Source of the DNA: Amycolatopsis umgeniensis
GTDB taxonomy: Bacteria; Actinomycetota; Actinomycetes; Mycobacteriales; Pseudonocardiaceae
Assembly: GCF_014205155.1 (NCBI RefSeq)
Contig: NZ_JACHMX010000001.1
Span: forward strand, 8,928,001-8,992,000
Reading direction: 5' to 3'
Length of the DNA: 64,000 nt
The notes under the pieces are model-generated. The model was not told the origin of the DNA and made no database searches. It worked only from the letters and a program-made list of their open reading frames with translations. A program made the position numbers and the translations under genes. This document shows positions 1-64,000 of the stretch, in pieces; the first letter of the stretch is position 1; each line of letters begins with the position of its first letter.

Positions 1-685
1 CTCCGTCGTCAACGGGATCGCGCGTATCGACTCCCGTGGATCGCGCTGGACCCACGGCGCGGCACTCCTGCTCGCCGACGCCTTCCCGGACAGGCATGTA
101 CTGGGACTCGGCTTCGGCGGTGCGCGTCCCGGCATCAAACCGCTGGAAGCGATGGGTGACTACCTCGACGAACTGGACGCGATCACCAGCGCCAACCCGT
201 TGCCCGCCGCCCCGATGCGGCGGCTGCTGGCCGCGTACGGGCCGAAGATGCTCGGACTGGCCCGCGACCGGTCCGAGGGCGCGCACACCTATCACGTGAC
301 GGTGCCGCATACCGCCCAGGCGAGGGAAGTGCTGGGGGACAAGGCCTTCCTCGGCGTCGAACACGCCGTCCTGTTCGAAACCGATCCGGGCAAGGCCCGC
401 GAGATCGCCCGCGGGCACCTGCACGTGTACCTCACGTCGGAATACAACGTCGCCAAGTATCGCCGCCTCGGCTACACCGAGGCCGACATCGACGGTGGCC
501 GCGGCAGCGACAGGCTCGTCGACGATCTCGTGTTCTGGGGTGACCTCGACACCGTCGCCACGAAACTGCGCGGACATCTCGACGCCGGCGCCGATCACGT
601 CGGGATCCAGGTCCTCGGTGTCGGACCCGGTGAATCGGCCATGCCGCACTGGCGGCGGCTGGCCGAAGCGCTGCTGCCGAGTTAG
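1..685 (+). CDS. LLM-class F420-dependent oxidoreductase, 5' end outside window
   Basis: The reading frame is open from the first bases of the window and ends at the TAG at 683-685, giving about 227 visible residues; the N-terminus is missing. The visible part begins with a segment including LGLGFGGARPG and runs through a typical luciferase-like TIM-barrel C-terminus (VFWGDLDTVATKLRGHLDAGADHV). Such proteins usually use coenzyme F420 for hydride transfer in the cytoplasm. The short C-terminal half with a DHVGIQVL-like strand resembles the TIGR03620-type actinobacterial subfamily, recalled from memory. The stop codon overlaps the convergent SDR gene by four bases. The substrate cannot be inferred. 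Confidence 0.8.
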   Translation, partial: SVVNGIARIDSRGSRWTHGAALLLADAFPDRHVLGLGFGGARPGIKPLEAMGDYLDELDAITSANPLPAAPMRRLLAAYGPKMLGLARDRSEGAHTYHVTVPHTAQAREVLGDKAFLGVEHAVLFETDPGKAREIARGHLHVYLTSEYNVAKYRRLGYTEADIDGGRGSDRLVDDLVFWGDLDTVATKLRGHLDAGADHVGIQVLGVGPGESAMPHWRRLAEALLPS

Positions 686-1380
686 CGGACCTGCCCGGTC
701 GGCCGGACCACGATCTCGTTGACGTCGACCGAGGGCGGTTGCTCCAGCGCGTAGAGCACCGCCCTCGCGATGTCGTCGGGTTCCAGTTTCGGCTTGGACT
801 TCGAGTCCTCGGGGATCATCGAGGTGTCGACCAGCCCCGGCTGGACCACGGTCACGCGGACACCGGTGCCGATGGCCTCCTCGCGAATGGAACCGGCGAG
901 CCCGGTCACCGCCCATTTCGTCGCCGAATAGAGGTTCCCGGGCCGGTGATAGCGCCCGGCGACCGAACCCGTCAGCACGAGGTGCCCCTTCGATTCCGCC
1001 AGTGACGGCAGGGTCGCCCGCGCAGTGAGAGCGGTGCCGTAGACGTTGGTCAGCACCATGTCCCGCCACTGCTCGGGGTCCGCGCCGCCGTCGCCGAAGA
1101 ACGAGACCACGACGCTCTGTCCCGCGTTGGCGAACACCGCGTCCAGGCGGCCGAAGGTCGTTTTCACCGTCTCCACGGCGGAGGAGAGCGACTCCCAGTC
1201 GGTGACGTCCACGGCGAGCGCGAGGGCGCGCTCCTCGCCGAACTCGGCGACGAGGGGGAGCAGCGCCTCGCGGTCGCGGGACAGCAACGCCAGCCGGAAT
1301 CCGGCCGCCGCGGCCCGGCGCGCGGTGGCCTCGCCGAGACCGCGGGAGGCGCCGGTGATCAGCAGTACTCGATCGTTCAT
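682..1380 (-). CDS. Short-chain dehydrogenase/reductase (SDR)
   Basis: This 232-aa protein is a classical SDR. The dinucleotide-binding TGASRGLG motif lies at residues 9-16, the NAG motif near 85-87, and the catalytic Ser139 with Tyr151-x3-Lys155 (YSATK) is intact. The length is normal for the family, and it should act as a cytosolic NAD(P)(H)-dependent oxidoreductase on an unknown carbonyl or alcohol. Its ATG overlaps the stop of the SRPBCC gene by four bases (1377-1380), so the two are probably translated as a coupled operon. At its 3' end it overlaps the convergent LLM gene by four bases. Confidence 0.92.
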   Translation of the reverse strand: MNDRVLLITGASRGLGEATARRAAAAGFRLALLSRDREALLPLVAEFGEERALALAVDVTDWESLSSAVETVKTTFGRLDAVFANAGQSVVVSFFGDGGADPEQWRDMVLTNVYGTALTARATLPSLAESKGHLVLTGSVAGRYHRPGNLYSATKWAVTGLAGSIREEAIGTGVRVTVVQPGLVDTSMIPEDSKSKPKLEPDDIARAVLYALEQPPSVDVNEIVVRPTGQVR

Positions 1381-1829
1381 GCCTCCAAACTAGGCGCCGT
1401 GTACGTGTCCCACTCGGGCACGGGTTCGCCGACGAGGGAGGCGCCGAGCCGGTCGAGGTAGAAGTGCCAGCCCTTGAGGATGTCCGAGGTGTCCCAATCG
1501 GTCTTGGGCAACAGATGCACGAAATCGAGCACCGTCTTGTCGCCCTGCGCGGTGAGGGTCAGCTCCACCCGCCAGGTCGGCTCCTCGGTGTTCTGCAGAT
1601 CCATGACCAGGCGTTTCGGTGGGTCGCATTCGCGGATGACGGCGCGGCTCGGTTCGGAGCCCTCCTCGGCGGTCATCGACAGCATGATCGTGTTGCCGAC
1701 TCCGGCTTCGCCTGTCCACGGGCCGATCCAGCGCGCCGTGCGGTCGGATTCGGTGAGCGCCGACCAGACGTCTTCGATCGGGTCCGGGTACTCGCGCCGG
1801 AGTTCGAGCCGGGTCTCCTGGTTGTCCAT
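1377..1829 (-). CDS. SRPBCC / AHSA1-like domain protein
   Basis: The 150-aa protein has the pattern of the START-like AHSA1 fold: an N-terminal strand ending REYPDPIEDVWSALTESDRTARWIGPW, then beta strands and a C-terminal helix (GWHFYLDRLGASLVGE). Family members bind hydrophobic ligands in a cavity and in actinobacteria are often controlled by an ArsR regulator encoded beside them; no ArsR gene is adjacent here. It is the first gene of a coupled pair with the SDR gene. A perfect 12-bp palindrome 20 bp upstream is a candidate operator. The ligand is unknown. Confidence 0.85.
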   Translation of the reverse strand: MDNQETRLELRREYPDPIEDVWSALTESDRTARWIGPWTGEAGVGNTIMLSMTAEEGSEPSRAVIRECDPPKRLVMDLQNTEEPTWRVELTLTAQGDKTVLDFVHLLPKTDWDTSDILKGWHFYLDRLGASLVGEPVPEWDTYTAPSLEA

Positions 1830-1848
1830 AATGCGAAGATAACCGAGT

Positions 1849-1860
1849 GCTTAATTAAGC
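1849..1860. promoter_or_regulatory. Palindrome upstream of the SRPBCC gene (candidate operator)
   Basis: GCTTAATTAAGC is a perfect 12-bp palindrome, strikingly AT-rich for this DNA, 20-31 bp upstream of the SRPBCC start. Its position and symmetry fit an ArsR or TetR operator. The regulator is not next door, so it would have to act from elsewhere. Confidence 0.4.
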
Positions 1861-1866
1861 GTCAAC

Positions 1867-2805
1867 TTATTCTTTGGTCAGGACCAGCCGTCCGCGGAGT
1901 CCGCCCGCCGCCAGGCGCTCATGCGCCGCGATCGCGTCCTTCAGGGGCACCGTGTCGGTGACCCTGAGAGCGAGCACGCCATCATCGACGAGGTTCGCCA
2001 GATCTGCCAGCGCGACACCGTCCGCGCGGATCCAGACGTGCTCGACCCTGATGCCGCGCAAGGGGATCGGGGCCGCTCCGGCCGCGAACACGACGAACCG
2101 TCCACGGCTCGCCACGGCGTCGAGAGCTTCGAGCCCGAGCAGCGCCGTGTCGAGGGCCGCATCGACGCCGCCGGGGATCTGCGCTCGCACACGGTCGGCG
2201 ACGAAATCCCCGCGAGGGATGAAAACCTCCGCGCCGAAGCCGCGAACCAGCGCCTCGTCAGCGGAACCGGCGACCGCGACCACGCGGAAGCCGCGGGCCT
2301 TGGCCAACGCGACCGCGAAGCCGCCGACAGCGCCCGCCGCACCGGTCACCAGGACCGTCGCTCCCGGCGGCAGATCGAGCAAGTCGAGGGCCTGCGCGGC
2401 GGTGAGGCCGTTCAGTGGCAGGGTCGCGGCCTCCACAGTGGACACCGTCCGCGGGGCGGCGGCGATCGCGGCGGCATCGAGTACGACGAACTCGGCGTAA
2501 GTGCCGAGCGCGGCCGAAGGCCGGTCCCGCAGGCCGATCACGGCGTCGCCGATGGCGAATCCGGCGACCCCGGCGCCCACCGCGTCGACCGTCCCGGCCA
2601 CGTCCCAGCCGATCCCGAGCACTTCGCGCGGCGGGATGATCCCCGCCTCGGTCAGGAAACCCGACCGGGTCGCCGCGTCGACCGGGTTGACCCCGGCCGC
2701 GGCCACCTTCACCCGCACCTGACCGGTTCCCGGTTCCGGCACCGGGATCTCGGCGAAGTCCAGGACCTCCGGGCCGCCGAACCGGCGGACCACCACTGCG
2801 CGCAT
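1867..2805 (-). CDS. Zinc-independent alcohol dehydrogenase/quinone oxidoreductase family
   Basis: The 312-aa medium-chain reductase starts with a GroES-like domain (MRAVVVRRFGGPEVLDF) and carries the NADPH-binding stretch VLVTGAAGAVGG at residues 151-162. The zinc-ligand pattern of true alcohol dehydrogenases is absent, which fits the quinone oxidoreductase (zeta-crystallin-like) branch that reduces quinones or enones with NADPH. It faces an HxlR regulator across a short intergenic region with inverted repeats. The pairing recalls corynebacterial QorR/Qor2. It is separated by 37 bp from the downstream SRPBCC gene and may partly share transcription with it. Confidence 0.88.
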   Translation of the reverse strand: MRAVVVRRFGGPEVLDFAEIPVPEPGTGQVRVKVAAAGVNPVDAATRSGFLTEAGIIPPREVLGIGWDVAGTVDAVGAGVAGFAIGDAVIGLRDRPSAALGTYAEFVVLDAAAIAAAPRTVSTVEAATLPLNGLTAAQALDLLDLPPGATVLVTGAAGAVGGFAVALAKARGFRVVAVAGSADEALVRGFGAEVFIPRGDFVADRVRAQIPGGVDAALDTALLGLEALDAVASRGRFVVFAAGAAPIPLRGIRVEHVWIRADGVALADLANLVDDGVLALRVTDTVPLKDAIAAHERLAAGGLRGRLVLTKE

Positions 2806-2839
2806 CGTTCTCCTCCAAGGGGTCGTTCACCGCGAACGT

Positions 2840-2882
2840 ATGGGGAGTTACTCTCCATCGGGAAGTACGCACCTCGAGGTGC
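2840..2882. promoter_or_regulatory. Divergent operator region between oxidoreductase and HxlR genes
   Basis: Two symmetric elements sit between the divergent genes: an imperfect inverted repeat ATGGGGAG-tta-CTCTCCAT (2840-2858, 7 of 8 pairs) and a perfect 14-bp palindrome GCACCTCGAGGTGC (2869-2882). TACT (2849-2852) and AGTA (2864-2867) also form a dyad like the YodB-type HxlR half sites, though with an 11-bp spacer. These are likely binding sites for the adjacent HxlR protein. Confidence 0.45.
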
Positions 2883-2908
2883 CCAACCCACGCGGAGGTA
2901 CGGCGACC

Positions 2909-3340
2909 GTGGTCACGCGCACGGCACAGGAGCGGCGAGCCGAGGAAAAACGGGCCTATGACGCCTACCTCGCGGCCTGCCCGGCCCGGAAGCTGCTCGA
3001 CGAGGTCTCGGGCAAATGGGTCAGTCTCGTCCTCGTCGCCCTCGGCGACGGTCCCCAGCGCTACAGCGACCTCTCGCGCAGGATCGCCGGTGTCAGCCAG
3101 AAGATGCTCACGCAGACCCTGCGGACCCTGGAACGGGACGGCCTGCTGACCCGCACCGTCACCGCTTGCGTACCGGTCCGCGTGGACTACGAATTGACCG
3201 ATCTGGGCTTGAGCCTGCGGCAGCTGGTGGCGGGGATCAAGGACTGGGCGGAGACACGGTTCGACGAGGTCGAGACCGCCAGGGATCGTTATGACGCGCG
3301 ATCGGCGGCTCTCACCATCGGGTCGGACGGCGCGGGCTAG
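2909..3340 (+). CDS. HxlR-family winged-helix regulator, possibly redox-sensing
   Basis: The GTG at 2909 is preceded by GGAGG at 2894-2898 and gives a 143-aa protein of normal HxlR length; an upstream ATG at 2840 in frame has no comparable site and lies in the presumed operator. The wing-helix core is clear (RYSDLSRRIAGVSQKMLTQT). A conserved cysteine, Cys24 in AACPARKLL, sits just before helix 1, as in thiol-sensing YodB and QorR. With a quinone oxidoreductase divergent from it, the protein plausibly represses that gene and is released by quinone or disulfide stress; this is inference from family precedent. Confidence 0.85.
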   Translation: MVTRTAQERRAEEKRAYDAYLAACPARKLLDEVSGKWVSLVLVALGDGPQRYSDLSRRIAGVSQKMLTQTLRTLERDGLLTRTVTACVPVRVDYELTDLGLSLRQLVAGIKDWAETRFDEVETARDRYDARSAALTIGSDGAG

Positions 3341-3349
3341 GGTAGCCGG

Positions 3350-4330
3350 GTGTCCACCGCACGCGCCGAACGATTGGTCAACCTGGTTCTGGCCCTCCTG
3401 TCCACCCGGCAGTACCTCACCGCCGAGCGGATCCGGGGCATCGTGCCCGGGTACGCCGACGCGGCCAGCGACGAGGCCTACTTCCGCATGTTCGAGCGCG
3501 ACAAGACCGAACTGCGCGAACTCGGCATCCCGCTGGAGACCGGCCGCAACTCCGCGTTCGACGCGATCGACGGCTACCGGATCGCGCGCCGCGACTACGA
3601 ACTCGGCGAAATCGACCTGGCGCCCGACGAAGCGACCGCGGTCGGCCTCGCCGTCCGGCTCTGGGATTCACCGGAGCTGACCGGTGAAGCGCAGGGCGCG
3701 CTGGTGAAGCTCCGTGCCGCCGGGGTCGAGGTCGACGACCACGCCCCGACCGTCGTCGAGCCCCGCGTCCGCGCCGAACCGGCGTTCGGCCCGCTGCTCG
3801 CCGCCGTCCAAGCCGGGCAGGCGGTGCGCTTCGAGTACCGGCGCAGCGGTTCGGCCGAACGCAAGATCCGCACGCTCGAACCGTGGGGCGTGGTGTCCTG
3901 GCGAGGCCGCTGGTACGTCGTCGGGCACGACAGGGACCGCGGCGCGTCCCGCTGCTTCCGCCTCTCGCGCGTGACAGGGAAGGTCGCGGCCTTCGGCGCT
4001 TGCGGCGTCGTCGACCGCCCGGAAGGGGTCAACCTGCTGCAGATGGTTTCGGCCAGCAGCAGTGAGGACCCGTCCGCGCCGACCACGGCCAGCGTCTGGG
4101 TCGCCGACGGCCGGGCCGCCGGGGTCCGCCGCCGCGGCCGCGTGGTCGGCCGCAGCGACGCCGGGGGAGAAGAAGGCGACCTCGTGGAGATCGAGCTGTA
4201 CTACCCCGAATCCGCCGCCGACTGGCTCACCGCCCACGGCCCGGACATCCTGGTCCTCGAACCCGAGGTCCTCGCGAAGTCGGTTTTCAGCCGCCTCGAG
4301 GCCATCGCGCACGCGGGCGGTGCTCGATGA
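3350..4330 (+). CDS. pafB: PafB, WYL-domain DNA-damage-response regulator
   Basis: The 326-aa protein (GTG start) has an N-terminal winged helix (residues about 1-75) and a WYL domain (about 140-220, including the core WGVVSWRGRWYVVGHDRDR). Gene order pafB-pafC-small membrane protein-tatA-tatC is a conserved actinobacterial arrangement, which supports the name more than sequence alone. In mycobacteria PafB and PafC form a heterodimer that activates LexA-independent DNA repair genes. The stop overlaps the pafC ATG by four bases. The pafA ligase gene usually found just upstream is not in this position; oxidoreductase genes are there instead. Confidence 0.9.
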   Translation: MSTARAERLVNLVLALLSTRQYLTAERIRGIVPGYADAASDEAYFRMFERDKTELRELGIPLETGRNSAFDAIDGYRIARRDYELGEIDLAPDEATAVGLAVRLWDSPELTGEAQGALVKLRAAGVEVDDHAPTVVEPRVRAEPAFGPLLAAVQAGQAVRFEYRRSGSAERKIRTLEPWGVVSWRGRWYVVGHDRDRGASRCFRLSRVTGKVAAFGACGVVDRPEGVNLLQMVSASSSEDPSAPTTASVWVADGRAAGVRRRGRVVGRSDAGGEEGDLVEIELYYPESAADWLTAHGPDILVLEPEVLAKSVFSRLEAIAHAGGAR

Positions 4331-5304
4331 GCGCCACCGGACGGATGCCGCGCCTGCTCGCGCTCGTGCCGTACCTGCTCGCCCGGCCCGGTATCAAGAT
4401 CACCGACGCCGCCCACGACTTCGACGTCACGCCCAAGCAGCTGCGCAAGGATCTCGAACTGCTCTGGATGTGCGGGCTGCCCGGCTACGGCCCCGGCGAC
4501 CTGATCGACCTCTCCTTCGAGGGCGACACGATCGTCGTCACGCACGACGCGGGAATGAACCGCCCGCTGCGGCTCACCGGCGGCGAGGCGACGGCCATGC
4601 TGGTCGCGCTGCGGGCACTCGCCGAGACACCCGGCGTACTCGACGCCGACGCCGTCCGCCGTGCCATCGCGAAGATCGAGGCCGCCGCGGGACAGGCTCA
4701 GCCGTCGGGGATCGTCGTCGGAGGGGGAGTGCGGGAAGGCAAGAAGACCGCCGGCACCCGCGAAGCCGTCCGAGCCGCTCTCACCGCGAAGCGCGCGTTG
4801 CGGATCCGGTACTACACCGCGTCGAAGGACGAGATCACCGAACGCACCGTCGACCCCATGCGGCTGCTGATCGTCCAGGCCGTCGGCTACCTCGAAGCGT
4901 GGTGCCGCCGCGCCGAGGACGTCCGGCTGTTCCGGCTCGACCGCATCGACGAGCTGACGGTGCTCGACGAGCCGGCCGTCCCGCCCGCACACGCCCGGCC
5001 GACCGACATTTCCGACGGAGTCTTCCGCCCGCGTCCCGATCAGCAGGAAGCCGTTCTCGTGCTCGACCCGGACACACGCTGGGTAGCCGAGTACTACCCC
5101 TGCGAGGAACTCGCCGAGCTCGACGGCGGCCGCCTGCGGATCCGGATGCGGTACGCCGACGAGTCGTGGATGGTCCGGCTGATCCTCGGTCTGGGTGGAG
5201 ACGCGCAGGTCGAAAGCCCCGCCGTGCTCGCGGAGGCTGTTCGTCGACGCGCGGCCGACGCGCTGGCGCGGGCTCGTCACCTAACGTCAACCTACGAGCA
5301 GTAG
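4327..5304 (+). CDS. pafC: PafC, WYL-domain DNA-damage-response regulator
   Basis: This 325-aa WYL protein is translationally coupled to pafB (ATGA overlap at 4327-4330). The N-terminal helix-turn-helix segment includes GIKITDAAHDFDVTPKQLRK, and the WYL domain spans roughly residues 145-230 (RALRIRYYTASKDEITERTVDPM), followed by a C-terminal extension typical of WCX regions. It should form the partner subunit of the PafBC transcription factor. Ligand recognition by the WYL domain, thought in mycobacteria to be single-stranded DNA, cannot be seen from sequence. Confidence 0.9.
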   Translation: MSATGRMPRLLALVPYLLARPGIKITDAAHDFDVTPKQLRKDLELLWMCGLPGYGPGDLIDLSFEGDTIVVTHDAGMNRPLRLTGGEATAMLVALRALAETPGVLDADAVRRAIAKIEAAAGQAQPSGIVVGGGVREGKKTAGTREAVRAALTAKRALRIRYYTASKDEITERTVDPMRLLIVQAVGYLEAWCRRAEDVRLFRLDRIDELTVLDEPAVPPAHARPTDISDGVFRPRPDQQEAVLVLDPDTRWVAEYYPCEELAELDGGRLRIRMRYADESWMVRLILGLGGDAQVESPAVLAEAVRRRAADALARARHLTSTYEQ

Positions 5305-5313
5305 GGTGACGCC

Positions 5314-5523
5314 GTGTCGTACCTGCCGAGCATCGTGCTCGCCGTCGCCGGGCTGATCCTGCTCTTTGTTCTGCTCATCAAATTACGCAGAGTCTTGCGC
5401 GTGCTCACCCATACGATGAGCATGGTGGCTACGAACACCCGAAAACGGACAGGGCTGCTCCGCGCCCGGTCGGCCGCGCTCCGCGTGGCGATCGCGCAAC
5501 GACGTGGGCTCGAAGACCGGTAA
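5314..5523 (+). CDS. Small single-pass membrane protein between pafC and tatA
   Basis: The GTG-initiated ORF encodes 69 residues: a hydrophobic segment at residues 5-25, then a strongly basic tail (KLRRVLRVL, later [15 protein letters not shown]). It starts nine bases after the pafC stop and ends 37 bases before tatA, so it lies inside an apparent operon. Its function is unknown to me. A role near the Tat translocase is possible only by position. Confidence 0.65.
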
Positions 5524-5560
5524 CATCTCACCCAGAGACTCGAGAAGGAGGCCGCAAACG

Positions 5561-5896
5561 ATGAACGCGCTGCAGCCGTGGCACATCATCATCCTGGTGC
5601 TCGTCGTTGTTCTGCTGTTCGGCGCCAAGAGGCTTCCGGACGCCGCGCGGTCCATCGGCAAGTCCATGAAGATCTTCAAGGCCGAGACCAAGGACATGGC
5701 CGGGGACAAGGACAAGGCCGCCGAGACCGAAGAGGTCGAGACCAAGCAGCTGCCGCAGGCCACCACGCCCGCGCCCGCCGCGTCGACGGCGCAGGACAAG
5801 CAGGTCGCCGACCTTCAGCGTCAGCTCGACGAGCTCAAGAAGCAGCAGGCTCCCACGCCCGCACCGGCCGAGCAGGCGCAGAAGAACGCCAGCTGA
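5561..5896 (+). CDS. tatA: TatA, twin-arginine translocase pore subunit
   Basis: The ATG at 5561 follows a good ribosome binding site (GAAGGAG at 5544-5550), giving 111 residues. One transmembrane helix (about residues 6-22, [14 protein letters not shown]) is followed by the [12 protein letters not shown] hinge and amphipathic helix diagnostic of TatA/B, then a charged tail rich in Ala, Pro and Gln. TatA oligomers form the pathway for folded proteins with RR signal peptides across the cytoplasmic membrane. tatC follows 108 bp downstream; tatB is not adjacent, as is usual in actinobacteria. Confidence 0.95.
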
Positions 5897-6004
5897 GCGG
5901 TCTCGGCAAGCAGTTTGTAGCCAGACCAGCGGAGCCTGTTCGCGGATGAGCGCGTCGAAAGCACGGCGCGCTCATGGTGGACCCTGACGAGAACGGACTG
6001 TCCA

Positions 6005-6976
6005 GTGGCGGATTCCGCCCCCGGTGAGGAGCGCCGCGGTACGCCGCGGCGCAAGCGCAGCCGTCGGAGCAATCCCGACGGCACGATGACGCTCATCGAG
6101 CACATCTACGAGTTCCGGCGCCGCCTGGGCTTCGCGTTGCTCGCCATCCTTGCCGGCGGGATCATCGGTTTCCTCTGGTTCCAGACCAAGGTGGGCCCGA
6201 TCCCGTCGCTGGGTGAGATCATGACCGGCCCGTATTGCGGCATTCCGTATCAGCGCAGGCTCGGAGGCACCGAGCACGGTCCGTGTCAGCTGCTCCAGAC
6301 GGTCCCGTTCGAAGCCTTCATGATCCAGCTGAAGGTCGGCCTCGCCGCGGGCGCGGTGCTGCTCGCGCCGCTGTGGCTCTACCAGGTCTGGGCGTTCATC
6401 GCGCCCGGTCTCTACTCGAAGGAGCGCAAGTACGCGCTCACCTTCGTCTTCTTCGCGTCGATCCTCTTCGCCACCGGCGCCGTGCTCGCGTACCTGCTCA
6501 TCCCGCACGCTCTCGAGCTGCTGATGAACTTCGGTGGCGACCAGTTCATCACCGCCCTCACCGGTGACAAGTACATCTCGTTCATCCTGTCGCTGCTGCT
6601 GATCTTCGGCGTCAGCTTCGAACTCCCGCTGTTCGTGGTGATGCTGAACCGTGTCGGCGTCTTGAAGTACCAGATGCTGAAGAAGTGGCGCCGCGGCCTG
6701 ATCATGGTGGTGTTCGTCTTCGCCGCGTTCGCGACGCCCGGTTCGGACCCGTTCTCGATGATCGCCTTGGCGGGTGCGCTGATCGTGCTGCTGGAGATGT
6801 CCATCCAGATCGCGCGTTTCCACGATCGCAAGCTCGACAAGGAACGCGGCACCGAGGGCTGGGACAAGCTCGACGACGATGAGGCCGCGCCGTTCGACTA
6901 CACGCCGAGCACGATCGACGAGGAGCCCTCCGCCGCCACGAACGGCAAGCGGACCAGCACCGACGACGTCACCTGA
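6005..6976 (+). CDS. tatC: TatC, twin-arginine translocase receptor subunit
   Basis: The 323-aa polytopic protein has the TatC N-terminal signature (MTLIEHIYEFRRRLGFALLA) after a basic cytoplasmic extension rich in Arg. Six membrane segments can be placed between about residues 35 and 265, with the conserved FVFFASILFATGAVLAYLL region. The C-terminal tail is long and acidic. TatC binds the twin-arginine signal peptide and nucleates TatA assembly. The start is GTG at 6005 with only a weak ribosome binding site; co-transcription with tatA seems likely. Confidence 0.95.
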   Translation: MADSAPGEERRGTPRRKRSRRSNPDGTMTLIEHIYEFRRRLGFALLAILAGGIIGFLWFQTKVGPIPSLGEIMTGPYCGIPYQRRLGGTEHGPCQLLQTVPFEAFMIQLKVGLAAGAVLLAPLWLYQVWAFIAPGLYSKERKYALTFVFFASILFATGAVLAYLLIPHALELLMNFGGDQFITALTGDKYISFILSLLLIFGVSFELPLFVVMLNRVGVLKYQMLKKWRRGLIMVVFVFAAFATPGSDPFSMIALAGALIVLLEMSIQIARFHDRKLDKERGTEGWDKLDDDEAAPFDYTPSTIDEEPSAATNGKRTSTDDVT

Positions 6977-6982
6977 TCCGGG

Positions 6983-7855
6983 ATGCACGCGGCACTGGCC
7001 GTCCACCCCGCTTCCGGTGACGGAGCCGCGGGACGGCTGATGGAGTCGGTCGCGGCGCGGCTGCGGCCCGCCGTCGACAGGCTCGACGTCCTCGTGGCCA
7101 ACACGGTCGAGGAATCCCGCGCGCTGATGACCGACTCGCGCGCGGCCGGACTGGACGTCCTGGTCGTACTCGGCGGCGACGGCGCGGTGCACGAAGGCGT
7201 CCAGTTCTGCGCCGATTCCGGGGTCGCTCTCGGCCTCGTCCCCGCGGGCACCGGCAACGACTTCGCCAGGGCGCTCGGCATCCCGGAGAGCCCGCACGCG
7301 GCCGCCGACGCGGTCGCACGGCGGCTGCGGGCCGGGGAGCGTCGCAGGATCGATCTCGGGCGGGCCGGCGGCGAATGGTTCGCCACCGTGCTGTGCTCCG
7401 GTTTCGACGCCCTGGTCACCGAACGCGCCAATCGGCTGTCTTGGCCTCGTGGCCCGCGCCGCTACGACGTCGCGATCCTGGCCGAACTCGCCGCTTTCCG
7501 GCCGCGGCCGGTCGTGCTCCGCACCGACGTCGAGACCCTCGAACTCGACGCCACCATGATCGCCGTCGGCAACACCCCGTTCTACGGCGGTGGCATGCGG
7601 ATCTGCCCGGGAGCCGATCCGGAGGACGGCCGGTTCGACGTCACCGTCGTGGGCGACGCGACCAGGCGTGACCTCCTCCGCATGCTGCCCGGTGTCCGTT
7701 CCGGAAGGCACGTCGAGCATCCGGCGGTCCGGACCCTCAAGGCCAGCCAGATCCATCTCGCGGGCAGTGATCTGCCCGTCTACGCCGACGGCGAGCCGCT
7801 GGGCGCGCTGCCGATCGACATCTCCTGCGTTCCCGGCGCGCTCACCGTCGTCTGA
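6983..7855 (+). CDS. Diacylglycerol/lipid kinase family protein
   Basis: The 290-aa protein carries the YegS/diacylglycerol-kinase catalytic domain: the nucleotide-binding loop VLGGDGAVHEGV (residues about 56-67; GGDGA instead of the usual GGDGT) and PAGTGNDFARALGI. The C-terminal lobe has the expected GGGMRICPGADPEDGRFDV strand region. It should phosphorylate a lipid such as diacylglycerol or a sphingoid-like substrate at the membrane. It begins six bases after tatC and is probably co-transcribed with it. The actual substrate is not evident. Confidence 0.88.
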   Translation: MHAALAVHPASGDGAAGRLMESVAARLRPAVDRLDVLVANTVEESRALMTDSRAAGLDVLVVLGGDGAVHEGVQFCADSGVALGLVPAGTGNDFARALGIPESPHAAADAVARRLRAGERRRIDLGRAGGEWFATVLCSGFDALVTERANRLSWPRGPRRYDVAILAELAAFRPRPVVLRTDVETLELDATMIAVGNTPFYGGGMRICPGADPEDGRFDVTVVGDATRRDLLRMLPGVRSGRHVEHPAVRTLKASQIHLAGSDLPVYADGEPLGALPIDISCVPGALTVV

Positions 7856-7935
7856 GTCGGCTGAATACGGGTTCGCCCTGACCTCGATCGTCACACCGAG
7901 TGCGAACTGTCGGTGGGGTATGGAACCCTGACGAA

Positions 7936-10713
7936 GTGGTCAATAGCCCTTCTCAGACCCCGGCCGAGGCCTACGCCGCCTCCCAGCGCCGAGCGCAGTA
8001 TCCCCAGCTGACCCGCTTCGCGGCGGAGTCGTCTTTCGAATTCGACGACTTCCAGGTCCGCGGTTGCGAGGCGCTCGAAGGCGGGCACGGCGTGCTCGTC
8101 TGCGCGCCCACCGGCGCCGGGAAGACCGTGGTTGGCGAGTTCGCGGTGCATCTCGCCCTCGCCGAAGGCCGCAAATGCTTCTACACGACACCCATCAAGG
8201 CGTTGTCGAACCAGAAGTACGCCGACCTCGTCGGCCGCTACGGCGCCGACGCCGTCGGTCTGCTGACCGGTGACACCTCGATCAACGGCAATGCGCAGGT
8301 CGTGGTCATGACCACCGAAGTCCTGCGCAACATGCTCTACGCCGGGTCCTCGACCATCGGTGAGCTCGCCTACGTGGTGATGGACGAGGTCCACTACCTC
8401 GCCGACCGGTTCCGCGGCGCGGTCTGGGAAGAGGTCATCCTCCACCTGCCGGAGCACGTCCGGGTGGTCGGTCTGTCGGCCACGGTGAGCAACGCCGAGG
8501 AGTTCGGCGAATGGCTCGTCGAGGTCCGCGGCGACACCACCGTCGTCGTCGACGAGCATCGTCCCGTGCCGCTGTGGCAGCACATGCTGGTCGGCAACAG
8601 GCTGATGGACCTGTTCGCGGGCCAGGAGGAACACGCGCCCGGTGCCGAACTGCGGATCAACCCCAGCCTGCAGCGTCGTACCGAAGAGGTCGGCCGAGGT
8701 TTCGCCCCGGCCGGGATGCGCGGGCCGCGGGGGCGGCGCGGGGCGCCGTCACGGATGCCGCGATTCCGGCCACCGTCCCGTACGGACACGGTCGAGCGAC
8801 TGGACAACGCCGGTCTGCTCCCCGCCATCGTGTTCATCTTCTCCCGCGCCGGCTGTGACGCCGCCGTGGGCCAGTGCGTCCGGTCCGGGCTGCGGCTCAA
8901 CGGTCCCGAAGAGGTCGAGAAGGTCCGCCGCATCGTCGCCGAACGCACGAAGGACCTGCCGGAAGGCGATCTCGGAGTCCTCGGCTTCTGGGAGTGGCGT
9001 GAGGCGCTCGAACGGGGTATCGCCGGGCACCACGCGGGGCTGCTCCCGGCGTTCAAGGAGACCGTCGAGGAGCTGTTCGTCCAAGGTCTGGTGAAGGTCG
9101 TCTTCGCCACGGAGACGCTCGCGCTCGGCATCAACATGCCCGCGCGCACCGTGGTCCTGGAACGGCTGGTCAAGTACAACGGCGAGGCGCACGTCGACCT
9201 GACGCCGGGCGAGTACACGCAGCTCACCGGGCGCGCCGGACGGCGCGGAATCGACGTCGAGGGCCACGCCGTCGTCGCCTGGCAGCCGGGGATCGACCCG
9301 AAGCAGGTCGGCGGGCTCGCGTCGACGCGGACGTACCCGCTGCGCTCGTCGTTCCGGCCCGGCTACAACATGGCGGTGAACCTGGTCGCCCAGGTCGGTG
9401 CGGACGCGGCCCGTGGCCTGCTGGAACAGTCGTTCGCGCAGTTCCAGGCCGACCGGTCGGTGGTCGGGACGTCGCGGCGGATCGAGCGGAACAAGGAGGC
9501 CCTGCGGGGCTACACCTCCGCCATCACGGGCGATTTCGAGGAGATGCTCGAGTACGTCGAGCTGCGCACGAAGATCTCGGCCAGGGAGAAGGCGCTCTCG
9601 CGGCAGAACACCTCCGCGCGCCGGGCGGGCACGGCCGAGTCGCTGGAGAAGCTCCGCAAGGGCGACGTCATCGCCGTCCCGGCGGGCAGGCGGGCGGGGC
9701 TGGCCGTCGTCGTCGATCCGGGCCTCGACCCGATCCGCGAACCTCGGCCCGTCGTGGTCACCGAGGATCGCTGGTCCGGGCCGCTCTCGGTCGCCGACTT
9801 CCCGTCACCCGTCGAGGCGCTGGGGAACATCAAGCTGCCGAAGCACATCGAGCTGCGCTCACCCAAAACCCGTCGGGACATCGCTTCGAGTCTCCGTAAC
9901 GCGGGAATCTCCTTGCCCGGCAGGCAAAAGCGCCGCGCCGGGGCCAATGAGGACGGTGAGCTGGCCGCGCTGCGCCGTGCGTTGCGCGCGCATCCGTGCC
10001 ACGGGCTGGCCGAACGCGAGGCGAACCTCCGCTGGGTGGAGCGATACCAGCGCCTCACGGCGGAGACAGAGCAGCTGGAACGCAAGGTCGCCGCGACCAC
10101 GCATTCGCTCGCGCGCGCGTTCGACCGCATCCTGCGGCTGCTCGGTGAGCGCGGCTACCTCGGTCCCGAATCCCAGCGGAACGGCGAGGATCGCGTCACC
10201 GAACACGGCAAGCGGCTCACCCGGCTCTACAGCGAGTCCGATCTGCTCGCCGCCGAATGCATTCGGCACGACGTCTGGAAGGGCCTGGCGCCCGCCGAAC
10301 TCGCGGCCGTCGTCTCGACGCTGGTCTTCGAGGCCCGCCGTGACATCGCGGGGGAACCGCGCCTGCCCGCGGGCAAGGTGCTCGACGCTTGGCAGGCGAC
10401 AACGCGCCTGTGGATGGAGCTCACCGAGGACGAGCGGCAGCACAAGCTGGACCGCACCCGTGAGCCCGACGCCGGGTTCGCGTGGCCCATCTACCGCTGG
10501 GCGCGCGGCGAATCGCTGGAGAAGGTCCTCACCGCCGCCGAGGCGAACGGGCAGGAGTTGTCCGCCGGCGACTTCGTGCGGTGGTCGCGGCAGGTCATCG
10601 ACCTGCTGGACCAGATTCGCGACGTCCTCGGCCGGGCCGATCCGGTGGGCGCGGCGGCTTCGGACGCCGTGAAGGCTCTGCGGCGCGGTGTCGTCGCGGC
10701 CGGCGGCGCTTAG
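7936..10713 (+). CDS. helY: HelY-type DEVH-box superfamily 2 RNA helicase
   Basis: This is a Ski2/Mtr4-like helicase of 925 aa if begun at the GTG at 7936; an in-frame GTG at 7900 would add 12 residues. Walker A (APTGAGKT) lies near residues 57-64, the DEVH box (VMDEVHYL) near 150, and motif VI (QLTGRAGRRGID) near 437-448. The C-terminal half has the DSHCT-like region of HelY and Mtr4. Mycobacterial HelY is an RNA helicase that sits near tatC, so the synteny fits. A hairpin follows the stop codon. Confidence 0.92.
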   Translation: MVNSPSQTPAEAYAASQRRAQYPQLTRFAAESSFEFDDFQVRGCEALEGGHGVLVCAPTGAGKTVVGEFAVHLALAEGRKCFYTTPIKALSNQKYADLVGRYGADAVGLLTGDTSINGNAQVVVMTTEVLRNMLYAGSSTIGELAYVVMDEVHYLADRFRGAVWEEVILHLPEHVRVVGLSATVSNAEEFGEWLVEVRGDTTVVVDEHRPVPLWQHMLVGNRLMDLFAGQEEHAPGAELRINPSLQRRTEEVGRGFAPAGMRGPRGRRGAPSRMPRFRPPSRTDTVERLDNAGLLPAIVFIFSRAGCDAAVGQCVRSGLRLNGPEEVEKVRRIVAERTKDLPEGDLGVLGFWEWREALERGIAGHHAGLLPAFKETVEELFVQGLVKVVFATETLALGINMPARTVVLERLVKYNGEAHVDLTPGEYTQLTGRAGRRGIDVEGHAVVAWQPGIDPKQVGGLASTRTYPLRSSFRPGYNMAVNLVAQVGADAARGLLEQSFAQFQADRSVVGTSRRIERNKEALRGYTSAITGDFEEMLEYVELRTKISAREKALSRQNTSARRAGTAESLEKLRKGDVIAVPAGRRAGLAVVVDPGLDPIREPRPVVVTEDRWSGPLSVADFPSPVEALGNIKLPKHIELRSPKTRRDIASSLRNAGISLPGRQKRRAGANEDGELAALRRALRAHPCHGLAEREANLRWVERYQRLTAETEQLERKVAATTHSLARAFDRILRLLGERGYLGPESQRNGEDRVTEHGKRLTRLYSESDLLAAECIRHDVWKGLAPAELAAVVSTLVFEARRDIAGEPRLPAGKVLDAWQATTRLWMELTEDERQHKLDRTREPDAGFAWPIYRWARGESLEKVLTAAEANGQELSAGDFVRWSRQVIDLLDQIRDVLGRADPVGAAASDAVKALRRGVVAAGGA

Positions 10714-10721
10714 TGGGTCTG

Positions 10722-10761
10722 GTGAGTGGTCAAGACGGTTCTGCCCGCCTTGACCACTCAC
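10722..10761. terminator. Hairpin downstream of helY; repeat family C copy
   Basis: Perfect 13-bp arms GTGAGTGGTCAAG (10722-10734) and CTTGACCACTCAC (10749-10761) enclose a 14-nt loop, beginning 9 bp after the helY stop. There is no T-tract, so termination strength is uncertain. The left arm plus GACGGTT matches two other sites in the window (32306-32325 and 47862-47881). Apart from this hairpin, I see nothing recognisable in 10714-10903. Confidence 0.6.
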
Positions 10762-10903
10762 GAGGCGTTGGGCCGACCGGCGGATCGAGTTGCGCCGACA
10801 CCACCCGGGAACAGTGGGCAGGGGCGCCGACCTGTGGTTGGATCGCCCACGACGGCCATGTCAGACGGCCGGTGACGATGGCGGAACAGGCGGAGGCGAA
10901 ACG

Positions 10904-11698
10904 ATGAGCACGCCGTATGGCGGCAACGACCCGCAGCAGCAGCCCCAGTGGGGGCAGCAGCCGGGCTACGGGCAACAGCCGGGCGGCTCTCAACCGCCGA
11001 GTGGTCCGCAGCAGCAGCCGCAGTGGGGACAGCAGCCGCAGTACGACCCGTCGCAGACGCAGCAGCAACAGCCCCAGTGGGGCCAGCAGCCCGCACCCTA
11101 CGACCCGTCGCAGCAGCAGCCGGGGTATCCCCAGCAGCAGCCCGGTTACGACCCCTCCCAGACGCAGCAGCAACAGCCGCAGTGGGGTCAGCAACCCCCG
11201 CAGTACGGCCAGCAGCCGGGCTATCCGCAGAGCGGGCCCCAGCAGCAGCCCGGCTACCCGCAGAGCGGCCCGCAGCAGCAGCCGCAGTACGGGCAGCCGC
11301 AGCAGCAGGGCCAGTACGAATACGGCCAGGGCCAGTTCCAGGGCACCCAGGGCGAGGCGCAGGACAAGCCGAAGTCCAAGAAGGGCCTGTTCATCGGGAT
11401 CGGCGCGCTCGTGGTGATCATCGCGGCGGTCGGCATCCTCGGGTTCGTCACACCGGGCTGGTTCAACACCCAGGTCTTCAACAACACCCAGATGCAGACC
11501 GACGTGCAGAAGCTGCTCACCGAGACCTACGGGATCAAGGAGATCAGCGCGGTCTCCTGCCCCTCGGGCCAGGAGGTCAAGGACGGGGTGAAGTTCACCT
11601 GCACCGCCACGATCGAGGGCAAGCCGCAGGAGGTGCCGATCACCGTGAAGGGTGACACCGGCAACTACGAGGTCTCGCCTCCCGCCGTCACCAAGTAA
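10904..11698 (+). CDS. DUF4333 membrane protein with Gln/Pro-rich N-terminal repeats
   Basis: The ATG at 10904 has GGAGG at 10892-10896 and gives 264 residues. Residues about 9-145 are a low-complexity cytoplasmic region built of PQWGQQP-, YDPSQ- and GYPQSGP-like repeats. A transmembrane helix (about 162-184, LFIGIGALVVIIAAVGILGF) leads to an exported DUF4333 domain (about 195-262) with two cysteines (VSCPSG and FTCTAT) that could pair. The same domain recurs in the lipoprotein at 12974-13366. Function of DUF4333 is unknown; it is common in actinobacterial envelopes. The gene precedes an Eis acetyltransferase by 41 bp. Confidence 0.85.
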   Translation: MSTPYGGNDPQQQPQWGQQPGYGQQPGGSQPPSGPQQQPQWGQQPQYDPSQTQQQQPQWGQQPAPYDPSQQQPGYPQQQPGYDPSQTQQQQPQWGQQPPQYGQQPGYPQSGPQQQPGYPQSGPQQQPQYGQPQQQGQYEYGQGQFQGTQGEAQDKPKSKKGLFIGIGALVVIIAAVGILGFVTPGWFNTQVFNNTQMQTDVQKLLTETYGIKEISAVSCPSGQEVKDGVKFTCTATIEGKPQEVPITVKGDTGNYEVSPPAVTK

Positions 11699-11739
11699 AC
11701 GACGGGCGCCGGGGGCGGTCGATCCTGCATGATCGTCCC

Positions 11740-12939
11740 ATGAGCGACTTCTCAGTGCGGCTGCTGCGGCCAGACGAGGATCGGGCCGCGACGGACGTTT
11801 TCAGGCGCGCCTTGCACGCCAGGGAGATGACCGACGAGGAATGGTCGGCCATCTCCCCGTCGATGCAACCGGACCGCGGGTTCGGCGCGTTCGACCCGGA
11901 GTTGATCGGCACCGTCCGGTCCTTCGATTCGGAAGTGACGCTGCCCGGCGGCGGCATCACGCCACTCGCCGCGGTCAGCCTCGTCGGCGTCCGAGCCGAC
12001 CGCATCCGGCGTGGCGTGCTGACCGGCCTGATGCGCGCCCAGTTCGAGGATTTCGCCGCGCGCGACGTCCCCGCGGCGATGCTGCACGCGTCCGAAGGCG
12101 CCATCTACGGCAGGTTCGGTTACGGCATCGCCGCGCGGGGCAAGTCGATCGAGATCGACAGGCACCGGGCCCGATTCCGCCAGGAGGTTCCGGCCGGTGG
12201 GCAGATCTCCTTGCTGGACCTGGAAAGCACCATCGAGCAGTGGCCGTCGCTCTTCGACGCCCTGCCGCGCACCCGGCCCGGGATGATCGCGCGGAGCCCG
12301 CATCTGTGGCCGGGCTACGAGCGGGAAGTGCGGCGGGCGACCACTCCTGTCACGACCGCCGTGCACCGAGGCGCGGACGGGGTCGACGGCTACGTCACGT
12401 ACACCGTCGAGAGGGCCAAATTCGATGCCCCGTCGCTGCTGAAGGTCCAGTCCTTCCACTACGCGGGTCCTGACGCGTTCGCCGGGTTGTGGCGTTACCT
12501 GCTGTCGGTGGACCTGGTCGACCGCATCACCGCCGAGAAGCGGCCACTCGACGAACCCGTCGAGTTGCTGTTCGCGGACCCGCGGCGCGTGACCGTGCAG
12601 AAGACCCAGGACGAGGGCTGGCTCCGGTTGGTCGACGTCGCGAGGATGCTGGGCGCCCGCACGTACCGGAGCGAACCGGTCGTCATCGAAGTCACCGATC
12701 GCTTCCTGGACCACAACTCCGGCCGGTACCGCCTGTCCGAGGACGGCGCCGTCCGCACCACCGGCCCGGCGGATCTCGCGATGGACGCCGACACCTTGTC
12801 GATGCTGTACCTCGGCGGCTGGCGCGCGTCGGATCTCGCGGTCGCCGGACGCGTCCGTGCCACCGGCGAACTCGCCTTGGAACGGGCGGACCTGCTGTTC
12901 GGCACGCGAGTGAACCCCTGGTGCGGTACCTTCTTCTGA
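11740..12939 (+). CDS. Eis-family GNAT N-acetyltransferase, copy 1
   Basis: The 399-aa protein has the three-part Eis architecture: an N-terminal GNAT domain with the acetyl-CoA loop region VRADRIRRGVLTGLMRAQ, a central GNAT-like domain, and a C-terminal SCP-like domain ending WCGTFF. In M. tuberculosis Eis the C-terminal carboxylate is part of the active site, and this end is preserved. Eis enzymes multi-acetylate aminoglycosides and some peptides or proteins in the cytoplasm. A paralogue with the same ending lies at 13411-14631, each preceded by a DUF4333 gene. The native substrate is unknown. Confidence 0.9.
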   Translation: MSDFSVRLLRPDEDRAATDVFRRALHAREMTDEEWSAISPSMQPDRGFGAFDPELIGTVRSFDSEVTLPGGGITPLAAVSLVGVRADRIRRGVLTGLMRAQFEDFAARDVPAAMLHASEGAIYGRFGYGIAARGKSIEIDRHRARFRQEVPAGGQISLLDLESTIEQWPSLFDALPRTRPGMIARSPHLWPGYEREVRRATTPVTTAVHRGADGVDGYVTYTVERAKFDAPSLLKVQSFHYAGPDAFAGLWRYLLSVDLVDRITAEKRPLDEPVELLFADPRRVTVQKTQDEGWLRLVDVARMLGARTYRSEPVVIEVTDRFLDHNSGRYRLSEDGAVRTTGPADLAMDADTLSMLYLGGWRASDLAVAGRVRATGELALERADLLFGTRVNPWCGTFF

Positions 12940-12973
12940 CGTTGGAAGATCACACTCCCGGGGGTGGAGAAGC

Positions 12974-13366
12974 TTGAGCAGGCGAGCCGTCGCGACGGTC
13001 GGTCTGTGCTGCGCCGCTTTCGCGGTGCTGGCGGCGTGTTCGGACAGTCCGGTGCCCGCGCCGGCGACGAAGACCGTCACGGTCCCGCCGACGACGAGCA
13101 CGCCCGCCACCGGCAGCACATCGGGCGGTTCCTCCAGTGCTCCGGGCAGGGTCTTCGACCCGAGGACCATGCAGGCGGACGTGAAGAAGGTCCTCACCGA
13201 GACGTATCAGCTCAAGGACGTCGGCGACGTGCTCTGCCCGTCCAACCAGACGGTCAAGGACGGCGGCACGTTCAGTTGCACGGTCCAGGTCGGCGGGGAG
13301 GGCAAGACCGTCACGATCACCGTCACGGGTGACGACGGCCGCTACGAAGTCGGCGCGCCGGGCTGA
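12974..13366 (+). CDS. DUF4333 lipoprotein
   Basis: The TTG at 12974 (purine-rich GGTGGAGA just upstream) opens a 130-aa protein. It has a lipoprotein signal peptide with lipobox LAAC (Cys about 22), a Thr/Ser/Pro-rich linker to about residue 58, and a DUF4333 domain beginning MQADVKKVLTETYQLKDV. That domain closely mirrors MQTDVQKLLTETYGIKEI in the protein at 10904-11698, including the cysteine pair. It should be anchored to the outer face of the membrane. It is followed 44 bp later by the second Eis gene, so the DUF4333-Eis unit is duplicated. Confidence 0.85.
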   Translation: MSRRAVATVGLCCAAFAVLAACSDSPVPAPATKTVTVPPTTSTPATGSTSGGSSSAPGRVFDPRTMQADVKKVLTETYQLKDVGDVLCPSNQTVKDGGTFSCTVQVGGEGKTVTITVTGDDGRYEVGAPG

Positions 13367-13410
13367 AAACCGGTTGGGTTCGCGGGGGCCGGACGGCAGG
13401 ATCTCCTGTC

Positions 13411-14631
13411 ATGAGCGAATTCCATGTGCGTGCCGTGGCCGAAGGCGAGCAGCGGGCCTGCCTCGAAGTCCTCGAAGAGGCCTTGCACGCCAAGCCGATC
13501 TCGGACGAAGCCTGGGCGAAGATGGCCCCGACTTGGCCCGCCGCGGGGAAGTTCGCCGCGTTCGACGACGACGGCACCCCCGTGGGGATCGCCAGTTCCT
13601 TCGAGATCGAGCTCACTGTCCCGGGTGGACGGAAGCTCACCACCGCGGCGGTCGACGGCGTCGGCGTCCGCGCGGACTGGACCCGTCGCGGGATCCTCAC
13701 CACGATGATGGCCGCGCAGTTGGAAGACTTCGCCGCCCGTGGAATCCCGCTGGCCGCGCTGCACGCTTCGGAAGGTGTGATCTACGGCCGCTTCGGTTAC
13801 GGCACGGCCACCTTCAGCAAGGGTGTGTTCGTCGAACGCCCCCGCGCCCAGGTCCGCGACGGCGTGGGACGGGACGGCGTGGTCAGGTTCGTCACCCCGG
13901 CCGAGGCGGTCCAGCGCGTTCCCGCGCTGTACGAACGCTTCGAGGGAACGCGGCCCGGGTTCGCCTCCCGCCCCGCCCAGTGGTGGCCGGGCTTCTTCGA
14001 CAGGCTCGTCGCCGGGAACGACGGATATCGCGTCGCCATCCACAGTGGACCGGACGGGGACGACGGTTTCGTCGTCTACCGGACCATCGACGCGCGGGAC
14101 CGGCAGGCGCCGGAACGCGGAGCGATCCTGGAGATCCGTGAACTCGAGGCAGCGACACCGCGGGCCTGGGCGGGACTGTGGCGCTTCCTGCTGCAGATCG
14201 ACCTGGTCTCGGCTGTCGCCGGACGGGGCCGCCCGATGGACGAGCCCGTCGCCGAACTGCTGACCGACCCGCGTGCGGTGAACACGACCGAGGTCATCGA
14301 CGACCTGTGGGTCCGGCTCGTCGACGTGCTCGCGGCCCTGCGGGCGCGCACCTACGGCACCGCGGAACCCGTGGTGCTGGAGGTGTTCGACAAACAGCTT
14401 CAGGACAACAACGGCCGATACGCCGTCGGCCCGGACGGCGTGGAACGCACCACCGCCGAGCCGGAACTTCGGTTGGACGTCAGCACCTTGTCGTCGCTGT
14501 ACCTCGGCCATGGCCTGTTCACCGATCTGGCGTTGTCCGGCCGCGTCGAGGTGCTGGACGAGGCGGCGGCCGTCCGTGCGGACACGCTGTTCCACACCGC
14601 CCGTGCCCCGTGGTGCGGGACGTTCTTCTAA
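13411..14631 (+). CDS. Eis-family GNAT N-acetyltransferase, copy 2
   Basis: This 406-aa protein is a clear paralogue of the Eis protein at 11740-12939. It shares segments such as VGVRADWTRRGILTTMMAAQ, HASEGVIYGRFGYG and the C-terminal WCGTFF. All three Eis domains appear complete, so both copies are probably active. The 3' end overlaps the convergent pirin gene by four bases. Divergence between copies is considerable, which argues for an old duplication with possible division of substrates. Confidence 0.9.
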   Translation: MSEFHVRAVAEGEQRACLEVLEEALHAKPISDEAWAKMAPTWPAAGKFAAFDDDGTPVGIASSFEIELTVPGGRKLTTAAVDGVGVRADWTRRGILTTMMAAQLEDFAARGIPLAALHASEGVIYGRFGYGTATFSKGVFVERPRAQVRDGVGRDGVVRFVTPAEAVQRVPALYERFEGTRPGFASRPAQWWPGFFDRLVAGNDGYRVAIHSGPDGDDGFVVYRTIDARDRQAPERGAILEIRELEAATPRAWAGLWRFLLQIDLVSAVAGRGRPMDEPVAELLTDPRAVNTTEVIDDLWVRLVDVLAALRARTYGTAEPVVLEVFDKQLQDNNGRYAVGPDGVERTTAEPELRLDVSTLSSLYLGHGLFTDLALSGRVEVLDEAAAVRADTLFHTARAPWCGTFF

Positions 14632-15596
14632 GCCGGATTGCGCCGTGGTTTGATCCGCACCTGCGGTAACGCGGGTGCGGGCAACCACGCCGTCGTCCCC
14701 TCGTAGCCGTCGACGCGCCCGAAGCGGCTTGCCTGTGCCTGCCACGCCTCGCGGTACTCGGCGATCTCGTCGTGGCTGCGGCCCACGAAGTTCCACCACA
14801 TGACGAGTTCCTCGGTGAACGGTGCCCCGCCGAGGAGGAGCACCCTGGCCGGTACGTCGCCGTGGTTGGCCAGCTCCAGCCGCTTCGGACCGGGTGCGAG
14901 GTAGGCGAGCTCCCCGGTCCCCAGCGCGGTGCCGGCGACGGTGACCGAGCCGATGTCCTGCAGGACGCCGTGTTCGAAGGCGGAATCGACGTCGAGGGCC
15001 GAGGTCGCGCCGGGCTCGAGGGTGAGTTCGGCGCCCAGCAGGGGAGTGAACGCCGGGACCGGCGAGGTGATCCCGGCGAGGCTGCCGAGGAAGACCCGCG
15101 CGGTGGCACCGGGCAGCCGCGTCAGCGGCGGTGCGTGGTGCCGGAAGTCCCGTGCGGTGTCACGGTGTTCGTCCGGCAGCGCGATCCACAGCTGGACACC
15201 GTGCAGAGCCGACGTGTCCGGTGTGGACACTTCGGAATGCGCGATGCCGTGCCCGGCGGTCATCAGGTTGAGTTCGCCCGGCCGGACCACGGCCCGGGTG
15301 CCGATGCTGTCGCGGTGCTCGATCTCGCCGCTGAACAGCCAGCTCGCGGTCTGCAACCCGGTGTGCGGATGCGGCGCGACGTCCATCCCGCCGGACTCCG
15401 ACACGTCCTGCGGTCCGTAGTGGTCGGCGAAACACCACGCGCCGATCAGGGACCGCTGCCGCTGCGGAAGGGTCCGGCGGACCCGGATCGCGCGCGGCCC
15501 GCCGAGCGGGACTTCACGCGGGGTCAGGACGGTGACGCCGTCGCCGGGCCGGTCCCGGCACAGCAACTCGGCCGGTTCGGTCTCGGTGTTGCTCAC
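14628..15596 (-). CDS. Pirin-family bicupin protein
   Basis: The 322-aa protein shows pirin motifs: PHPHTGLQTASWLFSGEIEH and the following MTAGHGIAHSEVS carry the metal-binding His/Glu residues of the N-terminal cupin. A second, degenerate cupin and a C-terminal region (EELVMWWNFVGRSHDEI) complete the fold. Bacterial pirins bind iron, and some degrade flavonols such as quercetin or act in redox signalling. The GTG start overlaps the stop of the exonuclease gene (GTGA, 15593-15596), suggesting translational coupling. The link between the two functions is unclear. Confidence 0.9.
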   Translation of the reverse strand: MSNTETEPAELLCRDRPGDGVTVLTPREVPLGGPRAIRVRRTLPQRQRSLIGAWCFADHYGPQDVSESGGMDVAPHPHTGLQTASWLFSGEIEHRDSIGTRAVVRPGELNLMTAGHGIAHSEVSTPDTSALHGVQLWIALPDEHRDTARDFRHHAPPLTRLPGATARVFLGSLAGITSPVPAFTPLLGAELTLEPGATSALDVDSAFEHGVLQDIGSVTVAGTALGTGELAYLAPGPKRLELANHGDVPARVLLLGGAPFTEELVMWWNFVGRSHDEIAEYREAWQAQASRFGRVDGYEGTTAWLPAPALPQVRIKPRRNPA

Positions 15597-16537
15597 GGCT
15601 TGGGGAGCGCGGCCAGCAGACGCTCCACCGAACGGCCGAGATTCCAGCGCTCCGCCAGTTCCGCGACCTTGTCCGGGTCAGCGGGCTCGGACGGGACCGT
15701 GTCCGGACGGGACTGTTCGACCGGCGCGTCGGCCGCGACCCGGACGACGGTCGGCGCGACGGCGAGGTAGTCGGCGGCGTCGGTCAGCCGCAGCCGCGTC
15801 TTGAGCGGCACCCGCGAGTCGCCCGCGTTGGACGCCTCGATGAGCTCCTGCAGCGAACCGAACTGGGTGATCAGCTTCGCCGCGGTCTTCTCGCCGATCC
15901 CGGCCACGCCGGGCAGGCCGTCCGACGGGTCGCCTCGCAGCGCGGCCATGTCGGCGTAGCCGGGGCCTGCGTTGGCGGCCGGGATCCCATACTTCTCGGC
16001 GAGCTCGTCCGGGCCGAGGATCTCGGCTTTGTTCCAGCCCTTGCCGACGTAGATGACCACCGTGGGGGTCGGCTCGTGGCGCACGAGCTGGAACAGGTCG
16101 CGGTCACCGGTGATGACCTCGACCGAGGACTTCTTCTCACGGATCGCGAGCGCGCCGATGACGTCGTCGGCCTCGTATCCGGCCGCTTCGGCCGTCGCGA
16201 GCCCGAAGGCCTCCAGCAGTTCCAGGATGATCGGCACCTGCGGGGTGAGCGTGTCCGGCACTTCTTCGACGTCGCCGCCCTCCGGGACCTCTTCGGCCAC
16301 GCGGTGCGCCTTGTAGCTGGGCAGCAGGTCGGTGCGGAACTTCGGCCGCCAGTCCGCGTCCAGGCAGGCCACGAGCCGGGCGGGCCGCCGGTCGACGAGG
16401 ATCCGCGCGATGGTGTCGGTGAATCCGCGTACGGCGTTGACCGGCGTCCCGTCCGGGGCGGTCATCGACTCGGGCAGTGCGTAGAACGAGCGGAAGTAGA
16501 GGCTCGCGGAATCAAGGAGGGCGAGAGGTCCGGTCAC
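15593..16537 (-). CDS. 5'-3' exonuclease (FEN-like, PolA N-terminal domain type)
   Basis: From GTG at 16537 the protein has 314 residues and begins VTGPLALLDSASLYFRSFYALPES, the conserved FEN start. Acidic metal-binding residues occur in CLDADWRPKFRTDLLPSYKAHR, AAGYEADDVIGALA and VITGDRDLFQLV, and the helix-hairpin-helix DGLPGVAGIGEKTAAKLI is present. It is a stand-alone version of the DNA polymerase I exonuclease domain, expected to remove RNA primers or flaps. In-frame sequence upstream of the GTG has no better ribosome binding site. Confidence 0.93.
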   Translation of the reverse strand: MTGPLALLDSASLYFRSFYALPESMTAPDGTPVNAVRGFTDTIARILVDRRPARLVACLDADWRPKFRTDLLPSYKAHRVAEEVPEGGDVEEVPDTLTPQVPIILELLEAFGLATAEAAGYEADDVIGALAIREKKSSVEVITGDRDLFQLVRHEPTPTVVIYVGKGWNKAEILGPDELAEKYGIPAANAGPGYADMAALRGDPSDGLPGVAGIGEKTAAKLITQFGSLQELIEASNAGDSRVPLKTRLRLTDAADYLAVAPTVVRVAADAPVEQSRPDTVPSEPADPDKVAELAERWNLGRSVERLLAALPKP

Positions 16538-16598
16538 GCGGACAGCCTGCCATGACCTTCCCGCCCTGCCCACTTGCCGCGCCCTGCGCGTGCCGGAC

Positions 16599-17528
16599 TC
16601 AGATCTCGATCATGGACTCCTGTACCCGGTTCAGGTCGTCCTCGCTCAGCGGGATTCCCGCCACCAGCGTGAACCGCAGGCCGTCGGCGTTCCAGGAGTA
16701 GACGTGCTCGGCCCCGTCGTCGGGCTGGAAGGGGGCACCGTCCTCCGGCCGCTGGTCCACGACGACCGGGTATCGGCCGGCGGGGACGGTGAGCACGGTC
16801 CGGTACGCGCCGGTGATCCAGTTGCCGCTGCTGGAATTCATCCCCACGCCACCCGGCCAGTAACGCGGCACCTGAGCCCACCGCGCCGTGGCGGCCCGGA
16901 CGTCGTAGGGCTGATCCAGGAGTTCTTCGAACTGTGCTGTGCTCGGAATCGGGAGCATCGGGCCGTCCCATTCGAACAGCTCGTCACCGAGAACCGCGTC
17001 CGGCGTGAAGTCGGTGAACTCCACGACGTGTTCGTATCCAGGCGGGCCGAGACGACGGAAGAGCCGTACCCCGGTGGCGGCGTCGACCGCTACCAGCTCG
17101 CCGTCTTCCGTTTCGTACTCCCAGGTCGGGCGGCCGATCCGGGTGCCGGCGGAGATACCCGACGGCGTGGTTTCCCACCAGTAGTCGTCCAGCATCACTC
17201 GACCGACGAGGGGGCGGCAAACCGCCGTGATCTCGTGATGCGTCGACGACGGCCCCCCGGAGTGGACTACCTCGTAGGACGGCGGCTCACCCGGCCGGTC
17301 GAAGATCCACTGTGCCCGCACGTCGCTGATGTAGAGCGGTTCGCCGTCCACCTCGGCGAACCGGCGTTCGTCGGCGGAGCGGTGCCACAGCTTGATCGTG
17401 CGCGGCGCCGCTCCCGATCCGGTCACCCTTACGGTGCCCGCCACGGCGACCCGGAACGCCGCGGCCATCAGGCCGCTCAATTCGGGCCAGCTCGGCACGC
17501 TGAGGTCCGCGTGAACATCCTCGGTCAT
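16599..17528 (-). CDS. Hypothetical protein, possibly LolA-like fold
   Basis: This 309-aa protein has no signal peptide and no membrane segment. Repeated strands such as TIKLWHRSADERRFAEVDGEPLYISDVRAQW resemble the LolA-like beta fold seen in several actinobacterial proteins, but I am not sure. It has a Trp/Tyr-rich middle (LDDYWWETTPSG, RIGRPTWEYE). It is flanked by the exonuclease gene downstream and an FMN reductase upstream, both on the same strand, with a hairpin between it and the reductase. Function is unknown. Confidence 0.7.
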   Translation of the reverse strand: MTEDVHADLSVPSWPELSGLMAAAFRVAVAGTVRVTGSGAAPRTIKLWHRSADERRFAEVDGEPLYISDVRAQWIFDRPGEPPSYEVVHSGGPSSTHHEITAVCRPLVGRVMLDDYWWETTPSGISAGTRIGRPTWEYETEDGELVAVDAATGVRLFRRLGPPGYEHVVEFTDFTPDAVLGDELFEWDGPMLPIPSTAQFEELLDQPYDVRAATARWAQVPRYWPGGVGMNSSSGNWITGAYRTVLTVPAGRYPVVVDQRPEDGAPFQPDDGAEHVYSWNADGLRFTLVAGIPLSEDDLNRVQESMIEI

Positions 17529-17587
17529 TTCTTCTCCTCGGTCTCGGGGAGAAGCTAGCGGTGGGCACCGACGGTTCCGGTGAGAAG

Positions 17588-17644
17588 GAGGGCTGAAGGG
17601 GACTTTCCCCGCGTCTCACGCGGTGAAGGGCCCCTTCAGCCCTC
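17588..17644. terminator. Nested hairpin downstream of the FMN reductase; repeat family A
   Basis: Perfect 14-bp arms GAGGGCTGAAGGGG (17588-17601) and CCCCTTCAGCCCTC (17631-17644) enclose an inner perfect hairpin CCGCGT-ctc-ACGCGG (17609-17623). The palindrome TGAAGGGCCCCTTCA (17624-17638) overlaps the right arm. It lies just 3' of the reductase gene and fits a terminator, but no T-tract follows. It belongs to the TGAAGG..CCTTCA family. Confidence 0.65.
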
Positions 17645-17649
17645 GCTCG

Positions 17650-18186
17650 CTAGGCGGCGTAGGGCCGGACCTGCCTCGCGTCGCGCAGCGCGTTGGCCCA
17701 CCAGTTCAGCTGGTTCAGCAACGTGGTCGCCGCGAGGTCGGCGCCGTCGGCGTCCAGGTGCTCGCCGTCGGAGCCGAAGTTGTTCCAGGCGTAGGGGAAG
17801 CTCACGGTTTCGCGGATCGTCATGGCGTGGAGTTCGGCGAAGACCGGGCGCAGGTGCTCGACCGCGCGCAGGCCGCCGGAGATCCCGCCGTAGGAGACGA
17901 AGGCGACCGGCTTGCCGTGCCATTCACGGCCGGTTTCGTCGAGCGCGTTCTTGAACGGGCCGGGGTAGCTGTGGTTGTACTCGGGGACGATCACGACGAC
18001 GGCGTCCGCGGTGGCGACGCCGGAGGCGAGGCCGCCGGGGGTTTCGGCGAGGTCGATGACGGTCAGGGCTAGGTCGTCGCGCTGTTTGGCGCGATCGAGG
18101 AACCAGTTCGCGACTACGGGAGCGAAGCGGCCCTCACGGACGCTGCTGATCACGACGGCGAGCTGATAGGGCGAGTTCGTTGTCAT
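17650..18186 (-). CDS. NADPH-dependent FMN reductase family protein
   Basis: The 178-aa flavodoxin-like protein contains the FMN phosphate-binding segment SSVREGRFAPVVANW (residues 14-28) and the conserved VPEYNHSYPGPFKNALDE motif near residues 85-102 that lines the flavin. The later SYGGISGGLRAVEHLRPV helix is also typical. Such enzymes reduce FMN, quinones or azo compounds with NADPH. The gene is divergent from an ArsR-like regulator, and its promoter region carries a MerR/SoxR-like dyad at 18201-18220, suggesting redox control by a regulator not encoded here. Confidence 0.92.
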   Translation of the reverse strand: MTTNSPYQLAVVISSVREGRFAPVVANWFLDRAKQRDDLALTVIDLAETPGGLASGVATADAVVVIVPEYNHSYPGPFKNALDETGREWHGKPVAFVSYGGISGGLRAVEHLRPVFAELHAMTIRETVSFPYAWNNFGSDGEHLDADGADLAATTLLNQLNWWANALRDARQVRPYAA

Positions 18187-18200
18187 GCCCAGACCGTAAA

Positions 18201-18220
18201 ACCTGAACTTAGGTTGAGGT
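18201..18220. promoter_or_regulatory. Dyad upstream of FMN reductase (MerR/SoxR-like box)
   Basis: ACCTGAAC-ttag-GTTGAGGT is an inverted repeat with 7 of 8 pairs, beginning 15 bp upstream of the reductase start. Its shape recalls the ACCTCAA..TTGAGGT operators of MerR-family redox regulators. No MerR gene is in the window. Confidence 0.4.
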
Positions 18221-18255
18221 CAAACTCCAGAATCCGCCCATTTCCAAGAGGCAAT

Positions 18256-18287
18256 CGCAGAGAACTCTTTGCAAAGGATTCTCTGCG
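18256..18287. promoter_or_regulatory. 32-bp imperfect palindrome upstream of ArsR-like regulator
   Basis: CGCAGAGAACTCTTTG (18256-18271) is followed directly by CAAAGGATTCTCTGCG, matching its reverse complement at 14 of 16 positions. It ends 17 bp before the ATG at 18305 and includes a TTGCAA hexamer that could be a -35 element. This is probably the autoregulatory site of the winged-helix protein. Confidence 0.5.
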
Positions 18288-18304
18288 GTTATAGGCTGGA
18301 AGGC

Positions 18305-18883
18305 ATGGGGAAGAGCGAGAGGTATCTCGCGCGGATCGACGGCCGCCTTCTGCGAGCGTTGTCGCATCCGCTGCGGGTCAGGATTCTGGAACTGCTGCGG
18401 GAGGACGGCCCGGCCACGGCGTCCGGACTGGCGAAGCGGGTGGGGGAGAGTTCCGGGACCACGAGCTGGCATCTGCGCCAGCTGGCCGAATGCGGCTTGA
18501 TCGCGGACGACGCCGAACGCGGCAGCAGACGCGACCGATGGTGGAAGGCCGTGCACGAAGGCGATCAGATGCGCGCCGCGGACTTCATCGACGACCCGGA
18601 CCTCGCCGGTCCGTTCAACGCCTACGCCCACACGATGATCGAGCGGCGTCACGCCGCCGAAGCACAGTTCGTCGCCGAAGTGCGGGACTGGGCCGACGAG
18701 TGGATCGACAAGGTCAGCTTCCACGACTCGCCGCTGTCGCTGACTCCCGACGAGGCCGCCGCGTTGAGCGACGAGATCCTCGACGTGATCGGCCGCTATC
18801 GCCGTCCGGAGAAGGACGGCGACACCCAGGTCCGCGTGCACTGGGCGGCCTTCCCGAGACGGTCGCGCCCGGAACGACCATGA
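18305..18883 (+). CDS. ArsR-like winged-helix transcriptional regulator
   Basis: The ATG at 18305 (GGAAGG upstream) gives 192 residues. The N-terminal winged helix is clear: LLRALSHPLRVRILELLRED, then SGLAKRVGESSGTTSWHLRQLAECGLI as recognition helix and wing (residues about 15-75). The C-terminal half is helical and acidic, as in the larger HTH_20 group rather than metal-sensing ArsR proteins; no Cys metal site is visible. Its stop overlaps the MFS start (ATGA), a regulator-exporter pair suggesting control of drug efflux. Confidence 0.87.
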   Translation: MGKSERYLARIDGRLLRALSHPLRVRILELLREDGPATASGLAKRVGESSGTTSWHLRQLAECGLIADDAERGSRRDRWWKAVHEGDQMRAADFIDDPDLAGPFNAYAHTMIERRHAAEAQFVAEVRDWADEWIDKVSFHDSPLSLTPDEAAALSDEILDVIGRYRRPEKDGDTQVRVHWAAFPRRSRPERP

Positions 18884-20130
18884 GCAGGCTGCCACTGGGG
18901 GCCCTGGTCGTGGCGTCGGGGATCTCCTCGGCCGGGGTGATGATGACACTGCTCGCGATTCCCTGGTTCGTCCTGCAGAGCACCGGGAGCGGCACCAAGA
19001 CCGGTCTCGTCACCGCAGCCGAGGTGCTCGGCCTGATGGTCGCCGCACTGCTCGGCGGACCGATCGTGGACCGGGTCGGCACGCGCCGGGCCAGCGTCGG
19101 CGCGGACCTGCTGACCACCGTCACGGTCCTGCTGATCCCGCTCGCGACGAGCACGACCGGACTCGGCCTGCCCGGATTGATCGCGCTGTCGTTCGTGATG
19201 GGTGTGTCCCGCGGCCCCGCCGACACGGCGAAGCAGGTGCTGCTCCCCGGAGTCGCCGAACTCGGCGATGTCCGCATGAGCCGCGCCGCGAGCGCCGTCG
19301 AGGCGGCGATGAGAACCGGACGGATGGTGGGCGGGCCCGCCGCCGGCGCGCTCATCGCGCTGATCGGCCCGATCCAGGTGCTGTACGTCGACGCCGGTGC
19401 GCTGCTGCTGTCCGCCGCGCTGGTGTTCACGCTGATCCCCGCCGCGGCCGGTCCGCCGAGGCCGTCTTCGGGCGGATACCTCAAGGAACTGCGCGAAGGG
19501 CTCGGGTACGTCAAACGGGACGGCGTGCTGCGCGCGATCGTCGGCATGCTGATGCTCACCAACAGCCTCGACTTCGGCTTGCTCGGCGTCCTGTACCCGG
19601 CGTACGGCGACCAGGTCCTGCACAGCACCGCCCTCATCGGCGCGATGATCACCGCCGTCGCGGTCGGCGCGCTCATCGGCTCGGCGCTCTACGGCTGGGT
19701 GGGCCACCGGTTTTCGCGGCGGACCGCGATCCTCGTCGCCGTCGGCATCGAAGGCGCCCCGCGATTCGCCCTGCTCGCTCTGGAGCCGAAGCCGGCCGTC
19801 CTCCTCTCGGGGCTGGTGGTCGCCGGGATCGGGGCGGGCGCGCTCAACCCGATCCTGCTCCCGGTGGTCTACGAACGGGTTCCGGAGGCCGTCCGGGGCC
19901 GCGTGCTGAGTCTGCTCGTCGGCGGGGTGCTCGCCGCGATGCCGCTCGGCTCGATGGCGGCGGGACTGTTGCTGGACGGTGCCGGGCTCGTCGGCGCGCT
20001 CGCCGTGTTCGGCGGCCTGTACCTGATCGCCGGCACGTTCCCGGCGATCTTCCGGGTTTGGCGCGGGCTCGACGATCCCGCCCCGATCGGGGGTGACCGG
20101 CTGGTGAACCAGGGGGCGCGGACCGACTAG
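18880..20130 (+). CDS. MFS transporter, multidrug/enterobactin-exporter type
   Basis: The 416-aa protein has about 12 membrane segments. The MFS motif A region between helices 2 and 3 reads GGPIVDRVGTRRASVGAD, and the central loop lies around residues 185-200. The overall pattern resembles EntS-type and DHA3 exporters in the cytoplasmic membrane. It is translationally coupled to the ArsR-like regulator (overlap 18880-18883), so expression is probably derepressed by the substrate. The compound transported is unknown. Confidence 0.9.
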   Translation: MSRLPLGALVVASGISSAGVMMTLLAIPWFVLQSTGSGTKTGLVTAAEVLGLMVAALLGGPIVDRVGTRRASVGADLLTTVTVLLIPLATSTTGLGLPGLIALSFVMGVSRGPADTAKQVLLPGVAELGDVRMSRAASAVEAAMRTGRMVGGPAAGALIALIGPIQVLYVDAGALLLSAALVFTLIPAAAGPPRPSSGGYLKELREGLGYVKRDGVLRAIVGMLMLTNSLDFGLLGVLYPAYGDQVLHSTALIGAMITAVAVGALIGSALYGWVGHRFSRRTAILVAVGIEGAPRFALLALEPKPAVLLSGLVVAGIGAGALNPILLPVVYERVPEAVRGRVLSLLVGGVLAAMPLGSMAAGLLLDGAGLVGALAVFGGLYLIAGTFPAIFRVWRGLDDPAPIGGDRLVNQGARTD

Positions 20131-20140
20131 GCTCGGCGTC

Positions 20141-21283
20141 ATGTCGCGCCGTTCCCTTCACAACCCAGCCCCCGACGCCGCCAGCCTCCGCGCTCGCCTC
20201 GACAGGGCCCGTGCCGCCGCGGCCGCCGCGGACACCGACGCCCTGCTGATCGCGCCCGGTTCGGACCTGCGCTACCTGATCGGCCAGGCCGGGGGTTCCT
20301 TCGAACGGCTGACCACGCTGGTGATCCCGGCCGACGGCGTCCCGGCGCTGGTGCTGCCGAAGCTGGAAGCCCCCGGTTACGCCGACGTCCCCGCCGACGA
20401 ACTCGGCATCGAGATCGTCACCTGGGTCGACGGGGACAACGCCTACGAACTGGTCGCCGACAGGCTGGGCAAGGCCGGCCGTGTCGCGGTCAGCGACTTC
20501 ACCCCGGCCCTGCACGTGCTGGCCTTCCGCGGCGCGCTCGGCGACGCCGAGCAGACGCTGGCCGGGCCGATCGTGCGTGAACTGCGGATGCGCAAGGACG
20601 CGGCCGAGATCCAGGCGCTGCGCGACGCGGGCGCGGCCATCGACAGGGTCCACGCCCGGGTCCACGAGTGGCTGCGGCCGGGCCGGACCGAGGCCGAGGT
20701 CGGCGCGGACATCACCGCCGCGATCGTCGAAGAAGGCCACACCCACGCCGACTTCGTGATCGTCGGCTCGGGCCCGAACGGCGCCAGCCCGCACCACGAC
20801 GTCTCCGAGCGGGTCATCGAGCGCGGCGACGTCGTCGTGGTCGACATCGGCGGCCCCATCGCCGAGGGCTACAACTCCGACTCCACCCGCACGTACGCGG
20901 TCGGTGAGCCGCGCGACGCCGACGTCGCCGAGACGTACGCCGTCCTGCAGCGGGCCCAGCGCGCCGCGGTCGAGGCCGTCCGCCCGGGCGCCACCGCCGA
21001 GTCGATCGACGCCGCCGCGCGCGACATAATCGCCGAAGCGGGTTACGGCGAGTACTTCATCCACCGCACCGGTCACGGCATCGGCCTCGACGTGCACGAG
21101 GAGCCCTACATCATCAAGGGCAACGCGCTGCCGCTCGAGCCGGGTATGGCCTTCAGCGTCGAGCCCGGTATCTACCAGCCGAACCGCTGGGGCGCCCGCA
21201 TCGAGGACATCGTCGTGGTCACCGAAGACGGTGTCGAGTCGGTCAACCAGCGTCCGCACGACCTGATCGTGCTCGACGCATGA
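20141..21283 (+). CDS. M24-family Xaa-Pro aminopeptidase/dipeptidase
   Basis: The 380-aa protein has a creatinase-like N-terminal domain and a pita-bread catalytic domain. All five metal ligands can be placed: Asp235 (VVVDIGG), Asp247 (NSDSTRTY), His312 (HRTGHGIG), Glu341 (SVEPGIY) and Glu355 (RIEDIV). It should hydrolyse X-Pro peptides with two metal ions in the cytoplasm. The stop overlaps the start of an Lrp/AsnC regulator gene, an arrangement suggesting control by amino acids or peptides. Confidence 0.93.
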   Translation: MSRRSLHNPAPDAASLRARLDRARAAAAAADTDALLIAPGSDLRYLIGQAGGSFERLTTLVIPADGVPALVLPKLEAPGYADVPADELGIEIVTWVDGDNAYELVADRLGKAGRVAVSDFTPALHVLAFRGALGDAEQTLAGPIVRELRMRKDAAEIQALRDAGAAIDRVHARVHEWLRPGRTEAEVGADITAAIVEEGHTHADFVIVGSGPNGASPHHDVSERVIERGDVVVVDIGGPIAEGYNSDSTRTYAVGEPRDADVAETYAVLQRAQRAAVEAVRPGATAESIDAAARDIIAEAGYGEYFIHRTGHGIGLDVHEEPYIIKGNALPLEPGMAFSVEPGIYQPNRWGARIEDIVVVTEDGVESVNQRPHDLIVLDA

Positions 21284-21732
21284 CCGGTTCTCTGGAGCCG
21301 CTGGACCAGGCCATCGTGGGTGAGCTGGCGGCGGACGGGCGGCGCAGTTTCACCGACCTCGCCGAGCGGGTCGGGCTCTCGGTGTCCGCGGTGCACCAGC
21401 GGGTGCGGCGCCTGGAGCAGCGCGGCGTGATCCTCGGATACACCGCGCGGCTCGACGGCGAACAGATCGGCCTCCCGCTCACGGCGCTGATCTCGCTGAC
21501 ACCGAACGATCCGGCCGCCCCGGACGACTATCCGCAGCGGCTCGAGCACATCAAGGAGATCGAGTCCTGCTACTCGGTCGCCGGGGACGAGTCGTACATC
21601 CTCCTGGTCCGGGTGGCTTCGCCGCTCGGCCTGGAGGATCTGCTCCGCCGCATCCGCGAGTCCGCCAAGGTCTCGACGCGGACCACGGTGGTGCTGTCGA
21701 CGCCGTTCGAAGGTCGCTCGCCCACCTTGTGA
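21280..21732 (+). CDS. Lrp/AsnC-family transcriptional regulator
   Basis: The 150-aa protein has the Lrp helix-turn-helix (SFTDLAERVGLSVSAVHQRVRRLEQRGVI, residues about 22-50) and a C-terminal RAM ligand-binding domain (ESCYSVAGDESYILLVRVASPLGLEDLL). It is coupled to the aminopeptidase gene by an ATGA overlap (21280-21283) and probably responds to an amino acid. Its size is normal and nothing appears broken. Confidence 0.92.
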   Translation: MTGSLEPLDQAIVGELAADGRRSFTDLAERVGLSVSAVHQRVRRLEQRGVILGYTARLDGEQIGLPLTALISLTPNDPAAPDDYPQRLEHIKEIESCYSVAGDESYILLVRVASPLGLEDLLRRIRESAKVSTRTTVVLSTPFEGRSPTL

Positions 21733-21778
21733 AATCGGAAACCGGGTGGGCTTGCGCGGCGCTGGTACGATAAAAGGT

Positions 21779-22006
21779 ATGGCAACACGTAAGGTCACAC
21801 TCTCACTCGACAGTGGTGCGCTCGAGTTCGCCGAGCGGGCGGCCAAGGCACACGGGATTTCGGTCTCGTCGTGGTTGTCCAAGGCTGCCCGCAGGGAAGC
21901 CGTCCGCACCGGATACACCCCGCAGCGAGCCCCGGTCGCACCGTCCGCCGAATCGGACGAGGCCGAGCTGACAGCCGCGGAGAAGGATCTGCGTGCACAG
22001 GGGTGA
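21779..22006 (+). CDS. Putative antitoxin of a toxin-antitoxin-like pair
   Basis: The 75-aa protein starts at ATG 21779 after AAAAGG. The first 40 residues (MATRKVTLSLDSGALEFAERAAKAHGISVSSWLSKAA) look like a ribbon-helix-helix DNA-binding domain, and the acidic C-terminus (SAESDEAELTAAEKDL) could bind a toxin. It overlaps the next gene by 14 bp. Size, order and overlap match antitoxin genes, but assignment is by pattern only. Confidence 0.6.
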   Translation: MATRKVTLSLDSGALEFAERAAKAHGISVSSWLSKAARREAVRTGYTPQRAPVAPSAESDEAELTAAEKDLRAQG

Positions 22007-22292
22007 AGTCTGGACGTACCACCCCCCGACCGAACCGGCACGGCAGCGCACCGTCGTACTGCTGTCCTCGGACGGGGTGAACGAATCCGAGCGGCCGTGG
22101 CTGCTCGGAACCGAACTGCTGGACCGTGATCCGCAGGACATCCTCGGTGTCGCGGTCGACGCGCGCTATTGGGTCTCCACGCTGAACCTCACGCGCCTGT
22201 ACCGGCCATGGTTCGACGAGAAGATCGCGGAGATCGACCAAGAGGTCCAGGAGCGCATCGACATCGCGTTGCGCGCGGCACTGGATCTCTAG
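21993..22292 (+). CDS. Putative PemK/MazF-like toxin
   Basis: The GTG at 21993 lies inside the upstream gene and yields 99 residues. The N-terminus MHRGEVWTYHPP and the following RTVVLLSSDGVNES strand match the start of PemK/MazF ribonucleases (RGEVW..., then a VVVSsd strand). The rest (LLGTELLDRDPQDILGVAVD) is less typical. MazF-type proteins cleave mRNA and are inhibited by the adjacent antitoxin. The 3' end overlaps the convergent SGNH hydrolase gene by four bases. Confidence 0.6.
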   Translation: MHRGEVWTYHPPTEPARQRTVVLLSSDGVNESERPWLLGTELLDRDPQDILGVAVDARYWVSTLNLTRLYRPWFDEKIAEIDQEVQERIDIALRAALDL

Positions 22293-23368
22293 CGGGCGAT
22301 GACCTCGGGTGCGGCGTGCAGCTTGCCGTCGGCTCCCGAGAGGCACGACGCGTTCCCGCCGCGGGCGGCGAGGAACTCGTTGAGGCAGTTCGCGATCTGA
22401 GCGTGCCCGTTCGCGTTGGGGTGGAAGGACTCCTGCAACGCGTGGCTCGCGCGGTCCACCTGGCCGAGGTCACGCAGCTGCAGCGTCAGCCTGCTGAACC
22501 ACTCGTTCGCCGGTTCGCTGCTGCACGCTTCGCGGCCGGCACCCGCCCGTGAAAGGTCGAGGAACCGCGAGCTGGTCGCCCTCGATGCCTGCTTGAGCCC
22601 GTCCGAGAGGACGGAGACGCCGTCGCGGCGCATCCATTCCAGGTCCTCGGTGCGGAACGGGCAGCCGTTGAGGCTGCGCAACGCCTCCGGGATCTGGGGG
22701 CCGACGGGCGAGGCGTACGACATCAGCACGAGCTGGTAGTCCGCCGGGACGTAACCGGCCTGCGCCAGCACCTTCTTGACGTCCGCGACCGCGTTGGTCA
22801 CCTTCGGCACCATGGCGTCCACTTTGGACTTCCAGGTGGTGCGAAGCGCCTCGCTGCAAGGCGGATTCTGCGGCGAGAACCACGCCTTGAAGCACTCGCT
22901 GACCTGAGCGGAGAACTTCGGCTCGTCGTTCGCGCCCACCGCGATCACCACCGCGGCGACCCGGTGATTCTTGATCAGCTCCGCGAGCTGCTGCGCCTGC
23001 GACGGTTCGGTCCATTGCTTGGCCTCGCCGAGAGCGATCTGCTCGGAAGGCGCGCCCGAACAAGCGAGGTTCTTCCGTGCGGTGACGTCGGGGATCTTGA
23101 TCTGCTCGACGAAGGCGTTGGGGGAGCGGTGGCACCAGTTGCCGCCCTGCCCGTTGGTCGTGGGCGTGTAGTCGCCCGCGCCCTCACCGGAAACGGTGCT
23201 GTCGCCGATGGAGACGACCGTCAGCGGCCCCGTTCCCGGCGGGCCTTGGCGCGGGGACGGTTGCCCCGGGCGGCTCTCCGACCCGGTAAAGGCAATGAAC
23301 CCGACGAGAACCACCACGAACGTGAGCGCGAGAGCACCCCACCACCACCGGAAACGTCGCATCGTCAC
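22289..23368 (-). CDS. Membrane-anchored/secreted SGNH (GDSL-type) hydrolase
   Basis: The 359-aa protein has an N-terminal membrane segment or uncleaved signal (residues about 10-28, WGALALTFVVVLVGFIAF) and a proline-rich linker. Block I is SIGDSTVSGEG (nucleophile Ser in GDS, about residue 57), block III is AVGANDEP, and the catalytic Asp/His block is the variant SFHPNANGH (residues about 325-333), so the usual DxxH is not obvious. Four or more cysteines suggest disulfides outside the cell. It should be an extracellular esterase or lipase; the substrate is unknown. Confidence 0.85.
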   Translation of the reverse strand: MTMRRFRWWWGALALTFVVVLVGFIAFTGSESRPGQPSPRQGPPGTGPLTVVSIGDSTVSGEGAGDYTPTTNGQGGNWCHRSPNAFVEQIKIPDVTARKNLACSGAPSEQIALGEAKQWTEPSQAQQLAELIKNHRVAAVVIAVGANDEPKFSAQVSECFKAWFSPQNPPCSEALRTTWKSKVDAMVPKVTNAVADVKKVLAQAGYVPADYQLVLMSYASPVGPQIPEALRSLNGCPFRTEDLEWMRRDGVSVLSDGLKQASRATSSRFLDLSRAGAGREACSSEPANEWFSRLTLQLRDLGQVDRASHALQESFHPNANGHAQIANCLNEFLAARGGNASCLSGADGKLHAAPEVIAR

Positions 23369-23438
23369 CGGATTCTACGGACTCCTTGCCCGACAGGGTG
23401 ATCATGGCGGTGTGACGTTGCGTATCCGGCCGGACGAG

Positions 23439-23463
23439 GGCGACGGAGCGAGGCTCCGCCGCC
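23439..23463. terminator. Hairpin 3' of the FAD monooxygenase gene
   Basis: GGCGACGGAGC (23439-23449) pairs at 10 of 11 positions with GCTCCGCCGCC (23453-23463) around a 3-nt loop. It lies 19 bp past the stop of the monooxygenase gene on the minus strand; a T-tract is lacking. Confidence 0.5.
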
Positions 23464-23481
23464 CTTGGGAACCGGGGGTGG

Positions 23482-25050
23482 TCAGACGCCGGCCCAGCGC
23501 TCGATCGCGGTGTCGAGCAGCTTCCGCGCATTGTCGTCGGAGACGTTGTCCGCCCAGGCGATGATCCCGTCCGGACGCACGAACAGGCTCGGCTCGGAAG
23601 CATCGGCGTCCGCCACGTATGCGACCAGGTGCTCCAGCCCGCGGACCGCTTCCGCGTACCGGCCCTCGGCGGACCGGTCGAGGAGAACGAAACGGCCGTC
23701 ATGGGCGTGATCCGCGAGACGGCCTCCGGTGCTCAACTCGGCGTCCCCCGTGATGGAACCGACAGGCTCCTCTCCGTCCTCGGCGACGTCGTACCGCTGC
23801 AGGATCCCGGAGGACAGCGCGATCATGTGGTTCGTCGCACCCGGAACGGTGAACAGATCGTCGCCGATCACCTTCCGCAGCTGCGCGGTGCGTTCGTCGC
23901 CCCGCATGAGGGCGACCTGCGCCCTCGTCCAGTCCAGCACCCACGCGCCGATCGGATGCCGTTCGGAGTGGTAGGTGTCGAGCAGTCCCGCCGGAGCCGT
24001 GCCCTGGATGGTCGCGGCGAGTTTCCAGCCGAGGTTGACCGCGTCGCCGAGCCCGAGGTTGAGACCCTGCGCGCTGAACGGCGAATGCACGTGGGCGGCG
24101 TCGCCGGCGAGGAACACCCGGCCGCGACGGTAAGCCCGCGCCTGACGGGCGTTGTCCGACCACCGGGTCGCCCGGCCGTGCAGGCCGGTGATCGTCACGG
24201 GGATCCCGCTGACCTCCCGCACCGCGCTCTGCAGCTCCTCGACGGTGACGGGCGCGTCGCGGTCTTCCGGCTGCGGCGTGAACCGGGCGACGAGGATGCG
24301 TCCGGGCACCGGGCCGTAGGTGTAGATGCCGCGGGGGGTCCAGTTCCAGCCGCGGCGCAGCTCGCTTGGGTCGTCGAAATCGGCGATCGCCTGGTAGCCC
24401 ACGAGTTCCGGGTCGGTGCCCACGAAATCGACGCCGAGCGTCCTGCGGATGACGCTCCGGCCGCCGTCGGCCGCCACGACCCAGCCGGCCGTGAAGTCGC
24501 CGGCGCTGGTCTCGACGACGACGTCGGCATCGTCATCCAGGTCCGTGCCCGTGCCGCGCAACCCCCGCACCTCGACGCCGCGGCGGATCTCGACGCCGAG
24601 CCGGGCGCAGTGTGCTCCGAGAAGCAGTTCGAGATCGTGCTGCGGCACGAAGATGCCGTTGGCCACGGCGGTGTGCGCGGCCAGCACCGGATCGTCCTGG
24701 TCGACGAGGTCGTGCCGGAACATGAGCCCCGCGAAATGCCCGATGACCGCGAACCGGCGGGACTTCTCGTTGGCCGCGTCCTCGAGCGCGCGCACGGTTC
24801 GGTTCATGCGTCCGGTGGTGAAGGCCCCGGAGGCGGCAAGGCGACCGCGCTGCACCTCTTCCGCGGCGGGGAGCAGGCCACGCCGGTCGAGAATCTCCGC
24901 GCTGGCGACGTTGATCGAACCGGACTTGATCGTCTGATCGGGCTCTTCGAGCCGCTCCAGCACGGTCACTCGCACTCCTCGCAGGGCCAGCTCGCTCGCG
25001 AGAAGCAGGCCGGTGGGCCCCGCTCCGACGACGATCACAGCGTTCCGCAT
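23482..25050 (-). CDS. FAD-dependent aromatic monooxygenase (PheA/TfdB/Rox-like)
   Basis: The 522-aa flavoprotein shows the FAD-binding GAGPTGLLLASELALRG motif (residues 9-25), the DG motif VVAADGGRSVIRRTLG (near 190-205), and the second FAD motif GDAAHVHSPFSAQGLNLGLGDA (near 310-331). A thioredoxin-like C-terminal domain completes the class A monooxygenase architecture. Relatives hydroxylate phenols, polyketides or rifampicin using NAD(P)H and O2. It is divergent from a TetR gene, and the 68-bp gap is filled by a three-copy operator, so the enzyme is probably induced by its substrate. Confidence 0.92.
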   Translation of the reverse strand: MRNAVIVVGAGPTGLLLASELALRGVRVTVLERLEEPDQTIKSGSINVASAEILDRRGLLPAAEEVQRGRLAASGAFTTGRMNRTVRALEDAANEKSRRFAVIGHFAGLMFRHDLVDQDDPVLAAHTAVANGIFVPQHDLELLLGAHCARLGVEIRRGVEVRGLRGTGTDLDDDADVVVETSAGDFTAGWVVAADGGRSVIRRTLGVDFVGTDPELVGYQAIADFDDPSELRRGWNWTPRGIYTYGPVPGRILVARFTPQPEDRDAPVTVEELQSAVREVSGIPVTITGLHGRATRWSDNARQARAYRRGRVFLAGDAAHVHSPFSAQGLNLGLGDAVNLGWKLAATIQGTAPAGLLDTYHSERHPIGAWVLDWTRAQVALMRGDERTAQLRKVIGDDLFTVPGATNHMIALSSGILQRYDVAEDGEEPVGSITGDAELSTGGRLADHAHDGRFVLLDRSAEGRYAEAVRGLEHLVAYVADADASEPSLFVRPDGIIAWADNVSDDNARKLLDTAIERWAGV

Positions 25051-25065
25051 GCCATCTCTCCAAGG

Positions 25066-25104
25066 TTTACTCGGTAAGTTTACTTGGTAAGCTTAACGAG
25101 TAAA
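25066..25104. promoter_or_regulatory. Three-copy TetR operator between monooxygenase and tetR
   Basis: Three contiguous 13-bp units are present: TTTACTCGGTAAG (25066-25078), TTTACTTGGTAAG (25079-25091, direct copy with one mismatch) and CTTAACGAGTAAA (25092-25104, inverted copy). The outer two form a near-perfect dyad. It is AT-rich and central in the divergent promoter region, so TetR binding would shut off both genes. Confidence 0.75.
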
Positions 25105-25118
25105 GGTACGGTTGTCAC

Positions 25119-25727
25119 ATGGCGAAGCGAGGAGACAGGGGCGGGGCGAAGACGCGGGCGCATATCGCCGCCGTCGCGACGGAGCTGTTCCTGGAGCGCG
25201 ACTTCGACGACGTCACCGTCGCCGAGGTCGCCGCCGCGGCCGGTGTGTCGAAGGTGACGGTGTTCGCGCACTTCGATCGCAAAGAGGACCTCGCGCTCGA
25301 CAGGCTGCCTGACGCCGTCGGTATCGCCAGGGCCTCGATTCGCGAGCGGCCGGACGGGGTGGACGTCGTCGAAGCCTTGCGCCGGACGGCTCTCGCCCTC
25401 GCGGAAGAACAGCATCCGCTCTCAGGGCTGGCCGAGGGGGGCGATCCGCTCGCGCGCACTGTCGCCGGTTCGCGGGCGCTCATTTCGCGGCTGCGCGAGT
25501 TCGAGCACGAGATCGAGGCGGAGCTGGCCGACGAGCTCGAGAACGACGCCCGGTTCTCGGGCGACAGCGAACTGGTCGCCGCGCTGATCGTCGCCGCGTA
25601 CCGCACCGTCGCCGTGGCGACGGTGCGGCGACGCCTCCACGGAGACGATCTCGCCGCCGTGGTCACCGCGCACTGCGAGCGGTTGAACGCCGCCTTCGGC
25701 GCGCTGTCCACGGCTCTGCGGAGCTGA
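25119..25727 (+). CDS. TetR-family transcriptional regulator
   Basis: The 202-aa protein (ATG 25119) has a standard TetR N-terminus: a DNA-binding domain at residues about 10-56 with the recognition helix in VTVAEVAAAAGVSKVTVFAHFDRKEDL. The C-terminal domain is helical and variable. It is divergent from the FAD monooxygenase gene and should bind the 25066-25104 repeats, repressing itself and the monooxygenase until an aromatic ligand is present. The ligand is unknown. Confidence 0.92.
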   Translation: MAKRGDRGGAKTRAHIAAVATELFLERDFDDVTVAEVAAAAGVSKVTVFAHFDRKEDLALDRLPDAVGIARASIRERPDGVDVVEALRRTALALAEEQHPLSGLAEGGDPLARTVAGSRALISRLREFEHEIEAELADELENDARFSGDSELVAALIVAAYRTVAVATVRRRLHGDDLAAVVTAHCERLNAAFGALSTALRS

Positions 25728-25739
25728 GCTCATACCGCC

Positions 25740-25775
25740 GGGCCGCACCAGATGCGGGAGCACCTGATGCGGCCC
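25740..25775. terminator. Bidirectional hairpin between tetR and ovoA
   Basis: GGGCCGCACCAG (25740-25751) and CTGATGCGGCCC (25764-25775) pair at 11 of 12 positions. The hairpin lies between two convergent genes and should stop transcription from both sides. Confidence 0.6.
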
Positions 25776-25785
25776 TGTGGCGGGG

Positions 25786-28056
25786 TCAGCGCTTACGCCA
25801 GATCGAGACCTCAAGATCGGTGATCTCGTACCGGCGGCCGTCGACCCTGGTCAGGCTCGGCTCCGTACTTTCCGACAGCAGCTCGAACGCCTCGCCGAGG
25901 ACGTTCGCGAGTTCGGCGGCCGACGCCCGCGGGAGCGCCACGAGCAGCAGCCCTCCTGCGCGCAGGAGGTTCGCCGAACCGACGAGCGGTCGCAGGTAGC
26001 CCGCCGCGCCGCCGAGTCGGTCGAAGGCGTCCGCCACGACAGCGCCGTCGAACGTGCCGAGAGCGGCGGGTGGACGGGCCGTCTCGGCGAGGACGAACGA
26101 GACACCGCCGCCCGCCGAGAGCGACGGCCGCCGCGCGTGCAGCTCCCCGCGTCCCGGCACCCGGTAGCCGACATCCGTGCCTTCGGCGAGCCGGTCGGCC
26201 GCCGCGATGAGCGACGGCCGGTCGTCAAGGCCGACCACCTCGACCGGATACCGGGCGAGCGAGAACGCCAGCCCGCCCGCCCCGGTGGCGAGATCCGCGA
26301 CACGGCGTAGCTCGACCCCGGCGGTGGCCGCGGCTTCGGTGAACTTCGCGGTCAGCCGGTCCGGATAGGCCGCGGTCGCGGCGAGCGGGTGCCCGGTCCG
26401 GCCGAAGGCCTGTTCGGCGGTGCCGTACTGGCCGAGCAGCACCCGGTCGAGCTCCGCGCGCGCCTCGCTGTCCACAGTGGATTCCGGTGCCACGACCAGC
26501 CGGATCCCCGCCTGCTGCAGGAAATGCGGCCGGTAGAAATGCCGCGCCCAGATACTGCCGAGTTCGCCGGTGCTGATGTACGCGCCGCCGAGGATCAGCT
26601 GATGCTGCCCGCCGTAACTGGGTACCGAGAAGTCCTCGTAGTAGGGATGCGGGGTGAAGCCTTCGAGCGGGTTGAAGGTGTCTTCGCTCCACGCCCACAG
26701 GTTGCCGCCGGCGTCGTGCAGGCCCTGAGAGGTCGTCGGCGAGAGGTCGACAGGGCCTTCCGAACCCCAAGCGAGACCGAGGTTGACGCCTGCCTCACGC
26801 AGCTGCCCGCCGTCGAGCCGCATGACCACGTCGTCCGCGACTCCGGGACGTTCCGGCAGATCGCGCAACAGGAAGTACTCCGCTTCGGTCGGCAGCCGGT
26901 AGTCCCGACCCTCCTTTTCGGACCGCCAGGCGGCGAAAGCCTTGGCCTCGTGGTAGTTCACCACCACCGGCCAGTCCCATGGCATGTCGATCTCGTCGAA
27001 CAACGTGCGCAGCCGGAACGCGTGCAGCCCGGTCGGGCCGGTCGGGATCCAGAAACGCGGCCACTTGGTGTTGCGGAAGCGGCGCCAAGCCTCGCCCTCC
27101 GCCGACCACAACTCCGGCCGCCGGTAGCCGCCGTCGGCGACGAATCCGTGGAACTCGCCGTTGCTCACCAGACAGCGCGCCGCTTCGAAGTCCGGCAGCT
27201 CCTGGCGGCGTGAACCGTACGCGCTGTCCCAGCCGTAGGACGGGAAGGACAGCGGTTTGCCGAGCTGGGCCGTGCGTCCGGGCACGGTGACGGTGCCGTT
27301 GGCCGGTACGGAACCCGGCTCGGGTTTGCCGGTCTCGGTGGTGCGGCGCAGCGGTGACGGTGCCGGCCACGCGGCGGGCCGTTCTACCAGGCGCGAACGC
27401 ATCTCGCGGACCAGCACCGAACTGGTCTCGAGGTGGATGCGATCGTGCTCGATGGACAGCAGCAGGGCCCACGCCTGGTCGTTCATCGTCACCGGGCGCC
27501 CGAGGTCGGGGGCGAACGGCGTGGTCTCGATGATGCCGACGACCGTCCGGTACACCTCGGCCCGGTAGTCCTTCACCTCCGAAACCGACGGCCACACCAT
27601 CTCGTTCTTCGACATGTCGTCCCACGAGTTCTCGTCGACACCCATTTCCAGGATGTGCTCGAGGTAGGCGTCGATCGGCGCGTCCAGCAGCCCGGAAACC
27701 CGCAGCTTGTTGACGTACAGCGAAGTCGTGTGGCCGTAGTAGAAGATCATCGGGTGACGCAGGTTGTGGTCCGGCGGGCGGTAGAACGCTTCCGCGCCCT
27801 TCAGCCCGGCGAACATCACCTCGTGCAGTGTCCAGGCGTTGTCGAAGTAGTCCAGCACCTCTTCGCGGCTGCAGACGGACAGATCGGGCAACGGCAGTGC
27901 CCTGATCTCGCCGGATTCGGCGACACCGGGGCAGCGGCCGGGTTCCGGGCGGACCCCGGTGTACCACCACTGTGGATCCCGGGGTCCGTTCAACCGCTCG
28001 TCCGCGTGTTTCAGCGCATTTCTCTCCCAGGGTTCCGTATTGACCGTCGACGTCAT
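25786..28056 (-). CDS. ovoA: OvoA-type 5-histidylcysteine sulfoxide synthase with C-terminal methyltransferase
   Basis: The 756-aa protein has three parts: a DinB domain (about 60-225), an FGE-sulfatase domain (about 265-525) and a class I methyltransferase domain (about 555-756). The iron ligands of EgtB/OvoA enzymes are visible as His109 (YYGHTTSLY) and the H-x3-H-x-E motif His204, His208, Glu210. Fusion with a C-terminal methyltransferase matches OvoA, which joins cysteine sulfur to histidine C5 with O2 and later N-methylates to ovothiol; EgtB lacks that domain. The methyltransferase is divergent (DLATGAGG at 588-595 is kept). A 19-codon ORF ends 11 bp upstream. Divergent ATP-grasp and MFS genes suggest further processing of the product. 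Confidence 0.85.
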   Translation of the reverse strand: MTSTVNTEPWERNALKHADERLNGPRDPQWWYTGVRPEPGRCPGVAESGEIRALPLPDLSVCSREEVLDYFDNAWTLHEVMFAGLKGAEAFYRPPDHNLRHPMIFYYGHTTSLYVNKLRVSGLLDAPIDAYLEHILEMGVDENSWDDMSKNEMVWPSVSEVKDYRAEVYRTVVGIIETTPFAPDLGRPVTMNDQAWALLLSIEHDRIHLETSSVLVREMRSRLVERPAAWPAPSPLRRTTETGKPEPGSVPANGTVTVPGRTAQLGKPLSFPSYGWDSAYGSRRQELPDFEAARCLVSNGEFHGFVADGGYRRPELWSAEGEAWRRFRNTKWPRFWIPTGPTGLHAFRLRTLFDEIDMPWDWPVVVNYHEAKAFAAWRSEKEGRDYRLPTEAEYFLLRDLPERPGVADDVVMRLDGGQLREAGVNLGLAWGSEGPVDLSPTTSQGLHDAGGNLWAWSEDTFNPLEGFTPHPYYEDFSVPSYGGQHQLILGGAYISTGELGSIWARHFYRPHFLQQAGIRLVVAPESTVDSEARAELDRVLLGQYGTAEQAFGRTGHPLAATAAYPDRLTAKFTEAAATAGVELRRVADLATGAGGLAFSLARYPVEVVGLDDRPSLIAAADRLAEGTDVGYRVPGRGELHARRPSLSAGGGVSFVLAETARPPAALGTFDGAVVADAFDRLGGAAGYLRPLVGSANLLRAGGLLLVALPRASAAELANVLGEAFELLSESTEPSLTRVDGRRYEITDLEVSIWRKR

Positions 28057-28067
28057 CTGACCTCACT

Positions 28068-28127
28068 TCAGTTCGTCGGGGCACTGAGGGCCGGCTGCGA
28101 AAACCGTCGCATCTTCGAAAAGGTCAT
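28068..28127 (-). CDS. 19-aa small ORF upstream of ovoA (leader or precursor peptide)
   Basis: The ORF encodes MTFSKMRRFSQPALSAPTN. It is preceded by the strong ribosome binding site GAAAGGAGAGGAA (28128-28140), better than that of ovoA itself. The stop lies 11 bp before the ovoA ATG, and the ovoA ribosome binding site overlaps the small ORF's 3' end, so the two are probably on one mRNA. The peptide is basic, has no His, Cys, Asp or Glu, and ends in a Pro/Ser/Ala tail. It could be a regulatory leader or a precursor for the neighbouring ATP-grasp ligase. No known family is recognised. Confidence 0.5.
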   Translation of the reverse strand: MTFSKMRRFSQPALSAPTN

Positions 28128-28258
28128 TTCCTCTCCTTTCGTGCCCTGAATCGCCCTTCTGAAGAAGTCCGGCTGGACAGCGCAAGCGCGGAGATGCCCC
28201 TTGATCACGGGAGATGGGACCGTCGGCGTTCCGATTCCTCCAGTTGCGAGGTGAAAGC

Positions 28259-29536
28259 TTGTCGACGAAACCCTGTGTCGTGCTCGTGGACACCTACGAA
28301 ACCGCCGACCACGGGTTGCCGCAGACCGCTCGGCACATCGCGCCGACGTTCGTGGCGCTCGGCGCGGAATGCGTGCGCGTGCAGAGCGCGCCCGACGCGC
28401 CCGGGCAGTACCGGAAGTCCTCACCCACCATGAGCAACTACCGCGAGAACATCGTCCACGACGGCGATCTCACGAAGACGCTGGACGCGCTGTCCGTGCA
28501 CGAGCCGGTCGCGGTCGTGGCCGGTGGCGAGTACGCGGTCGCGTTCACCGACGTGCTCAGCGAAGCACTGGGGGTACCGTCGAACGGCACCGCCCTGTCC
28601 TTGGCGCGGCGGGACAAGTTCGCCATGGGTGAGGCCGTCGACGCGGCGGGCCTCAACGGCGCGAGACAGCTCCTGACAGCCGATGAGGCCGAGCTCGCCG
28701 CTTGGCACCGGGCGATGGGCGGCAGGATCGTGGTGAAGCCGAACCGCAGCGCCGGTGGCGACGGGGTGGCCTTCTGCGACACCCCGGAACGGTCGGTCGA
28801 GGCCTTGCGCGCGATCACCAGCCGCCAGAACGTGTTCTCCGAGGACAACGACTTCGTCGTCGCGCAGGAGTATCTCGCCGGCAGCGAGTACATGGTCAAC
28901 ACGGTGAGCATGGACGGACTGCACCAGGTGTGCGACATCTGGAAGAGCTCGCGGTTCGCCATCAACGGGGTGTCCGATCTGCTCGGCGCCTGCCAGATCG
29001 TGCCGCGTCGCGCGCCGGGCCACGACGAGCTGGTGGAGTACGCGTTCGCCGTGCTCGACGCGGTGGGCATCCGGCACGGGGCCGCGCACGTCGAGATCAA
29101 GCTGACCCCGCGGGGACCGCGGCTGATCGAGGTGGGTTCCCGGCTTTCCGGCGGCGACCTGCCACATCTGGCGCGGCTCGCGATCGGCGAGTCCCAGCTG
29201 GACTGGATGGCCGACGCCGTGCTCCGGCCGGAGAGGTTTCGCGAGCGCTGGGGCGAGGACTACCGGATCCAGCGCCACTACGCGTGGTCCGCGCTGCTCT
29301 CGCCGGTCGAGGGCACACTCCGCCGGTACACGGTGCTCGAGGAGATCGAGCGGCTGGAGAGCTTCCACGAGATGTTCGTGCTGACCCGGCCCGGGAAACC
29401 GTTGCGCCGCACCGTCGACGACACGACGTTCCCGGTGGTCGTCACGTTCATGCACGAGATCGAGGAGTACGTCCTGCGCGACCTCGGCACGCTGCGGTAC
29501 CTCGACGGTGTGGGCTGCTACGAGCTGGAATCATGA
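28259..29536 (+). CDS. ATP-grasp ligase (L-amino-acid-ligase-like)
   Basis: The TTG at 28259 with GAGGTG at 28248-28253 is the best start, giving 425 aa (in-frame ATG at 28214 has no site). ATP-grasp motifs are clear: VVKPNRSAGGDGVAF (nucleotide-binding lysine and glycine-rich loop, near 158-172) and AHVEIKLTPRGPRLIEVGSRLSGG (metal-binding Glu near 280 and 292). The pattern is that of BacD-like ligases that join amino acids through acyl phosphates. It is coupled to an MFS gene, as in bacilysin-type ligase/exporter pairs, and divergent from ovoA. An acid or peptide built from a thiohistidine is a plausible substrate, but this is inference. Confidence 0.85.
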   Translation: MSTKPCVVLVDTYETADHGLPQTARHIAPTFVALGAECVRVQSAPDAPGQYRKSSPTMSNYRENIVHDGDLTKTLDALSVHEPVAVVAGGEYAVAFTDVLSEALGVPSNGTALSLARRDKFAMGEAVDAAGLNGARQLLTADEAELAAWHRAMGGRIVVKPNRSAGGDGVAFCDTPERSVEALRAITSRQNVFSEDNDFVVAQEYLAGSEYMVNTVSMDGLHQVCDIWKSSRFAINGVSDLLGACQIVPRRAPGHDELVEYAFAVLDAVGIRHGAAHVEIKLTPRGPRLIEVGSRLSGGDLPHLARLAIGESQLDWMADAVLRPERFRERWGEDYRIQRHYAWSALLSPVEGTLRRYTVLEEIERLESFHEMFVLTRPGKPLRRTVDDTTFPVVVTFMHEIEEYVLRDLGTLRYLDGVGCYELES

Positions 29537-30741
29537 CGGCGCAAGGGTTCCTGCGGACGCGGCTCGGCGGGCTGCCCAAATCGTTCTGGGTGCTGTGGAC
29601 GGGCACGCTCGTCAACCGGCTCGGCACGATGGTCCTGCCGTTCCTGGCGTTGTACCTGACCAGCGAGCGCGGCCTTTCGGTGGCGACGGCGGGTACCGTG
29701 CTGGCGCTGCTCGGGATCGGGCAGGTGTTCTCGCAGCTGATCGGTGGCGTGCTGGCCGACCGCATCGGACGGCGGGCGACACTGACCGGAGGCATGCTCG
29801 CGACCGGCGCGATCATGCTCGTGCTGGGTTACGTCGAGCGCCTCGAACTGATCGCGGTCGCCGCGCTGCTGCTCGGGCTGGCGCTCGACGTGTTCCGCCC
29901 GGCGACCCAGTCGATCGTGGCGGATCTGGTGCCGGGCGCCGACCGCACGCGGGCCTTCGGACTGCTGCTGTGGGCGATCAACCTCGGCTTCTCGATCGCG
30001 ATGGTACTGGGCGGCACGATGGCCCGCGCCGGTTTCACGACGTTGTTCTGGGTGGACGCGGCGACGTGCGTGCTGTTCGCCCTGTTGGTGTGGAAGGCGG
30101 TACCGGAGACGCGCGGTGGCGGCCCGACCCGGGAGCGGGGTGGCTTCACCGTCGTCTTGCGCGACCGGGTCATGGTCGGGTTGATGCTGGTCTCGCTGGC
30201 GGTCGCGTTCGTGTTCCTGCAGAGCTTGGCGACCCTGCCGCTGGCGATGAGGGAGGACGGCCTTTCGCCGGCGGGGTACGGCCTGGTGATGGCTGTCAAC
30301 GGGATCGTCATCGTGGTCGTGCAGCCGCTGGTGGGTCATCGGCTGGGCCGTTGGGATCCTTCACGGGTGCTCGCGTGCGGGATCCTGTTGACGGGCTTGG
30401 GTTTCGGTGCCACGGCCTTCGCGTCGACGACACCGGTGTACGCGGCGTGCGCGGTGTTCTGGACGCTCGGCGAGATCGTGATCCAGTCGGTGGGCGTCGC
30501 GATCGTGGCCGAACTGGCCCCACCGCATCTGCGTGGGCGCTACAACGGCGCCTACGGTACGGCGGCGGGCCTCGCCGCGTTCGTCGCTCCGTTGGGCGGA
30601 ACCCAGCTGCTGGTGCTGGGCGCGCCGGTGCTGTGGACGGTCTGCCTGGCCCTGTGCCTGGCCGCGGCCGTCGGCCAGCTGTTGCTCGGCAACGCCGTCC
30701 GCCACCGGATGGCCACCGCGTCCGTTCCCGTGGCGGCCTGA
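29533..30741 (+). CDS. MFS transporter, probable exporter
   Basis: The ATG at 29533 overlaps the ATP-grasp stop (ATGA, 29533-29536) and gives 402 residues with about 12 membrane helices. The motif A region reads LIGGVLADRIGRRATLTGG (residues about 71-89). It most resembles drug/metabolite exporters. Translational coupling with the ligase suggests export of the ligase product. No other transport gene lies in this locus. A role in uptake cannot be excluded. Confidence 0.88.
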   Translation: MTAQGFLRTRLGGLPKSFWVLWTGTLVNRLGTMVLPFLALYLTSERGLSVATAGTVLALLGIGQVFSQLIGGVLADRIGRRATLTGGMLATGAIMLVLGYVERLELIAVAALLLGLALDVFRPATQSIVADLVPGADRTRAFGLLLWAINLGFSIAMVLGGTMARAGFTTLFWVDAATCVLFALLVWKAVPETRGGGPTRERGGFTVVLRDRVMVGLMLVSLAVAFVFLQSLATLPLAMREDGLSPAGYGLVMAVNGIVIVVVQPLVGHRLGRWDPSRVLACGILLTGLGFGATAFASTTPVYAACAVFWTLGEIVIQSVGVAIVAELAPPHLRGRYNGAYGTAAGLAAFVAPLGGTQLLVLGAPVLWTVCLALCLAAAVGQLLLGNAVRHRMATASVPVAA

Positions 30742-30748
30742 TCCGGCT

Positions 30749-31390
30749 TCACCCCGCGGTGGGGCGACCGTCCATCCTGGACGCGAGGATCGCCGCGCCG
30801 GGACCGGAAACGTCGCCGAGAGCGGCGACCCGGCCCGCGATCGTCAGCAGGAGCGCCTCGCCACGGCCATGGACTTCCGGCCCGGACCCGGTCGACCAGC
30901 CGAGATCGGTGGCGACGAGCCGGAGCCCGCGTGCTCGCCGGCCGGCCTTGATCGGCGGGGCGTGGAGAGCGAAAGCCAAGGCGTGACGCAGCCGATCCGG
31001 CGGCACCTCGCGCGGGAACCCCAGCGGGCGTCGAATGTCCTGATGGTGGATGAGCCCGTCGAGCAACGCCACCCGTCCGCCGAACGCGGAGGTCAGGCCG
31101 CGCGGCTCGAGGTGCTCCTCGATCCTCGCGATCAGCTCGTCCGGTGTCCGGTCGGGTTTGCGCGCGACCCCGAGCGCGTTCATCCTGTTCAGCCGCAGAC
31201 CGGCACGGAGGGCCTGACCGAACAGGTCCCGGAGGCGCAGGGCGTCGTAGTCGACGACATGGGCGACCACTTCCCGGACCGTCCACTCCGAACACAACGT
31301 CGGCTCGTCCCAGTGCAGGGGGGACAGAGTCCGCAGGAACGCGGCGAAGTCCGCACGTTCTTCCCTGGCGAGTCGAGCGACGGTGTCCAC
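30749..31390 (-). CDS. Maleylpyruvate isomerase/DinB-family, possibly mycothiol-dependent protein
   Basis: The GTG at 31390 follows an AGGAGG site and gives 213 residues; longer in-frame starts have no such site. The N-terminal MDMPI-like DinB helix bundle is recognisable from SPLHWDEPTLCSEWTVREVVAHVVDYD, where the conserved W..vaHl segment carries one of three metal His residues; HHQDIRRPLG supplies another. Family members use mycothiol as cofactor or bind metal; catalysis here is not proven. It converges with the MFS gene and leaves a 7-bp gap. Confidence 0.8.
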   Translation of the reverse strand: MDTVARLAREERADFAAFLRTLSPLHWDEPTLCSEWTVREVVAHVVDYDALRLRDLFGQALRAGLRLNRMNALGVARKPDRTPDELIARIEEHLEPRGLTSAFGGRVALLDGLIHHQDIRRPLGFPREVPPDRLRHALAFALHAPPIKAGRRARGLRLVATDLGWSTGSGPEVHGRGEALLLTIAGRVAALGDVSGPGAAILASRMDGRPTAG

Positions 31391-31406
31391 CGGCGGCCTC
31401 CTGGGA

Positions 31407-31931
31407 TCACTGGTAGTCGAGCCACCCGCAAACGTAGTAGTCGGTGTCCTCGTTCCGCTCGACATACCAGGAATAGACGACGTCACCCGCGATTTTGCCG
31501 GTGCGCGCGTTCCGCTGGGTGACGGTGGCCTGGACCGTCACGAACTCCTGTCCCGGCGGGACGGAGTACGGCAGCATCTGCCAGCGCTCGACGTAGTGCC
31601 CGTGGAGCTCGAACCCGAGCAGGGTCGACCGCAGGCGCGGGCACGTTCCGCTGCGCAGCGCGGTCATGTCGTGATTGGCGAGACCGTTCATGTAGACCTG
31701 GAACACCCGGTCGATCGCGGCGGGTTCGAGGCCGGGCGCGGAGGATGAGGTCGGCGCCGGGGGCGTCACGGTCAGGGTCTGGGTCTCGACCGAGGGAGCC
31801 GAGTACGACGTGGACGTCTCGGGCGCGGAGTCGTAACGCGGTACCGGGAGCCCGCCTCGGCACGCCGAAAGGACCGTGCCGAGGCCGATCAGGAGTACGC
31901 CCGCCCGAGCGCGCGAAGTCAGAGGTCTCAC
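31407..31931 (-). CDS. Hypothetical lipoprotein
   Basis: The 174-aa protein (GTG start) has a lipoprotein signal with lipobox LSAC (Cys about 24), followed by a Ser/Thr/Pro-rich linker (about 30-68). A C-terminal domain (about 70-174), starting EPAAIDRVFQVYMNGLANHD and ending YYVCGWLDYQ, may be NTF2-like from its helix-then-strand pattern. It would be attached to the outer face of the membrane. I do not recognise the family. Confidence 0.7.
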   Translation of the reverse strand: MRPLTSRARAGVLLIGLGTVLSACRGGLPVPRYDSAPETSTSYSAPSVETQTLTVTPPAPTSSSAPGLEPAAIDRVFQVYMNGLANHDMTALRSGTCPRLRSTLLGFELHGHYVERWQMLPYSVPPGQEFVTVQATVTQRNARTGKIAGDVVYSWYVERNEDTDYYVCGWLDYQ

Positions 31932-32018
31932 ACCGCCGACGCTAAGCGGCCTTCATGAAATTCGGATGAAGTTGATTCGGGTTGCGGCGCGAGCCAGTGA
32001 TACCGCCTCGTGAGCGCG

Positions 32019-32035
32019 GTGAAGGGGACCTTCAC
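32019..32035. repeat. Family A palindrome GTGAAGG-gga-CCTTCAC
   Basis: Perfect 7-bp arms around GGA. It opens a 49-bp direct repeat (32020-32068) that recurs at 32223-32271. Confidence 0.75.
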
Positions 32036-32078
32036 GCGGCCTCGCTGTGGCTGCTGATGCTCCTGGGGCCACCCGGGT

Positions 32079-32133
32079 GTCCGTGAAGGCCTCCTTCACT
32101 ACCCTGAGCGTAGGGAAGGAGGCCTTCACGGAC
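32079..32133. repeat. Family A long hairpin with 19-bp perfect arms
   Basis: GTCCGTGAAGGCCTCCTTC (32079-32097) is the exact reverse complement of 32115-32133. The 17-nt centre includes CCCT..AGGG. The element lies 3' of the M20 peptidase gene and could act as a bidirectional terminator. Very similar hairpins occur at 39754-39798 and 61964-62008. Confidence 0.8.
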
Positions 32134-32222
32134 ATACTCCGAGAGGACAGGTTGCCTTACCTTTCAATAGCCTTTGCCTGCCTTGGAGTACGTGATGGCC
32201 TCGTTCGTTGCGTCTAGCGCAG

Positions 32223-32237
32223 TGAAGGGGTCCTTCA
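32223..32237. repeat. Family A palindrome TGAAGG-ggt-CCTTCA
   Basis: Perfect 6-bp arms within the second copy of the 49-bp direct repeat (32223-32271 versus 32020-32068, 43 of 49 identical). Confidence 0.7.
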
Positions 32238-32305
32238 GGCGGCCTCGCTGCGGCTGCTGGTGCCCCTGAGGTCTTCACGGACCTACCCGACAGGTACCCC
32301 TCACT

Positions 32306-32325
32306 AACCGTCCTGACCACTTACG
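32306..32325. repeat. Family C repeat, inverted orientation
   Basis: AACCGTCCTGACCACTTACG is the reverse complement of the GTGAGTGGTCAAGACGGTT element found after helY (10722-10740), with two differences. It sits 7 bp from the end of the M20 peptidase gene. Confidence 0.55.
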
Positions 32326-32331
32326 AGGCAG

Positions 32332-33627
32332 TCAGCAGTTCTCCATGAAGTGCCGGAGCACCCGCGTGCCGAACCGCAGCCCCTCGACCGGGACGCGTTC
32401 GTCGACACCGTGTGCCATCGCGCGATAGGGGAAGCCTTCCGGCAGCCACAGCGGCGCGAAACCGTAGCAGTCGATCCCGAGCGGGCTGAAGGCTTTCGCG
32501 TCCGTCCCGCCGCCCATGCAGTAGGGGACCACCACGGCTTCGGGATCCTCCGAACGCAGCGCGTCCGCCATCGCGTCGAACCACGGCGAGTCCACCGGGG
32601 CCTGGACAGGCGGCTGGTGCGCGACGAATTCGCGCGTCACGCCTTCGCCGAGCATCGCGTCGATCTCGGCGAACAGGTCCGGCTCGGCACCGGGAAGGAC
32701 GCGGACGTCCACCTGGGCCTCGGCCGAACTCGGGATCACGTTCACCTTGTAGCCGGCGTCGAGCATGGTCGGCGTCGTGCTGTTGCGGACGGTCGGCACC
32801 ACCAGCGCCCCGGCGGGCCCGAGCCGCGCGATCGTTCCGTCCACATCGGACAGATCGACCGGGACCCCGAGCGCCTCGCCGGTGCGCTCCAGGAAGGCTT
32901 GCACCGTCGGGGTCAGCTGGACCGGCCAGCGGTGCGCGGCGATCTTGCCGAGCGCGGCGACCAGCCGGGTGACGGCGTTCTCGTCGTTGGGCCGCGACCC
33001 GTGCCCCGCGCGGCCTTTGGCGGTCAGCCGCAGATGCGCGGTGCCGCGTTCGGCCGTCGCCACCGGATAGAGCCGTACGGTCCGTCCGTCGGCGGCGGGG
33101 ACGTGGTAGCTGTAGGCGCCCGACTCGCTGATCGCGGCCGCGCAACCGTCGAACAGGTCGCGGTGTGCCGCGGCGAGCCAGTGCGCGCCGTATTCGCCCT
33201 TGTCCTCCTCGTCGGCCACGAACGCGAGCACGATGTCCCGCCGCGGCCGGAAACCGGTGGCGAGGGCGGCGAGCACCATCGCGCAGAAGTCCTTCATGTC
33301 GACCGCGCCGCGACCCCACAGGAATCCGTCGCGGACCTCGCCCGAGAACGGGTCCATCGACCAGTCGGCGGCGTCGGCCGGGACGACGTCGAGATGCCCC
33401 TGCACGAGCAGCGCGGGCAGGCTCGGGTCGGTGCCGGGGACCCGGGCGATCACGTTCGCGCGCCGGGGCGCGGACTCGATGATCTTCGAGTCGATCCCGA
33501 GCCCGGACAGCAGCGACGCGACGTACTCGGCAGCCTCGCGCTCGCCCTCGGAATCCCCGTTGCCCCGGTTCGTGGTGTCGAACCGGATCAGCCGGGAGCA
33601 GACTTCGACGACATCCAACTCAGCCAT
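32332..33627 (-). CDS. M20-family metallopeptidase/deacylase
   Basis: The 431-aa protein has M20 metal-ligand motifs: GHLDVVP (His78), GAVDMKDF (Asp110), and VADEEDKGEYG (catalytic and metal Glu140/141). A dimerisation domain (KGRAGHGSRPNDENAV) and a late GGTDAKAF motif with the last His/Asp region follow. It should be a cytosolic two-metal hydrolase of peptides or N-acyl amino acids. Its start overlaps the M55 aminopeptidase gene by 8 bp, suggesting a two-gene peptide-degradation operon. Confidence 0.93.
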   Translation of the reverse strand: MAELDVVEVCSRLIRFDTTNRGNGDSEGEREAAEYVASLLSGLGIDSKIIESAPRRANVIARVPGTDPSLPALLVQGHLDVVPADAADWSMDPFSGEVRDGFLWGRGAVDMKDFCAMVLAALATGFRPRRDIVLAFVADEEDKGEYGAHWLAAAHRDLFDGCAAAISESGAYSYHVPAADGRTVRLYPVATAERGTAHLRLTAKGRAGHGSRPNDENAVTRLVAALGKIAAHRWPVQLTPTVQAFLERTGEALGVPVDLSDVDGTIARLGPAGALVVPTVRNSTTPTMLDAGYKVNVIPSSAEAQVDVRVLPGAEPDLFAEIDAMLGEGVTREFVAHQPPVQAPVDSPWFDAMADALRSEDPEAVVVPYCMGGGTDAKAFSPLGIDCYGFAPLWLPEGFPYRAMAHGVDERVPVEGLRFGTRVLRHFMENC

Positions 33628-34447
33628 AGATACCCTGCACCGCCCCAGCCGCGATCGCCGTGACGATCTTGAACGCTTTCATCGCTTCGGTCATGTCCGG
33701 CGCGTCGAAACCGACCCGCCGCACGCCGATCTGTTCCACCGTCGGGATCACCGCCGCGGCCTGCGCGAGATGGCTCGCGTCGAACTCGACCTCGATCCGG
33801 TGAGGGGTGGTGAACCGCTCGACCCGGCCCGCCCGGTTCATCGCGTCCGCCGCGGCCGAGGACAGCAGTTCGGCGGTCCTGGCGGGCGGGAGGCAAATCG
33901 CGGCGTAGCGGCTGATGCACTCCTTCACCGTGACCAACTCGGCCTCGGGCGCGTAGTCCTGGGCGTCGTCGCAGGCCTTGTCATCACCGGAAACGACCAG
34001 CACCGGGACGCCGTACTCGGCCGCCATCGCGGCGTTGAGCCTGCCTTCGCTGGCGGGGACGTCGTCGAGCCATACGCCGGTGATCTGGTTCTCCAGGTAC
34101 GTATGCGACAGGACGCCGTCGAAACCGGCGCCCGCGTGGTAGCCGAGGAAGACGACGCCGTCCACACCGGTTTCGATGCCTTGCATCATCGAGAGCGGCT
34201 TGTGCCTGCCGGTGAGCATCCGCGCCCGTCCGTCGAGATCCTCGAGCAGGAGATTCCGCTGGGACGAGTGCGCCTCGTTGACCAGCACGTCGGTGGCACC
34301 GGAGTCGAACAGGCCCGCGATGGTGGCGTTGACGTCGCCGGTGAACAGGCGCCGGAATCGTTGCCACTGTTCGGTGCCGGGGATGACGTCCTCGGTCCAG
34401 GTGACGCCGGTGGCGCCCTCCATGTCCGCCGAGATCATGATGCGCAT
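33620..34447 (-). CDS. M55-family D-aminopeptidase (DppA-like)
   Basis: Starting at the ATG at 34447 the 275-aa protein aligns residue for residue with B. subtilis DppA numbering: Asp8 and Glu10 (ISADMEGATG), His60 (NEAHSSQ), His104 (GYHAGAG) and His115 (SHTYLE) all fall at the expected positions. A GTG nine bases further upstream is less likely. DppA is a zinc D-aminopeptidase releasing D-Ala from peptides. The gene is coupled to an M20 peptidase and may serve peptidoglycan-peptide recycling. Confidence 0.92.
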   Translation of the reverse strand: MRIMISADMEGATGVTWTEDVIPGTEQWQRFRRLFTGDVNATIAGLFDSGATDVLVNEAHSSQRNLLLEDLDGRARMLTGRHKPLSMMQGIETGVDGVVFLGYHAGAGFDGVLSHTYLENQITGVWLDDVPASEGRLNAAMAAEYGVPVLVVSGDDKACDDAQDYAPEAELVTVKECISRYAAICLPPARTAELLSSAAADAMNRAGRVERFTTPHRIEVEFDASHLAQAAAVIPTVEQIGVRRVGFDAPDMTEAMKAFKIVTAIAAGAVQGIYG

Positions 34448-34489
34448 GGAGGGCACCCTAACCGAGGCTCTTTGCCCTCGCCGCCGGAA

Positions 34490-35098
34490 TCAGGGCCAGG
34501 AGCCCGAACGCGGATAGACCGCCCAAGCGCGCTCCCAGGCCGCGGCCCGGTGCCGGTTCAGCACCAGCCGGACGGTCCGGTGCAGCAGGACGAGCGCGGC
34601 GACCACCGCGAACCAGAGCCAGAGGCCGACGAGCACCGAATCGAACACGGCGGTGGACGCGGTCCTCGGAGCGGCGGTGAGATCTCCGCGGGCGTCGAGC
34701 CAGATCGGCACGGGCGATCCGGCGGGGCTGCCCGGCGTCGCGAGGACTCCGCCGGTGTGCCGGGCGCCGCGCGAGTCGGTCCAGGCCGCCTCGGTGGTCG
34801 AGTCCTCGGTCCCGACGCTCTCGCTGTCGACGATGCGGACGGGCGCGGCCTTCAGCAGGTACGCGGTGGCGGCCTGACGTCCGGCCGCGTCGGTGGCCGC
34901 CGCGGCCACCTGCCTGCCGTGGTTGGCCGAGCCGACGGCTGCCGCCACGGGGACGGCGAGAAGCGCGGCGAGGATGACGAGTTTGAGGATGAGGGCTTCG
35001 AAGCGGTCCGAACCGCGGGCGAGCGAGTTGTGACCCGGGAAGAGCCGTCGCCTGAACCGGGCGATCGGACCGCTGGACCCGTGCACGAGGAACCCCAT
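34490..35098 (-). CDS. Rv1733c-like two-helix membrane protein
   Basis: The ATG at 35098 gives 202 aa. Two membrane helices flank a large outside loop: about residues 36-57 (ILKLVILAALLAVPVAAAVG) and 160-183 (VLVGLWLWFAVVAALVLLH). The first cytoplasmic part (RRLFPGHNSLARGSDRFE) matches the N-terminal signature I recall for the Rv1733c family of actinobacterial membrane proteins, whose function is unknown. A GTG about 40 bases further upstream is an alternative start. The region immediately upstream is the promoter area of the ABC-F gene. Confidence 0.75.
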   Translation of the reverse strand: MGFLVHGSSGPIARFRRRLFPGHNSLARGSDRFEALILKLVILAALLAVPVAAAVGSANHGRQVAAAATDAAGRQAATAYLLKAAPVRIVDSESVGTEDSTTEAAWTDSRGARHTGGVLATPGSPAGSPVPIWLDARGDLTAAPRTASTAVFDSVLVGLWLWFAVVAALVLLHRTVRLVLNRHRAAAWERAWAVYPRSGSWP

Positions 35099-35208
35099 TC
35101 CCTCAGACCGCGAAAACCTCCGGCTTCGATTCTCGGTCACCGGGGCGCCGCTGTCGCGGTATGGGGACACAGACCACTCTGTGAATCCGTACACAACTTT
35201 AATTCGTT

Positions 35209-35236
35209 TTGCCCGTCCGGGTTCTCTCGCTACCGT
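35209..35236 (+). promoter_or_regulatory. Candidate promoter for the ABC-F leader
   Basis: TTGCCC (35209-35214) and TACCGT (35231-35236) are separated by 16 bp. Transcription would begin at about 35243, making the leader peptide nearly leaderless. The AT-rich ACTTTAATTCGTTT just upstream of the -35 is reminiscent of WhiB7-activated promoters in actinobacteria. Confidence 0.45.
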
Positions 35237-35243
35237 TCTCGCC

Positions 35244-35267
35244 ATGGGGTTCTTCTTCTACCTGTGA
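35244..35267 (+). CDS. Leader peptide MGFFFYL of the ABC-F gene
   Basis: ATG-GGG-TTC-TTC-TTC-TAC-CTG-TGA encodes seven residues rich in aromatic amino acids, 99 bp before the ABC-F start codon. It is followed at once by a strong hairpin. Antibiotic-resistance ABC-F genes are often controlled by a short upstream ORF on which drug-stalled ribosomes prevent terminator formation. The small size precludes any other evidence of coding. Confidence 0.65.
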   Translation: MGFFFYL

Positions 35268-35278
35268 TTCTCGCCTTC

Positions 35279-35321
35279 GACGCGGCCCTGGCGTAGAGCC
35301 TTCGCTCCGCCGGGCCGCGTC
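35279..35321 (+). terminator. Attenuator hairpin between leader peptide and ABC-F gene
   Basis: GACGCGGCCC (35279-35288) pairs perfectly with GGGCCGCGTC (35312-35321); inner GGCG/CGCC and GAG/CTC extend it to about 17 bp. CTTTCC follows. GATTCTCG (35266-35273), overlapping the leader stop, pairs with CGAGAATC (35345-35352), which could extend or compete with this structure next to the AGGAGG of the gene. Confidence 0.7.
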
Positions 35322-35366
35322 TTTCCGCATGTTCTTCTTCCCTGCGAGAATCAGGAGGACGCCCCT

Positions 35367-36972
<1,606 letters not shown>

Positions 36973-36989
<17 letters not shown>

Positions 36990-38346
36990 GAGGTCCGTTC
37001 ACCTTGGCCGGGTTCAGGCAGCTGTTCAGCCCGTCCACGAGTGAGCAGAGTCCGGGTCCGCGCTCGAGCCGGTAGCCCTGCTGAACGCCGCCCGCCGTAA
37101 CTAGTTCCTGGTACGCGGTGACGGCGTCCGTAGGGCGCCGGGTCAGCGTGGGATCGGTGAGAGCGTCCACTGTGTACAGTCCGAACCGGGCGCGGTAGCT
37201 GCCCCATTCGTAGTTGTCGGTGAGGCTCCAGTAGTTGTAGCCGATGAGGTTCATCCCGTCGGCCTTGGCCCGCTGGAGCCAGTACACGGTGTCGCGGACG
37301 TGGTCTCCGCGGGTGTAGTCCGCGTCGCGAAGCCGGCCGTTGTCGGTCGCCATGCCGTTCTCGACGATGTAGAGGGGCAGGCGCGGGAACCGGTTGTGAT
37401 AGCTGCGCAGCGCGTAGTAGATACCCTCGGGCTGGAGCTTCACGTCCCAGAACTTGTCGCTCGCGGCGGCGAACACCGTCCAGTTGTCGATGCTGAGGCC
37501 GTAGTAGTAGTCGATGCCGATGAAGTCGAGTTTGTCCTTGACCTGGTCGAGGAAGAACCAGTCCGCCATCCCGTTGACCCCGGTGATGTAGGCCTGGTTG
37601 CTGGTGACCTTCGAGGTCGGATTGATCTCGTGGATCAGGTCGTAGGCCCGCCGGTGCGCCTGGACGACGTTGGACTGCGCCGCGAAGTACCGCGTGGCGC
37701 TCAGCGCGCCGACCTTCTGCTCGTTCTGGAGGAAGATGAGCGGCTCGTTGAACGTCACCCAGAGGACGTCCTGCCCGGCGTAGCGCTGGACGATCTTCCG
37801 GCTGAACTCCAGCCACGCGTCCGCCGTCCGTGTCTCGGCCCAGCCTCCCTGATCCAGCGCCCAGCCCGGGTAGACCCAGTGGTTGAGCGTGATCATCGGC
37901 GTCATGCCCGCGGCGCGGACCTGCCGGAGCACGTCGTCGTAGAAGGCCAGTTCGGACTCGTCCCACCGGCCGGGAGAGGGCTCGACACGCGCCCATTCGA
38001 TGCCGAAGCGGTAGGTGTTGACGCCGAGCCCGGCCGCCAGGCGGATGTCGTCGGCGTAGCGGTGCCGGAAGTCCACGGAGTCCCGGTACTCGTCGACACC
38101 GTCCTTGCCCGCGGAGCGGTCCACGAACCGCTTCCAGTTGCTGTCCGGGGCACTGCCTTCGGACTGGTAACCCGACGACGCGACACCCCAGTAGAAGTCA
38201 CGGGACCAGTCGTCATCCTGCGATGCGGACGCGTTCACAGCCGAAAGTGTCGCGCATAGTGAGACGGCGACCGCCGAGGCCAGGACCCGGCGTAATCTTC
38301 CCCGATGCTCCGGCCACTTCGTCCATCGTTCACCGGTGTCCGCCAT
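36973..38346 (-). CDS. Secreted GH1-family glycosidase (beta-glucosidase type)
   Basis: The ATG at 38346 gives 457 aa with a likely signal peptide: basic start, then VLASAVAVSLCATLSAVNASA. Acid/base Glu201 (TFNEPL) and nucleophile Glu329 (YIVENGM) identify a complete GH1 enzyme. The early YQSEG replaces the common QIEG. It should cleave beta-glycosides outside the cell. A short C-terminal tail with two cysteines (GLCSLVDGLNSCLNP) is unusual for GH1. The nearby secreted GH5 cellulase suggests plant polysaccharide use, but the genes are not in one operon. Confidence 0.88.
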
Positions 38347-38419
38347 CTTCCGGACGCTAACGTGAGTGAACGGCGTAAACAAGCGGCCGTCCGGGGACTT
38401 CGACGATGACGTTGGGGAG

Positions 38420-39265
38420 ATGATCGACTTGACCGGCAGCACGGTCCGCCATGCCGTCTATCTGCCGCCTTTCGGCCCGTTCGGTGAGCCCGCGGTGCTC
38501 GTCGACCTCGCCGTGCGTGCCGAAGCGGCGGGCTGGGACGGCTTTTTCCTGTGGGATCACGTGGTCGCGGACACCATGCCCATCGCGGATCCGTGGACGA
38601 CGCTCGGCGCGATCGCGCACGCGACCAGCGGCCTGCTGTTCGGTCCGATGATCACGCCGCCCGCCCGGCGCCGCCCGTGGGTGGTCGCCCGGCACGCGTC
38701 GACCGTCAGCCGGCTCTCCGGCGGGCGGCTGATCCTCGGCACCGGGCTCGGTTCGGACGAATCCGGTGACTTCAGCCGTTTCGGTGAGCAGACCGACCTG
38801 CTGACCCGATCGGCGATGTTCGACGAAGGCCTCGACGTCATCCGCGCGATCTGGTCCGGCAGGCGGTTCGACCACGACGGCGCGCACTATCAGGTCGCGC
38901 TCGCCGAGTCCCCGCCCGAACCGTTCCGGATCCCGATCTGGGTGGCGAGTTCCACGGACAATCCGCGCGTGGTGCGGCGGGCGGCGTTGTGCGACGGGAT
39001 CTTCCCGAACCCGGAGGATCACACGCCGACCGCCGAGGAGGTCGCCGATACCCACCGCGCGCTCAGCCTGGCCGGGCTGGAGCCGGGGCGCCTCTTCGAC
39101 GTGGCGATCGCGGGGAACGCGAGCCCGGCGTGGGAAGAGCCGATCAAGGTCGACCTGCCCGCGCTGGGGCAGGCCGGGATGACGTGGTGGATGGAGTCGC
39201 TCATGCACCACGATCCGCTGGAGCTGTCGCAGAAGATCGTGGACGCGGGGCCGCCGCGCTGGTGA
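38420..39265 (+). CDS. LLM-class flavin/F420-dependent oxidoreductase
   Basis: The protein has 281 aa from ATG 38420; GGGGAG directly abuts this codon, so the TTG at 38429 (9-bp spacing) is equally likely. Luciferase-like motifs are VRHAVYLPPFGPFGEP, AEAAGWDGFFLWDHV, VARHASTVSRLSGGRLILGTGLG. These position flavin or F420 in the TIM barrel; actinobacterial relatives mostly use F420. It is divergent from the GH1 gene with only 73 bp between. Substrate unknown. Confidence 0.85.
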   Translation: MIDLTGSTVRHAVYLPPFGPFGEPAVLVDLAVRAEAAGWDGFFLWDHVVADTMPIADPWTTLGAIAHATSGLLFGPMITPPARRRPWVVARHASTVSRLSGGRLILGTGLGSDESGDFSRFGEQTDLLTRSAMFDEGLDVIRAIWSGRRFDHDGAHYQVALAESPPEPFRIPIWVASSTDNPRVVRRAALCDGIFPNPEDHTPTAEEVADTHRALSLAGLEPGRLFDVAIAGNASPAWEEPIKVDLPALGQAGMTWWMESLMHHDPLELSQKIVDAGPPRW

Positions 39266-39315
39266 GCTGGCCGCCTCGGTCGCGGGTGTCTACGGTTGGT
39301 CGCAGGCCCGGACCG

Positions 39316-39328
39316 TGAAGGACTCCTT
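39316..39328. repeat. Family A element TGAAGG-act-CCTT
   Basis: This short imperfect member lies about 50 bp after the LLM oxidoreductase gene and is the first element of the repeat-rich stretch. Confidence 0.5.
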
Positions 39329-39386
39329 GGCGACCCCTGATTTGCTTGGCCACTGGCGTGGCCGGCGGTTGAGCGTGAAGGTTTTG

Positions 39387-39401
39387 GGACGTTGAACGTC
39401 C
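39387..39401. repeat. Family B palindrome GGACGTT-g-AACGTCC
   Basis: Perfect 7-bp arms around one base; the surrounding GAAGGTTTTG and CCAATCTTC extend the symmetry imperfectly. Confidence 0.7.
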
Positions 39402-39490
39402 CCAATCTTCCCCACTCGGGTTGTCTGCCACCGGTCCGCGACTGGATGGATCCGCGCAGCCACCGTCCTCGCGCAGGTCAGACGAAGGTA

Positions 39491-39566
39491 GTGAAGGCCT
39501 CCTTAGCGGGCTTGTGTTTGCTGACCTGCTGGTGTGTGTGGGTCCGGGTGTGGAGGTTTCAGGACG
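39491..39566. repeat. 76-bp dispersed repeat, copy 1
   Basis: This segment is identical at 75 of 76 positions to 61862-61937, 22 kb away. It begins with a family A half element (GTGAAGGCCTCCTTAGCGGG) and ends inside a family B palindrome. Confidence 0.9.
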
Positions 39567-39576
39567 TTGAACGTCC
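39562..39576. repeat. Family B palindrome GGACGTT-g-AACGTCC
   Basis: Same perfect 15-bp core as at 39387-39401, flanked by TTTCA and GGAATG. The corresponding site in the 61.9-kb copy is interrupted after GGACG. Confidence 0.7.
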
Positions 39577-39649
39577 GGAATGTTCCTCGCTCGGTCGTCG
39601 GCCACGAGGTCGTGACCGACACTGCCTCGATCAACCAGGGTGACTCGCG

Positions 39650-39698
39650 CGACGGTGGAGGATTTGGGACGTTGAACGTCCCAAATCCTCCACCGTCG
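39650..39698. repeat. 49-bp perfect palindrome (family B)
   Basis: Two 24-bp arms (39650-39673 and 39675-39698) are exact reverse complements around a single G. The core is GGGACGTTGAACGTCCC, extended by ATTT, GGAGG and CGACGGT. It could extrude as a cruciform or bind a dimeric protein. Confidence 0.9.
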
Positions 39699-39753
39699 AT
39701 CCCCGAACAGATCGAGCCGCCAGCTACGCGCAGGTCAGACGTAGGTAAACAAA

Positions 39754-39798
39754 TGAAGGCCTCCTTACCTACCCTCAGAGTAGGCAAGGAGGCCTTCA
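39754..39798. repeat. Family A long hairpin
   Basis: TGAAGGCCTCCTTACCTAC (39754-39772) pairs at 18 of 19 positions with 39780-39798 around a 7-nt loop. Its arms differ from those at 32079-32133, but pairing is maintained, which suggests selection on structure. Confidence 0.8.
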
Positions 39799-39852
39799 CG
39801 GACTTGTGGATCGCCTCATGAGTCCCGGGCGCATCAGTAGTCACAGCGGCTG

Positions 39853-39875
39853 CGCGTGAAGGCCTCCTTCACGCG
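39853..39875. repeat. Family A palindrome with 10-bp arms
   Basis: CGCGTGAAGG-cct-CCTTCACGCG is perfect apart from the 3-nt centre. It is the last element before the CGNR gene, about 180 bp upstream of its start. Confidence 0.75.
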
Positions 39876-40051
39876 GCTCAGCCGAGGAAACTCGACCTTC
39901 ACACCTTCACGTACTGCGCTCTCTGTCCATAGTGGACTTATGTGCCACTTCCGTTGCTCCAAAAGACTTCATCGCCCTTGTGGCACCACCCGCCTTTGGT
40001 AGCGTCACCGAAGGCATCCTGTGAAGCAGTGATGCCGGGGGAGGGGGCGCG

Positions 40052-40654
40052 ATGGCCGACGAGCCGGACGGGACCAAGCTGGACGGGCACCACGCGATGC
40101 ACCTGGAAACCGGGGTCGCGTTGATCAACGCCTTGACCGGAAGTCACGTCCACGGCAGGCCGAAACCCGCTCTCGGTGGTCACGATCTCGTCCTCGCCGC
40201 CGTCGAAGCGCTCGGCGACGCCCGATCCGGGAACGGCCGGGTCGATCTCCTCGCGGCGGAACGGTTGCGAAATCTCGCGTCGCGGTTGCGGGAGATCATC
40301 GAGTCGCTTTCTCGCAGCGAGCACGACCAGGCGGCCGGATTGCTCAATCGGATGCTCGTCGACAGCAAGGCCCGGCCGTACCTGCACCGCCACGACGAAC
40401 AGTCGTGGCATCTGCATTTCCACAGCCCCGAGGCCGACCTCGTCCAGCAGTGGGCGGCCGGGCTCGCGGTGTCGGTGGCCGCGGCGTTCGGCGAGCACAT
40501 CCCGCATCGGGTCGGGCTGTGCGCGGCGCCGAGATGCGATCAGGTGTACATCGACGCGAGTCAGGCGCAGATCAAGCGATTCTGTGGTTTGGCCTGCCAG
40601 AATCGGGTGAAGGCCGCCGCGTATCGCGCCCGCGCGCGGCGGTCAGAGTCGTGA
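40052..40654 (+). CDS. CGNR zinc-finger/ABATE-domain protein
   Basis: The 200-aa protein has a helical ABATE-like N-terminal domain and a C-terminal zinc finger: GLCAAPRCDQVYIDASQAQIKRF-CGLACQNRVKAAAYRAR, where four cysteines (C-x5-C and C-x3-C) should bind zinc and the basic helix bind DNA. The canonical CGNR reads CQNR here. Such proteins are presumed stress-related transcriptional regulators. ATG 40052 is preceded by a GGGGGAGGGGG purine tract. The 3' end overlaps the convergent PIG-L gene by 12 bp. Confidence 0.85.
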   Translation: MADEPDGTKLDGHHAMHLETGVALINALTGSHVHGRPKPALGGHDLVLAAVEALGDARSGNGRVDLLAAERLRNLASRLREIIESLSRSEHDQAAGLLNRMLVDSKARPYLHRHDEQSWHLHFHSPEADLVQQWAAGLAVSVAAAFGEHIPHRVGLCAAPRCDQVYIDASQAQIKRFCGLACQNRVKAAAYRARARRSES

Positions 40655-41395
40655 GCCGGGCGGCGTCGCGTCGATGTACCACTCGCGGTTGAACACCAGG
40701 CCGAAGAGCGGCGCGGGAAGCCGGGTCACGACGCGCATCAGTGGCGCCAGCCTGCCGTTTCCCCGCACCTGCGAGGAATGAGCGGCGATCGCCGCCTGTT
40801 TCTGGCGTGCGAAGCGCCGGATGTCGAAGGTGTGGGTGATCTCGGATCGGGCGCTGTAGGCACGGAGAAGCGCGTCGACGTCGTAGCGGAACGGGATCCG
40901 CGAAAGGCGCACGATCCGCACCAGACGTGCGACGGCGTCGCGGGGGATGGTCGCTTCCAGCAGCCGGACGCCGTCGGCGAGTTCGGCCGCCCGTCTGCCG
41001 ACCTCGTGCACCTTGACGTGGTCGCGGTGGCCGTAGCCGCCATTGCGGTCGTAGCTCAGCAGCACGGACGCGCTTTCCTCCCGGAGGATCGCCACGAGTC
41101 GTGCGGCCGCCTCGTCGGTGCTCGCGCGCACGAAGCGGACCCAGCCCGGCGGGTCCGGGTAGAGGATCGCGCCGTGGCCGCTTCCGGCGTAGCCGAGGTG
41201 CACGACCCGCGCGACGCCGAGAACCTTCGCGCTCGCGTCGAGTTCGGCCCGGCGCGACGCGTCGACGCCCTTCATGTCGATGGTGGCGACGACCAGGACG
41301 ACGCGGTGCCCGTCCGCAGCGGCTCGGGCGAGGGTGCCGCCGGTCAGCAGCGCTTCGTCGTCGGGGTGCGCGTGGAAGGCCACGATGGTCGTCAC
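40643..41395 (-). CDS. PIG-L-family deacetylase (LmbE-like)
   Basis: From GTG 41395 the protein has 250 aa and begins VTTIVAFHAHPDDEALLTGG; His8, Asp12 and related residues of the HPDDE motif (His10-Glu14) bind zinc. A second metal His occurs in GYGHRDHVKVH. The family includes mycothiol enzymes MshB and Mca and antibiotic N-deacetylases that cleave N-acyl-glucosamine compounds. It lacks features I would use to call it MshB, so the substrate is left open. An in-frame ATG at 41437 is less likely since the HPDD motif usually lies near the start. Confidence 0.88.
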   Translation of the reverse strand: MTTIVAFHAHPDDEALLTGGTLARAAADGHRVVLVVATIDMKGVDASRRAELDASAKVLGVARVVHLGYAGSGHGAILYPDPPGWVRFVRASTDEAAARLVAILREESASVLLSYDRNGGYGHRDHVKVHEVGRRAAELADGVRLLEATIPRDAVARLVRIVRLSRIPFRYDVDALLRAYSARSEITHTFDIRRFARQKQAAIAAHSSQVRGNGRLAPLMRVVTRLPAPLFGLVFNREWYIDATPPGSRL

Positions 41396-41477
41396 GCTCC
41401 GAGCATGCCCGAGGTCGCCGAAACAGTCGGTGGTCAAGGCTTGACCGTCCGTCGATCCCGTGGGTAATCTCTCCTTT

Positions 41478-41504
41478 ACTTTCCAATAGTAAGGAAAGTT
41501 TCCT
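41478..41504. promoter_or_regulatory. Nested palindromes upstream of the GH5 cellulase
   Basis: ACTTTCC (41478-41484) and GGAAAGT (41493-41499) form a perfect dyad, and AGGAAAGTTTCCT (41492-41504) is a perfect 13-bp palindrome overlapping it. AT-rich TTTAA follows. Similar GGAAAGTTTCC sites precede secreted glycosidase genes in streptomycetes, where ROK-family repressors bind (from memory). Confidence 0.5.
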
Positions 41505-41572
41505 ATTTAATCCCGCCGCCCTGACCGTCGGCGCACCAACGCCGGTGCCGTCGACGCGAGAGGAGAAGCCGA

Positions 41573-42652
41573 ATGCGTTGGGACAAGATCCGTCTCCGGG
41601 TGACGGCCGCCTTGGCCGCCGGACTGCTGGCCCCGATCGCCACCGCGAGCACCTCGATGGCGAACGAGACCCCGGCAGGACCCGCAACGCAGGCAGCCGC
41701 CGCGCTGCCGCCGGGCAGTCCGGCGGCGATCAACGGACAGCTGAAGGTCTGCGGCCTCCAGCTCTGCAACTCCGCGGGCAAGCCGATCCAGCTGCGTGGC
41801 ATGAGCACCCACGGAATCCAGTGGTACAGCCAATGTGTGAAGACCGCTTCGCTCGACGCGCTGGCGAACGACTGGAAGGCCGACGTCCTCCGGATCTCGA
41901 TGTACATCCAGGAAGGCGGTTACGAGACCAACCCGCGCAAGTTCACCGACATGGTGCACGGGTACATCGAAGAAGCCACCAAACGCGGGCTGTACGCCCT
42001 GGTCGACTGGCATCAGCTCACCCCCGGTGACCCGAACGCGAACCTCAGCCGCGCCAAGACGTTCTTCACCGAGATCGCCCAGCGGCACAAGGACAAGACC
42101 AACATCATCTACGACATCGCCAACGAGCCGAACAACGTCAGCTGGGATCGCGTCCGCAGCTACGCGGAGCAGATGATCCCGGTCATCCGCGCCCAGGACG
42201 CCGACGGCGTCGTGCTCGTGGGCACCCACGGATGGGGCTCGCTCGGCATCTCCGACGGCCGTGACGAGACCGACGTCATCAACAACCCGGTGCGTGCGAG
42301 CAACTTCATGTACACGTTCCACTTCTACGCGGCGTCGCACAAAACCGAGTACTTCAACGCGCTGACCCGGGCCGCGAGCAAGATCCCGCTGTTCGTGACC
42401 GAGTTCGGCACCCAGACCGCCAGCGGTGACGGCGGGAACGACTTCACCAACTCCCAGAAGTACCTGGACTTCCTGGCGTCGAAGAAGATCAGCTGGACCA
42501 ACTGGAACTTCTCCGACGACAATCGTTCGGGCGCGGTGTTCAAACCCGGCACCTGTTCGGGCAGTTCGTTCACCGGCACGGCTCCGCTGAAGCCCGCCGG
42601 CGTCTGGATCCGGGACCGCATCCGCACCGCGGACAACTTCCCGACCTCCTGA
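41573..42652 (+). CDS. Secreted GH5-family endoglucanase (cellulase)
   Basis: The 359-aa protein has a signal peptide (RLRVTAALAAGLLAPIATAS, cleavage likely near residues 26-31) and a GH5 catalytic domain. Acid/base Glu185 lies in IIYDIANEPN and nucleophile Glu277 in LFVTEFGT. The N-terminal VCGLQLCNSAGKPIQLRGMSTHG is typical of GH5_2 cellulases. No carbohydrate-binding module is present. It hydrolyses beta-1,4-glucan outside the cell. Nested palindromes upstream suggest repression by a sugar-responsive regulator. It is followed by a strong hairpin. Confidence 0.93.
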   Translation: MRWDKIRLRVTAALAAGLLAPIATASTSMANETPAGPATQAAAALPPGSPAAINGQLKVCGLQLCNSAGKPIQLRGMSTHGIQWYSQCVKTASLDALANDWKADVLRISMYIQEGGYETNPRKFTDMVHGYIEEATKRGLYALVDWHQLTPGDPNANLSRAKTFFTEIAQRHKDKTNIIYDIANEPNNVSWDRVRSYAEQMIPVIRAQDADGVVLVGTHGWGSLGISDGRDETDVINNPVRASNFMYTFHFYAASHKTEYFNALTRAASKIPLFVTEFGTQTASGDGGNDFTNSQKYLDFLASKKISWTNWNFSDDNRSGAVFKPGTCSGSSFTGTAPLKPAGVWIRDRIRTADNFPTS

Positions 42653-42674
42653 TCCCGGCAGCGCGCAGGTCATG

Positions 42675-42711
42675 GGGTCCTCTCAGGACGAAATCCGTCC
42701 TGAGAGGACCC
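42675..42711. terminator. Bidirectional terminator between GH5 and sigma factor genes
   Basis: GGGTCCTCTCAGGACG (42675-42690) is the exact reverse complement of 42696-42711 with a 5-nt loop AAATC. It sits between two convergent genes. TCTTG follows on the plus strand. Confidence 0.8.
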
Positions 42712-42720
42712 TCTTGACGC

Positions 42721-43617
42721 TCAGCCCAGCAATTCGAAGTCGAGCGTGGCGAGGCGGTCCGGGTCGGCGAGGATCTCGATCGCCGCGATCTTCCCGCCCA
42801 CGACGGTGAAGGCGAAGAGCGTCTGCGGTACGCCGTCCTTGGTGACGACCATCCCGGCCGCACCGTTGACCAGTACGGGCCGCGAAACCCCGCCCGCGCC
42901 GAACTTCCGGAACATGAGCGCCTGTCCCGCGACCTTGGCCGCACCTCGCACCGAGCGTGAGGTCCCCGCCGGAGCCGCACCGCCCTCGGCACGGAGCACC
43001 ACGTCCGGGTCGAGCACCGAGACCAGCGCGTCGAAGTCGCCACCCCGGGCGGCGGCGAAGAACGCGTCGACGACTTCCCGCTGGCGGCTCAGATCCGCGT
43101 CGGGGACCGTCGGCGAGCCCTGCAGACGGCGGCGGGCGCGGCTGGCGAGCTGCCTGGTCGCCCCCGGCGACCGGCCCACGATCGGCGCGATCTCGTCGAA
43201 GGGCAGGGCGAACATGTCGTGCAGAACGAACGCGAGCCGCTCGGCGGGGTCCAAGGTGTCGAGCACGACCAGGAGCGCCAGCCCGACCGAATCCGCGAGC
43301 AGGACCTGGTGTTCCGGATCGATCCCGCCCGCCCGGCCGATGATCGGGTCGGGGAGTTGCGCGCCGACCGGGTCTTCGTGGCGAGACTTGCGCGAGCGCA
43401 GCATGTCGAGACAGATCCGGCCGACGACGGTGGTCAGCCAGCCGCCGAGGTTGTCCACGTCCTCGCCGCCGGCCCGGCTGAGCCGAAGCCAAGCCTCCTG
43501 CACGGCGTCGTCCGCCTCGCTCAGCGAACCGAGCATCCGGTACGCCACCGCCCTCAGGTGCGTCCGATGTCCCTCGAAACGCCGTGCCAGCCAGTCGTGT
43601 TCGTCCACGGTCCCCAT
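42721..43617 (-). CDS. ECF sigma factor with SnoaL-like C-terminal domain (SigJ/ECF41-like)
   Basis: The 298-aa protein has sigma region 2 (RRFEGHRTHLRAVAYRMLGSLSEADDAVQEAWLRL), region 4 (DTLDPAERLAFVLHDMFALPFDEIAPIVGRSPGATRQLASRARRRL is the span, about 115-165) and a C-terminal NTF2/SnoaL-like domain (about 180-298). The extra domain replaces a separate anti-sigma factor in ECF41-type proteins and regulates activity directly. In other genomes the partner gene is often a carboxymuconolactone decarboxylase or oxidoreductase; here the upstream neighbour is an FtsX-like permease. It directs RNA polymerase to an unknown regulon. Confidence 0.9.
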   Translation of the reverse strand: MGTVDEHDWLARRFEGHRTHLRAVAYRMLGSLSEADDAVQEAWLRLSRAGGEDVDNLGGWLTTVVGRICLDMLRSRKSRHEDPVGAQLPDPIIGRAGGIDPEHQVLLADSVGLALLVVLDTLDPAERLAFVLHDMFALPFDEIAPIVGRSPGATRQLASRARRRLQGSPTVPDADLSRQREVVDAFFAAARGGDFDALVSVLDPDVVLRAEGGAAPAGTSRSVRGAAKVAGQALMFRKFGAGGVSRPVLVNGAAGMVVTKDGVPQTLFAFTVVGGKIAAIEILADPDRLATLDFELLG

Positions 43618-43677
43618 CCTTCTCGCAGTCAGTCGTAACCCTGACGGATGGCGAGCGGGAGATGTGACAGCGGGGCC

Positions 43678-45025
43678 TCAGCCTCGTGTTCCGGCCTGGA
43701 TCGCCGGGGTTCGCATCGCCTTCGCCGCCCGCTCCCACATGCGCACCGAGGGTCAGCACCACCGCGACGCCGACGATGGCGAGGGAGAACCCGATCGTCT
43801 GATCCGGCATCAGCTCGCCGGTCCTGGCGACGCTGTAGGGGAGCACGGTCACGGCCGAGGCGAGCGATCCGAGCAGGACGCCGACCGCCACCAGGACGGT
43901 GCCTTCGGTGCCGACCAGCCGCAGGATCTGCGACGGCGTCGAACCGATGAGCCGCTGCTGGCCGAACTCCCGGCGGCGTCCGATGACCGCCGCCACGACG
44001 GTGTTCACCAGCATCACCGCGGCGAAGAGCGAGATCATCCCGACGACGACGTAGTTCAGCGTTTCGATGCTGGCCGCGATCTTCGACGGCGCGGTTCCCG
44101 CGGCGTTCTCGACGGCCTGCATGGACAGCGTTCCGGTCGCGATCCCGGTGAACAGGATGATCGGCACCAGTACCCCGCCCAGCTGACGGCTCCGCACGCG
44201 AAGGTGCGTTGCGGTGAGATGGCCAGTGACGCCCGTCCGGCGCAGCGGGGCGGCCAGCACGGCGGCGATCGGGCCGAGCAGCACGGGGGAGAGGAGCGCG
44301 AAACCGATCGCGGCGAGGATCCCGCCCTGGCCGCCGACGGCCATGAGAGCGGGCTCGGTCCCGGTGAACGCGATCATCGTCGCCAGACCACAGCCGAGGC
44401 CGGCCGCCAGCACGATCACCGCGCCGATCACGCGGATCCGGCTGGTCCGCCCGGTGTCCACGCTCGCCTCACGTATCGCCTCGATCGTCCCGCGCCTGGT
44501 CACCTGGCGTGCCGTGACGGCCGCGGCGGCCACTGCCGCGAGGAGCGTGATCCCGGTGCCCATCGCGAGCGCGATCGGGCCGAACCGCGCGTCCAGGCCC
44601 GCCGGTACACGGCCCGTGTCACCGAGAAGCCGGACCAGCCATCGGCCGCCGAGAACCGACGGAACGACGGCCATGGCCGAGGCGAGGACGGCGACGGCTG
44701 CCGCTTCGACGGTGATCATCCGCCCGATCTGGGACGGCGCCACGCCGGCACTCTTGAGCAACGCCATCTCCGGGGCACGCTGCCTGATCAGCAGTGACAG
44801 CGTCGAAAGTGTCGCGAACAGGACGATCACCAGACCCCAGCCGCCGACGACGCACGCCATCAGCAGCAGCGTCTTCCCGGCCTCCGGGCCCGCGCCCGTC
44901 CGGGTGTCCAAAAGGGACGCGAACGTCATCAGGATCGTGGCGCCGAAGAACATCGCGGCGAAGCTCGCGAGAAATCCGGCCGGGCGACGGCGGAGCGACG
45001 ACAGCGCCAGCTTGATCGTGATCAT
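43678..45025 (-). CDS. FtsX-like ABC permease, probable frameshift near 3' end
   Basis: From ATG 45025 about 430 residues read as a permease: two FtsX domains with membrane segments such as FFGATILMTFASLL and VVVGMISLFAAVMLVNTVVAAVIG. After VVLTLGAHVGA the frame reads non-membrane sequence and would run on through the sigma gene. Skipping one base within the GGAGCGGGCGG run (near 43728-43731 on the plus strand) gives AAKAMRTPAIQAGTRG and a stop at 43678-43680, which is the expected family ending. So a single-base insertion, real or a sequencing error, has altered the end. No ABC ATPase gene is adjacent. Coordinates assume the shifted frame. Confidence 0.7.
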
Positions 45026-45116
45026 GAAGGTCCTCCCCAGTTCCTTGCCGCAAGATTAGGGAGACATCGCGGCACCGGACATGGGACAGGCCCCCGTGCG
45101 CGGGGTGGGGGCAGCC

Positions 45117-46151
45117 TCACCGTCTCGGGTAGCCGCCGTCGACCTCCTTCACCGGCTTGTGCGGGAACCGGCGTTCGGCGTGGGCCTTCGCCGCTGAGTC
45201 CGGCCGTACGTACAGGGTCTCCACCTTGTCCTGCAACGGTTTCACCACTGTGCCGAGGAAACCGCGGCGGTCTTCGAGGTAGGGCCCGAGTACGTCTTCG
45301 CCCGCCGGGCAGACGGCCATGCAGTACGCGGCCTTGTAGTTCGGCTTGAACGCGAGGCTCTGCCACATCGACACGTTCTCCGAGTCGGTCACCCTCGACC
45401 GGAAGTCGGCGGCGTCCTCGCTGTCGGCCACGGTCTGGGCCCAGTCGGTGAAGCCGCTCATGAACTCGCGATAGTTGTGCGTCGAGCAGGCGAGGAAGTC
45501 GAACTCGCCGGTCTTCGAGATCGCCCCGATCGGACAGGCCGCGACGCACAACTTGCACTCCAGGCAGGGGTTGTAGTCGAGGGGTTCGCCGAGGGCGGAC
45601 ACCTCCGCGTCGACCAGCAACGTCGCCAAGAGCACGAAGTTGCCGAACTTCGGGTGGATCACGTTGCGGTGCAGCCCCATGGCGCCGAGCCCGGCCGCGA
45701 CGGCGACGGTCTTGTGCGCGACCACCCAGATCCGGCCGGGGTAGTTCTCCATCTCCATCGGAAAGGTCGCCGACGGGTTGATCGCGCGGTATCCGGCGTC
45801 CTGCAGCTCACGGACGATCGTGTGCCCGGCTTCGTTGATGATCTCGCCGCCGCGATGGAACTCCTGATTGGCCACGCTGCGGGCAGGGGAGCGGACGTCG
45901 TCCCGGTTCATCCGCACCACGAGCGAGACGAGGGTCTTGGTGCCGGGCAGCGCGCGCAGGACGTGCTCGCGTTCGCCTGCCAGATCCGGGTGGGCGAGCG
46001 AGACGGCTGCCGCGTCGTCGGCGCCCGCGGCGAGGCAGATCTCCTTGAGCCATGCGGCGTCGATCACCGGAGACGGCTTCTCGCGAGGTCTGGCGAGCAC
46101 CGCCTGCACCGATGGATGCCCCGCCAGTTTCTTGGGGAGCCGGTCGGTCAC
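45117..46151 (-). CDS. Double [4Fe-4S]-cluster protein, epoxyqueuosine-reductase-like
   Basis: From GTG 46151 the protein has 344 aa. It holds a CLECKLCVAACPIGAI motif (cluster I, about 200-215) and CMAVCPAGED (about 287-296), the pattern of the double-cluster domain in QueG and reductive dehalogenases. No C-terminal HEAT repeat of QueG and no obvious cobalamin site is seen, so the activity is open. The GTG overlaps the thiolase stop (GTGA, 46148-46151), so the pair is translationally coupled. A redox step in lipid or steroid degradation is a guess. Confidence 0.82.
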   Translation of the reverse strand: MTDRLPKKLAGHPSVQAVLARPREKPSPVIDAAWLKEICLAAGADDAAAVSLAHPDLAGEREHVLRALPGTKTLVSLVVRMNRDDVRSPARSVANQEFHRGGEIINEAGHTIVRELQDAGYRAINPSATFPMEMENYPGRIWVVAHKTVAVAAGLGAMGLHRNVIHPKFGNFVLLATLLVDAEVSALGEPLDYNPCLECKLCVAACPIGAISKTGEFDFLACSTHNYREFMSGFTDWAQTVADSEDAADFRSRVTDSENVSMWQSLAFKPNYKAAYCMAVCPAGEDVLGPYLEDRRGFLGTVVKPLQDKVETLYVRPDSAAKAHAERRFPHKPVKEVDGGYPRR

Positions 46152-47329
46152 AACGCCTCCAGGATGGTCGCGTTGGCCTGGCCGCCGCCTTCGCACATCG
46201 CCTGCAGGCCGTACCGGACGCCGTGGTGGTGCAGCGCGTTGACCAGCGTGCCCATCAGCCGGGTCCCGCTCGCGCCGAGCGGATGGCCCAGCGCGATCGC
46301 GCCGCCGTGGACGTTGACCTTCGCCGGATCGGCCCCGGTCTCCTGTTGCCACGCCAGGACGACACTGGCGAAAGCCTCGTTGATCTCGAACAGGCCGATG
46401 TCCGCCAAGCTCAAACCCGCGCGCCGCAGCACCTTCTCCGTGGCCGGGATGACGCCGGTGAGCATGAGCAGCGGGTCGGAGCCGGTGACGGCGAAACTGT
46501 GCAGGCGGGCGCGGGGCCGCAGGCCCAGCCGGGCGGCGGTCTCGCTCGAGGTGATGAGCACGGCGGAGGCGCCGTCGTTGATCGGGCTGCTGTTACCCGC
46601 TGTGACGGACCAGTCGATCTGCGGGAATCGCGTGGCCACGGCCGGATCCTGGAACGCCGGACGCAACTTGGCGAGCGTTTCGAGGTCGGTGCCGGGCCGG
46701 ACGGACTCGTCGGCGGAGACCCGGCCCGACGGGGTTTCGATCGGCACGATCTGGCTCGCGAACCGCCCGAGTTCGTGCGCTCGCGCCGCCTTCCGGTGTG
46801 ACGACACGGCGAACTCGTCCATCGCCTCGCGGCTGAGCGACCACTTCGCGGCGATGAGTTCGGCGCTGATCCCTTGCGGCACCAGACCTTCCGGATAGCG
46901 CGCGGCGACGCCGGGGCCGAGGGGGTCGGTGCCCGGCAGCACGTTCGACCACATCGGGACGCGGCTCATGGACTCGACACCACAGGCGATGACGATGTCG
47001 TACGCCCCGGCCATCACGCCTTGCGCGGCGAAGTGCACGGCCTGCTGACTGCTCCCGCACTGCCGGTCGACGGTGGTCGCGGGCACGCTTTCCGGCAGCC
47101 CGGCCGCGAGCGCCGCCCACCGCGTGACGTTCTGGGCCTGTTCGCCGACCTGGTCGACCGCGCCGCCGATGACGTCGTCGATCAGCTCCGGGTCGATCCC
47201 GTTGCGCTCGACGAGCGCTCGCAAGGTGTGGGCGAGCAACTGGACCGGATGGACCTCTTGCAGGGTGCCGCCGGGTTTGCCCTTGCCGATCGGGGTACGG
47301 ACGGCGTCGACGATGACCGCGTCGTGCAC
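46148..47329 (-). CDS. Acetyl-CoA acyltransferase (thiolase)
   Basis: The 393-aa enzyme has a complete thiolase active site: nucleophile Cys91 (DRQCGSSQQA), the INEAFASVVL motif, His in GGAIALGHPLGASG, and the second Cys in CEGGGQAN. It breaks or forms beta-ketoacyl-CoA in the cytoplasm; the sequence is of the degradative FadA type rather than PhaA, but this is uncertain. It is coupled to a downstream iron-sulfur protein and is divergent from an HxlR regulator, with two inverted repeats between them. Confidence 0.93.
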   Translation of the reverse strand: MHDAVIVDAVRTPIGKGKPGGTLQEVHPVQLLAHTLRALVERNGIDPELIDDVIGGAVDQVGEQAQNVTRWAALAAGLPESVPATTVDRQCGSSQQAVHFAAQGVMAGAYDIVIACGVESMSRVPMWSNVLPGTDPLGPGVAARYPEGLVPQGISAELIAAKWSLSREAMDEFAVSSHRKAARAHELGRFASQIVPIETPSGRVSADESVRPGTDLETLAKLRPAFQDPAVATRFPQIDWSVTAGNSSPINDGASAVLITSSETAARLGLRPRARLHSFAVTGSDPLLMLTGVIPATEKVLRRAGLSLADIGLFEINEAFASVVLAWQQETGADPAKVNVHGGAIALGHPLGASGTRLMGTLVNALHHHGVRYGLQAMCEGGGQANATILEAL

Positions 47330-47343
47330 GGCTGCCTCCAGGG

Positions 47344-47400
47344 GTGAGTTGGTTTCTCCAACTCACTGTGGCATCGGGTGGGTTGGAAATCAAGACCCAC
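47344..47400. promoter_or_regulatory. Operator region between thiolase and HxlR genes
   Basis: GTGAGTTGG (47344-47352) pairs perfectly with CCAACTCAC (47358-47366), and GTGGGT (47378-47383) pairs with ACCCAC (47395-47400). Both dyads lie in the divergent promoter region and share a GTKGG pattern, so the HxlR protein likely binds here. Confidence 0.55.
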
Positions 47401-47419
47401 TGGGTTTACGCTGGTCGGC

Positions 47420-47866
47420 ATGACCGAAGGGCCGAGGGACTGCTCGATCGCCAACGCGATGGAGGTGATCGGGGAGCGCTGGAGCCTGCTCGCGCTGCGC
47501 GAGGTGTTCTTCGGGGCGCGACGGTTCGACCAGATCGTCCGCAACACCGGCGCGAGCCGGGACATCCTGACCGCGCGGCTGCGCAAGCTCGTCGAGACGG
47601 GAATCCTCGAGAAACGGCTGTACGAGGAGCATCCGCCGCGGTACGAGTACGTGCTCACCGAGGCCGGGCACGCCCTGAACCATGTGCTGCTGAACCTCAT
47701 GGCCTGGGGCGATGAGTACGTCACGGAAGGGCCGCCGCCGACGGTCTGGCGTCACTCGTGCGGCGAGGAACTCGCGCCGGAGACGGTGTGCGCGCACTGT
47801 CGGGAACCGGTGCGGGAGAAGGACATGACGCTGGTGCGGAGCAGCCGGCGTGTTCGCTCCTCGTGA
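47420..47866 (+). CDS. HxlR-family transcriptional regulator
   Basis: ATG 47420 gives 148 aa. The HxlR domain is evident: DCSIANAMEVIGERWSLLALREVF and the recognition segment RRFDQIVRNTGASRDILTARLRKL. Cys8 lies in the usual place ahead of helix 1. The C-terminus adds HSCGEELAPETVCAHCREPV, four cysteines/histidine that may form a zinc ribbon, which is unusual for the small HxlR group. It should control the divergent thiolase operon. The TGA stop falls within a family C repeat. Confidence 0.85.
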   Translation: MTEGPRDCSIANAMEVIGERWSLLALREVFFGARRFDQIVRNTGASRDILTARLRKLVETGILEKRLYEEHPPRYEYVLTEAGHALNHVLLNLMAWGDEYVTEGPPPTVWRHSCGEELAPETVCAHCREPVREKDMTLVRSSRRVRSS

Positions 47867-47881
47867 GTGGTGAGGACGGTT
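47862..47881. repeat. Family C repeat CGTGAGTGGTGAGGACGGTT
   Basis: This matches the helY-downstream element (10722-10740) with two differences over 19 bases, and the reverse-oriented copy at 32306-32325. The stop codon of the HxlR gene is part of it. Confidence 0.55.
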
Positions 47882-47953
47882 GGAACGGACCCGTATCTAC
47901 CTCCCTACGCCTTACCTGCACGAGAGCGACGGTCGCGCAGCCACGACGTCGAC

Positions 47954-47994
47954 GATGAAGGAATCGGGACGTTGACTGTCCCAATTCCTTCATC
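47954..47994. repeat. Family B hairpin between convergent genes
   Basis: GATGAAGGAATCGGGAC (47954-47970) pairs at 16 of 17 positions with GTCCCAATTCCTTCATC (47978-47994) around GTTGACT. The loop and core resemble the GGGACGTTGAACGTCCC elements at 39 kb. The position fits a bidirectional terminator. Confidence 0.75.
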
Positions 47995-48034
47995 AACGTG
48001 GGCCGCTCCAGGTGGGTATGCAAATACCGATCCG

Positions 48035-48613
48035 CTAAAGCCGCCCTCGCCACTCCCGTTCGATCATCCGCAGGAGCGCGGGGTAGACGAACAGGTACCG
48101 GAACGGCTTGATGAACCCCATGTACGCCCGGCCGAACCGTCCGTTGGGTTTGACCAGCACCGCCATCTGACCGCGATACCGGCCGGGCCCGTCCTCGATC
48201 CACGCGAGATGCAGGACGCCGTGCATGGTCCGGTTCGCCATCTCGGCGGCGAATTCGTCGTCGAGCCGGTACAGCGGCGTGAACGGCAGCCAGTCCTCGT
48301 CCGGTCCCGTCAGTGTGTCGCGCAGGTCTTCGGGCAGCCGATCCCGCAGCGAGCCGACCCGGGTGTCGAGACCGGAGTCGCGACCGTCCAGCCTGAGCAG
48401 TGCGCCGAGTTTCCAGCGCAGCGACCAGAGTGCGCGGACGATCAGCGGTGCCCCGTCCGGGAAGTCGCCCGAAGAGAACTGCTTCACCAGCTTGGCGAAG
48501 TCGTCCGGCCCGCCGGGCGTTTCCAGCGCCCAGACGTCTTCGAGGTCGAAGTCCCCGGCGACCTCGTGGATCCGCCAAGACCGCGTCGTGTGGGCCGTGT
48601 TCGCGAGTTTCAT
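48035..48613 (-). CDS. DUF2867-domain protein
   Basis: The 192-aa protein (ATG 48613) is a SRPBCC-like DUF2867 member, from the segments WRIHEVAGDFDLEDVWALETPGG and HGVLHLAWIEDGPGRYRGQMAVLVKPNG and the terminal IKPFRYLFVYPALLRMIEREW. In other proteins this domain is fused to NAD-binding epimerase-like domains; here it stands alone. The function is unknown. It is coupled to the ABM-type gene by a 4-bp overlap. Confidence 0.8.
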   Translation of the reverse strand: MKLANTAHTTRSWRIHEVAGDFDLEDVWALETPGGPDDFAKLVKQFSSGDFPDGAPLIVRALWSLRWKLGALLRLDGRDSGLDTRVGSLRDRLPEDLRDTLTGPDEDWLPFTPLYRLDDEFAAEMANRTMHGVLHLAWIEDGPGRYRGQMAVLVKPNGRFGRAYMGFIKPFRYLFVYPALLRMIEREWRGRL

Positions 48614-48894
48614 ACCGATACCAGCTGGACGATCTCGCGCGGGCGGACTTCGCGGTCGTCGAAGGCGACATCCACGTCCGCGGATCCCAATGCTCGCATC
48701 GAAGCCGCCTGTGCCGCCTCGGATTCCCAGCGCACGATCGACACCACGGCGTCGCCGGCGGCGGTGACCCAGCATTCGGCGGCGAGGCAGCCCGGAGTGG
48801 AGCGCAAGGCCTCGGCGACGCGCTGGACGCGCGCGACGAAGGTGTCGTGATGGTCGGTGTGCGGGTAGTGCGTGGCCACGAATCCGACAGTCAT
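48610..48894 (-). CDS. Small ABM-like (dimeric alpha-beta barrel) protein
   Basis: The 94-aa protein has a ferredoxin-like pattern typical of antibiotic biosynthesis monooxygenase domains (VARVQRVAEALRSTPGCLAAECWVT, then IVRWESEAAQAASM). It could be an oxygenase or stress protein. It is translationally coupled with the DUF2867 gene and divergent from a TetR gene across a dyad, so the pair is probably TetR-regulated. Confidence 0.75.
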   Translation of the reverse strand: MTVGFVATHYPHTDHHDTFVARVQRVAEALRSTPGCLAAECWVTAAGDAVVSIVRWESEAAQAASMRALGSADVDVAFDDREVRPREIVQLVSV

Positions 48895-48923
48895 GTCGTT
48901 GTTTCCTCCCGGTGAACTCCGCC

Positions 48924-48945
48924 ATCTATACGGTAGCGTATATAT
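48924..48945. promoter_or_regulatory. Operator between ABM gene and tetR
   Basis: ATCTATAC-ggtagc-GTATATAT is a dyad with 7 of 8 pairs in the 92-bp divergent promoter region. AT-richness and position indicate a TetR operator. Confidence 0.6.
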
Positions 48946-48986
48946 CGTCGTCCTGGTGCCGGGGTGACGGGGGATACGGTGATCAC

Positions 48987-49547
48987 ATGGTCGCTGAAAC
49001 CCGGACCCCGCCGAGCGCCTGGATCGACGCCGGGCTGCTCGCTCTCGCCGCCGGAGGCCCCGAGTCGGTGCGCGTCGAGGCGCTCGCGAAAACGCTGAGG
49101 GTCACCAAAGGCGGTTTCTACGGTCATTTCGCCGACAGAGGCGCGCTGCTCGAGGAAATGCTCGTCACCTGGGAACGGAGGAGTACCGAGCTGCTGTTCG
49201 AGAGCGTCGAGCGTGAAGGCGGCGACGCCAGGGCGAAGATCCGGCGTGCGGGGATGCTCGTCACGGACCGCCTGCTGCCGATCGACCTCGCGATCCGCGA
49301 CTGGGCCCGGCGCGATCAGGTGGTGGCCGAACGGCTCCGCCGGGTCGACAACCAGCGGATGGACTACCTGCGCTCCCTCATGCGCGAGATCTTCGCCGAC
49401 GAAGACGAGGTCGAAGCCCGTTGCCTGCTCGCGTTCTCGCTCCTGATCGGCAAGCATTTCATGGCCGCGGACCACGGCGGCCGTACGCGCGACGAGGTCA
49501 CCGCGTTCGCCGGGAAACTGCTTCTCGGTGAGACGGCCGGGTCATGA
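48987..49547 (+). CDS. TetR-family transcriptional regulator
   Basis: ATG 48987 gives 186 aa. The N-terminal DNA-binding domain is SVRVEALAKTLRVTKGGFYGHFADRGALLEEML (about 22-54), typical of TetR. The C-terminal domain is helical. It is divergent from the ABM/DUF2867 pair and likely controls it through the dyad at 48924-48945. The longer in-frame ATG at 48912 would place the operator inside the gene, so it was rejected. Confidence 0.9.
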   Translation: MVAETRTPPSAWIDAGLLALAAGGPESVRVEALAKTLRVTKGGFYGHFADRGALLEEMLVTWERRSTELLFESVEREGGDARAKIRRAGMLVTDRLLPIDLAIRDWARRDQVVAERLRRVDNQRMDYLRSLMREIFADEDEVEARCLLAFSLLIGKHFMAADHGGRTRDEVTAFAGKLLLGETAGS

Positions 49548-49603
49548 CGTCCGAGGCGCTGGATCCCGTGTGCGCGAATTCGCGGAGGAGATCGAACGCG
49601 ACA

Positions 49604-50272
49604 TCATCGAGTTTCTCGACAACCTGAAGAGGGCGTCCTGCTGCGCGGTGACCACGTCCCGGTCGAATGACGAGCGGGGAGTGGCTCGCGGTGGTCGGCG
49701 CGCAGGCCGTCGAGGGAGATGTGCAGCAGCCGGTGCCACATCTGAGGACGGCAGTCGTCGGTGACCTGGACCGCATGGCCCAGGGAGACCAGCAGGAGCA
49801 GCAGGTCGTCGGTGGTCACGCCGGGGCGCAGGACACCCTTGGCACCGTCACACAGCCGCTCTATGACGAGGCGAAGCTGCTGGATGCCCTCCAGATCGGG
49901 GTCTGACCAGGTCAGCGCGAAGTTCTCGACGATCGCGCGGTGGCGTGCGTAACCGGTCAGTGCCTGCCAGAAGAAATCGGTCAGCGCCGCCCAGGGGTCC
50001 TCGGCGTCGATCGCGGCCAGGCGTGCGGATTCCGCCCACTTCGTGAAGTCCTGGCGCAGGACTGTCTTGACGAGATCTTCCTTCTTCGGGAAGTGCCGGT
50101 AGAGGGTGCCCATGCCGACCCCGCTGAGGCGGGCGATCTCCCGCACGTCCACCGCGGTGCCCTGTTCGGCCAGCACCTTGGTGGCGGCCTCGACGATCGC
50201 TTCCTGGTTGCGGATCGCGTCCGCGCGCGGTGCGCGGCGGCGTCGGGTGCTTTCGGGTTCGGCCACTGCCAT
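49604..50272 (-). CDS. TetR-family transcriptional regulator
   Basis: The 222-aa protein has an Arg-rich start and a TetR domain (AIVEAATKVLAEQGTAVDVREIARLSGVGMGTLYRHFPKKEDLV, about 25-68). The C-terminal domain corresponds to the TetR_C_33-like group. It is divergent from a Ddn-like gene and two matching operators lie between them. The last 25 residues are low-complexity Ser/Arg and may be a non-conserved extension. Confidence 0.9.
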   Translation of the reverse strand: MAVAEPESTRRRRAPRADAIRNQEAIVEAATKVLAEQGTAVDVREIARLSGVGMGTLYRHFPKKEDLVKTVLRQDFTKWAESARLAAIDAEDPWAALTDFFWQALTGYARHRAIVENFALTWSDPDLEGIQQLRLVIERLCDGAKGVLRPGVTTDDLLLLLVSLGHAVQVTDDCRPQMWHRLLHISLDGLRADHREPLPARHSTGTWSPRSRTPSSGCRETR

Positions 50273-50292
50273 GTGCCGACCCTACCTCTTGT

Positions 50293-50310
50293 GCGGAGCG
50301 CATGCTCCGC
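50293..50310. promoter_or_regulatory. TetR operator 1, GCGGAGC-gcat-GCTCCGC
   Basis: A perfect 7-bp dyad whose core GGAGCGCATGCTCC (50295-50308) shares symmetry with a second site at 50326-50339. It lies 21 bp upstream of the tetR start. Confidence 0.65.
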
Positions 50311-50325
50311 TCTGTGTTATTTTGA

Positions 50326-50339
50326 GGAGCAAGTGCTCC
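50326..50339. promoter_or_regulatory. TetR operator 2, GGAGCA-ag-TGCTCC
   Basis: A perfect 6-bp dyad matching the GGAGC....GCTCC core of operator 1, centred 31 bp away (three helical turns), and 19 bp before the Ddn-like start. Confidence 0.65.
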
Positions 50340-50358
50340 GGATAGTGAAGGGGATGTC

Positions 50359-50850
50359 ATGACCGAACCGTCCACGACCACCGTTCAAGAGGTCAGCTGG
50401 AATGACCGGATCATCGCCGAGTTCCGGGCGAACGACGGCTACGTTCCTTGGAGCAGCGAAGAGGAGTTCGCCGCGGGCCGCCCCGTCCCGCCCCGGTTTC
50501 CCGGTTTCGACGACAAAGGCATGCCACTGATCCTGGTGCACCACATCGGGGCCAAGACCGGTCGCGAGCGGATCAGCCCGTTGTTCTACCAGCCGGTCGG
50601 CGATGGTTGGGCCGTCTTCGGAACCCACGGCGGCAGTCCGCGGCATCCGGTCTGGTACCACAATCTCGTGGCGAATCCGCGGGTCACGGTCGAGGTGGGT
50701 ACGGAGCGAGTGCCGGCCGTGGCCCGGCTCGCGCAGGGTGCGGAGCGCGAGCGGATCTGGGCGGAAGAGGTGGCGCTCGTCCCGAAATTCGCCGAGTTCG
50801 AAGCGGCCTCCGGCAGGCAAGTCCCCGTTGTCGTACTTGAGCGCGCCTAG
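50359..50850 (+). CDS. Ddn-like deazaflavin (F420)-dependent nitroreductase family protein
   Basis: The 163-aa protein matches the Ddn/DUF385 split-barrel: the signature LILVHHIGAKTGRERISPLFYQP (about 57-79) and HPVWYHNLVANPRVTVEVG (about 96-114), which bind F420 in relatives. M. tuberculosis Ddn reduces quinones and activates nitroimidazole drugs. It is divergent from a TetR gene with two operators between. Its 3' end overlaps a small ORF on the other strand by four bases. Confidence 0.92.
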   Translation: MTEPSTTTVQEVSWNDRIIAEFRANDGYVPWSSEEEFAAGRPVPPRFPGFDDKGMPLILVHHIGAKTGRERISPLFYQPVGDGWAVFGTHGGSPRHPVWYHNLVANPRVTVEVGTERVPAVARLAQGAERERIWAEEVALVPKFAEFEAASGRQVPVVVLERA

Positions 50851-50993
50851 TCGTCGTCCTCTTCAGGCGTCGTCGGGACCTGTTTGCGCGCGACGTAGAT
50901 GAGCAGCCCGATGATCACCACGGGGCCGACGAAGATGAGGATCTCGTCCCAGCCGCCCTGGTGCATCATCATCACCCGCGCCGCGATGGTCAT
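50847..50993 (-). CDS. 48-aa single-pass membrane protein
   Basis: The ATG (50991-50993) overlaps the stop of the upstream polytopic gene (ATGA), and the ORF ends with TAG at 50847-50849. The product starts MTIAARVMMMHQGGWDEIL and has one membrane helix (about 18-34, EILIFVGPVVIIGLLIYVA), followed by a basic then very acidic tail (PEEDDD). Coupling to the other cluster genes supports it as real. Likely a small subunit or accessory of the upstream membrane protein. Confidence 0.7.
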   Translation of the reverse strand: MTIAARVMMMHQGGWDEILIFVGPVVIIGLLIYVARKQVPTTPEEDDD

Positions 50994-52213
50994 GAGCCGG
51001 AGACCAGCGCGATCCCGAGTGCGGTGTAGCCGATCATCAGCGCCAACATGGGGTACTGGCCCACCTTGACGTAGTTCGCGCGCAGCACCCCGACGGAGCG
51101 ATCATGTGCCGAGGTTACGGCCAGCACGTGCCCCGCGACGATTCCGGCGATCTGCACCAGCGCGATCACGCCGGTCGAGAGAACCGTGTAGTCGATCGCG
51201 CGACCGAACCCCTGCTGGCCGGAGAACACGGCGAACGAGAAGTAATGCGCGACGGTGTAACCGACCATGATCGGGATCAGCGACGGCGCGAAAGCGGGAT
51301 ACGGGTCGAAACCGCGTCGGAGATACGGCCTGGTCAGGCTGATGGCACCCGCATAGGCGCCGTAGGTGAGCGCGATGCAGGTCGCGAGCCCGGCCGTCCC
51401 GCCGAGAACGCCGGCGTCCAGTGAAGTCCAGAACGGGAGCCGCGTCAGGCCGTCGAAAGCCGTCGAGCCGAGCACCACCAGCACCAGCGCGGTCAGCCAC
51501 GGCGCGGGGGAGATGGTCAGGAGCCCGTCCAGCGGGTTCCTGACCACGAGACGCCCGTCGCCGCGCCTGCCGAAGGGGGAAAGGGCCGCGATCAGACGTG
51601 CGTAGACCTCGAAAGCGTCACCGCGGTCGAACCAGCGCGGACCGAAGACCATGCCGAACGCGATGTGTATAACGGCATATACGGCGCAGAAAAGGGCGAT
51701 CGCGCGCGGCGAGTCCGAATGCGGGAAGACCAGTTCCAGCCAAAGGAACGCAAGGAGGCCGACGATCGCGGGCAGATAGCCCAGCCGGTCCGGGAGTTCG
51801 CGATGTCGCGCGGGGATCAGGGACGCGACCGTCCTCAGTGGATTCAGCCGCCGCCAGACCGGGCCGAACAGAAGTGAGAGCGGCACCAGGCCGACCCAGA
51901 ACCAGACGTAGAACCACGCCGGCGCAGGGTTGTCGGCCGAAGTGCCGGGGCCAGCCCAGGCCATCGCCAGGAAGCCCGCGAACACCAGCACGCCGACCAC
52001 GCGCAACGCGACCCCGGTGAACGTGCTGTCGACGAACCGTTGCAGGGCAAGGGGAAGCGGGCGACCGGCGTCGGCGCCGCGGAGCTTGGGTTCCTTCCAG
52101 AACATGGTGAGCGCGAAGAAGGAGACCACGACGGCCGCAGCTCCCGCGTAGAGCGCGAGCCACAGCGGGACCGGCAGATCGGACCGGCCGCCGAGGCCGT
52201 GCGCCAGGATCAT
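50990..52213 (-). CDS. Polytopic membrane protein of unknown function
   Basis: ATG 52213 gives 407 aa with about ten membrane segments, for example WLALYAGAAAVVVSFFALTM and GVALRVVGVLVFAGFLAMAW. Conserved-looking cytoplasmic or loop motifs include FGPVWRRLNPLRTVASLIP and YLRRGFDPYPAFAPSLIPIMVGYTVAHYFSF. The gene overlaps both neighbours by ATGA, forming a three-gene operon with the cupredoxin-like lipoprotein and the 48-aa protein. I do not recognise the family. Confidence 0.75.
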   Translation of the reverse strand: MILAHGLGGRSDLPVPLWLALYAGAAAVVVSFFALTMFWKEPKLRGADAGRPLPLALQRFVDSTFTGVALRVVGVLVFAGFLAMAWAGPGTSADNPAPAWFYVWFWVGLVPLSLLFGPVWRRLNPLRTVASLIPARHRELPDRLGYLPAIVGLLAFLWLELVFPHSDSPRAIALFCAVYAVIHIAFGMVFGPRWFDRGDAFEVYARLIAALSPFGRRGDGRLVVRNPLDGLLTISPAPWLTALVLVVLGSTAFDGLTRLPFWTSLDAGVLGGTAGLATCIALTYGAYAGAISLTRPYLRRGFDPYPAFAPSLIPIMVGYTVAHYFSFAVFSGQQGFGRAIDYTVLSTGVIALVQIAGIVAGHVLAVTSAHDRSVGVLRANYVKVGQYPMLALMIGYTALGIALVSGS

Positions 52214-52566
52214 CCGCTCACCCGGAGCTTGGTCACCGCCGCGCCGCTCTTGTGCAGTTCCACCTCGAAGATCCCGTCGATGTTCGCGGTGAAGGCGACG
52301 CTCCCGGGAACCCCGGGAGCCAGTTGGGCGGCCTTGTCGTAGCCGTGGACGTGCAGCTCGTCCGCCTGGTCGGAGGTGACCTCCAGTGCGATGTTCTCGC
52401 CGGTGCGCACCGCGATCTCTTCCGGGCCTGTCGTGCGCTTGCCCTCGGTGATCGAGAACTTCACGGTCCGGGTGCCGGTGTCCGGCGCCGGTTCGGAACC
52501 GGTCGATCCCGAACAGCCCGCCACGGCCAGCAGCACGGCCACGGTGATCCCGCTGATCCTCCGCAT
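52210..52566 (-). CDS. Cupredoxin-like lipoprotein
   Basis: The 118-aa protein has a lipoprotein signal with lipobox VAGC (Cys18). The exported domain (about 33-118) has the strand pattern of cupredoxin-like domains: VRTGENIALEVTSDQADELHVHGYDKAAQLAPGVPGSVAFTANIDGIFEVELHKSGAAVTKLRV is its span in shortened form. HVHGYD supplies His residues, but the full copper site (Cys, Met) is not evident. It is first of the three-gene minus-strand operon and is divergent from the 598-aa membrane protein. Confidence 0.78.
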   Translation of the reverse strand: MRRISGITVAVLLAVAGCSGSTGSEPAPDTGTRTVKFSITEGKRTTGPEEIAVRTGENIALEVTSDQADELHVHGYDKAAQLAPGVPGSVAFTANIDGIFEVELHKSGAAVTKLRVSG

Positions 52567-52623
52567 CGAGGTTCCTCCAAGTCGTACGCCCCGGCTTGCC
52601 TGGCCGGGACCTTGCCCCTATCG

Positions 52624-52641
52624 TGTTACCCAAAGGTAACA
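52624..52641. promoter_or_regulatory. Perfect palindrome TGTTACC-caaa-GGTAACA
   Basis: An 18-bp element with perfect 7-bp arms in the 106-bp gap between the divergent lipoprotein and large membrane protein genes. It lies 31 bp before the plus-strand GTG. It probably binds a regulator controlling both transcription units. Confidence 0.65.
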
Positions 52642-52672
52642 GTTACTCAGGTTAGCAGGAAGGCGAACAACG

Positions 52673-54469
52673 GTGTTCTTGGCTCAGGAGAGCCCGCCTG
52701 CGGGCGGTGCGCAATTCGGGCAGATCGTCATCGCGGGCCTGATGTTCACCGCGGTCTTCCTCCCCTTGGGTGTTTTCGTCCTCCGCGAGCGCGCGGGGAA
52801 GCGGACCGTCGTCGGTCGCGTCGCGGACTGGATGGGTGACTTCAGCGGGCTGCCGCGCTGGGCCGCGCTGCCGATGTTCGGTGCCTTCCTCTCGGGGATG
52901 TCGGCGCTGATCGGCGTCTACTGGGACGTGCCGATCCACATGGAGCTCGGCCGCGACGAGGGGCCGCTCGCGAACCCGTCGCACTACCCGATCTACTTCG
53001 GACTGATGGGCATCTTCGCCAGCGGCGTGCTCAGCGCGACCCTCGCGACGAAGAACCTGCCCCAGCGCACGTTCAAGATCGGCCCGCACTGGCGGGCGCC
53101 GATGGGTTCCATCCAGATGATGGCGACCGGTCTGGTCGGCATCGCCGGCTTCCCGCTCGACGACGTCTGGCACCGGCTGTTCGGCCAGGACGTCACCGAA
53201 TGGGGGCCGACACACGTCCTGATGATCGGCGGCGGTGTCTGCGTCGTGCTGGGTCTGCAGTTGCTGCTCGGCGAGGCGCGCCAGGTGGGCGCGACCGGGC
53301 CGATCGTGCGCCTGCTCGGCCCGGTGCTCGCCGGTGCCTGGATGATGGGCGCTTCGGCGTTCCTCATGGAGTTCGACCTCGGCGTCCCGCAGTTCCCGAT
53401 GCTGTCCCAGGTGGTGCTCGTCGGCCTGATCGGTGCCTGGACGCTGACCTACGGACGGCTGTCCTGGGGGCCCGGCGGCGCGCTGATCGTCGTCGCGGTC
53501 TTCCTCGCCTCTCGTGCGTCCTTCACCGTCATCCCGCTGTTCGCGGACCTGCACGTGGCCTCGTTGCTGCCGTACATCGCCGAAGCGGTGATCATCGAGG
53601 TCGTCGCGCTGGCGATGCGGAACCGTCAGGGTTACTCGTTCGCCGCTGTCGCGGGTCTGCTCGTGGGGACCGCCGGGATGCTCGCCGAGGCGGCGTTCAC
53701 CCAGTGGCTCATGCCGAACCCGTGGCCTGTCGCCCATCTGCCGTTGTTCGTCCTGTTCGGGACAGGCGCGGCGCTCGCGGGCGCGTTCATCGGTGTCTGG
53801 CAGTACCAGCGAGTGGAGGAGACGGCGACCCGGGTGCCCGCCGCGGGCCCCCGGCACGCGATCGGGCTCGTCGGCGCGCTGGGCGCGGTCGTCCTGATGT
53901 CGTCGGTCGCCGTCCCGCAGGATCCGGAACGGGGCTTCAGTGCCGACGTCCGGCTGACCGAAGCCGCCGTCGGGCAGCCGATCTCGAATCCGCACGGTGG
54001 CGGCACGCCCCGGTGGGTCGACGCGACCGTCACGATCTCGCGGCCCGAGCTGGCGGACGACGCCGTCTGGCTGAACGGCTTCGCTTGGCAGGGCGGCGAC
54101 TTCTTCACCGCGCCGCTCGAGAAGATCGGCGACGGTGTCTACCGCACGGTGCAGCCACTGCCGGTGTTCGGGCAGTGGAAGACCGGGATCCGCGTGCACG
54201 TCCCGAACCGGATGATGGGGCTCGCCCCGATCTACGCGCCCGCCGACCCGGCCGCGAACGCGCCGTCGATCGACGCGGCGTCCGGCTCGCGTGTGTTCAT
54301 GTCCGAGATCGAGTTCCTGCAGCGGGAACGGAAGTCGGAGACGCCCGCCGTGCTGTGGACGGTCGCGTACGCCGTCGTCGGACTCATCTTCGCGGGTATG
54401 TGGGCGTTGTTCGCGTGGCTCTACGCGGCGGCCGCCACCGCGCGACGGCGTGAGGTCTCCGTCGGCTGA
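52673..54469 (+). CDS. Large polytopic membrane protein with FixH/YtkA-like exported domain
   Basis: The 598-aa protein (GTG start) has about ten membrane helices in residues 15-430 and one near the C-terminus. Residues about 435-560 form an exported domain (VDATVTISRPELADDAVWLNGF, then QGGDFFTAPLEKIGDGVYRT and FGQWKTGIRVHVPNRMMG) that resembles YtkA/FixH-type beta domains. His and Asp-rich loop VYWDVPIHMELGRDEG may bind a metal or heme. Divergent from a cupredoxin-like lipoprotein; a metal (copper) or respiratory role is a weak inference. I do not know the family. Confidence 0.75.
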   Translation: MFLAQESPPAGGAQFGQIVIAGLMFTAVFLPLGVFVLRERAGKRTVVGRVADWMGDFSGLPRWAALPMFGAFLSGMSALIGVYWDVPIHMELGRDEGPLANPSHYPIYFGLMGIFASGVLSATLATKNLPQRTFKIGPHWRAPMGSIQMMATGLVGIAGFPLDDVWHRLFGQDVTEWGPTHVLMIGGGVCVVLGLQLLLGEARQVGATGPIVRLLGPVLAGAWMMGASAFLMEFDLGVPQFPMLSQVVLVGLIGAWTLTYGRLSWGPGGALIVVAVFLASRASFTVIPLFADLHVASLLPYIAEAVIIEVVALAMRNRQGYSFAAVAGLLVGTAGMLAEAAFTQWLMPNPWPVAHLPLFVLFGTGAALAGAFIGVWQYQRVEETATRVPAAGPRHAIGLVGALGAVVLMSSVAVPQDPERGFSADVRLTEAAVGQPISNPHGGGTPRWVDATVTISRPELADDAVWLNGFAWQGGDFFTAPLEKIGDGVYRTVQPLPVFGQWKTGIRVHVPNRMMGLAPIYAPADPAANAPSIDAASGSRVFMSEIEFLQRERKSETPAVLWTVAYAVVGLIFAGMWALFAWLYAAAATARRREVSVG

Positions 54470-54754
54470 CGCTTTGCTCGCACTTCGTCGCACGTATCGA
54501 TTGAGCATCATCCCGCGCAAGCCTTTTGCAAGCACGCTTCCCTTGAATACCCAGGACACTGCACGTGGTCCCGCTTCACGCGTCGAAATGGTGACTCACC
54601 GCTACTTTGCTTCAACGTAAAGTAGCTGTTGGCCACGCGAAGGCATCCGCCGTGCACGATCGGTATTGGCGAGTCATTGCGCGGTTACCGCGATATGTGG
54701 TTACTTTTCCGCCTCGGGGGTTGGGACACAGCGAATTTCGATGGGGTGGTCTTC
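54470..54754. other. 285-bp upstream region of the peptide ABC operon
   Basis: No gene is seen here. A dyad with perfect 8-bp arms occurs at 54601-54626. The rest is less GC-rich than the coding DNA. Confidence 0.6.
54601..54626. promoter_or_regulatory. Dyad upstream of the peptide ABC operon
   Basis: GCTACTTT (54601-54608) and AAAGTAGC (54619-54626) are perfect inverted arms around TGCTTCAACGT-like sequence, 129 bp before the solute-binding protein start. It may be an operator or the stem of a leader structure. Confidence 0.45.
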
Positions 54755-56584
54755 GTGCGCACAGAGCGTTTTCCCAGGCGACGGCGTGGTCTTCACGTGG
54801 TCGCCGTCCTCGCCGCTTCGGCGGTCGCGACGGTGCCTTTCGTGCCCGCCGCGGCGGCGCAGCAGCAGGGCAAGGTTCTCCGGGTGGCGCTCACGACCGG
54901 GATCGACCACCTGAACCCCTTCACCGCCCAGTTGTCGGCGGCGACGCAGGTCGGCCGGTTCAACTACGAGTTCCTGACCCTGCCCTCGGCCGAGGACACC
55001 CAGCCCACGGGCGGCGTCGCCGAGTCTTGGAAGACCTCGGACGACAAGCTCACCTGGACCTTCACCATCCGTCAGGGGATGAAGTGGTCCGACGGCAAGC
55101 CGGTCACCGCGCAGGACCCCGCGTACACGTTCCAGCGGATGCTCGACGACGAGAACGCCCGCACCGCGAACGGCAGCTACGTCTCCAACTTCGCCTCGGT
55201 TTCGGCGCCGGACGACAAGACGCTCGTCATCAAGACCAAGGCGCCGCAGTCGAGCATGACCTCGCTCGACGTCCCGATCGTGCCCAAGCACATCTGGGAG
55301 CCGATCAAGGACCTCAACGCCCCCTCGACCGACGAGATGGCCGTGGTGGGCGTCGGCAGCGGGCCGTACCTGCTGACCGAGTACAAGAAGAACGAGTTCG
55401 TGAAGTTCAAGGCGAACAAGGACTACTGGCGCGGCGCGCCCAAGGTCGACGAACTGCAGCTGCTGCAGTTCAAGGACGCCGAGGCGGCTGTGAACGCGCT
55501 CAAGCAGGGCGAGGTCGACGTCATCAACCGGCTCACGCCGACGCAGTTCGACGCGCTCAAGAGCGAGAAGAACATCACCACGAACAAGGCCCCCGGCCGC
55601 CGGTACAACGAACTCATCATCAACTTCGGCGTCAAGAACGTGGTCGACCAGCCGATCGGTGACGGCAACCCGATCCTGAAGGACCTGCGCGTCCGCAAGG
55701 CGATCGCGCAGGCCATCGACACCGAGAGCATCGTCCAGAAGGTGATGAACGGCTACGGCCAGCCCGGGACCGGTGTCGTGCCTGCGATCTACAAGTCCTA
55801 CACCTGGACCCCGTCCGACGCCGAGAAGACCAAGTTCGACATCGCCGCCGCGAACGCCACGCTCGACCAGGCGGGTTACGCCAAGGGGCCGGACGGCATC
55901 CGTGTCGCCCCCGGTGGCGCGAAGCTGGAGTTCCGCCTCGTCGGCCACTCGAACCGGCCGTTCGACCAGCGCACCGCCCAGTTCGTCGGCGGCTGGCTCA
56001 AGGACATCGGCATCGGCGTCAAGCAGGAACTCGTCTCCGACGACGAGGTGGACGACCGCACCACCGCGGGCAACTACGACCTGGCGATCTCCGGTTACGG
56101 CACCTCGCCCGACCCGGACTACGCCCTCAGCCTGAACACCTGTGCCGGCCGCCCGAACGCCCAGGGCAACGGCGGCAGCTCGGCGACGTTCTTCTGCGAC
56201 CCGCGCTACGAAGAGCTGTACAAGAAGCAGCTGACCGAGTTCGACCCGGCCAAGCGCGCCGAGATCGTCAAGCAGGCGCAGGCCGTGCTGGCCGGCGAGT
56301 ACGTCGACGTCGTCCTGGACTACGACAACGTGCTCGAGGCCTACCGCTCGGACAAGTTCGCCTCGTTCACCAAGCAGCCACAGCCCGACGGCGCGATCCT
56401 CGAGCAGTCCGGCTACTGGGGCGTCTACGGCGCCACCCCGGCCGACGCCGCCGCGGCGGGCTCGGAGGACGGCGGAAGCAATACCGGATTGTGGATCGGC
56501 ATCGGCGCGGTCGTGCTCGTGGTGCTCGTCGGCGGCGGCGTGCTGCTCGGGCGGCGCGGCAAGTCGGCCGACGACCGGGAGTAA
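54755..56584 (+). CDS. ABC importer solute-binding protein, family 5, with C-terminal anchor
   Basis: GTG 54755 gives 609 aa with a signal peptide (RRRRGLHVVAVLAASAVATVPFVPAAAA). The body is SBP_bac_5: ALTTGIDHLNPFTAQLSAATQ near the N-terminus and WTFTIRQGMKWSDGKPVTAQD around residues 105-125, as in oligopeptide and dipeptide receptors. Unusually, it lacks a lipobox and ends with a membrane helix (NTGLWIGIGAVVLVVLVGGGVLLG) plus a basic tail, so it is anchored at the C-terminus. It is first of a four-gene import operon. Confidence 0.9.
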   Translation: MRTERFPRRRRGLHVVAVLAASAVATVPFVPAAAAQQQGKVLRVALTTGIDHLNPFTAQLSAATQVGRFNYEFLTLPSAEDTQPTGGVAESWKTSDDKLTWTFTIRQGMKWSDGKPVTAQDPAYTFQRMLDDENARTANGSYVSNFASVSAPDDKTLVIKTKAPQSSMTSLDVPIVPKHIWEPIKDLNAPSTDEMAVVGVGSGPYLLTEYKKNEFVKFKANKDYWRGAPKVDELQLLQFKDAEAAVNALKQGEVDVINRLTPTQFDALKSEKNITTNKAPGRRYNELIINFGVKNVVDQPIGDGNPILKDLRVRKAIAQAIDTESIVQKVMNGYGQPGTGVVPAIYKSYTWTPSDAEKTKFDIAAANATLDQAGYAKGPDGIRVAPGGAKLEFRLVGHSNRPFDQRTAQFVGGWLKDIGIGVKQELVSDDEVDDRTTAGNYDLAISGYGTSPDPDYALSLNTCAGRPNAQGNGGSSATFFCDPRYEELYKKQLTEFDPAKRAEIVKQAQAVLAGEYVDVVLDYDNVLEAYRSDKFASFTKQPQPDGAILEQSGYWGVYGATPADAAAAGSEDGGSNTGLWIGIGAVVLVVLVGGGVLLGRRGKSADDRE

Positions 56585-56593
56585 AGGACAGCG

Positions 56594-57625
56594 TTGACCG
56601 AAGCACTCAGTTCCCTCGATCAGCCCTCGGCGCTCGTCGATCCCGACGAGCGCCGGGGCGGGACCGGTACCACCCGGTTCGTCCTCACCAAGATCGGCGA
56701 AGCGCTGGCCAGCCTCGTCCTGGTGGTCGTCCTCGGCTTCTTCCTGTTCCGGATGCTGCCCGGCGACCCGGTCCGGACCATGGTCCGCGACCGGCCGACC
56801 GACGCGAAGATGATGGCGGAACTGCGCGAGCAGATGGGCGTGGACAAGCCCCTGCTGGTGCAGTTCTGGGACTACATCACCGGTCTGCTGACCGGCGACA
56901 TGGGCCAGTCCTACATCCTGCGGCAGCCTGTCGCGGGCCTGATCGGTGAACGCCTCTGGCCGACCATCCTGCTCGTCGGCAGCGCGACGGTACTCGCGAT
57001 CCTGCTCGGTCTGTGGCTCGGCATCCGGGCAGCGTGGCGGCGTGACAGCACCTTCGACCGGGCCCAGACCGGGATCGCGCTCACGCTGTGGTCGGTCCCG
57101 CAGTTCTGGTTGGGACTCATTCTGCTGGTCGCGACGAACGGGCTCTTCCCCAGCCGAGGCATGCACTCGCCGGACGTCGAGCCCGGATTCTTCTCCGAAG
57201 GCCTCGACGTCCTGCACCACCTGGTGCTGCCCTGTCTGACGCTGCTCGTGGTCTTCTACGCCCAGTACATGCTCGTGATGCGGTCGTCGCTCATCGGGGA
57301 GATGAACTCCGACTACCTCACCACCGCGCGGGCGAAAGGGTTGCGGGACGAGCTGGTGCGGCGCAAGCACGCGGTGCCCAACGCCCTCCTGCCGACCGTC
57401 ACGCTCATCTTCATCCAGTTCGGCATGGTGGTGTCCGGCGCGGTCTCGGTGGAGGCCGTGTTCAGCTGGCCCGGCCTCGGCCAGCTGCTCTACACGTCGC
57501 TCCAGGGGCCGGATCTCCCTCTCCTGCAAGGAGTATTCGTGGTCCTGGCCGGTGCGGTCGTGGTGATGAACCTGTTCGCGGAACTGCTCTACCGCGTACT
57601 CGACCCGAGGGTGCGGACGGCATGA
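56594..57625 (+). CDS. Peptide ABC importer permease (DppB-like)
   Basis: The TTG at 56594 opens a 343-aa permease, 9 bp after the receptor gene (AAAGGA site). The FFLFRMLPGDPVRTMV segment and RTARAKGLRDELVRRKHAVPNAL EAA loop are typical of DppB/OppB proteins. About six membrane helices are present. It forms the channel with the next permease. The stop overlaps the dppC-like start (ATGA). Confidence 0.93.
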   Translation: MTEALSSLDQPSALVDPDERRGGTGTTRFVLTKIGEALASLVLVVVLGFFLFRMLPGDPVRTMVRDRPTDAKMMAELREQMGVDKPLLVQFWDYITGLLTGDMGQSYILRQPVAGLIGERLWPTILLVGSATVLAILLGLWLGIRAAWRRDSTFDRAQTGIALTLWSVPQFWLGLILLVATNGLFPSRGMHSPDVEPGFFSEGLDVLHHLVLPCLTLLVVFYAQYMLVMRSSLIGEMNSDYLTTARAKGLRDELVRRKHAVPNALLPTVTLIFIQFGMVVSGAVSVEAVFSWPGLGQLLYTSLQGPDLPLLQGVFVVLAGAVVVMNLFAELLYRVLDPRVRTA

Positions 57626-58527
57626 CCACCACGGACAAACCAGGCACGATCGCCTGGCGCCGTCGCCGGGCGGCGGTGGCGAAGCACTGGCGCGAGTTCG
57701 CGACCAACAAGGCCGGGCTGACCGGGTTGATCTTCCTCGGTGTCATCAGCGTGCTGGCGATCCTGGCCCCGGTCCTGACCGACGATTCGGGGCTCGACGT
57801 CACCAAGGTCACCGGTCGTCCGCTGCAGCCCCCGAGCGCGGAGTTCTGGCTCGGCACCGACATCGACGGCCGGTCCGTCCTCCTGATGACGTACTGGGGC
57901 GCGAGGATCTCCCTGCTCGTGGGGTTCTCCGCCGCGTTCCTCTCGGTGCTGATCGGCACGATCATCGGCATCGCGGCCGCGCATTTCGGCGGTTGGATCT
58001 CGAGCCTGCTGCTGCGGTTCACGGACTTCTTCCTGGTGCTGCCGTCGCTCGTGCTGGCCGTGGTGCTGGCCGCGGTCCTCGACCGGAACACGGCGACCGT
58101 CATCGTCGCCATCGGCGTCACCGCTTGGCCGAGCACGGCGCGGCTGGTCCGGGCGCAGACCCTGACCATCGAGAGCAGGCCGTACATCGAGCGCTCGAAG
58201 GCACTCGGCGGGGGACACCTGCACCTCATCGGCAAGCACGTGCTGCCCGGTGTCATGCCGCTCGTACTCGCCAACACCACGCTCGTCGTCGGCAACGCCG
58301 TCATCGCCGACGCCACGCTTTCCTTCCTGGGGGTCGGCGACCCGAACTCCATCTCCTGGGGCGCGATGCTGCAGACCGCGCTGAACAACGGAGCCATCAC
58401 CCGGGGTGCCTGGTGGAACCTGCTGCCGCCGGGGATCGCGATCGTCGTGATCGTCCTCGCTTTCACTCTCGTCGGACGCGCGCTGGAAACCGTGCTGAAC
58501 CCGCGCCTGAAGGGACAGCACTCATGA
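57622..58527 (+). CDS. Peptide ABC importer permease (DppC-like)
   Basis: The 301-aa permease has the OppC_N segment (WREFATNKAGLTGLIFLGVISVLAILAPVLTDD), a GTDIDGRSVLLMTYWGARISL motif and the EAA loop (YIERSKALGGGHLHLIGKHVLPG). About six membrane helices. It pairs with the DppB-like subunit. ATGA overlaps link it with genes on both sides. Confidence 0.93.
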   Translation: MTTTDKPGTIAWRRRRAAVAKHWREFATNKAGLTGLIFLGVISVLAILAPVLTDDSGLDVTKVTGRPLQPPSAEFWLGTDIDGRSVLLMTYWGARISLLVGFSAAFLSVLIGTIIGIAAAHFGGWISSLLLRFTDFFLVLPSLVLAVVLAAVLDRNTATVIVAIGVTAWPSTARLVRAQTLTIESRPYIERSKALGGGHLHLIGKHVLPGVMPLVLANTTLVVGNAVIADATLSFLGVGDPNSISWGAMLQTALNNGAITRGAWWNLLPPGIAIVVIVLAFTLVGRALETVLNPRLKGQHS

Positions 58528-60173
58528 GCCCCTTGCTGGAACTGAAGAACCTCGGCGTCACCTACACCACCGGCAGCGGCGACGTCGCCGCCGTCCGTGG
58601 TGTCGACCTGGTACTCGAACCCGGCGACACCCTCGGCGTGGCGGGGGAGTCGGGTTCGGGGAAGTCGACCGTCGCGATGAGCGTGCTGCGGCTGCTCCCG
58701 CGTTCGGCGAAGGTCAGCGGCGAGATCCTGCTGGGCGGCGAAGACATCACGGCGATGAAATGGGGCAGGCTGCGCGCGGTGCGCTGGGCCGAGGCCTCGG
58801 TGGTGTTCCAAGGCGCGATGCACGCGCTCAACCCGGTCCGCAAGATCGGGGAACAGATCGCCGAGCCGATCCGACTGCACCCGCCCGAGGGCAAGGCGTT
58901 GTCGGACGCCGCCGTCAAGGCCAAGGTTTCGGAACTGCTCGAGCAGGTCGATCTGCCACCCGGTCGCGCCGGGGCGTACCCGCACGAACTGTCCGGCGGC
59001 CAGAAGCAGCGCGTGATGATCGCGATGGCGCTGGCCTGCTCGCCGCGCTTGATCATCGCGGACGAGCCGACCACCGCACTCGACGTCGTCGTCCAGGCCC
59101 AGGTGCTCGACCTGCTCGGCAGGCTGGTCGCCGAGCAGGGGATCGGGCTGATCATGATCAGCCACGACCTGTCGGTCCTCGCCGCGACCTGCCGCCGGAT
59201 CGCGGTGATGTACGACGGTGAGATCGTCGAGGAACGGCCGAGCGCCGAGTTGATGAGCTCGCCGCACCACGAGCACAGCAAGGCGCTGGCGGCCGCCTTC
59301 CCGACCGTCGGCGATCCGGTGTCCCGGTTCGCGCCCGCGACCAGCACACCGTTGCCACCGGAACCGGAACGCTCCGGTGAGCGGCCCGCGCTGCTGGAGG
59401 CCGAAGACCTGCGCGTCAGCTTCCGTGACCGCACCGGGAAGCGGATCAACGCCGTCGCCGGGGTGAGCCTCCAGGTGCGGAAGGACGAGATCGTCGCGCT
59501 CGTCGGCCAGTCGGGCTCGGGAAAGACCACGCTGGCCAGGACGCTGCTCGGACTGCAGAAACCCGACTCCGGCGCGGTGCGGTACGACGGCAAACCGGTC
59601 CCGCTCGGCGGTGCCGGGCTCAAGGCGTACCGGCGGCAGGTCCAGCTGGTCCTGCAGGACCCGACCAGCGCGCTGAACCCGAACCACACGGTGTACGAGG
59701 CCGTCGCCGAAGGCCCCCGCATCCACGGGATGAGCGCGAACGAACACGAGATCGTCACCAAGGCCCTCGAAGCGGCCGAACTGCGGCCGGCGGAGAAGTT
59801 CCTCGACAGGCTCCCGCACGAGCTGTCCGGCGGGCAGCGGCAGCGGGTGGTCATCGCGGGCGCGCTCGCGCTGGACCCCGGCGTGGTCGTGGCCGACGAG
59901 CCGGTGGCGTCGCTCGACGCGTCGGTGCGAGGGGAGATCCTCGCGCTGTTGCTGCGCCTGCGGCGTGAGCTGGGTCTCGCCGGACTCGTGATCACCCACG
60001 ACCTCGGGCTGGCCTGGAACATCGCCGACCGTGTCGCCGTGATGTACCGCGGGGAGCTGGTGGAGGTCGGTACCGTGGAGGAGGTCCTGCTGGACCCGAA
60101 GCACGACTACACGAAGTCGCTGCTCGCCGCTTTGCCCGGTGGTACCGCCCAGCGGGCGGCGGTCGACCGCTGA
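58524..60173 (+). CDS. Fused two-domain peptide ABC importer ATPase (DppD-DppF)
   Basis: The 549-aa protein joins two ABC ATPases normally encoded separately. Domain 1 has GESGSGKST (near 41-49), LSGGQKQR and IIADEPTTALD; domain 2 has GQSGSGKTT (near 327-335), LSGGQRQR and VVADEPVASLD. Both look catalytically complete. It energises the importer for oligopeptides or related solutes. The start overlaps the DppC-like stop. No further gene follows in the operon; an inverted repeat TTCCCG/CGGGAA (60183-60203) may be a weak terminator. Confidence 0.93.
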   Translation: MSPLLELKNLGVTYTTGSGDVAAVRGVDLVLEPGDTLGVAGESGSGKSTVAMSVLRLLPRSAKVSGEILLGGEDITAMKWGRLRAVRWAEASVVFQGAMHALNPVRKIGEQIAEPIRLHPPEGKALSDAAVKAKVSELLEQVDLPPGRAGAYPHELSGGQKQRVMIAMALACSPRLIIADEPTTALDVVVQAQVLDLLGRLVAEQGIGLIMISHDLSVLAATCRRIAVMYDGEIVEERPSAELMSSPHHEHSKALAAAFPTVGDPVSRFAPATSTPLPPEPERSGERPALLEAEDLRVSFRDRTGKRINAVAGVSLQVRKDEIVALVGQSGSGKTTLARTLLGLQKPDSGAVRYDGKPVPLGGAGLKAYRRQVQLVLQDPTSALNPNHTVYEAVAEGPRIHGMSANEHEIVTKALEAAELRPAEKFLDRLPHELSGGQRQRVVIAGALALDPGVVVADEPVASLDASVRGEILALLLRLRRELGLAGLVITHDLGLAWNIADRVAVMYRGELVEVGTVEEVLLDPKHDYTKSLLAALPGGTAQRAAVDR

Positions 60174-60256
60174 CCGACGCGATTCCCGTGTCCGACGCGG
60201 GAAACACCCATTGCCGCGCACTCGCACAGGCGCGGTGTGTAACCTCCAATCTCGAA

Positions 60257-61816
60257 ATGGCGACCACGACAGACACCCCGCAGACGCCCTCGGCCGGTTC
60301 GCTCGGCGAGCGGCTCCGGGTGCCATCCCGGTTCCCGTACCGCACGATCGCGATGGGAACCATCGGCAGCACGCTGCTGATGCTGGCCGCGCTAGGCGCC
60401 GGGGGCATCCTCATCCGTGACCCGATCCTGGGCCACGGACCGTTGTCGTGGATCCGCTACGGCCACGGCCGCATCCTGGCCAACACGATGCTCTATTCGG
60501 GCTTCGCGCTGATCATCTGGGCCTGGGTCCGGCTGGGCCGCTACGCGCTGGCGGGCCGGATCGGCAGCCGCCCGATCGTGATCGCCGCCGCCTGCTGGAT
60601 GGCGCCGCTGCTGGTCTCGCCGCCGCTGTTCACCCGCGACGTCTTCTCCTACCTCGCGCAGGGCGCACAGCTGCTCAACGGTCTCGACCCGTACGCCAAC
60701 GGCCCGGCCGAGCTGGCCGTGCTGCAGGACGTCGTGCAGAACGTCCACCCGCTGTGGCAGACCACCCCCGCGCCGTACGGCCCGCTGTTCCTGCTGATCG
60801 CCAAGGGGATCGTGGCGGTCACCGGCAACGACATGATCGCCGGTGTCATCGCGACCCGCCTGGTGCTGATGATCGGCCTGGCCGGGATGCTGTGGTCGCT
60901 GCCGCGGCTGGTCAAACACCTCGGCGGCAAGCTGCCGATCACCCTGTGGCTCGCCATCGCCAGCCCGATGACCGTGATCCACCTCGTCGGCGGGCCGCAC
61001 AACGACCTGCTGATGCTGGGCTTCCTCACCGTCGGCGTGCTGGCCGCGCTGGAGCGCAAGCACGTCGTCGCGATCGTCCTGGTCACCATCGGCATGCTGA
61101 TCAAACCCACCGCGGCACTGGCGCTGCCGTTCCTGGTCTGGGTCTGGGCGAACCACCTGCCCGGCGACCGGAAGGTGGCCAACTTCTTCCGCGCGGGCGC
61201 CGCTTCGGTCGGGATCTTCCTGCCGGTGTTCGTCGCGGGCACCTGGCTCTCGCTCGGCTCGGTCAACCTCGGCTGGCTGACCGGCCTCAAGGCGCCGACG
61301 CTGATCGCGAACTGGATGAACTTCCCGACCGGGATCGGCGAGATCTTCTACACGCTGGTGAACCTGGTGATCGACGTCGAGGTCTCGCCGTTCGTCACCG
61401 TGTTCCGGGCGATCGCGTGGGTCGGCCTCGCCGTCTTCATCGGCCGCCAGTGGTGGCTGGCCCGCGACGGCGGCAACCCGGCGATCCACCGGATGGCGAT
61501 CGTTCTGCTGGCCGGCGCGATCGTCCCGCCGCCCTCGCTGCCGTGGTACCTGACCTGGGGTTTCGTGGTCCTGTCCGCCTTCGAGTGGCGCCGCCGGAAC
61601 CTCGCTGTCGTCGTCGCGGTCTCGGTGTTCGTGACGCTGGTGTACTACCCGACGGGGGAGCAGGCGCTCTACGACTGGTGGTTCATGGCGGGCGTCGTCG
61701 CCGCGAGTGTGTACGCGGCCGCCTCGCTGCTGCGGCCGGATCCGCTGGGGATCATCGCGGCTTGGCGGGGGAAGCCGGTGGAGCAGTTCCTGCCCGCCGA
61801 AGCTCCGCGTTCCTGA
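60257..61816 (+). CDS. mptB: MptB-like alpha-1,6-mannosyltransferase (polyprenyl-phosphomannose dependent)
   Basis: The 519-aa protein (ATG 60257) has about 13 membrane helices. The first external loop contains LVSPPLFTRDVFSYLAQGAQLLNGLDPYANGP, whose Arg-Asp (RD) near residue 129 matches the catalytic Asp of GT-C mannosyltransferases of the MptA/MptB family. These enzymes extend the mannan core of lipomannan/lipoarabinomannan at the outer face of the membrane. A PYGP and WYLTWG motif also fit. MptA versus MptB cannot be separated with certainty by eye. Confidence 0.85.
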   Translation: MATTTDTPQTPSAGSLGERLRVPSRFPYRTIAMGTIGSTLLMLAALGAGGILIRDPILGHGPLSWIRYGHGRILANTMLYSGFALIIWAWVRLGRYALAGRIGSRPIVIAAACWMAPLLVSPPLFTRDVFSYLAQGAQLLNGLDPYANGPAELAVLQDVVQNVHPLWQTTPAPYGPLFLLIAKGIVAVTGNDMIAGVIATRLVLMIGLAGMLWSLPRLVKHLGGKLPITLWLAIASPMTVIHLVGGPHNDLLMLGFLTVGVLAALERKHVVAIVLVTIGMLIKPTAALALPFLVWVWANHLPGDRKVANFFRAGAASVGIFLPVFVAGTWLSLGSVNLGWLTGLKAPTLIANWMNFPTGIGEIFYTLVNLVIDVEVSPFVTVFRAIAWVGLAVFIGRQWWLARDGGNPAIHRMAIVLLAGAIVPPPSLPWYLTWGFVVLSAFEWRRRNLAVVVAVSVFVTLVYYPTGEQALYDWWFMAGVVAASVYAAASLLRPDPLGIIAAWRGKPVEQFLPAEAPRS

Positions 61817-61861
61817 CTCTGGATCGCTGATCGTGCCGATGGTGGGCACTTTGCTTGAAGT

Positions 61862-61937
61862 ACGTGAAGGCCCCCTTAGCGGGCTTGTGTTTGCTGACCT
61901 GCTGGTGTGTGTGGGTCCGGGTGTGGAGGTTTCAGGA
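61862..61937. repeat. 76-bp dispersed repeat, copy 2
   Basis: Identical to 39491-39566 at 75 of 76 positions. The next sequence (61939-61956, then 61954-61978) matches 39639-39656 and 39744-39768 in the same order, so this is an internally deleted version of the 39.5-kb stretch. Confidence 0.9.
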
Positions 61938-61963
61938 CGGTGACTCGCGCGACGGTAAACAAA

Positions 61964-62008
61964 TGAAGGCCTCCTTCACTGCGTCTAATGCAGTGAAGGG
62001 GGCCTTCA
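61964..62008. repeat. Family A long hairpin
   Basis: TGAAGGCCTCCTTCACTGC (61964-61982) pairs at 18 of 19 positions with 61990-62008; the loop is GTCTAAT. It is between convergent genes and may terminate both transcripts. Confidence 0.8.
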
Positions 62009-62160
62009 CGCGGCGCTGCCGTGGTTGGTGATGTCGTTGGGGCTAGAGGTGTTGTTCCGGGTCGGGTGAGGGAACTTCGAGGGACCCAGGGCCTCTCAAG
62101 GAGTCCTTCACGGAACAGCACCAAACTGTATAACGACCTATACGGCCCGGCGATCGGCAT

Positions 62161-62185
62161 CGTGTTGCCGTGGAACGGCAACACG
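62161..62185. terminator. Hairpin 3' of the PPOX-type gene
   Basis: CGTGTTGCCGT (62161-62171) and ACGGCAACACG (62175-62185) are perfect arms around GGA, 10 bp past the stop of the minus-strand gene. Confidence 0.6.
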
Positions 62186-62195
62186 ACAAAGAAGC

Positions 62196-62615
62196 TCAGG
62201 AAGAAGCACGCCAACCGCTCCAAGAGTGAACGAGCGTGCTCACCACGGCATGCGGAGCGGGCTGCGCCCCGTACTGCGGATACTTCTCCCGCAGCAGTCG
62301 AACGGGGAGTGCCTGCTCCTCGGGATCGGTCAGCACCCGGGCGACGCCGTCGGCCCGTGCCCACCACAGCTCGGCCCAGTCTTCGTCATAGCAGTCGGTC
62401 AGGAAGCTGACCACGGGGTTCCCGGCGATGTTCTTCAGCCGCCGCAACGCCGTCGTGCTCTTCGGCTTGTGATCGATCGCGAAAGCGACCGAATCGCCTT
62501 CGACGACGAACGTCACCGGCACGAGGTGAGGCAGGCCGTCCGAGCCTGCCGTCGCCAGCCTCGCGATCCGCTCGCCCTCGAACCGGGACCTGGCCTCCGC
62601 AGGCGTCAACCGCAT
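62196..62615 (-). CDS. PPOX-class F420-dependent oxidoreductase
   Basis: ATG 62615 gives 139 aa forming a flavin/F420-binding split barrel: RIARLATAGSDGLPHLVPVTFVVEGDSVAFAIDHKPKSTTALRRLKNI is the N-terminal half and GNPVVSFLTDCYDEDWAELWWARADG the central part. The pattern fits the TIGR03668-type PPOX-like group often encoded with F420 enzymes. Cofactor and substrate are inferred from family only. It lies 14 bp downstream of the methyltransferase gene. Confidence 0.85.
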   Translation of the reverse strand: MRLTPAEARSRFEGERIARLATAGSDGLPHLVPVTFVVEGDSVAFAIDHKPKSTTALRRLKNIAGNPVVSFLTDCYDEDWAELWWARADGVARVLTDPEEQALPVRLLREKYPQYGAQPAPHAVVSTLVHSWSGWRASS

Positions 62616-62629
62616 ACCGGCAACGGTAC

Positions 62630-63253
62630 CTACGCCGAGCGTCGCACGCGGAGCACGTTGTCCGAACGCGTTCCCTGCTGGCCCTCCGGCCCCGGGAAGT
62701 CGCGTGTCACCACTTCCTGCAACTCCACGGTCCACCCGTCGGCCAGAGCCAGGGTTTCGAGTACTTCGGCGGGTGTCGGGAAGTGGAAGTCCTTGTGTGG
62801 TGGCTCTTCCAGCCATGTCGGCCAGCCCGCGTGGCCGGCGACGATCAGCGTGCCGCCCGGCGCCACTGCTTCGGAGGCGTGCCGGAGGGCCTTGTCCCGT
62901 TCGCCGTCCACGGCGACGGGGGAGTGGAAGAACTGCGCGGAGACGAGGTCGAAGCTGCCCTCCGGGAACGATTTCGCCAGGTCGTGGCGCTCCCAGACGA
63001 TGCCGTCGGCGCCGGCTTCGGCCGCGTGCCCGGCGGCACGTTTCAGCGCGACGTCCGAGATGTCGACGGCGGTGACCCGCCATCCCCGTTGCGTGAGCCA
63101 GATCGCGTCGCCGCCTTCGCCGCATCCGAGATCGAGTGCCGCGCCCGGCGTCAGCTCGGCGACTTCGCGCACCAGGAGCGGGTTCGCCTTCCCGCTCCAG
63201 ACCTGGTCCTTGTCCCGGTAGAAGTCTTCCCAGAACTGCTGTGTGGAGTCCAT
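62630..63253 (-). CDS. Class I SAM-dependent methyltransferase
   Basis: ATG 63253 gives 207 aa. Motif I is AALDLGCGEGGDAIWL (about 38-53), motif II acidic residue in VTAVDISDVAL (about 60-70), and ERHDLAKSFPEGSFDLVSAQF matches motifs III-IV. The sequence resembles the Methyltransf_25/TehB-like group with unknown substrate. Longer in-frame starts lie in the gap toward the next gene and have no ribosome binding site. Confidence 0.88.
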   Translation of the reverse strand: MDSTQQFWEDFYRDKDQVWSGKANPLLVREVAELTPGAALDLGCGEGGDAIWLTQRGWRVTAVDISDVALKRAAGHAAEAGADGIVWERHDLAKSFPEGSFDLVSAQFFHSPVAVDGERDKALRHASEAVAPGGTLIVAGHAGWPTWLEEPPHKDFHFPTPAEVLETLALADGWTVELQEVVTRDFPGPEGQQGTRSDNVLRVRRSA

Positions 63254-63300
63254 GACCGAAAGATGCCCCGGTATGGCCGAATCCGCCAGTCCCGTTGCCG

Positions 63301-64000
63301 TTATGGCAAAACGAGGAGCGTGCCCGTGTCGGCGTCGAGGGTGGCACGGGCGCCGAGGGGAATGGTCGGCGACGCCGGGACGTGCCCGAAGCCGAAGTCC
63401 CAGACCGTCGGCACGCCGAGCGGCCCCAGTCTGTCGAGCATCAGTTCGCGGATCGCCTCGGGATCGCCGCACGCGGTCCACGAGCCCAGCACGATCCCCT
63501 GGACGCCGTCGAACCAGCCGGAACGCAGCAACTGGGTCAGCATCCTGTCGATCCGGTACGCGCTCTCGGTGACGTCCTCCAGCAGCACGATCGCGTCCCG
63601 TGCCGAACCCTGCTCGGGAGTGCCGAGGCCCGAGGCCAGCAGGGCGAGGTTGCCGCCGATGAGTGTCCCGGTCGCGGTGCCCGGAACCAGTGGTGACCCT
63701 GTCGTCGAGGCGATCGTCCGCATCCCGTCCGGCTCGAACAGCGACATCCGCAGGTGCTCGGCGGCCACCGCGTCGAACAGCGTGGTCGCGGGCAAGGGGG
63801 AGAAGAGCGTCTCCAGTCCCAAGTGGACGTTCACGGCCCGGTGCAGCGCGGTCACGTCGCTCGACCCGGCGAACGTCTTGGGCCCGGTCGCCCGCAACGC
63901 CGCCCAGTCGACCAGGTCGATCATCCGCTGCGAGCCGTAGCCGCCGCGGGCGGCGAGGACACAGGTCACGCCGGGATCCAGCCAGGCCTGGGTGAACTCG
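63301..64000 (-). CDS. LD-carboxypeptidase (S66 family), N-terminus outside window
   Basis: The open frame continues past the window edge; about 233 residues are visible. The motif VLAARGGYGSQRMIDLVDW and the following FAGSSDVTALHRAVN are LdcA/MccF-like. In the latter the usual nucleophile-elbow is GxSD, here GSSD, where a Ser should follow the strand. Later LLEDVTESAYRIDRML and GFGHVPASPTIPLG supply the catalytic Glu and His. The family cleaves the L-D bond in murein tetrapeptides or resists microcin C. It might recycle cell wall in the cytoplasm. Confidence 0.88.
   Translation of the reverse strand, partial: EFTQAWLDPGVTCVLAARGGYGSQRMIDLVDWAALRATGPKTFAGSSDVTALHRAVNVHLGLETLFSPLPATTLFDAVAAEHLRMSLFEPDGMRTIASTTGSPLVPGTATGTLIGGNLALLASGLGTPEQGSARDAIVLLEDVTESAYRIDRMLTQLLRSGWFDGVQGIVLGSWTACGDPEAIRELMLDRLGPLGVPTVWDFGFGHVPASPTIPLGARATLDADTGTLLVLP

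Follow-up and report, generated by a model that had tools for sequence, protein, structure and literature searches.

The window analysed here, a 64,000-nucleotide stretch of the Amycolatopsis umgeniensis genome, contains three adjacent genes in a divergent arrangement. Amycolatopsis is a soil bacterium. An OvoA-type sulfoxide synthase of 756 residues (positions 25786–28056, minus strand; recognized by TIGR04344, PF03781 and a 370-bit match to Protein Data Bank (PDB) entry 8khq) faces two plus-strand genes, which encode a 425-residue ATP-grasp protein resembling L-amino-acid ligases (LALs) (28259–29536; PRK07206, ATP-grasp_4 and AlphaFold/Foldseek) and a 402-residue MFS transporter, presumed to be an exporter (29533–30741; assigned by its identity to the MFS proteins of loci L123 and L124). 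The ATG of the OvoA gene and the TTG start of the ligase gene are separated by 202 bp (28057–28258), as against 189–199 bp in six relatives, and comparison across these relatives revealed a conserved block in this region, with the start of a short leader open reading frame on the OvoA strand. The ligase and MFS genes overlap by 4 nt, and both the TTG start and the overlap are kept in all seven genomes compared, none of which has a further gene between the three. A scan of positions 25700–30900 returned neither promoters nor terminators, and tblastn searches with nine pyridoxal phosphate (PLP) enzymes as queries detected no PLP lyase in the window at E ≤ 0.001. The preliminary description of this DNA, which had placed an OvoA-type gene about 200 bp from a divergent ATP-grasp ligase gene coupled to an MFS gene, with no lyase in the window, is thus borne out in its layout.

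The sulfoxide synthase part of OvoA (residues 1–525; 26482–28056, minus strand) scores 545.4 bits against TIGR04344, the OvoA N-terminal domain model (cut-off 400), and matches the FGE-sulfatase family PF03781. The H-x3-H-x-E iron motif reads HDRIHLE (residues 204–210), and its histidine pair and glutamate are invariant across the 23 sequences of alignment A1. With a mean dN/dS of 0.082 over 21 pairs, this part is under strong purifying selection. Of the domains ascribed to the protein previously, FGE and the iron motif are thereby confirmed; DinB_2 was unreported by the profile search at E ≤ 0.001, being reported in the related proteins P0004 and P0006, and the methyltransferase match is weak. 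The best solved chain is OvoA 8khq (370 bits), followed by EgtB-IV (299 bits). In ergothioneine biosynthesis, the position sulfurated by EgtB-IV is C2. Since the PDB chain annotated 'Sulfoxide synthase EgtB-IV' itself reaches 566.5 bits on TIGR04344 and so exceeds the window OvoA, that model does not fix whether the latter sulfurates C5 or C2 of histidine.

The C-terminal methyltransferase part (residues 526–756; 25786–26481, minus strand) is present but weakly recognizable. It scores 45.9 bits on TIGR04345 against a cut-off of 170, a strict threshold under which the intact-looking relatives P0009 (141.6 bits) and RerS4 (135.1 bits) also fall and which P0121 exceeds (243.2 bits). SAM motif I, DxGCAVG, has become DLATGAG, and the SPWSW...WLGG segment is absent. 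The mean dN/dS of 0.234 is above that of the synthase part in 21 of 21 pairs, and the ratio of mean dN, methyltransferase to synthase part, is 3.0, compared with 0.78–1.86 in the nine control pairs listed, which have a synthase identity of at least 85%. In the tree, the window OvoA groups with P0006, a natural OvoA–ligase fusion, and P0019, which has a stub methyltransferase, in one seven-row clade (support 100/99). As read from its motifs and substitution rates, the methyltransferase part is decayed in this clade and has probably lost its activity, and it may retain some role, its dN/dS being well under 1. Damaged methyltransferases also occur in P0013 and P0015, with no ligase known near either. 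Because of this decay, ovothiol itself is an unlikely product and the reading as an ordinary ovothiol cluster was rejected; a complete ovothiol A set comprises OvoA, a PLP lyase and an active methyltransferase, and here the methyltransferase is decayed and the window is devoid of a PLP lyase, which is possibly encoded elsewhere in the genome.

The OvoA could alternatively act at C2 rather than C5, or an uncleaved histidine–cysteine sulfoxide could feed the ligase, with the three-gene architecture unchanged. The higher TIGR04344 score of EgtB-IV and the lack of a lyase in the window are consistent with this; however, the wider group of the window OvoA carries the OvoA methyltransferase domain (above the TIGR04345 cut-off in P0121 and below it in P0009 and RerS4), and 8khq outranks EgtB-IV among solved chains, so that we consider this alternative unlikely.

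The best subfamily model for the ligase is PRK07206 (308.8 bits), which is named only 'hypothetical protein', and its ATP-grasp_4 score is 36.1 bits (cut-off 27). Its AlphaFold model (pLDDT 95.5) retrieved LALs at Foldseek ranks 1–6, including 3vot, 4wd3 (RizA) and 3vmm (BacD), whereas the best solved chain by sequence is 30vh (189.7 bits). The protein thus combines an ATP-grasp domain with the LAL fold, at 13–19% identity to the top Foldseek LAL matches, and its earlier characterization as BacD-like holds. Its mean dN/dS is 0.108 (21 pairs). From family and modelled fold, we predict an enzyme that forms peptide bonds at the expense of ATP.

The MFS transporter (mean dN/dS 0.087, 21 pairs) is 70–73% identical to those of L123 and L124, the latter of which matches PF07690 at 205.8 bits. 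Its role as an exporter is presumed, the direction of transport being unreadable from sequence. In L123 and L124, which hold the nearest ligase–MFS pairs (75–76% and 70–73% identity, respectively), OvoA is absent; the pairs instead adjoin a weakly prephenate-dehydratase-like protein (16.3 bits against a cut-off of 25.2) and a class I aminotransferase, families that were tested on the L124 copies, a layout that we take to be bacilysin-like. More broadly, the ligase was detected at E ≤ 1e-100 in 17 genomes of the family, ten of which have no OvoA over the cut-off (0/10), and genomes G929 and G949 have the ligase–MFS pair without OvoA. Ligase and transporter form a portable cassette that, to judge by these gene neighbourhoods, functions without OvoA in relatives. 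As the closest ligases adjoin a prephenate-dehydratase-like protein and an aminotransferase, the partner residue of the ligase need not be thiohistidine.

OvoA is present over the cut-off in 7 of 80 Amycolatopsis genomes, and all seven have an OvoA of this type in the same divergent trio (gap 189–202 bp). Among 390 genomes of the family, a ligase of at least 93% identity occurs in these same seven, the next best being 76% identical. The seven are close relatives and were counted as one event, and class-wide OvoA was detected in 1 of 394 genomes, the window's own. The linkage in related strains nevertheless disposes of one objection anticipated in the preliminary description, that ligase and transporter might never accompany OvoA. 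The strongest evidence for cooperation is P0006, a fusion protein of 961 residues in which OvoA residues 1–561 (81% identity) are followed by ligase residues 5 to 425 (76% identity), so that the ligase occupies the position of the methyltransferase; this family has five member sequences, and the fusion is known from a single contig, of 327,910 bases. A relative, G019, retains only a frame-shifted C-terminal remnant of OvoA (about residues 567–756); ligase and MFS genes are absent from the 20 kb around it, and the family scan detected no ligase in that genome at E ≤ 1e-100. In Nonomuraea (L036), an OvoA of 58% identity lies two genes from a ligase of 49% identity, with a SufS-like PLP protein between them. 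That linkage is weaker than it appears, since the ligase belongs to a different branch, being closer (62–65%) to ligases of OvoA-less clusters than to the window ligase (49%). No relative of the window MFS was found in the L036 locus, and its OvoA has an intact-looking methyltransferase, with the motifs retained.

It is very improbable that OvoA merely makes its own thiol while ligase and MFS serve another small-peptide pathway, their adjacency being an accident of a single lineage. Such an accident would be compatible with the OvoA-less cassettes of G929 and G949, with OvoA genes that have no cassette (in Actinophytocola L035, with no ligase in 22 kb and a genome-best ligase match of 1e-14, and in Streptomyces RerS4, with no ligase in 42 kb) and with the close relatedness of the seven genomes. 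The fusion and the methyltransferase decay in its clade, together with the loss of ligase and MFS beside the G019 remnant and, with the caveats above, the Nonomuraea linkage, all argue instead for cooperation, and the fusion, the decay and the remnant led us to set aside chance neighbourhood as the main reading. We conclude that OvoA, ligase and MFS are very probably functionally linked, the best-supported part of our interpretation, above all because of the fusion, and also because all three genes are under purifying selection and the OvoA remnant of G019 stands without the other two.

Other genes were considered and rejected as members of the set. A TetR gene (25119–25727) went undetected in the loci retrieved for five of the seven genomes and still adjoins the OvoA remnant in G019, and an M20 peptidase gene (32332–33627) remains where the trio is gone (L135). 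Of two partners of OvoA elsewhere, the flavoprotein '28', which lies on a contig equal in length to that of OvoA there, has no match in the window's genome at E ≤ 1e-20, and the PLP decarboxylase '29' has none within the window. The genome also encodes an ergothioneine set, with EgtB, EgtC and EgtD over their cut-offs and EgtA, on the start codon used, at 287.5 bits, below its cut-off of 370.8.

We propose, with a probability of about 0.6, that the three genes form a pathway to an exported, unmethylated thiohistidine dipeptide, its exact chemistry being the weakest part. In the proposed mechanism, the iron-dependent synthase domain would join the sulfur of cysteine to the imidazole of histidine, as its family and iron motif suggest, and a PLP C–S lyase encoded elsewhere in the genome would free the thiohistidine, which would remain unmethylated given the decayed methyltransferase. 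The BacD-like enzyme would then activate an amino-acid carboxylate with ATP and form a peptide bond with the thiohistidine as either acceptor or donor, as family, fold and fusion suggest, and the co-translated MFS pump would export the product and perhaps also protect the producer. Of the thiohistidine conjugation and export put forward previously, the single functional unit is well supported, and conjugation and export stand as the best inference. More tentatively, and with the odds rather against it, this OvoA lineage may have swapped its methyltransferase for a dipeptide ligase, yielding a bacilysin-like exported dipeptide with a thiohistidine residue. Thiohistidines are redox-active, according to PMC12631010, and this property, along with the unreadable transport direction, would also suit a conjugate that, like mycothiol, serves the producing cell itself as a redox or metal-binding thiol, with the MFS protein an importer or an unrelated pump. 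That alternative is rather improbable, as the trio is rare (7/80 in the genus, 1/394 class-wide) and mostly deleted in the close relative G019, the genome also has the ergothioneine genes, and the cassette is common to bacilysin-like clusters.

Beyond the OvoA methyltransferase, the 5-thiohistidine N-acetyltransferase 5THNAT is described in PMC12631010 as the sole known enzyme that uses 5-thiohistidine, and the authors of that paper regard the discovery of such enzymes as essential to any understanding of these thiols. A synthase-fused ligase of the P0006 type, in which one protein would be expected to carry out the coupled chemistry, offers a direct lead to one, and the union of OvoA and ligase in a single protein in a relative points to an undescribed small peptide. 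If our proposal is correct, the ligase–transporter cassette swaps its amino-acid supplier, OvoA here and a bacilysin-like pair elsewhere. On the more tentative reading of a methyltransferase swapped for a ligase, the product would represent a new class of natural product, an unusual amino acid built by a sulfoxide synthase and released as a peptide, perhaps also into rivals. Among the matches listed from the open-licence PMC literature, no paper paired OvoA with an ATP-grasp ligase.

Bacilysin-type clusters (BacA–F) have a BacA-like prephenate enzyme and a BacF-like aminotransferase beside the ligase and MFS genes. At the present locus OvoA takes the place of these two, and tblastn with the L124 aminotransferase as query found nothing related in the window, whereas the aminotransferase is present in L123 and L124. 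The window ligase has its domain family and fold in common with the LALs 30vh, BL00235 (3vot), RizA (4wd3) and BacD/YwfE (3vmm), and differs from known LALs in being partnered by OvoA. PnaC of the phosphonoalamides belongs to the same LAL class, a likeness drawn from its description in PMC11867202 rather than from sequence. With the ovothiol pathway (OvoA, OvoB and the C-terminal methyltransferase OvoC/OvoM), the locus shares the synthase domain and iron motif, 8khq being the best solved match, but it has a decayed methyltransferase, no OvoB-like gene in the window, and a ligase and transporter attached. In Proteiniphilum, 5THNAT is encoded next to OvoA and competes with methylation, and some OvoAs beside it are truncated and lack the methyltransferase, as stated in PMC12631010. 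Both systems place a candidate or known thiohistidine-using enzyme beside OvoA; by the same account, 5THNAT is a GNAT acetyltransferase found mostly in Bacteroidota, whereas the enzyme described here is an ATP-grasp ligase from Actinomycetota.

The OvoA-like gene of Amycolatopsis umgeniensis (25786–28056, minus strand, 756 residues) is separated by 202 bp from a divergent ATP-grasp gene (28259–29536, plus strand), which has a TTG start behind a GAGG ribosome site and is followed by an MFS gene (29533–30741, plus strand) that starts within the ATP-grasp stop codon (ATGA). The preliminary description, which had placed the OvoA-like gene about 200 bp from a divergent ligase gene coupled to an MFS gene, is borne out by this gap and the 4-nt overlap. 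We designate the third gene MFS because its product shares 70–73% identity with the MFS proteins at L123 and L124, the loci of the nearest ligase–MFS pairs without OvoA, of which the L124 protein matches PF07690 at 205.8 bits. The genome measures 9.2 Mb, and A. decaplanina, A. azurea and A. keratiniphila are among its near relatives. Among the relatives the three-gene layout is conserved, in that the TTG start and the overlap are kept in all seven genomes and the intergenic gap is 189–199 bp in the six others. OvoA also occurs without the ligase: in Actinophytocola (locus L035) the surrounding 22 kb contain no relative of it and the best match in the whole genome is 1e-14, and in Streptomyces sp. 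RerS4 there is none in the surrounding 42 kb. Upstream of OvoA, a short open reading frame with a strong ribosome site (28057–28136, minus strand) begins with MTFS(K/E)MRRF in all seven genomes; it spans 19–20 codons in five, and in the other two has no stop before the OvoA start, in a frame other than that of OvoA.

The link between OvoA and the ligase is carried by a natural fusion, P0006 (961 residues; five member sequences; from a single contig of 327,910 bases), which matches residues 1–561 of the window OvoA at 81% identity and residues 5–425 of the ligase at 76%. Moreover, OvoA exceeds the model cut-off in 7 of 80 Amycolatopsis genomes, and among 390 genomes of the family a ligase of at least 93% identity is found in exactly those seven, the next best having 76%. 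We put the probability that the three genes act together at about nine in ten. In a close relative (G019, locus L135), a frame-shifted C-terminal OvoA remnant adjoins an M20 gene; no ligase or MFS gene lies within 20 kb around it, and this genome is absent from the family genomes with a ligase at E ≤ 1e-100. The Nonomuraea jiangxiensis locus L036, in which OvoA (58% identity) is followed on one side by genes for a SufS-like PLP protein and a ligase (49%), and then for another ATP-grasp protein and an MFS protein, does not carry the link. It is another instance of OvoA accompanied by a ligase of this family, not the window's cassette, since its ligase is closer to those of OvoA-free clusters (62–65%) than to the window ligase, its MFS protein has no kinship to the window MFS by tblastn, and the methyltransferase motifs are still present in its OvoA. 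This case argues against a strict exchange of the methyltransferase for the ligase.

The N-terminal synthase part of the window OvoA matches TIGR04344 at 545.4 bits, above the cut-off of 400, and its best solved chain is OvoA (8khq, 370 bits), followed by EgtB-IV (299 bits). The predicted H-x3-H-x-E iron motif is present as HDRIHLE, its histidine and glutamate residues being invariant in a 23-member alignment. The TIGR04344 family name leaves the choice between C5 and C2 undecided, because the EgtB-IV chain (PDB 8vih) also scores 566.5 bits, well over the cut-off; for the same reason, automatic '5-histidylcysteine sulfoxide synthase' names derived from this NCBIfam 'equivalog' may be wrong for some proteins.

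The C-terminal methyltransferase part scores only 45.9 bits on TIGR04345 (cut-off 170). Among the OvoA proteins compared, P0121 alone exceeds this cut-off (243.2 bits), followed by P0009 (141.6), RerS4 (135.1), P0027 (105.9), P0013 (85.8) and P0005 (66.6); P0006 and P0019, the latter with a methyltransferase stub of about 60 residues, have no match. SAM motif I (DxGCAVG) has become DLATGAG or DLATAAG in the window OvoA and the two proteins nearest to it, which have also lost the SPWSW...WLGG segment that 8khq and the proteobacterial OvoAs shown retain. A 40-row tree groups the window protein with P0003, P0004, P0006, P0005, P0018 and P0019 (support 100/99); simple pattern searches find no motif I in six of these proteins and no WLG segment in any of the seven, although P0018, from a 2,011-base contig, may simply be cut. 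The damage is not confined to this clade, because of 14 other OvoAs of 53–59% identity (P0007–P0017 and P0020–P0022) one also lacks motif I and three lack the segment, and it extends to OvoAs with no ligase known.

Pairwise comparison of the seven genomes (21 pairs) gave mean dN/dS values of 0.082 for the synthase part, 0.234 for the methyltransferase part, 0.108 for the ligase and 0.087 for the MFS gene, with flanking genes at 0.085 (M20), 0.089 (GDSL) and 0.049 (M24). In every pair the value is higher for the methyltransferase part than for the synthase part, since the minimum of the former (0.121) lies above the maximum of the latter (0.107). The dN ratio between the two parts is 3.0 (0.072/0.024) in the window clade, against 0.78–1.86 in nine control pairs from other bacteria among those listed, with synthase identity of at least 85%, and 1.84 for the L035/L036 pair (72% identity). 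A dN/dS of 0.23 means that the methyltransferase part is still constrained to some degree. We lean, with less assurance than for the joint action of the genes, towards an unmethylated thiohistidine that is joined to an amino acid and then exported.

As the preliminary description noted, the window holds no separate lyase gene: tblastn with nine queries found no PLP lyase there. The genome encodes EgtB, EgtC and EgtD over their cut-offs, clustered with an EgtA-like gene below cut-off, and class V PLP proteins elsewhere, of which one reaches 164 bits against the EgtE model's cut-off of 400. OvoB is described as a broad-specificity beta-lyase (PMC12631010), so its role could fall to a general lyase. 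The SufS-like protein between OvoA and the ligase in Nonomuraea need not be an OvoA lyase, because its relatives accompany the ligase in genomes without OvoA.

OvoA of the window kind is rare: at E ≤ 1e-60 it occurs in 6 of 397 genomes of the order, including the G019 remnant and a divergent match in G268, and in 1 of 394 genomes of the class, the window's own. The G268 match is a stand-alone OvoA-like domain (L145, 3475–5813, minus strand; TIGR04344 320 bits, below cut-off), whose longer match contains a TGA; a RimK-like ATP-grasp gene follows after 62 nt, perhaps an independent synthase–ligase pairing. On the RerS4 linear plasmid (L146), an OvoA that belongs to the same wider clade and has a more complete methyltransferase part is surrounded by methyltransferase, radical SAM, aminotransferase and ketosynthase genes. 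In other actinobacteria, OvoA is accompanied by a conserved family (P0243–P0362; L036, 13787–15535, minus strand; L035, 13173–15092, plus strand): at L035 and L036 it lies adjacent to or one gene away from OvoA, and seven named records hold both on equal-sized contigs. It has no Pfam, NCBIfam or significant PDB match; in its predicted structure (pLDDT 72.6) it is similar to flavin monooxygenases and halogenases, and fusions to FHA, ATP-grasp or MFS domains occur among its members. Precomputed domains indicate further OvoA fusions, with PF01594 in P0053 and P0087 and with PF01231 in the fungal P0080.

The ligase family is a general tool, also found in clusters and genomes without OvoA, and OvoA looks like one source among several of its unusual amino acid: of the ten genomes outside the window clade with a ligase at E ≤ 1e-100, which include two other Amycolatopsis, none has an OvoA over cut-off. 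In four genomes (G823, G829, G307 and G1055), genes for a SufS-like protein, a LysA-like decarboxylase and a CysK-rhodanese protein accompany the ligase (families tested on the L129 copies), and three of these clusters hold a second ATP-grasp gene. Clusters of this composition at L127, L128, L129 and L132, with an MFS gene and some components of an oligopeptide-type ABC transporter, are perhaps another sulfur amino-acid peptide pathway. On two Streptomyces plasmids (L148 and L149), a ligase of 51–53% identity is divergent from an MFS gene and followed by genes for a phytanoyl-CoA dioxygenase, a SUMF1/EgtB-type protein and an asparagine-synthetase-like protein; the L148 copy of the SUMF1/EgtB-type protein, the only one scored, is not OvoA-like (86.6 bits on the EgtB model, cut-off 360). 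Outside the window clade, the nearest ligases (G929 and G949, 75–76%) accompany the same MFS family (70–73%) and neighbour genes for a DUF2000 protein, a class I aminotransferase and a 192–196-residue protein (families tested on the L124 copies); the last matches prephenate dehydratase weakly (16.3 bits versus a cut-off of 25.2) and has no significant PDB match. For the window itself, a bacilysin-like antimetabolite is a tentative candidate product, with the odds against it; the G929 and G949 cluster presumably resembles the bacA/bacF/bacD/bacE set of bacilysin.
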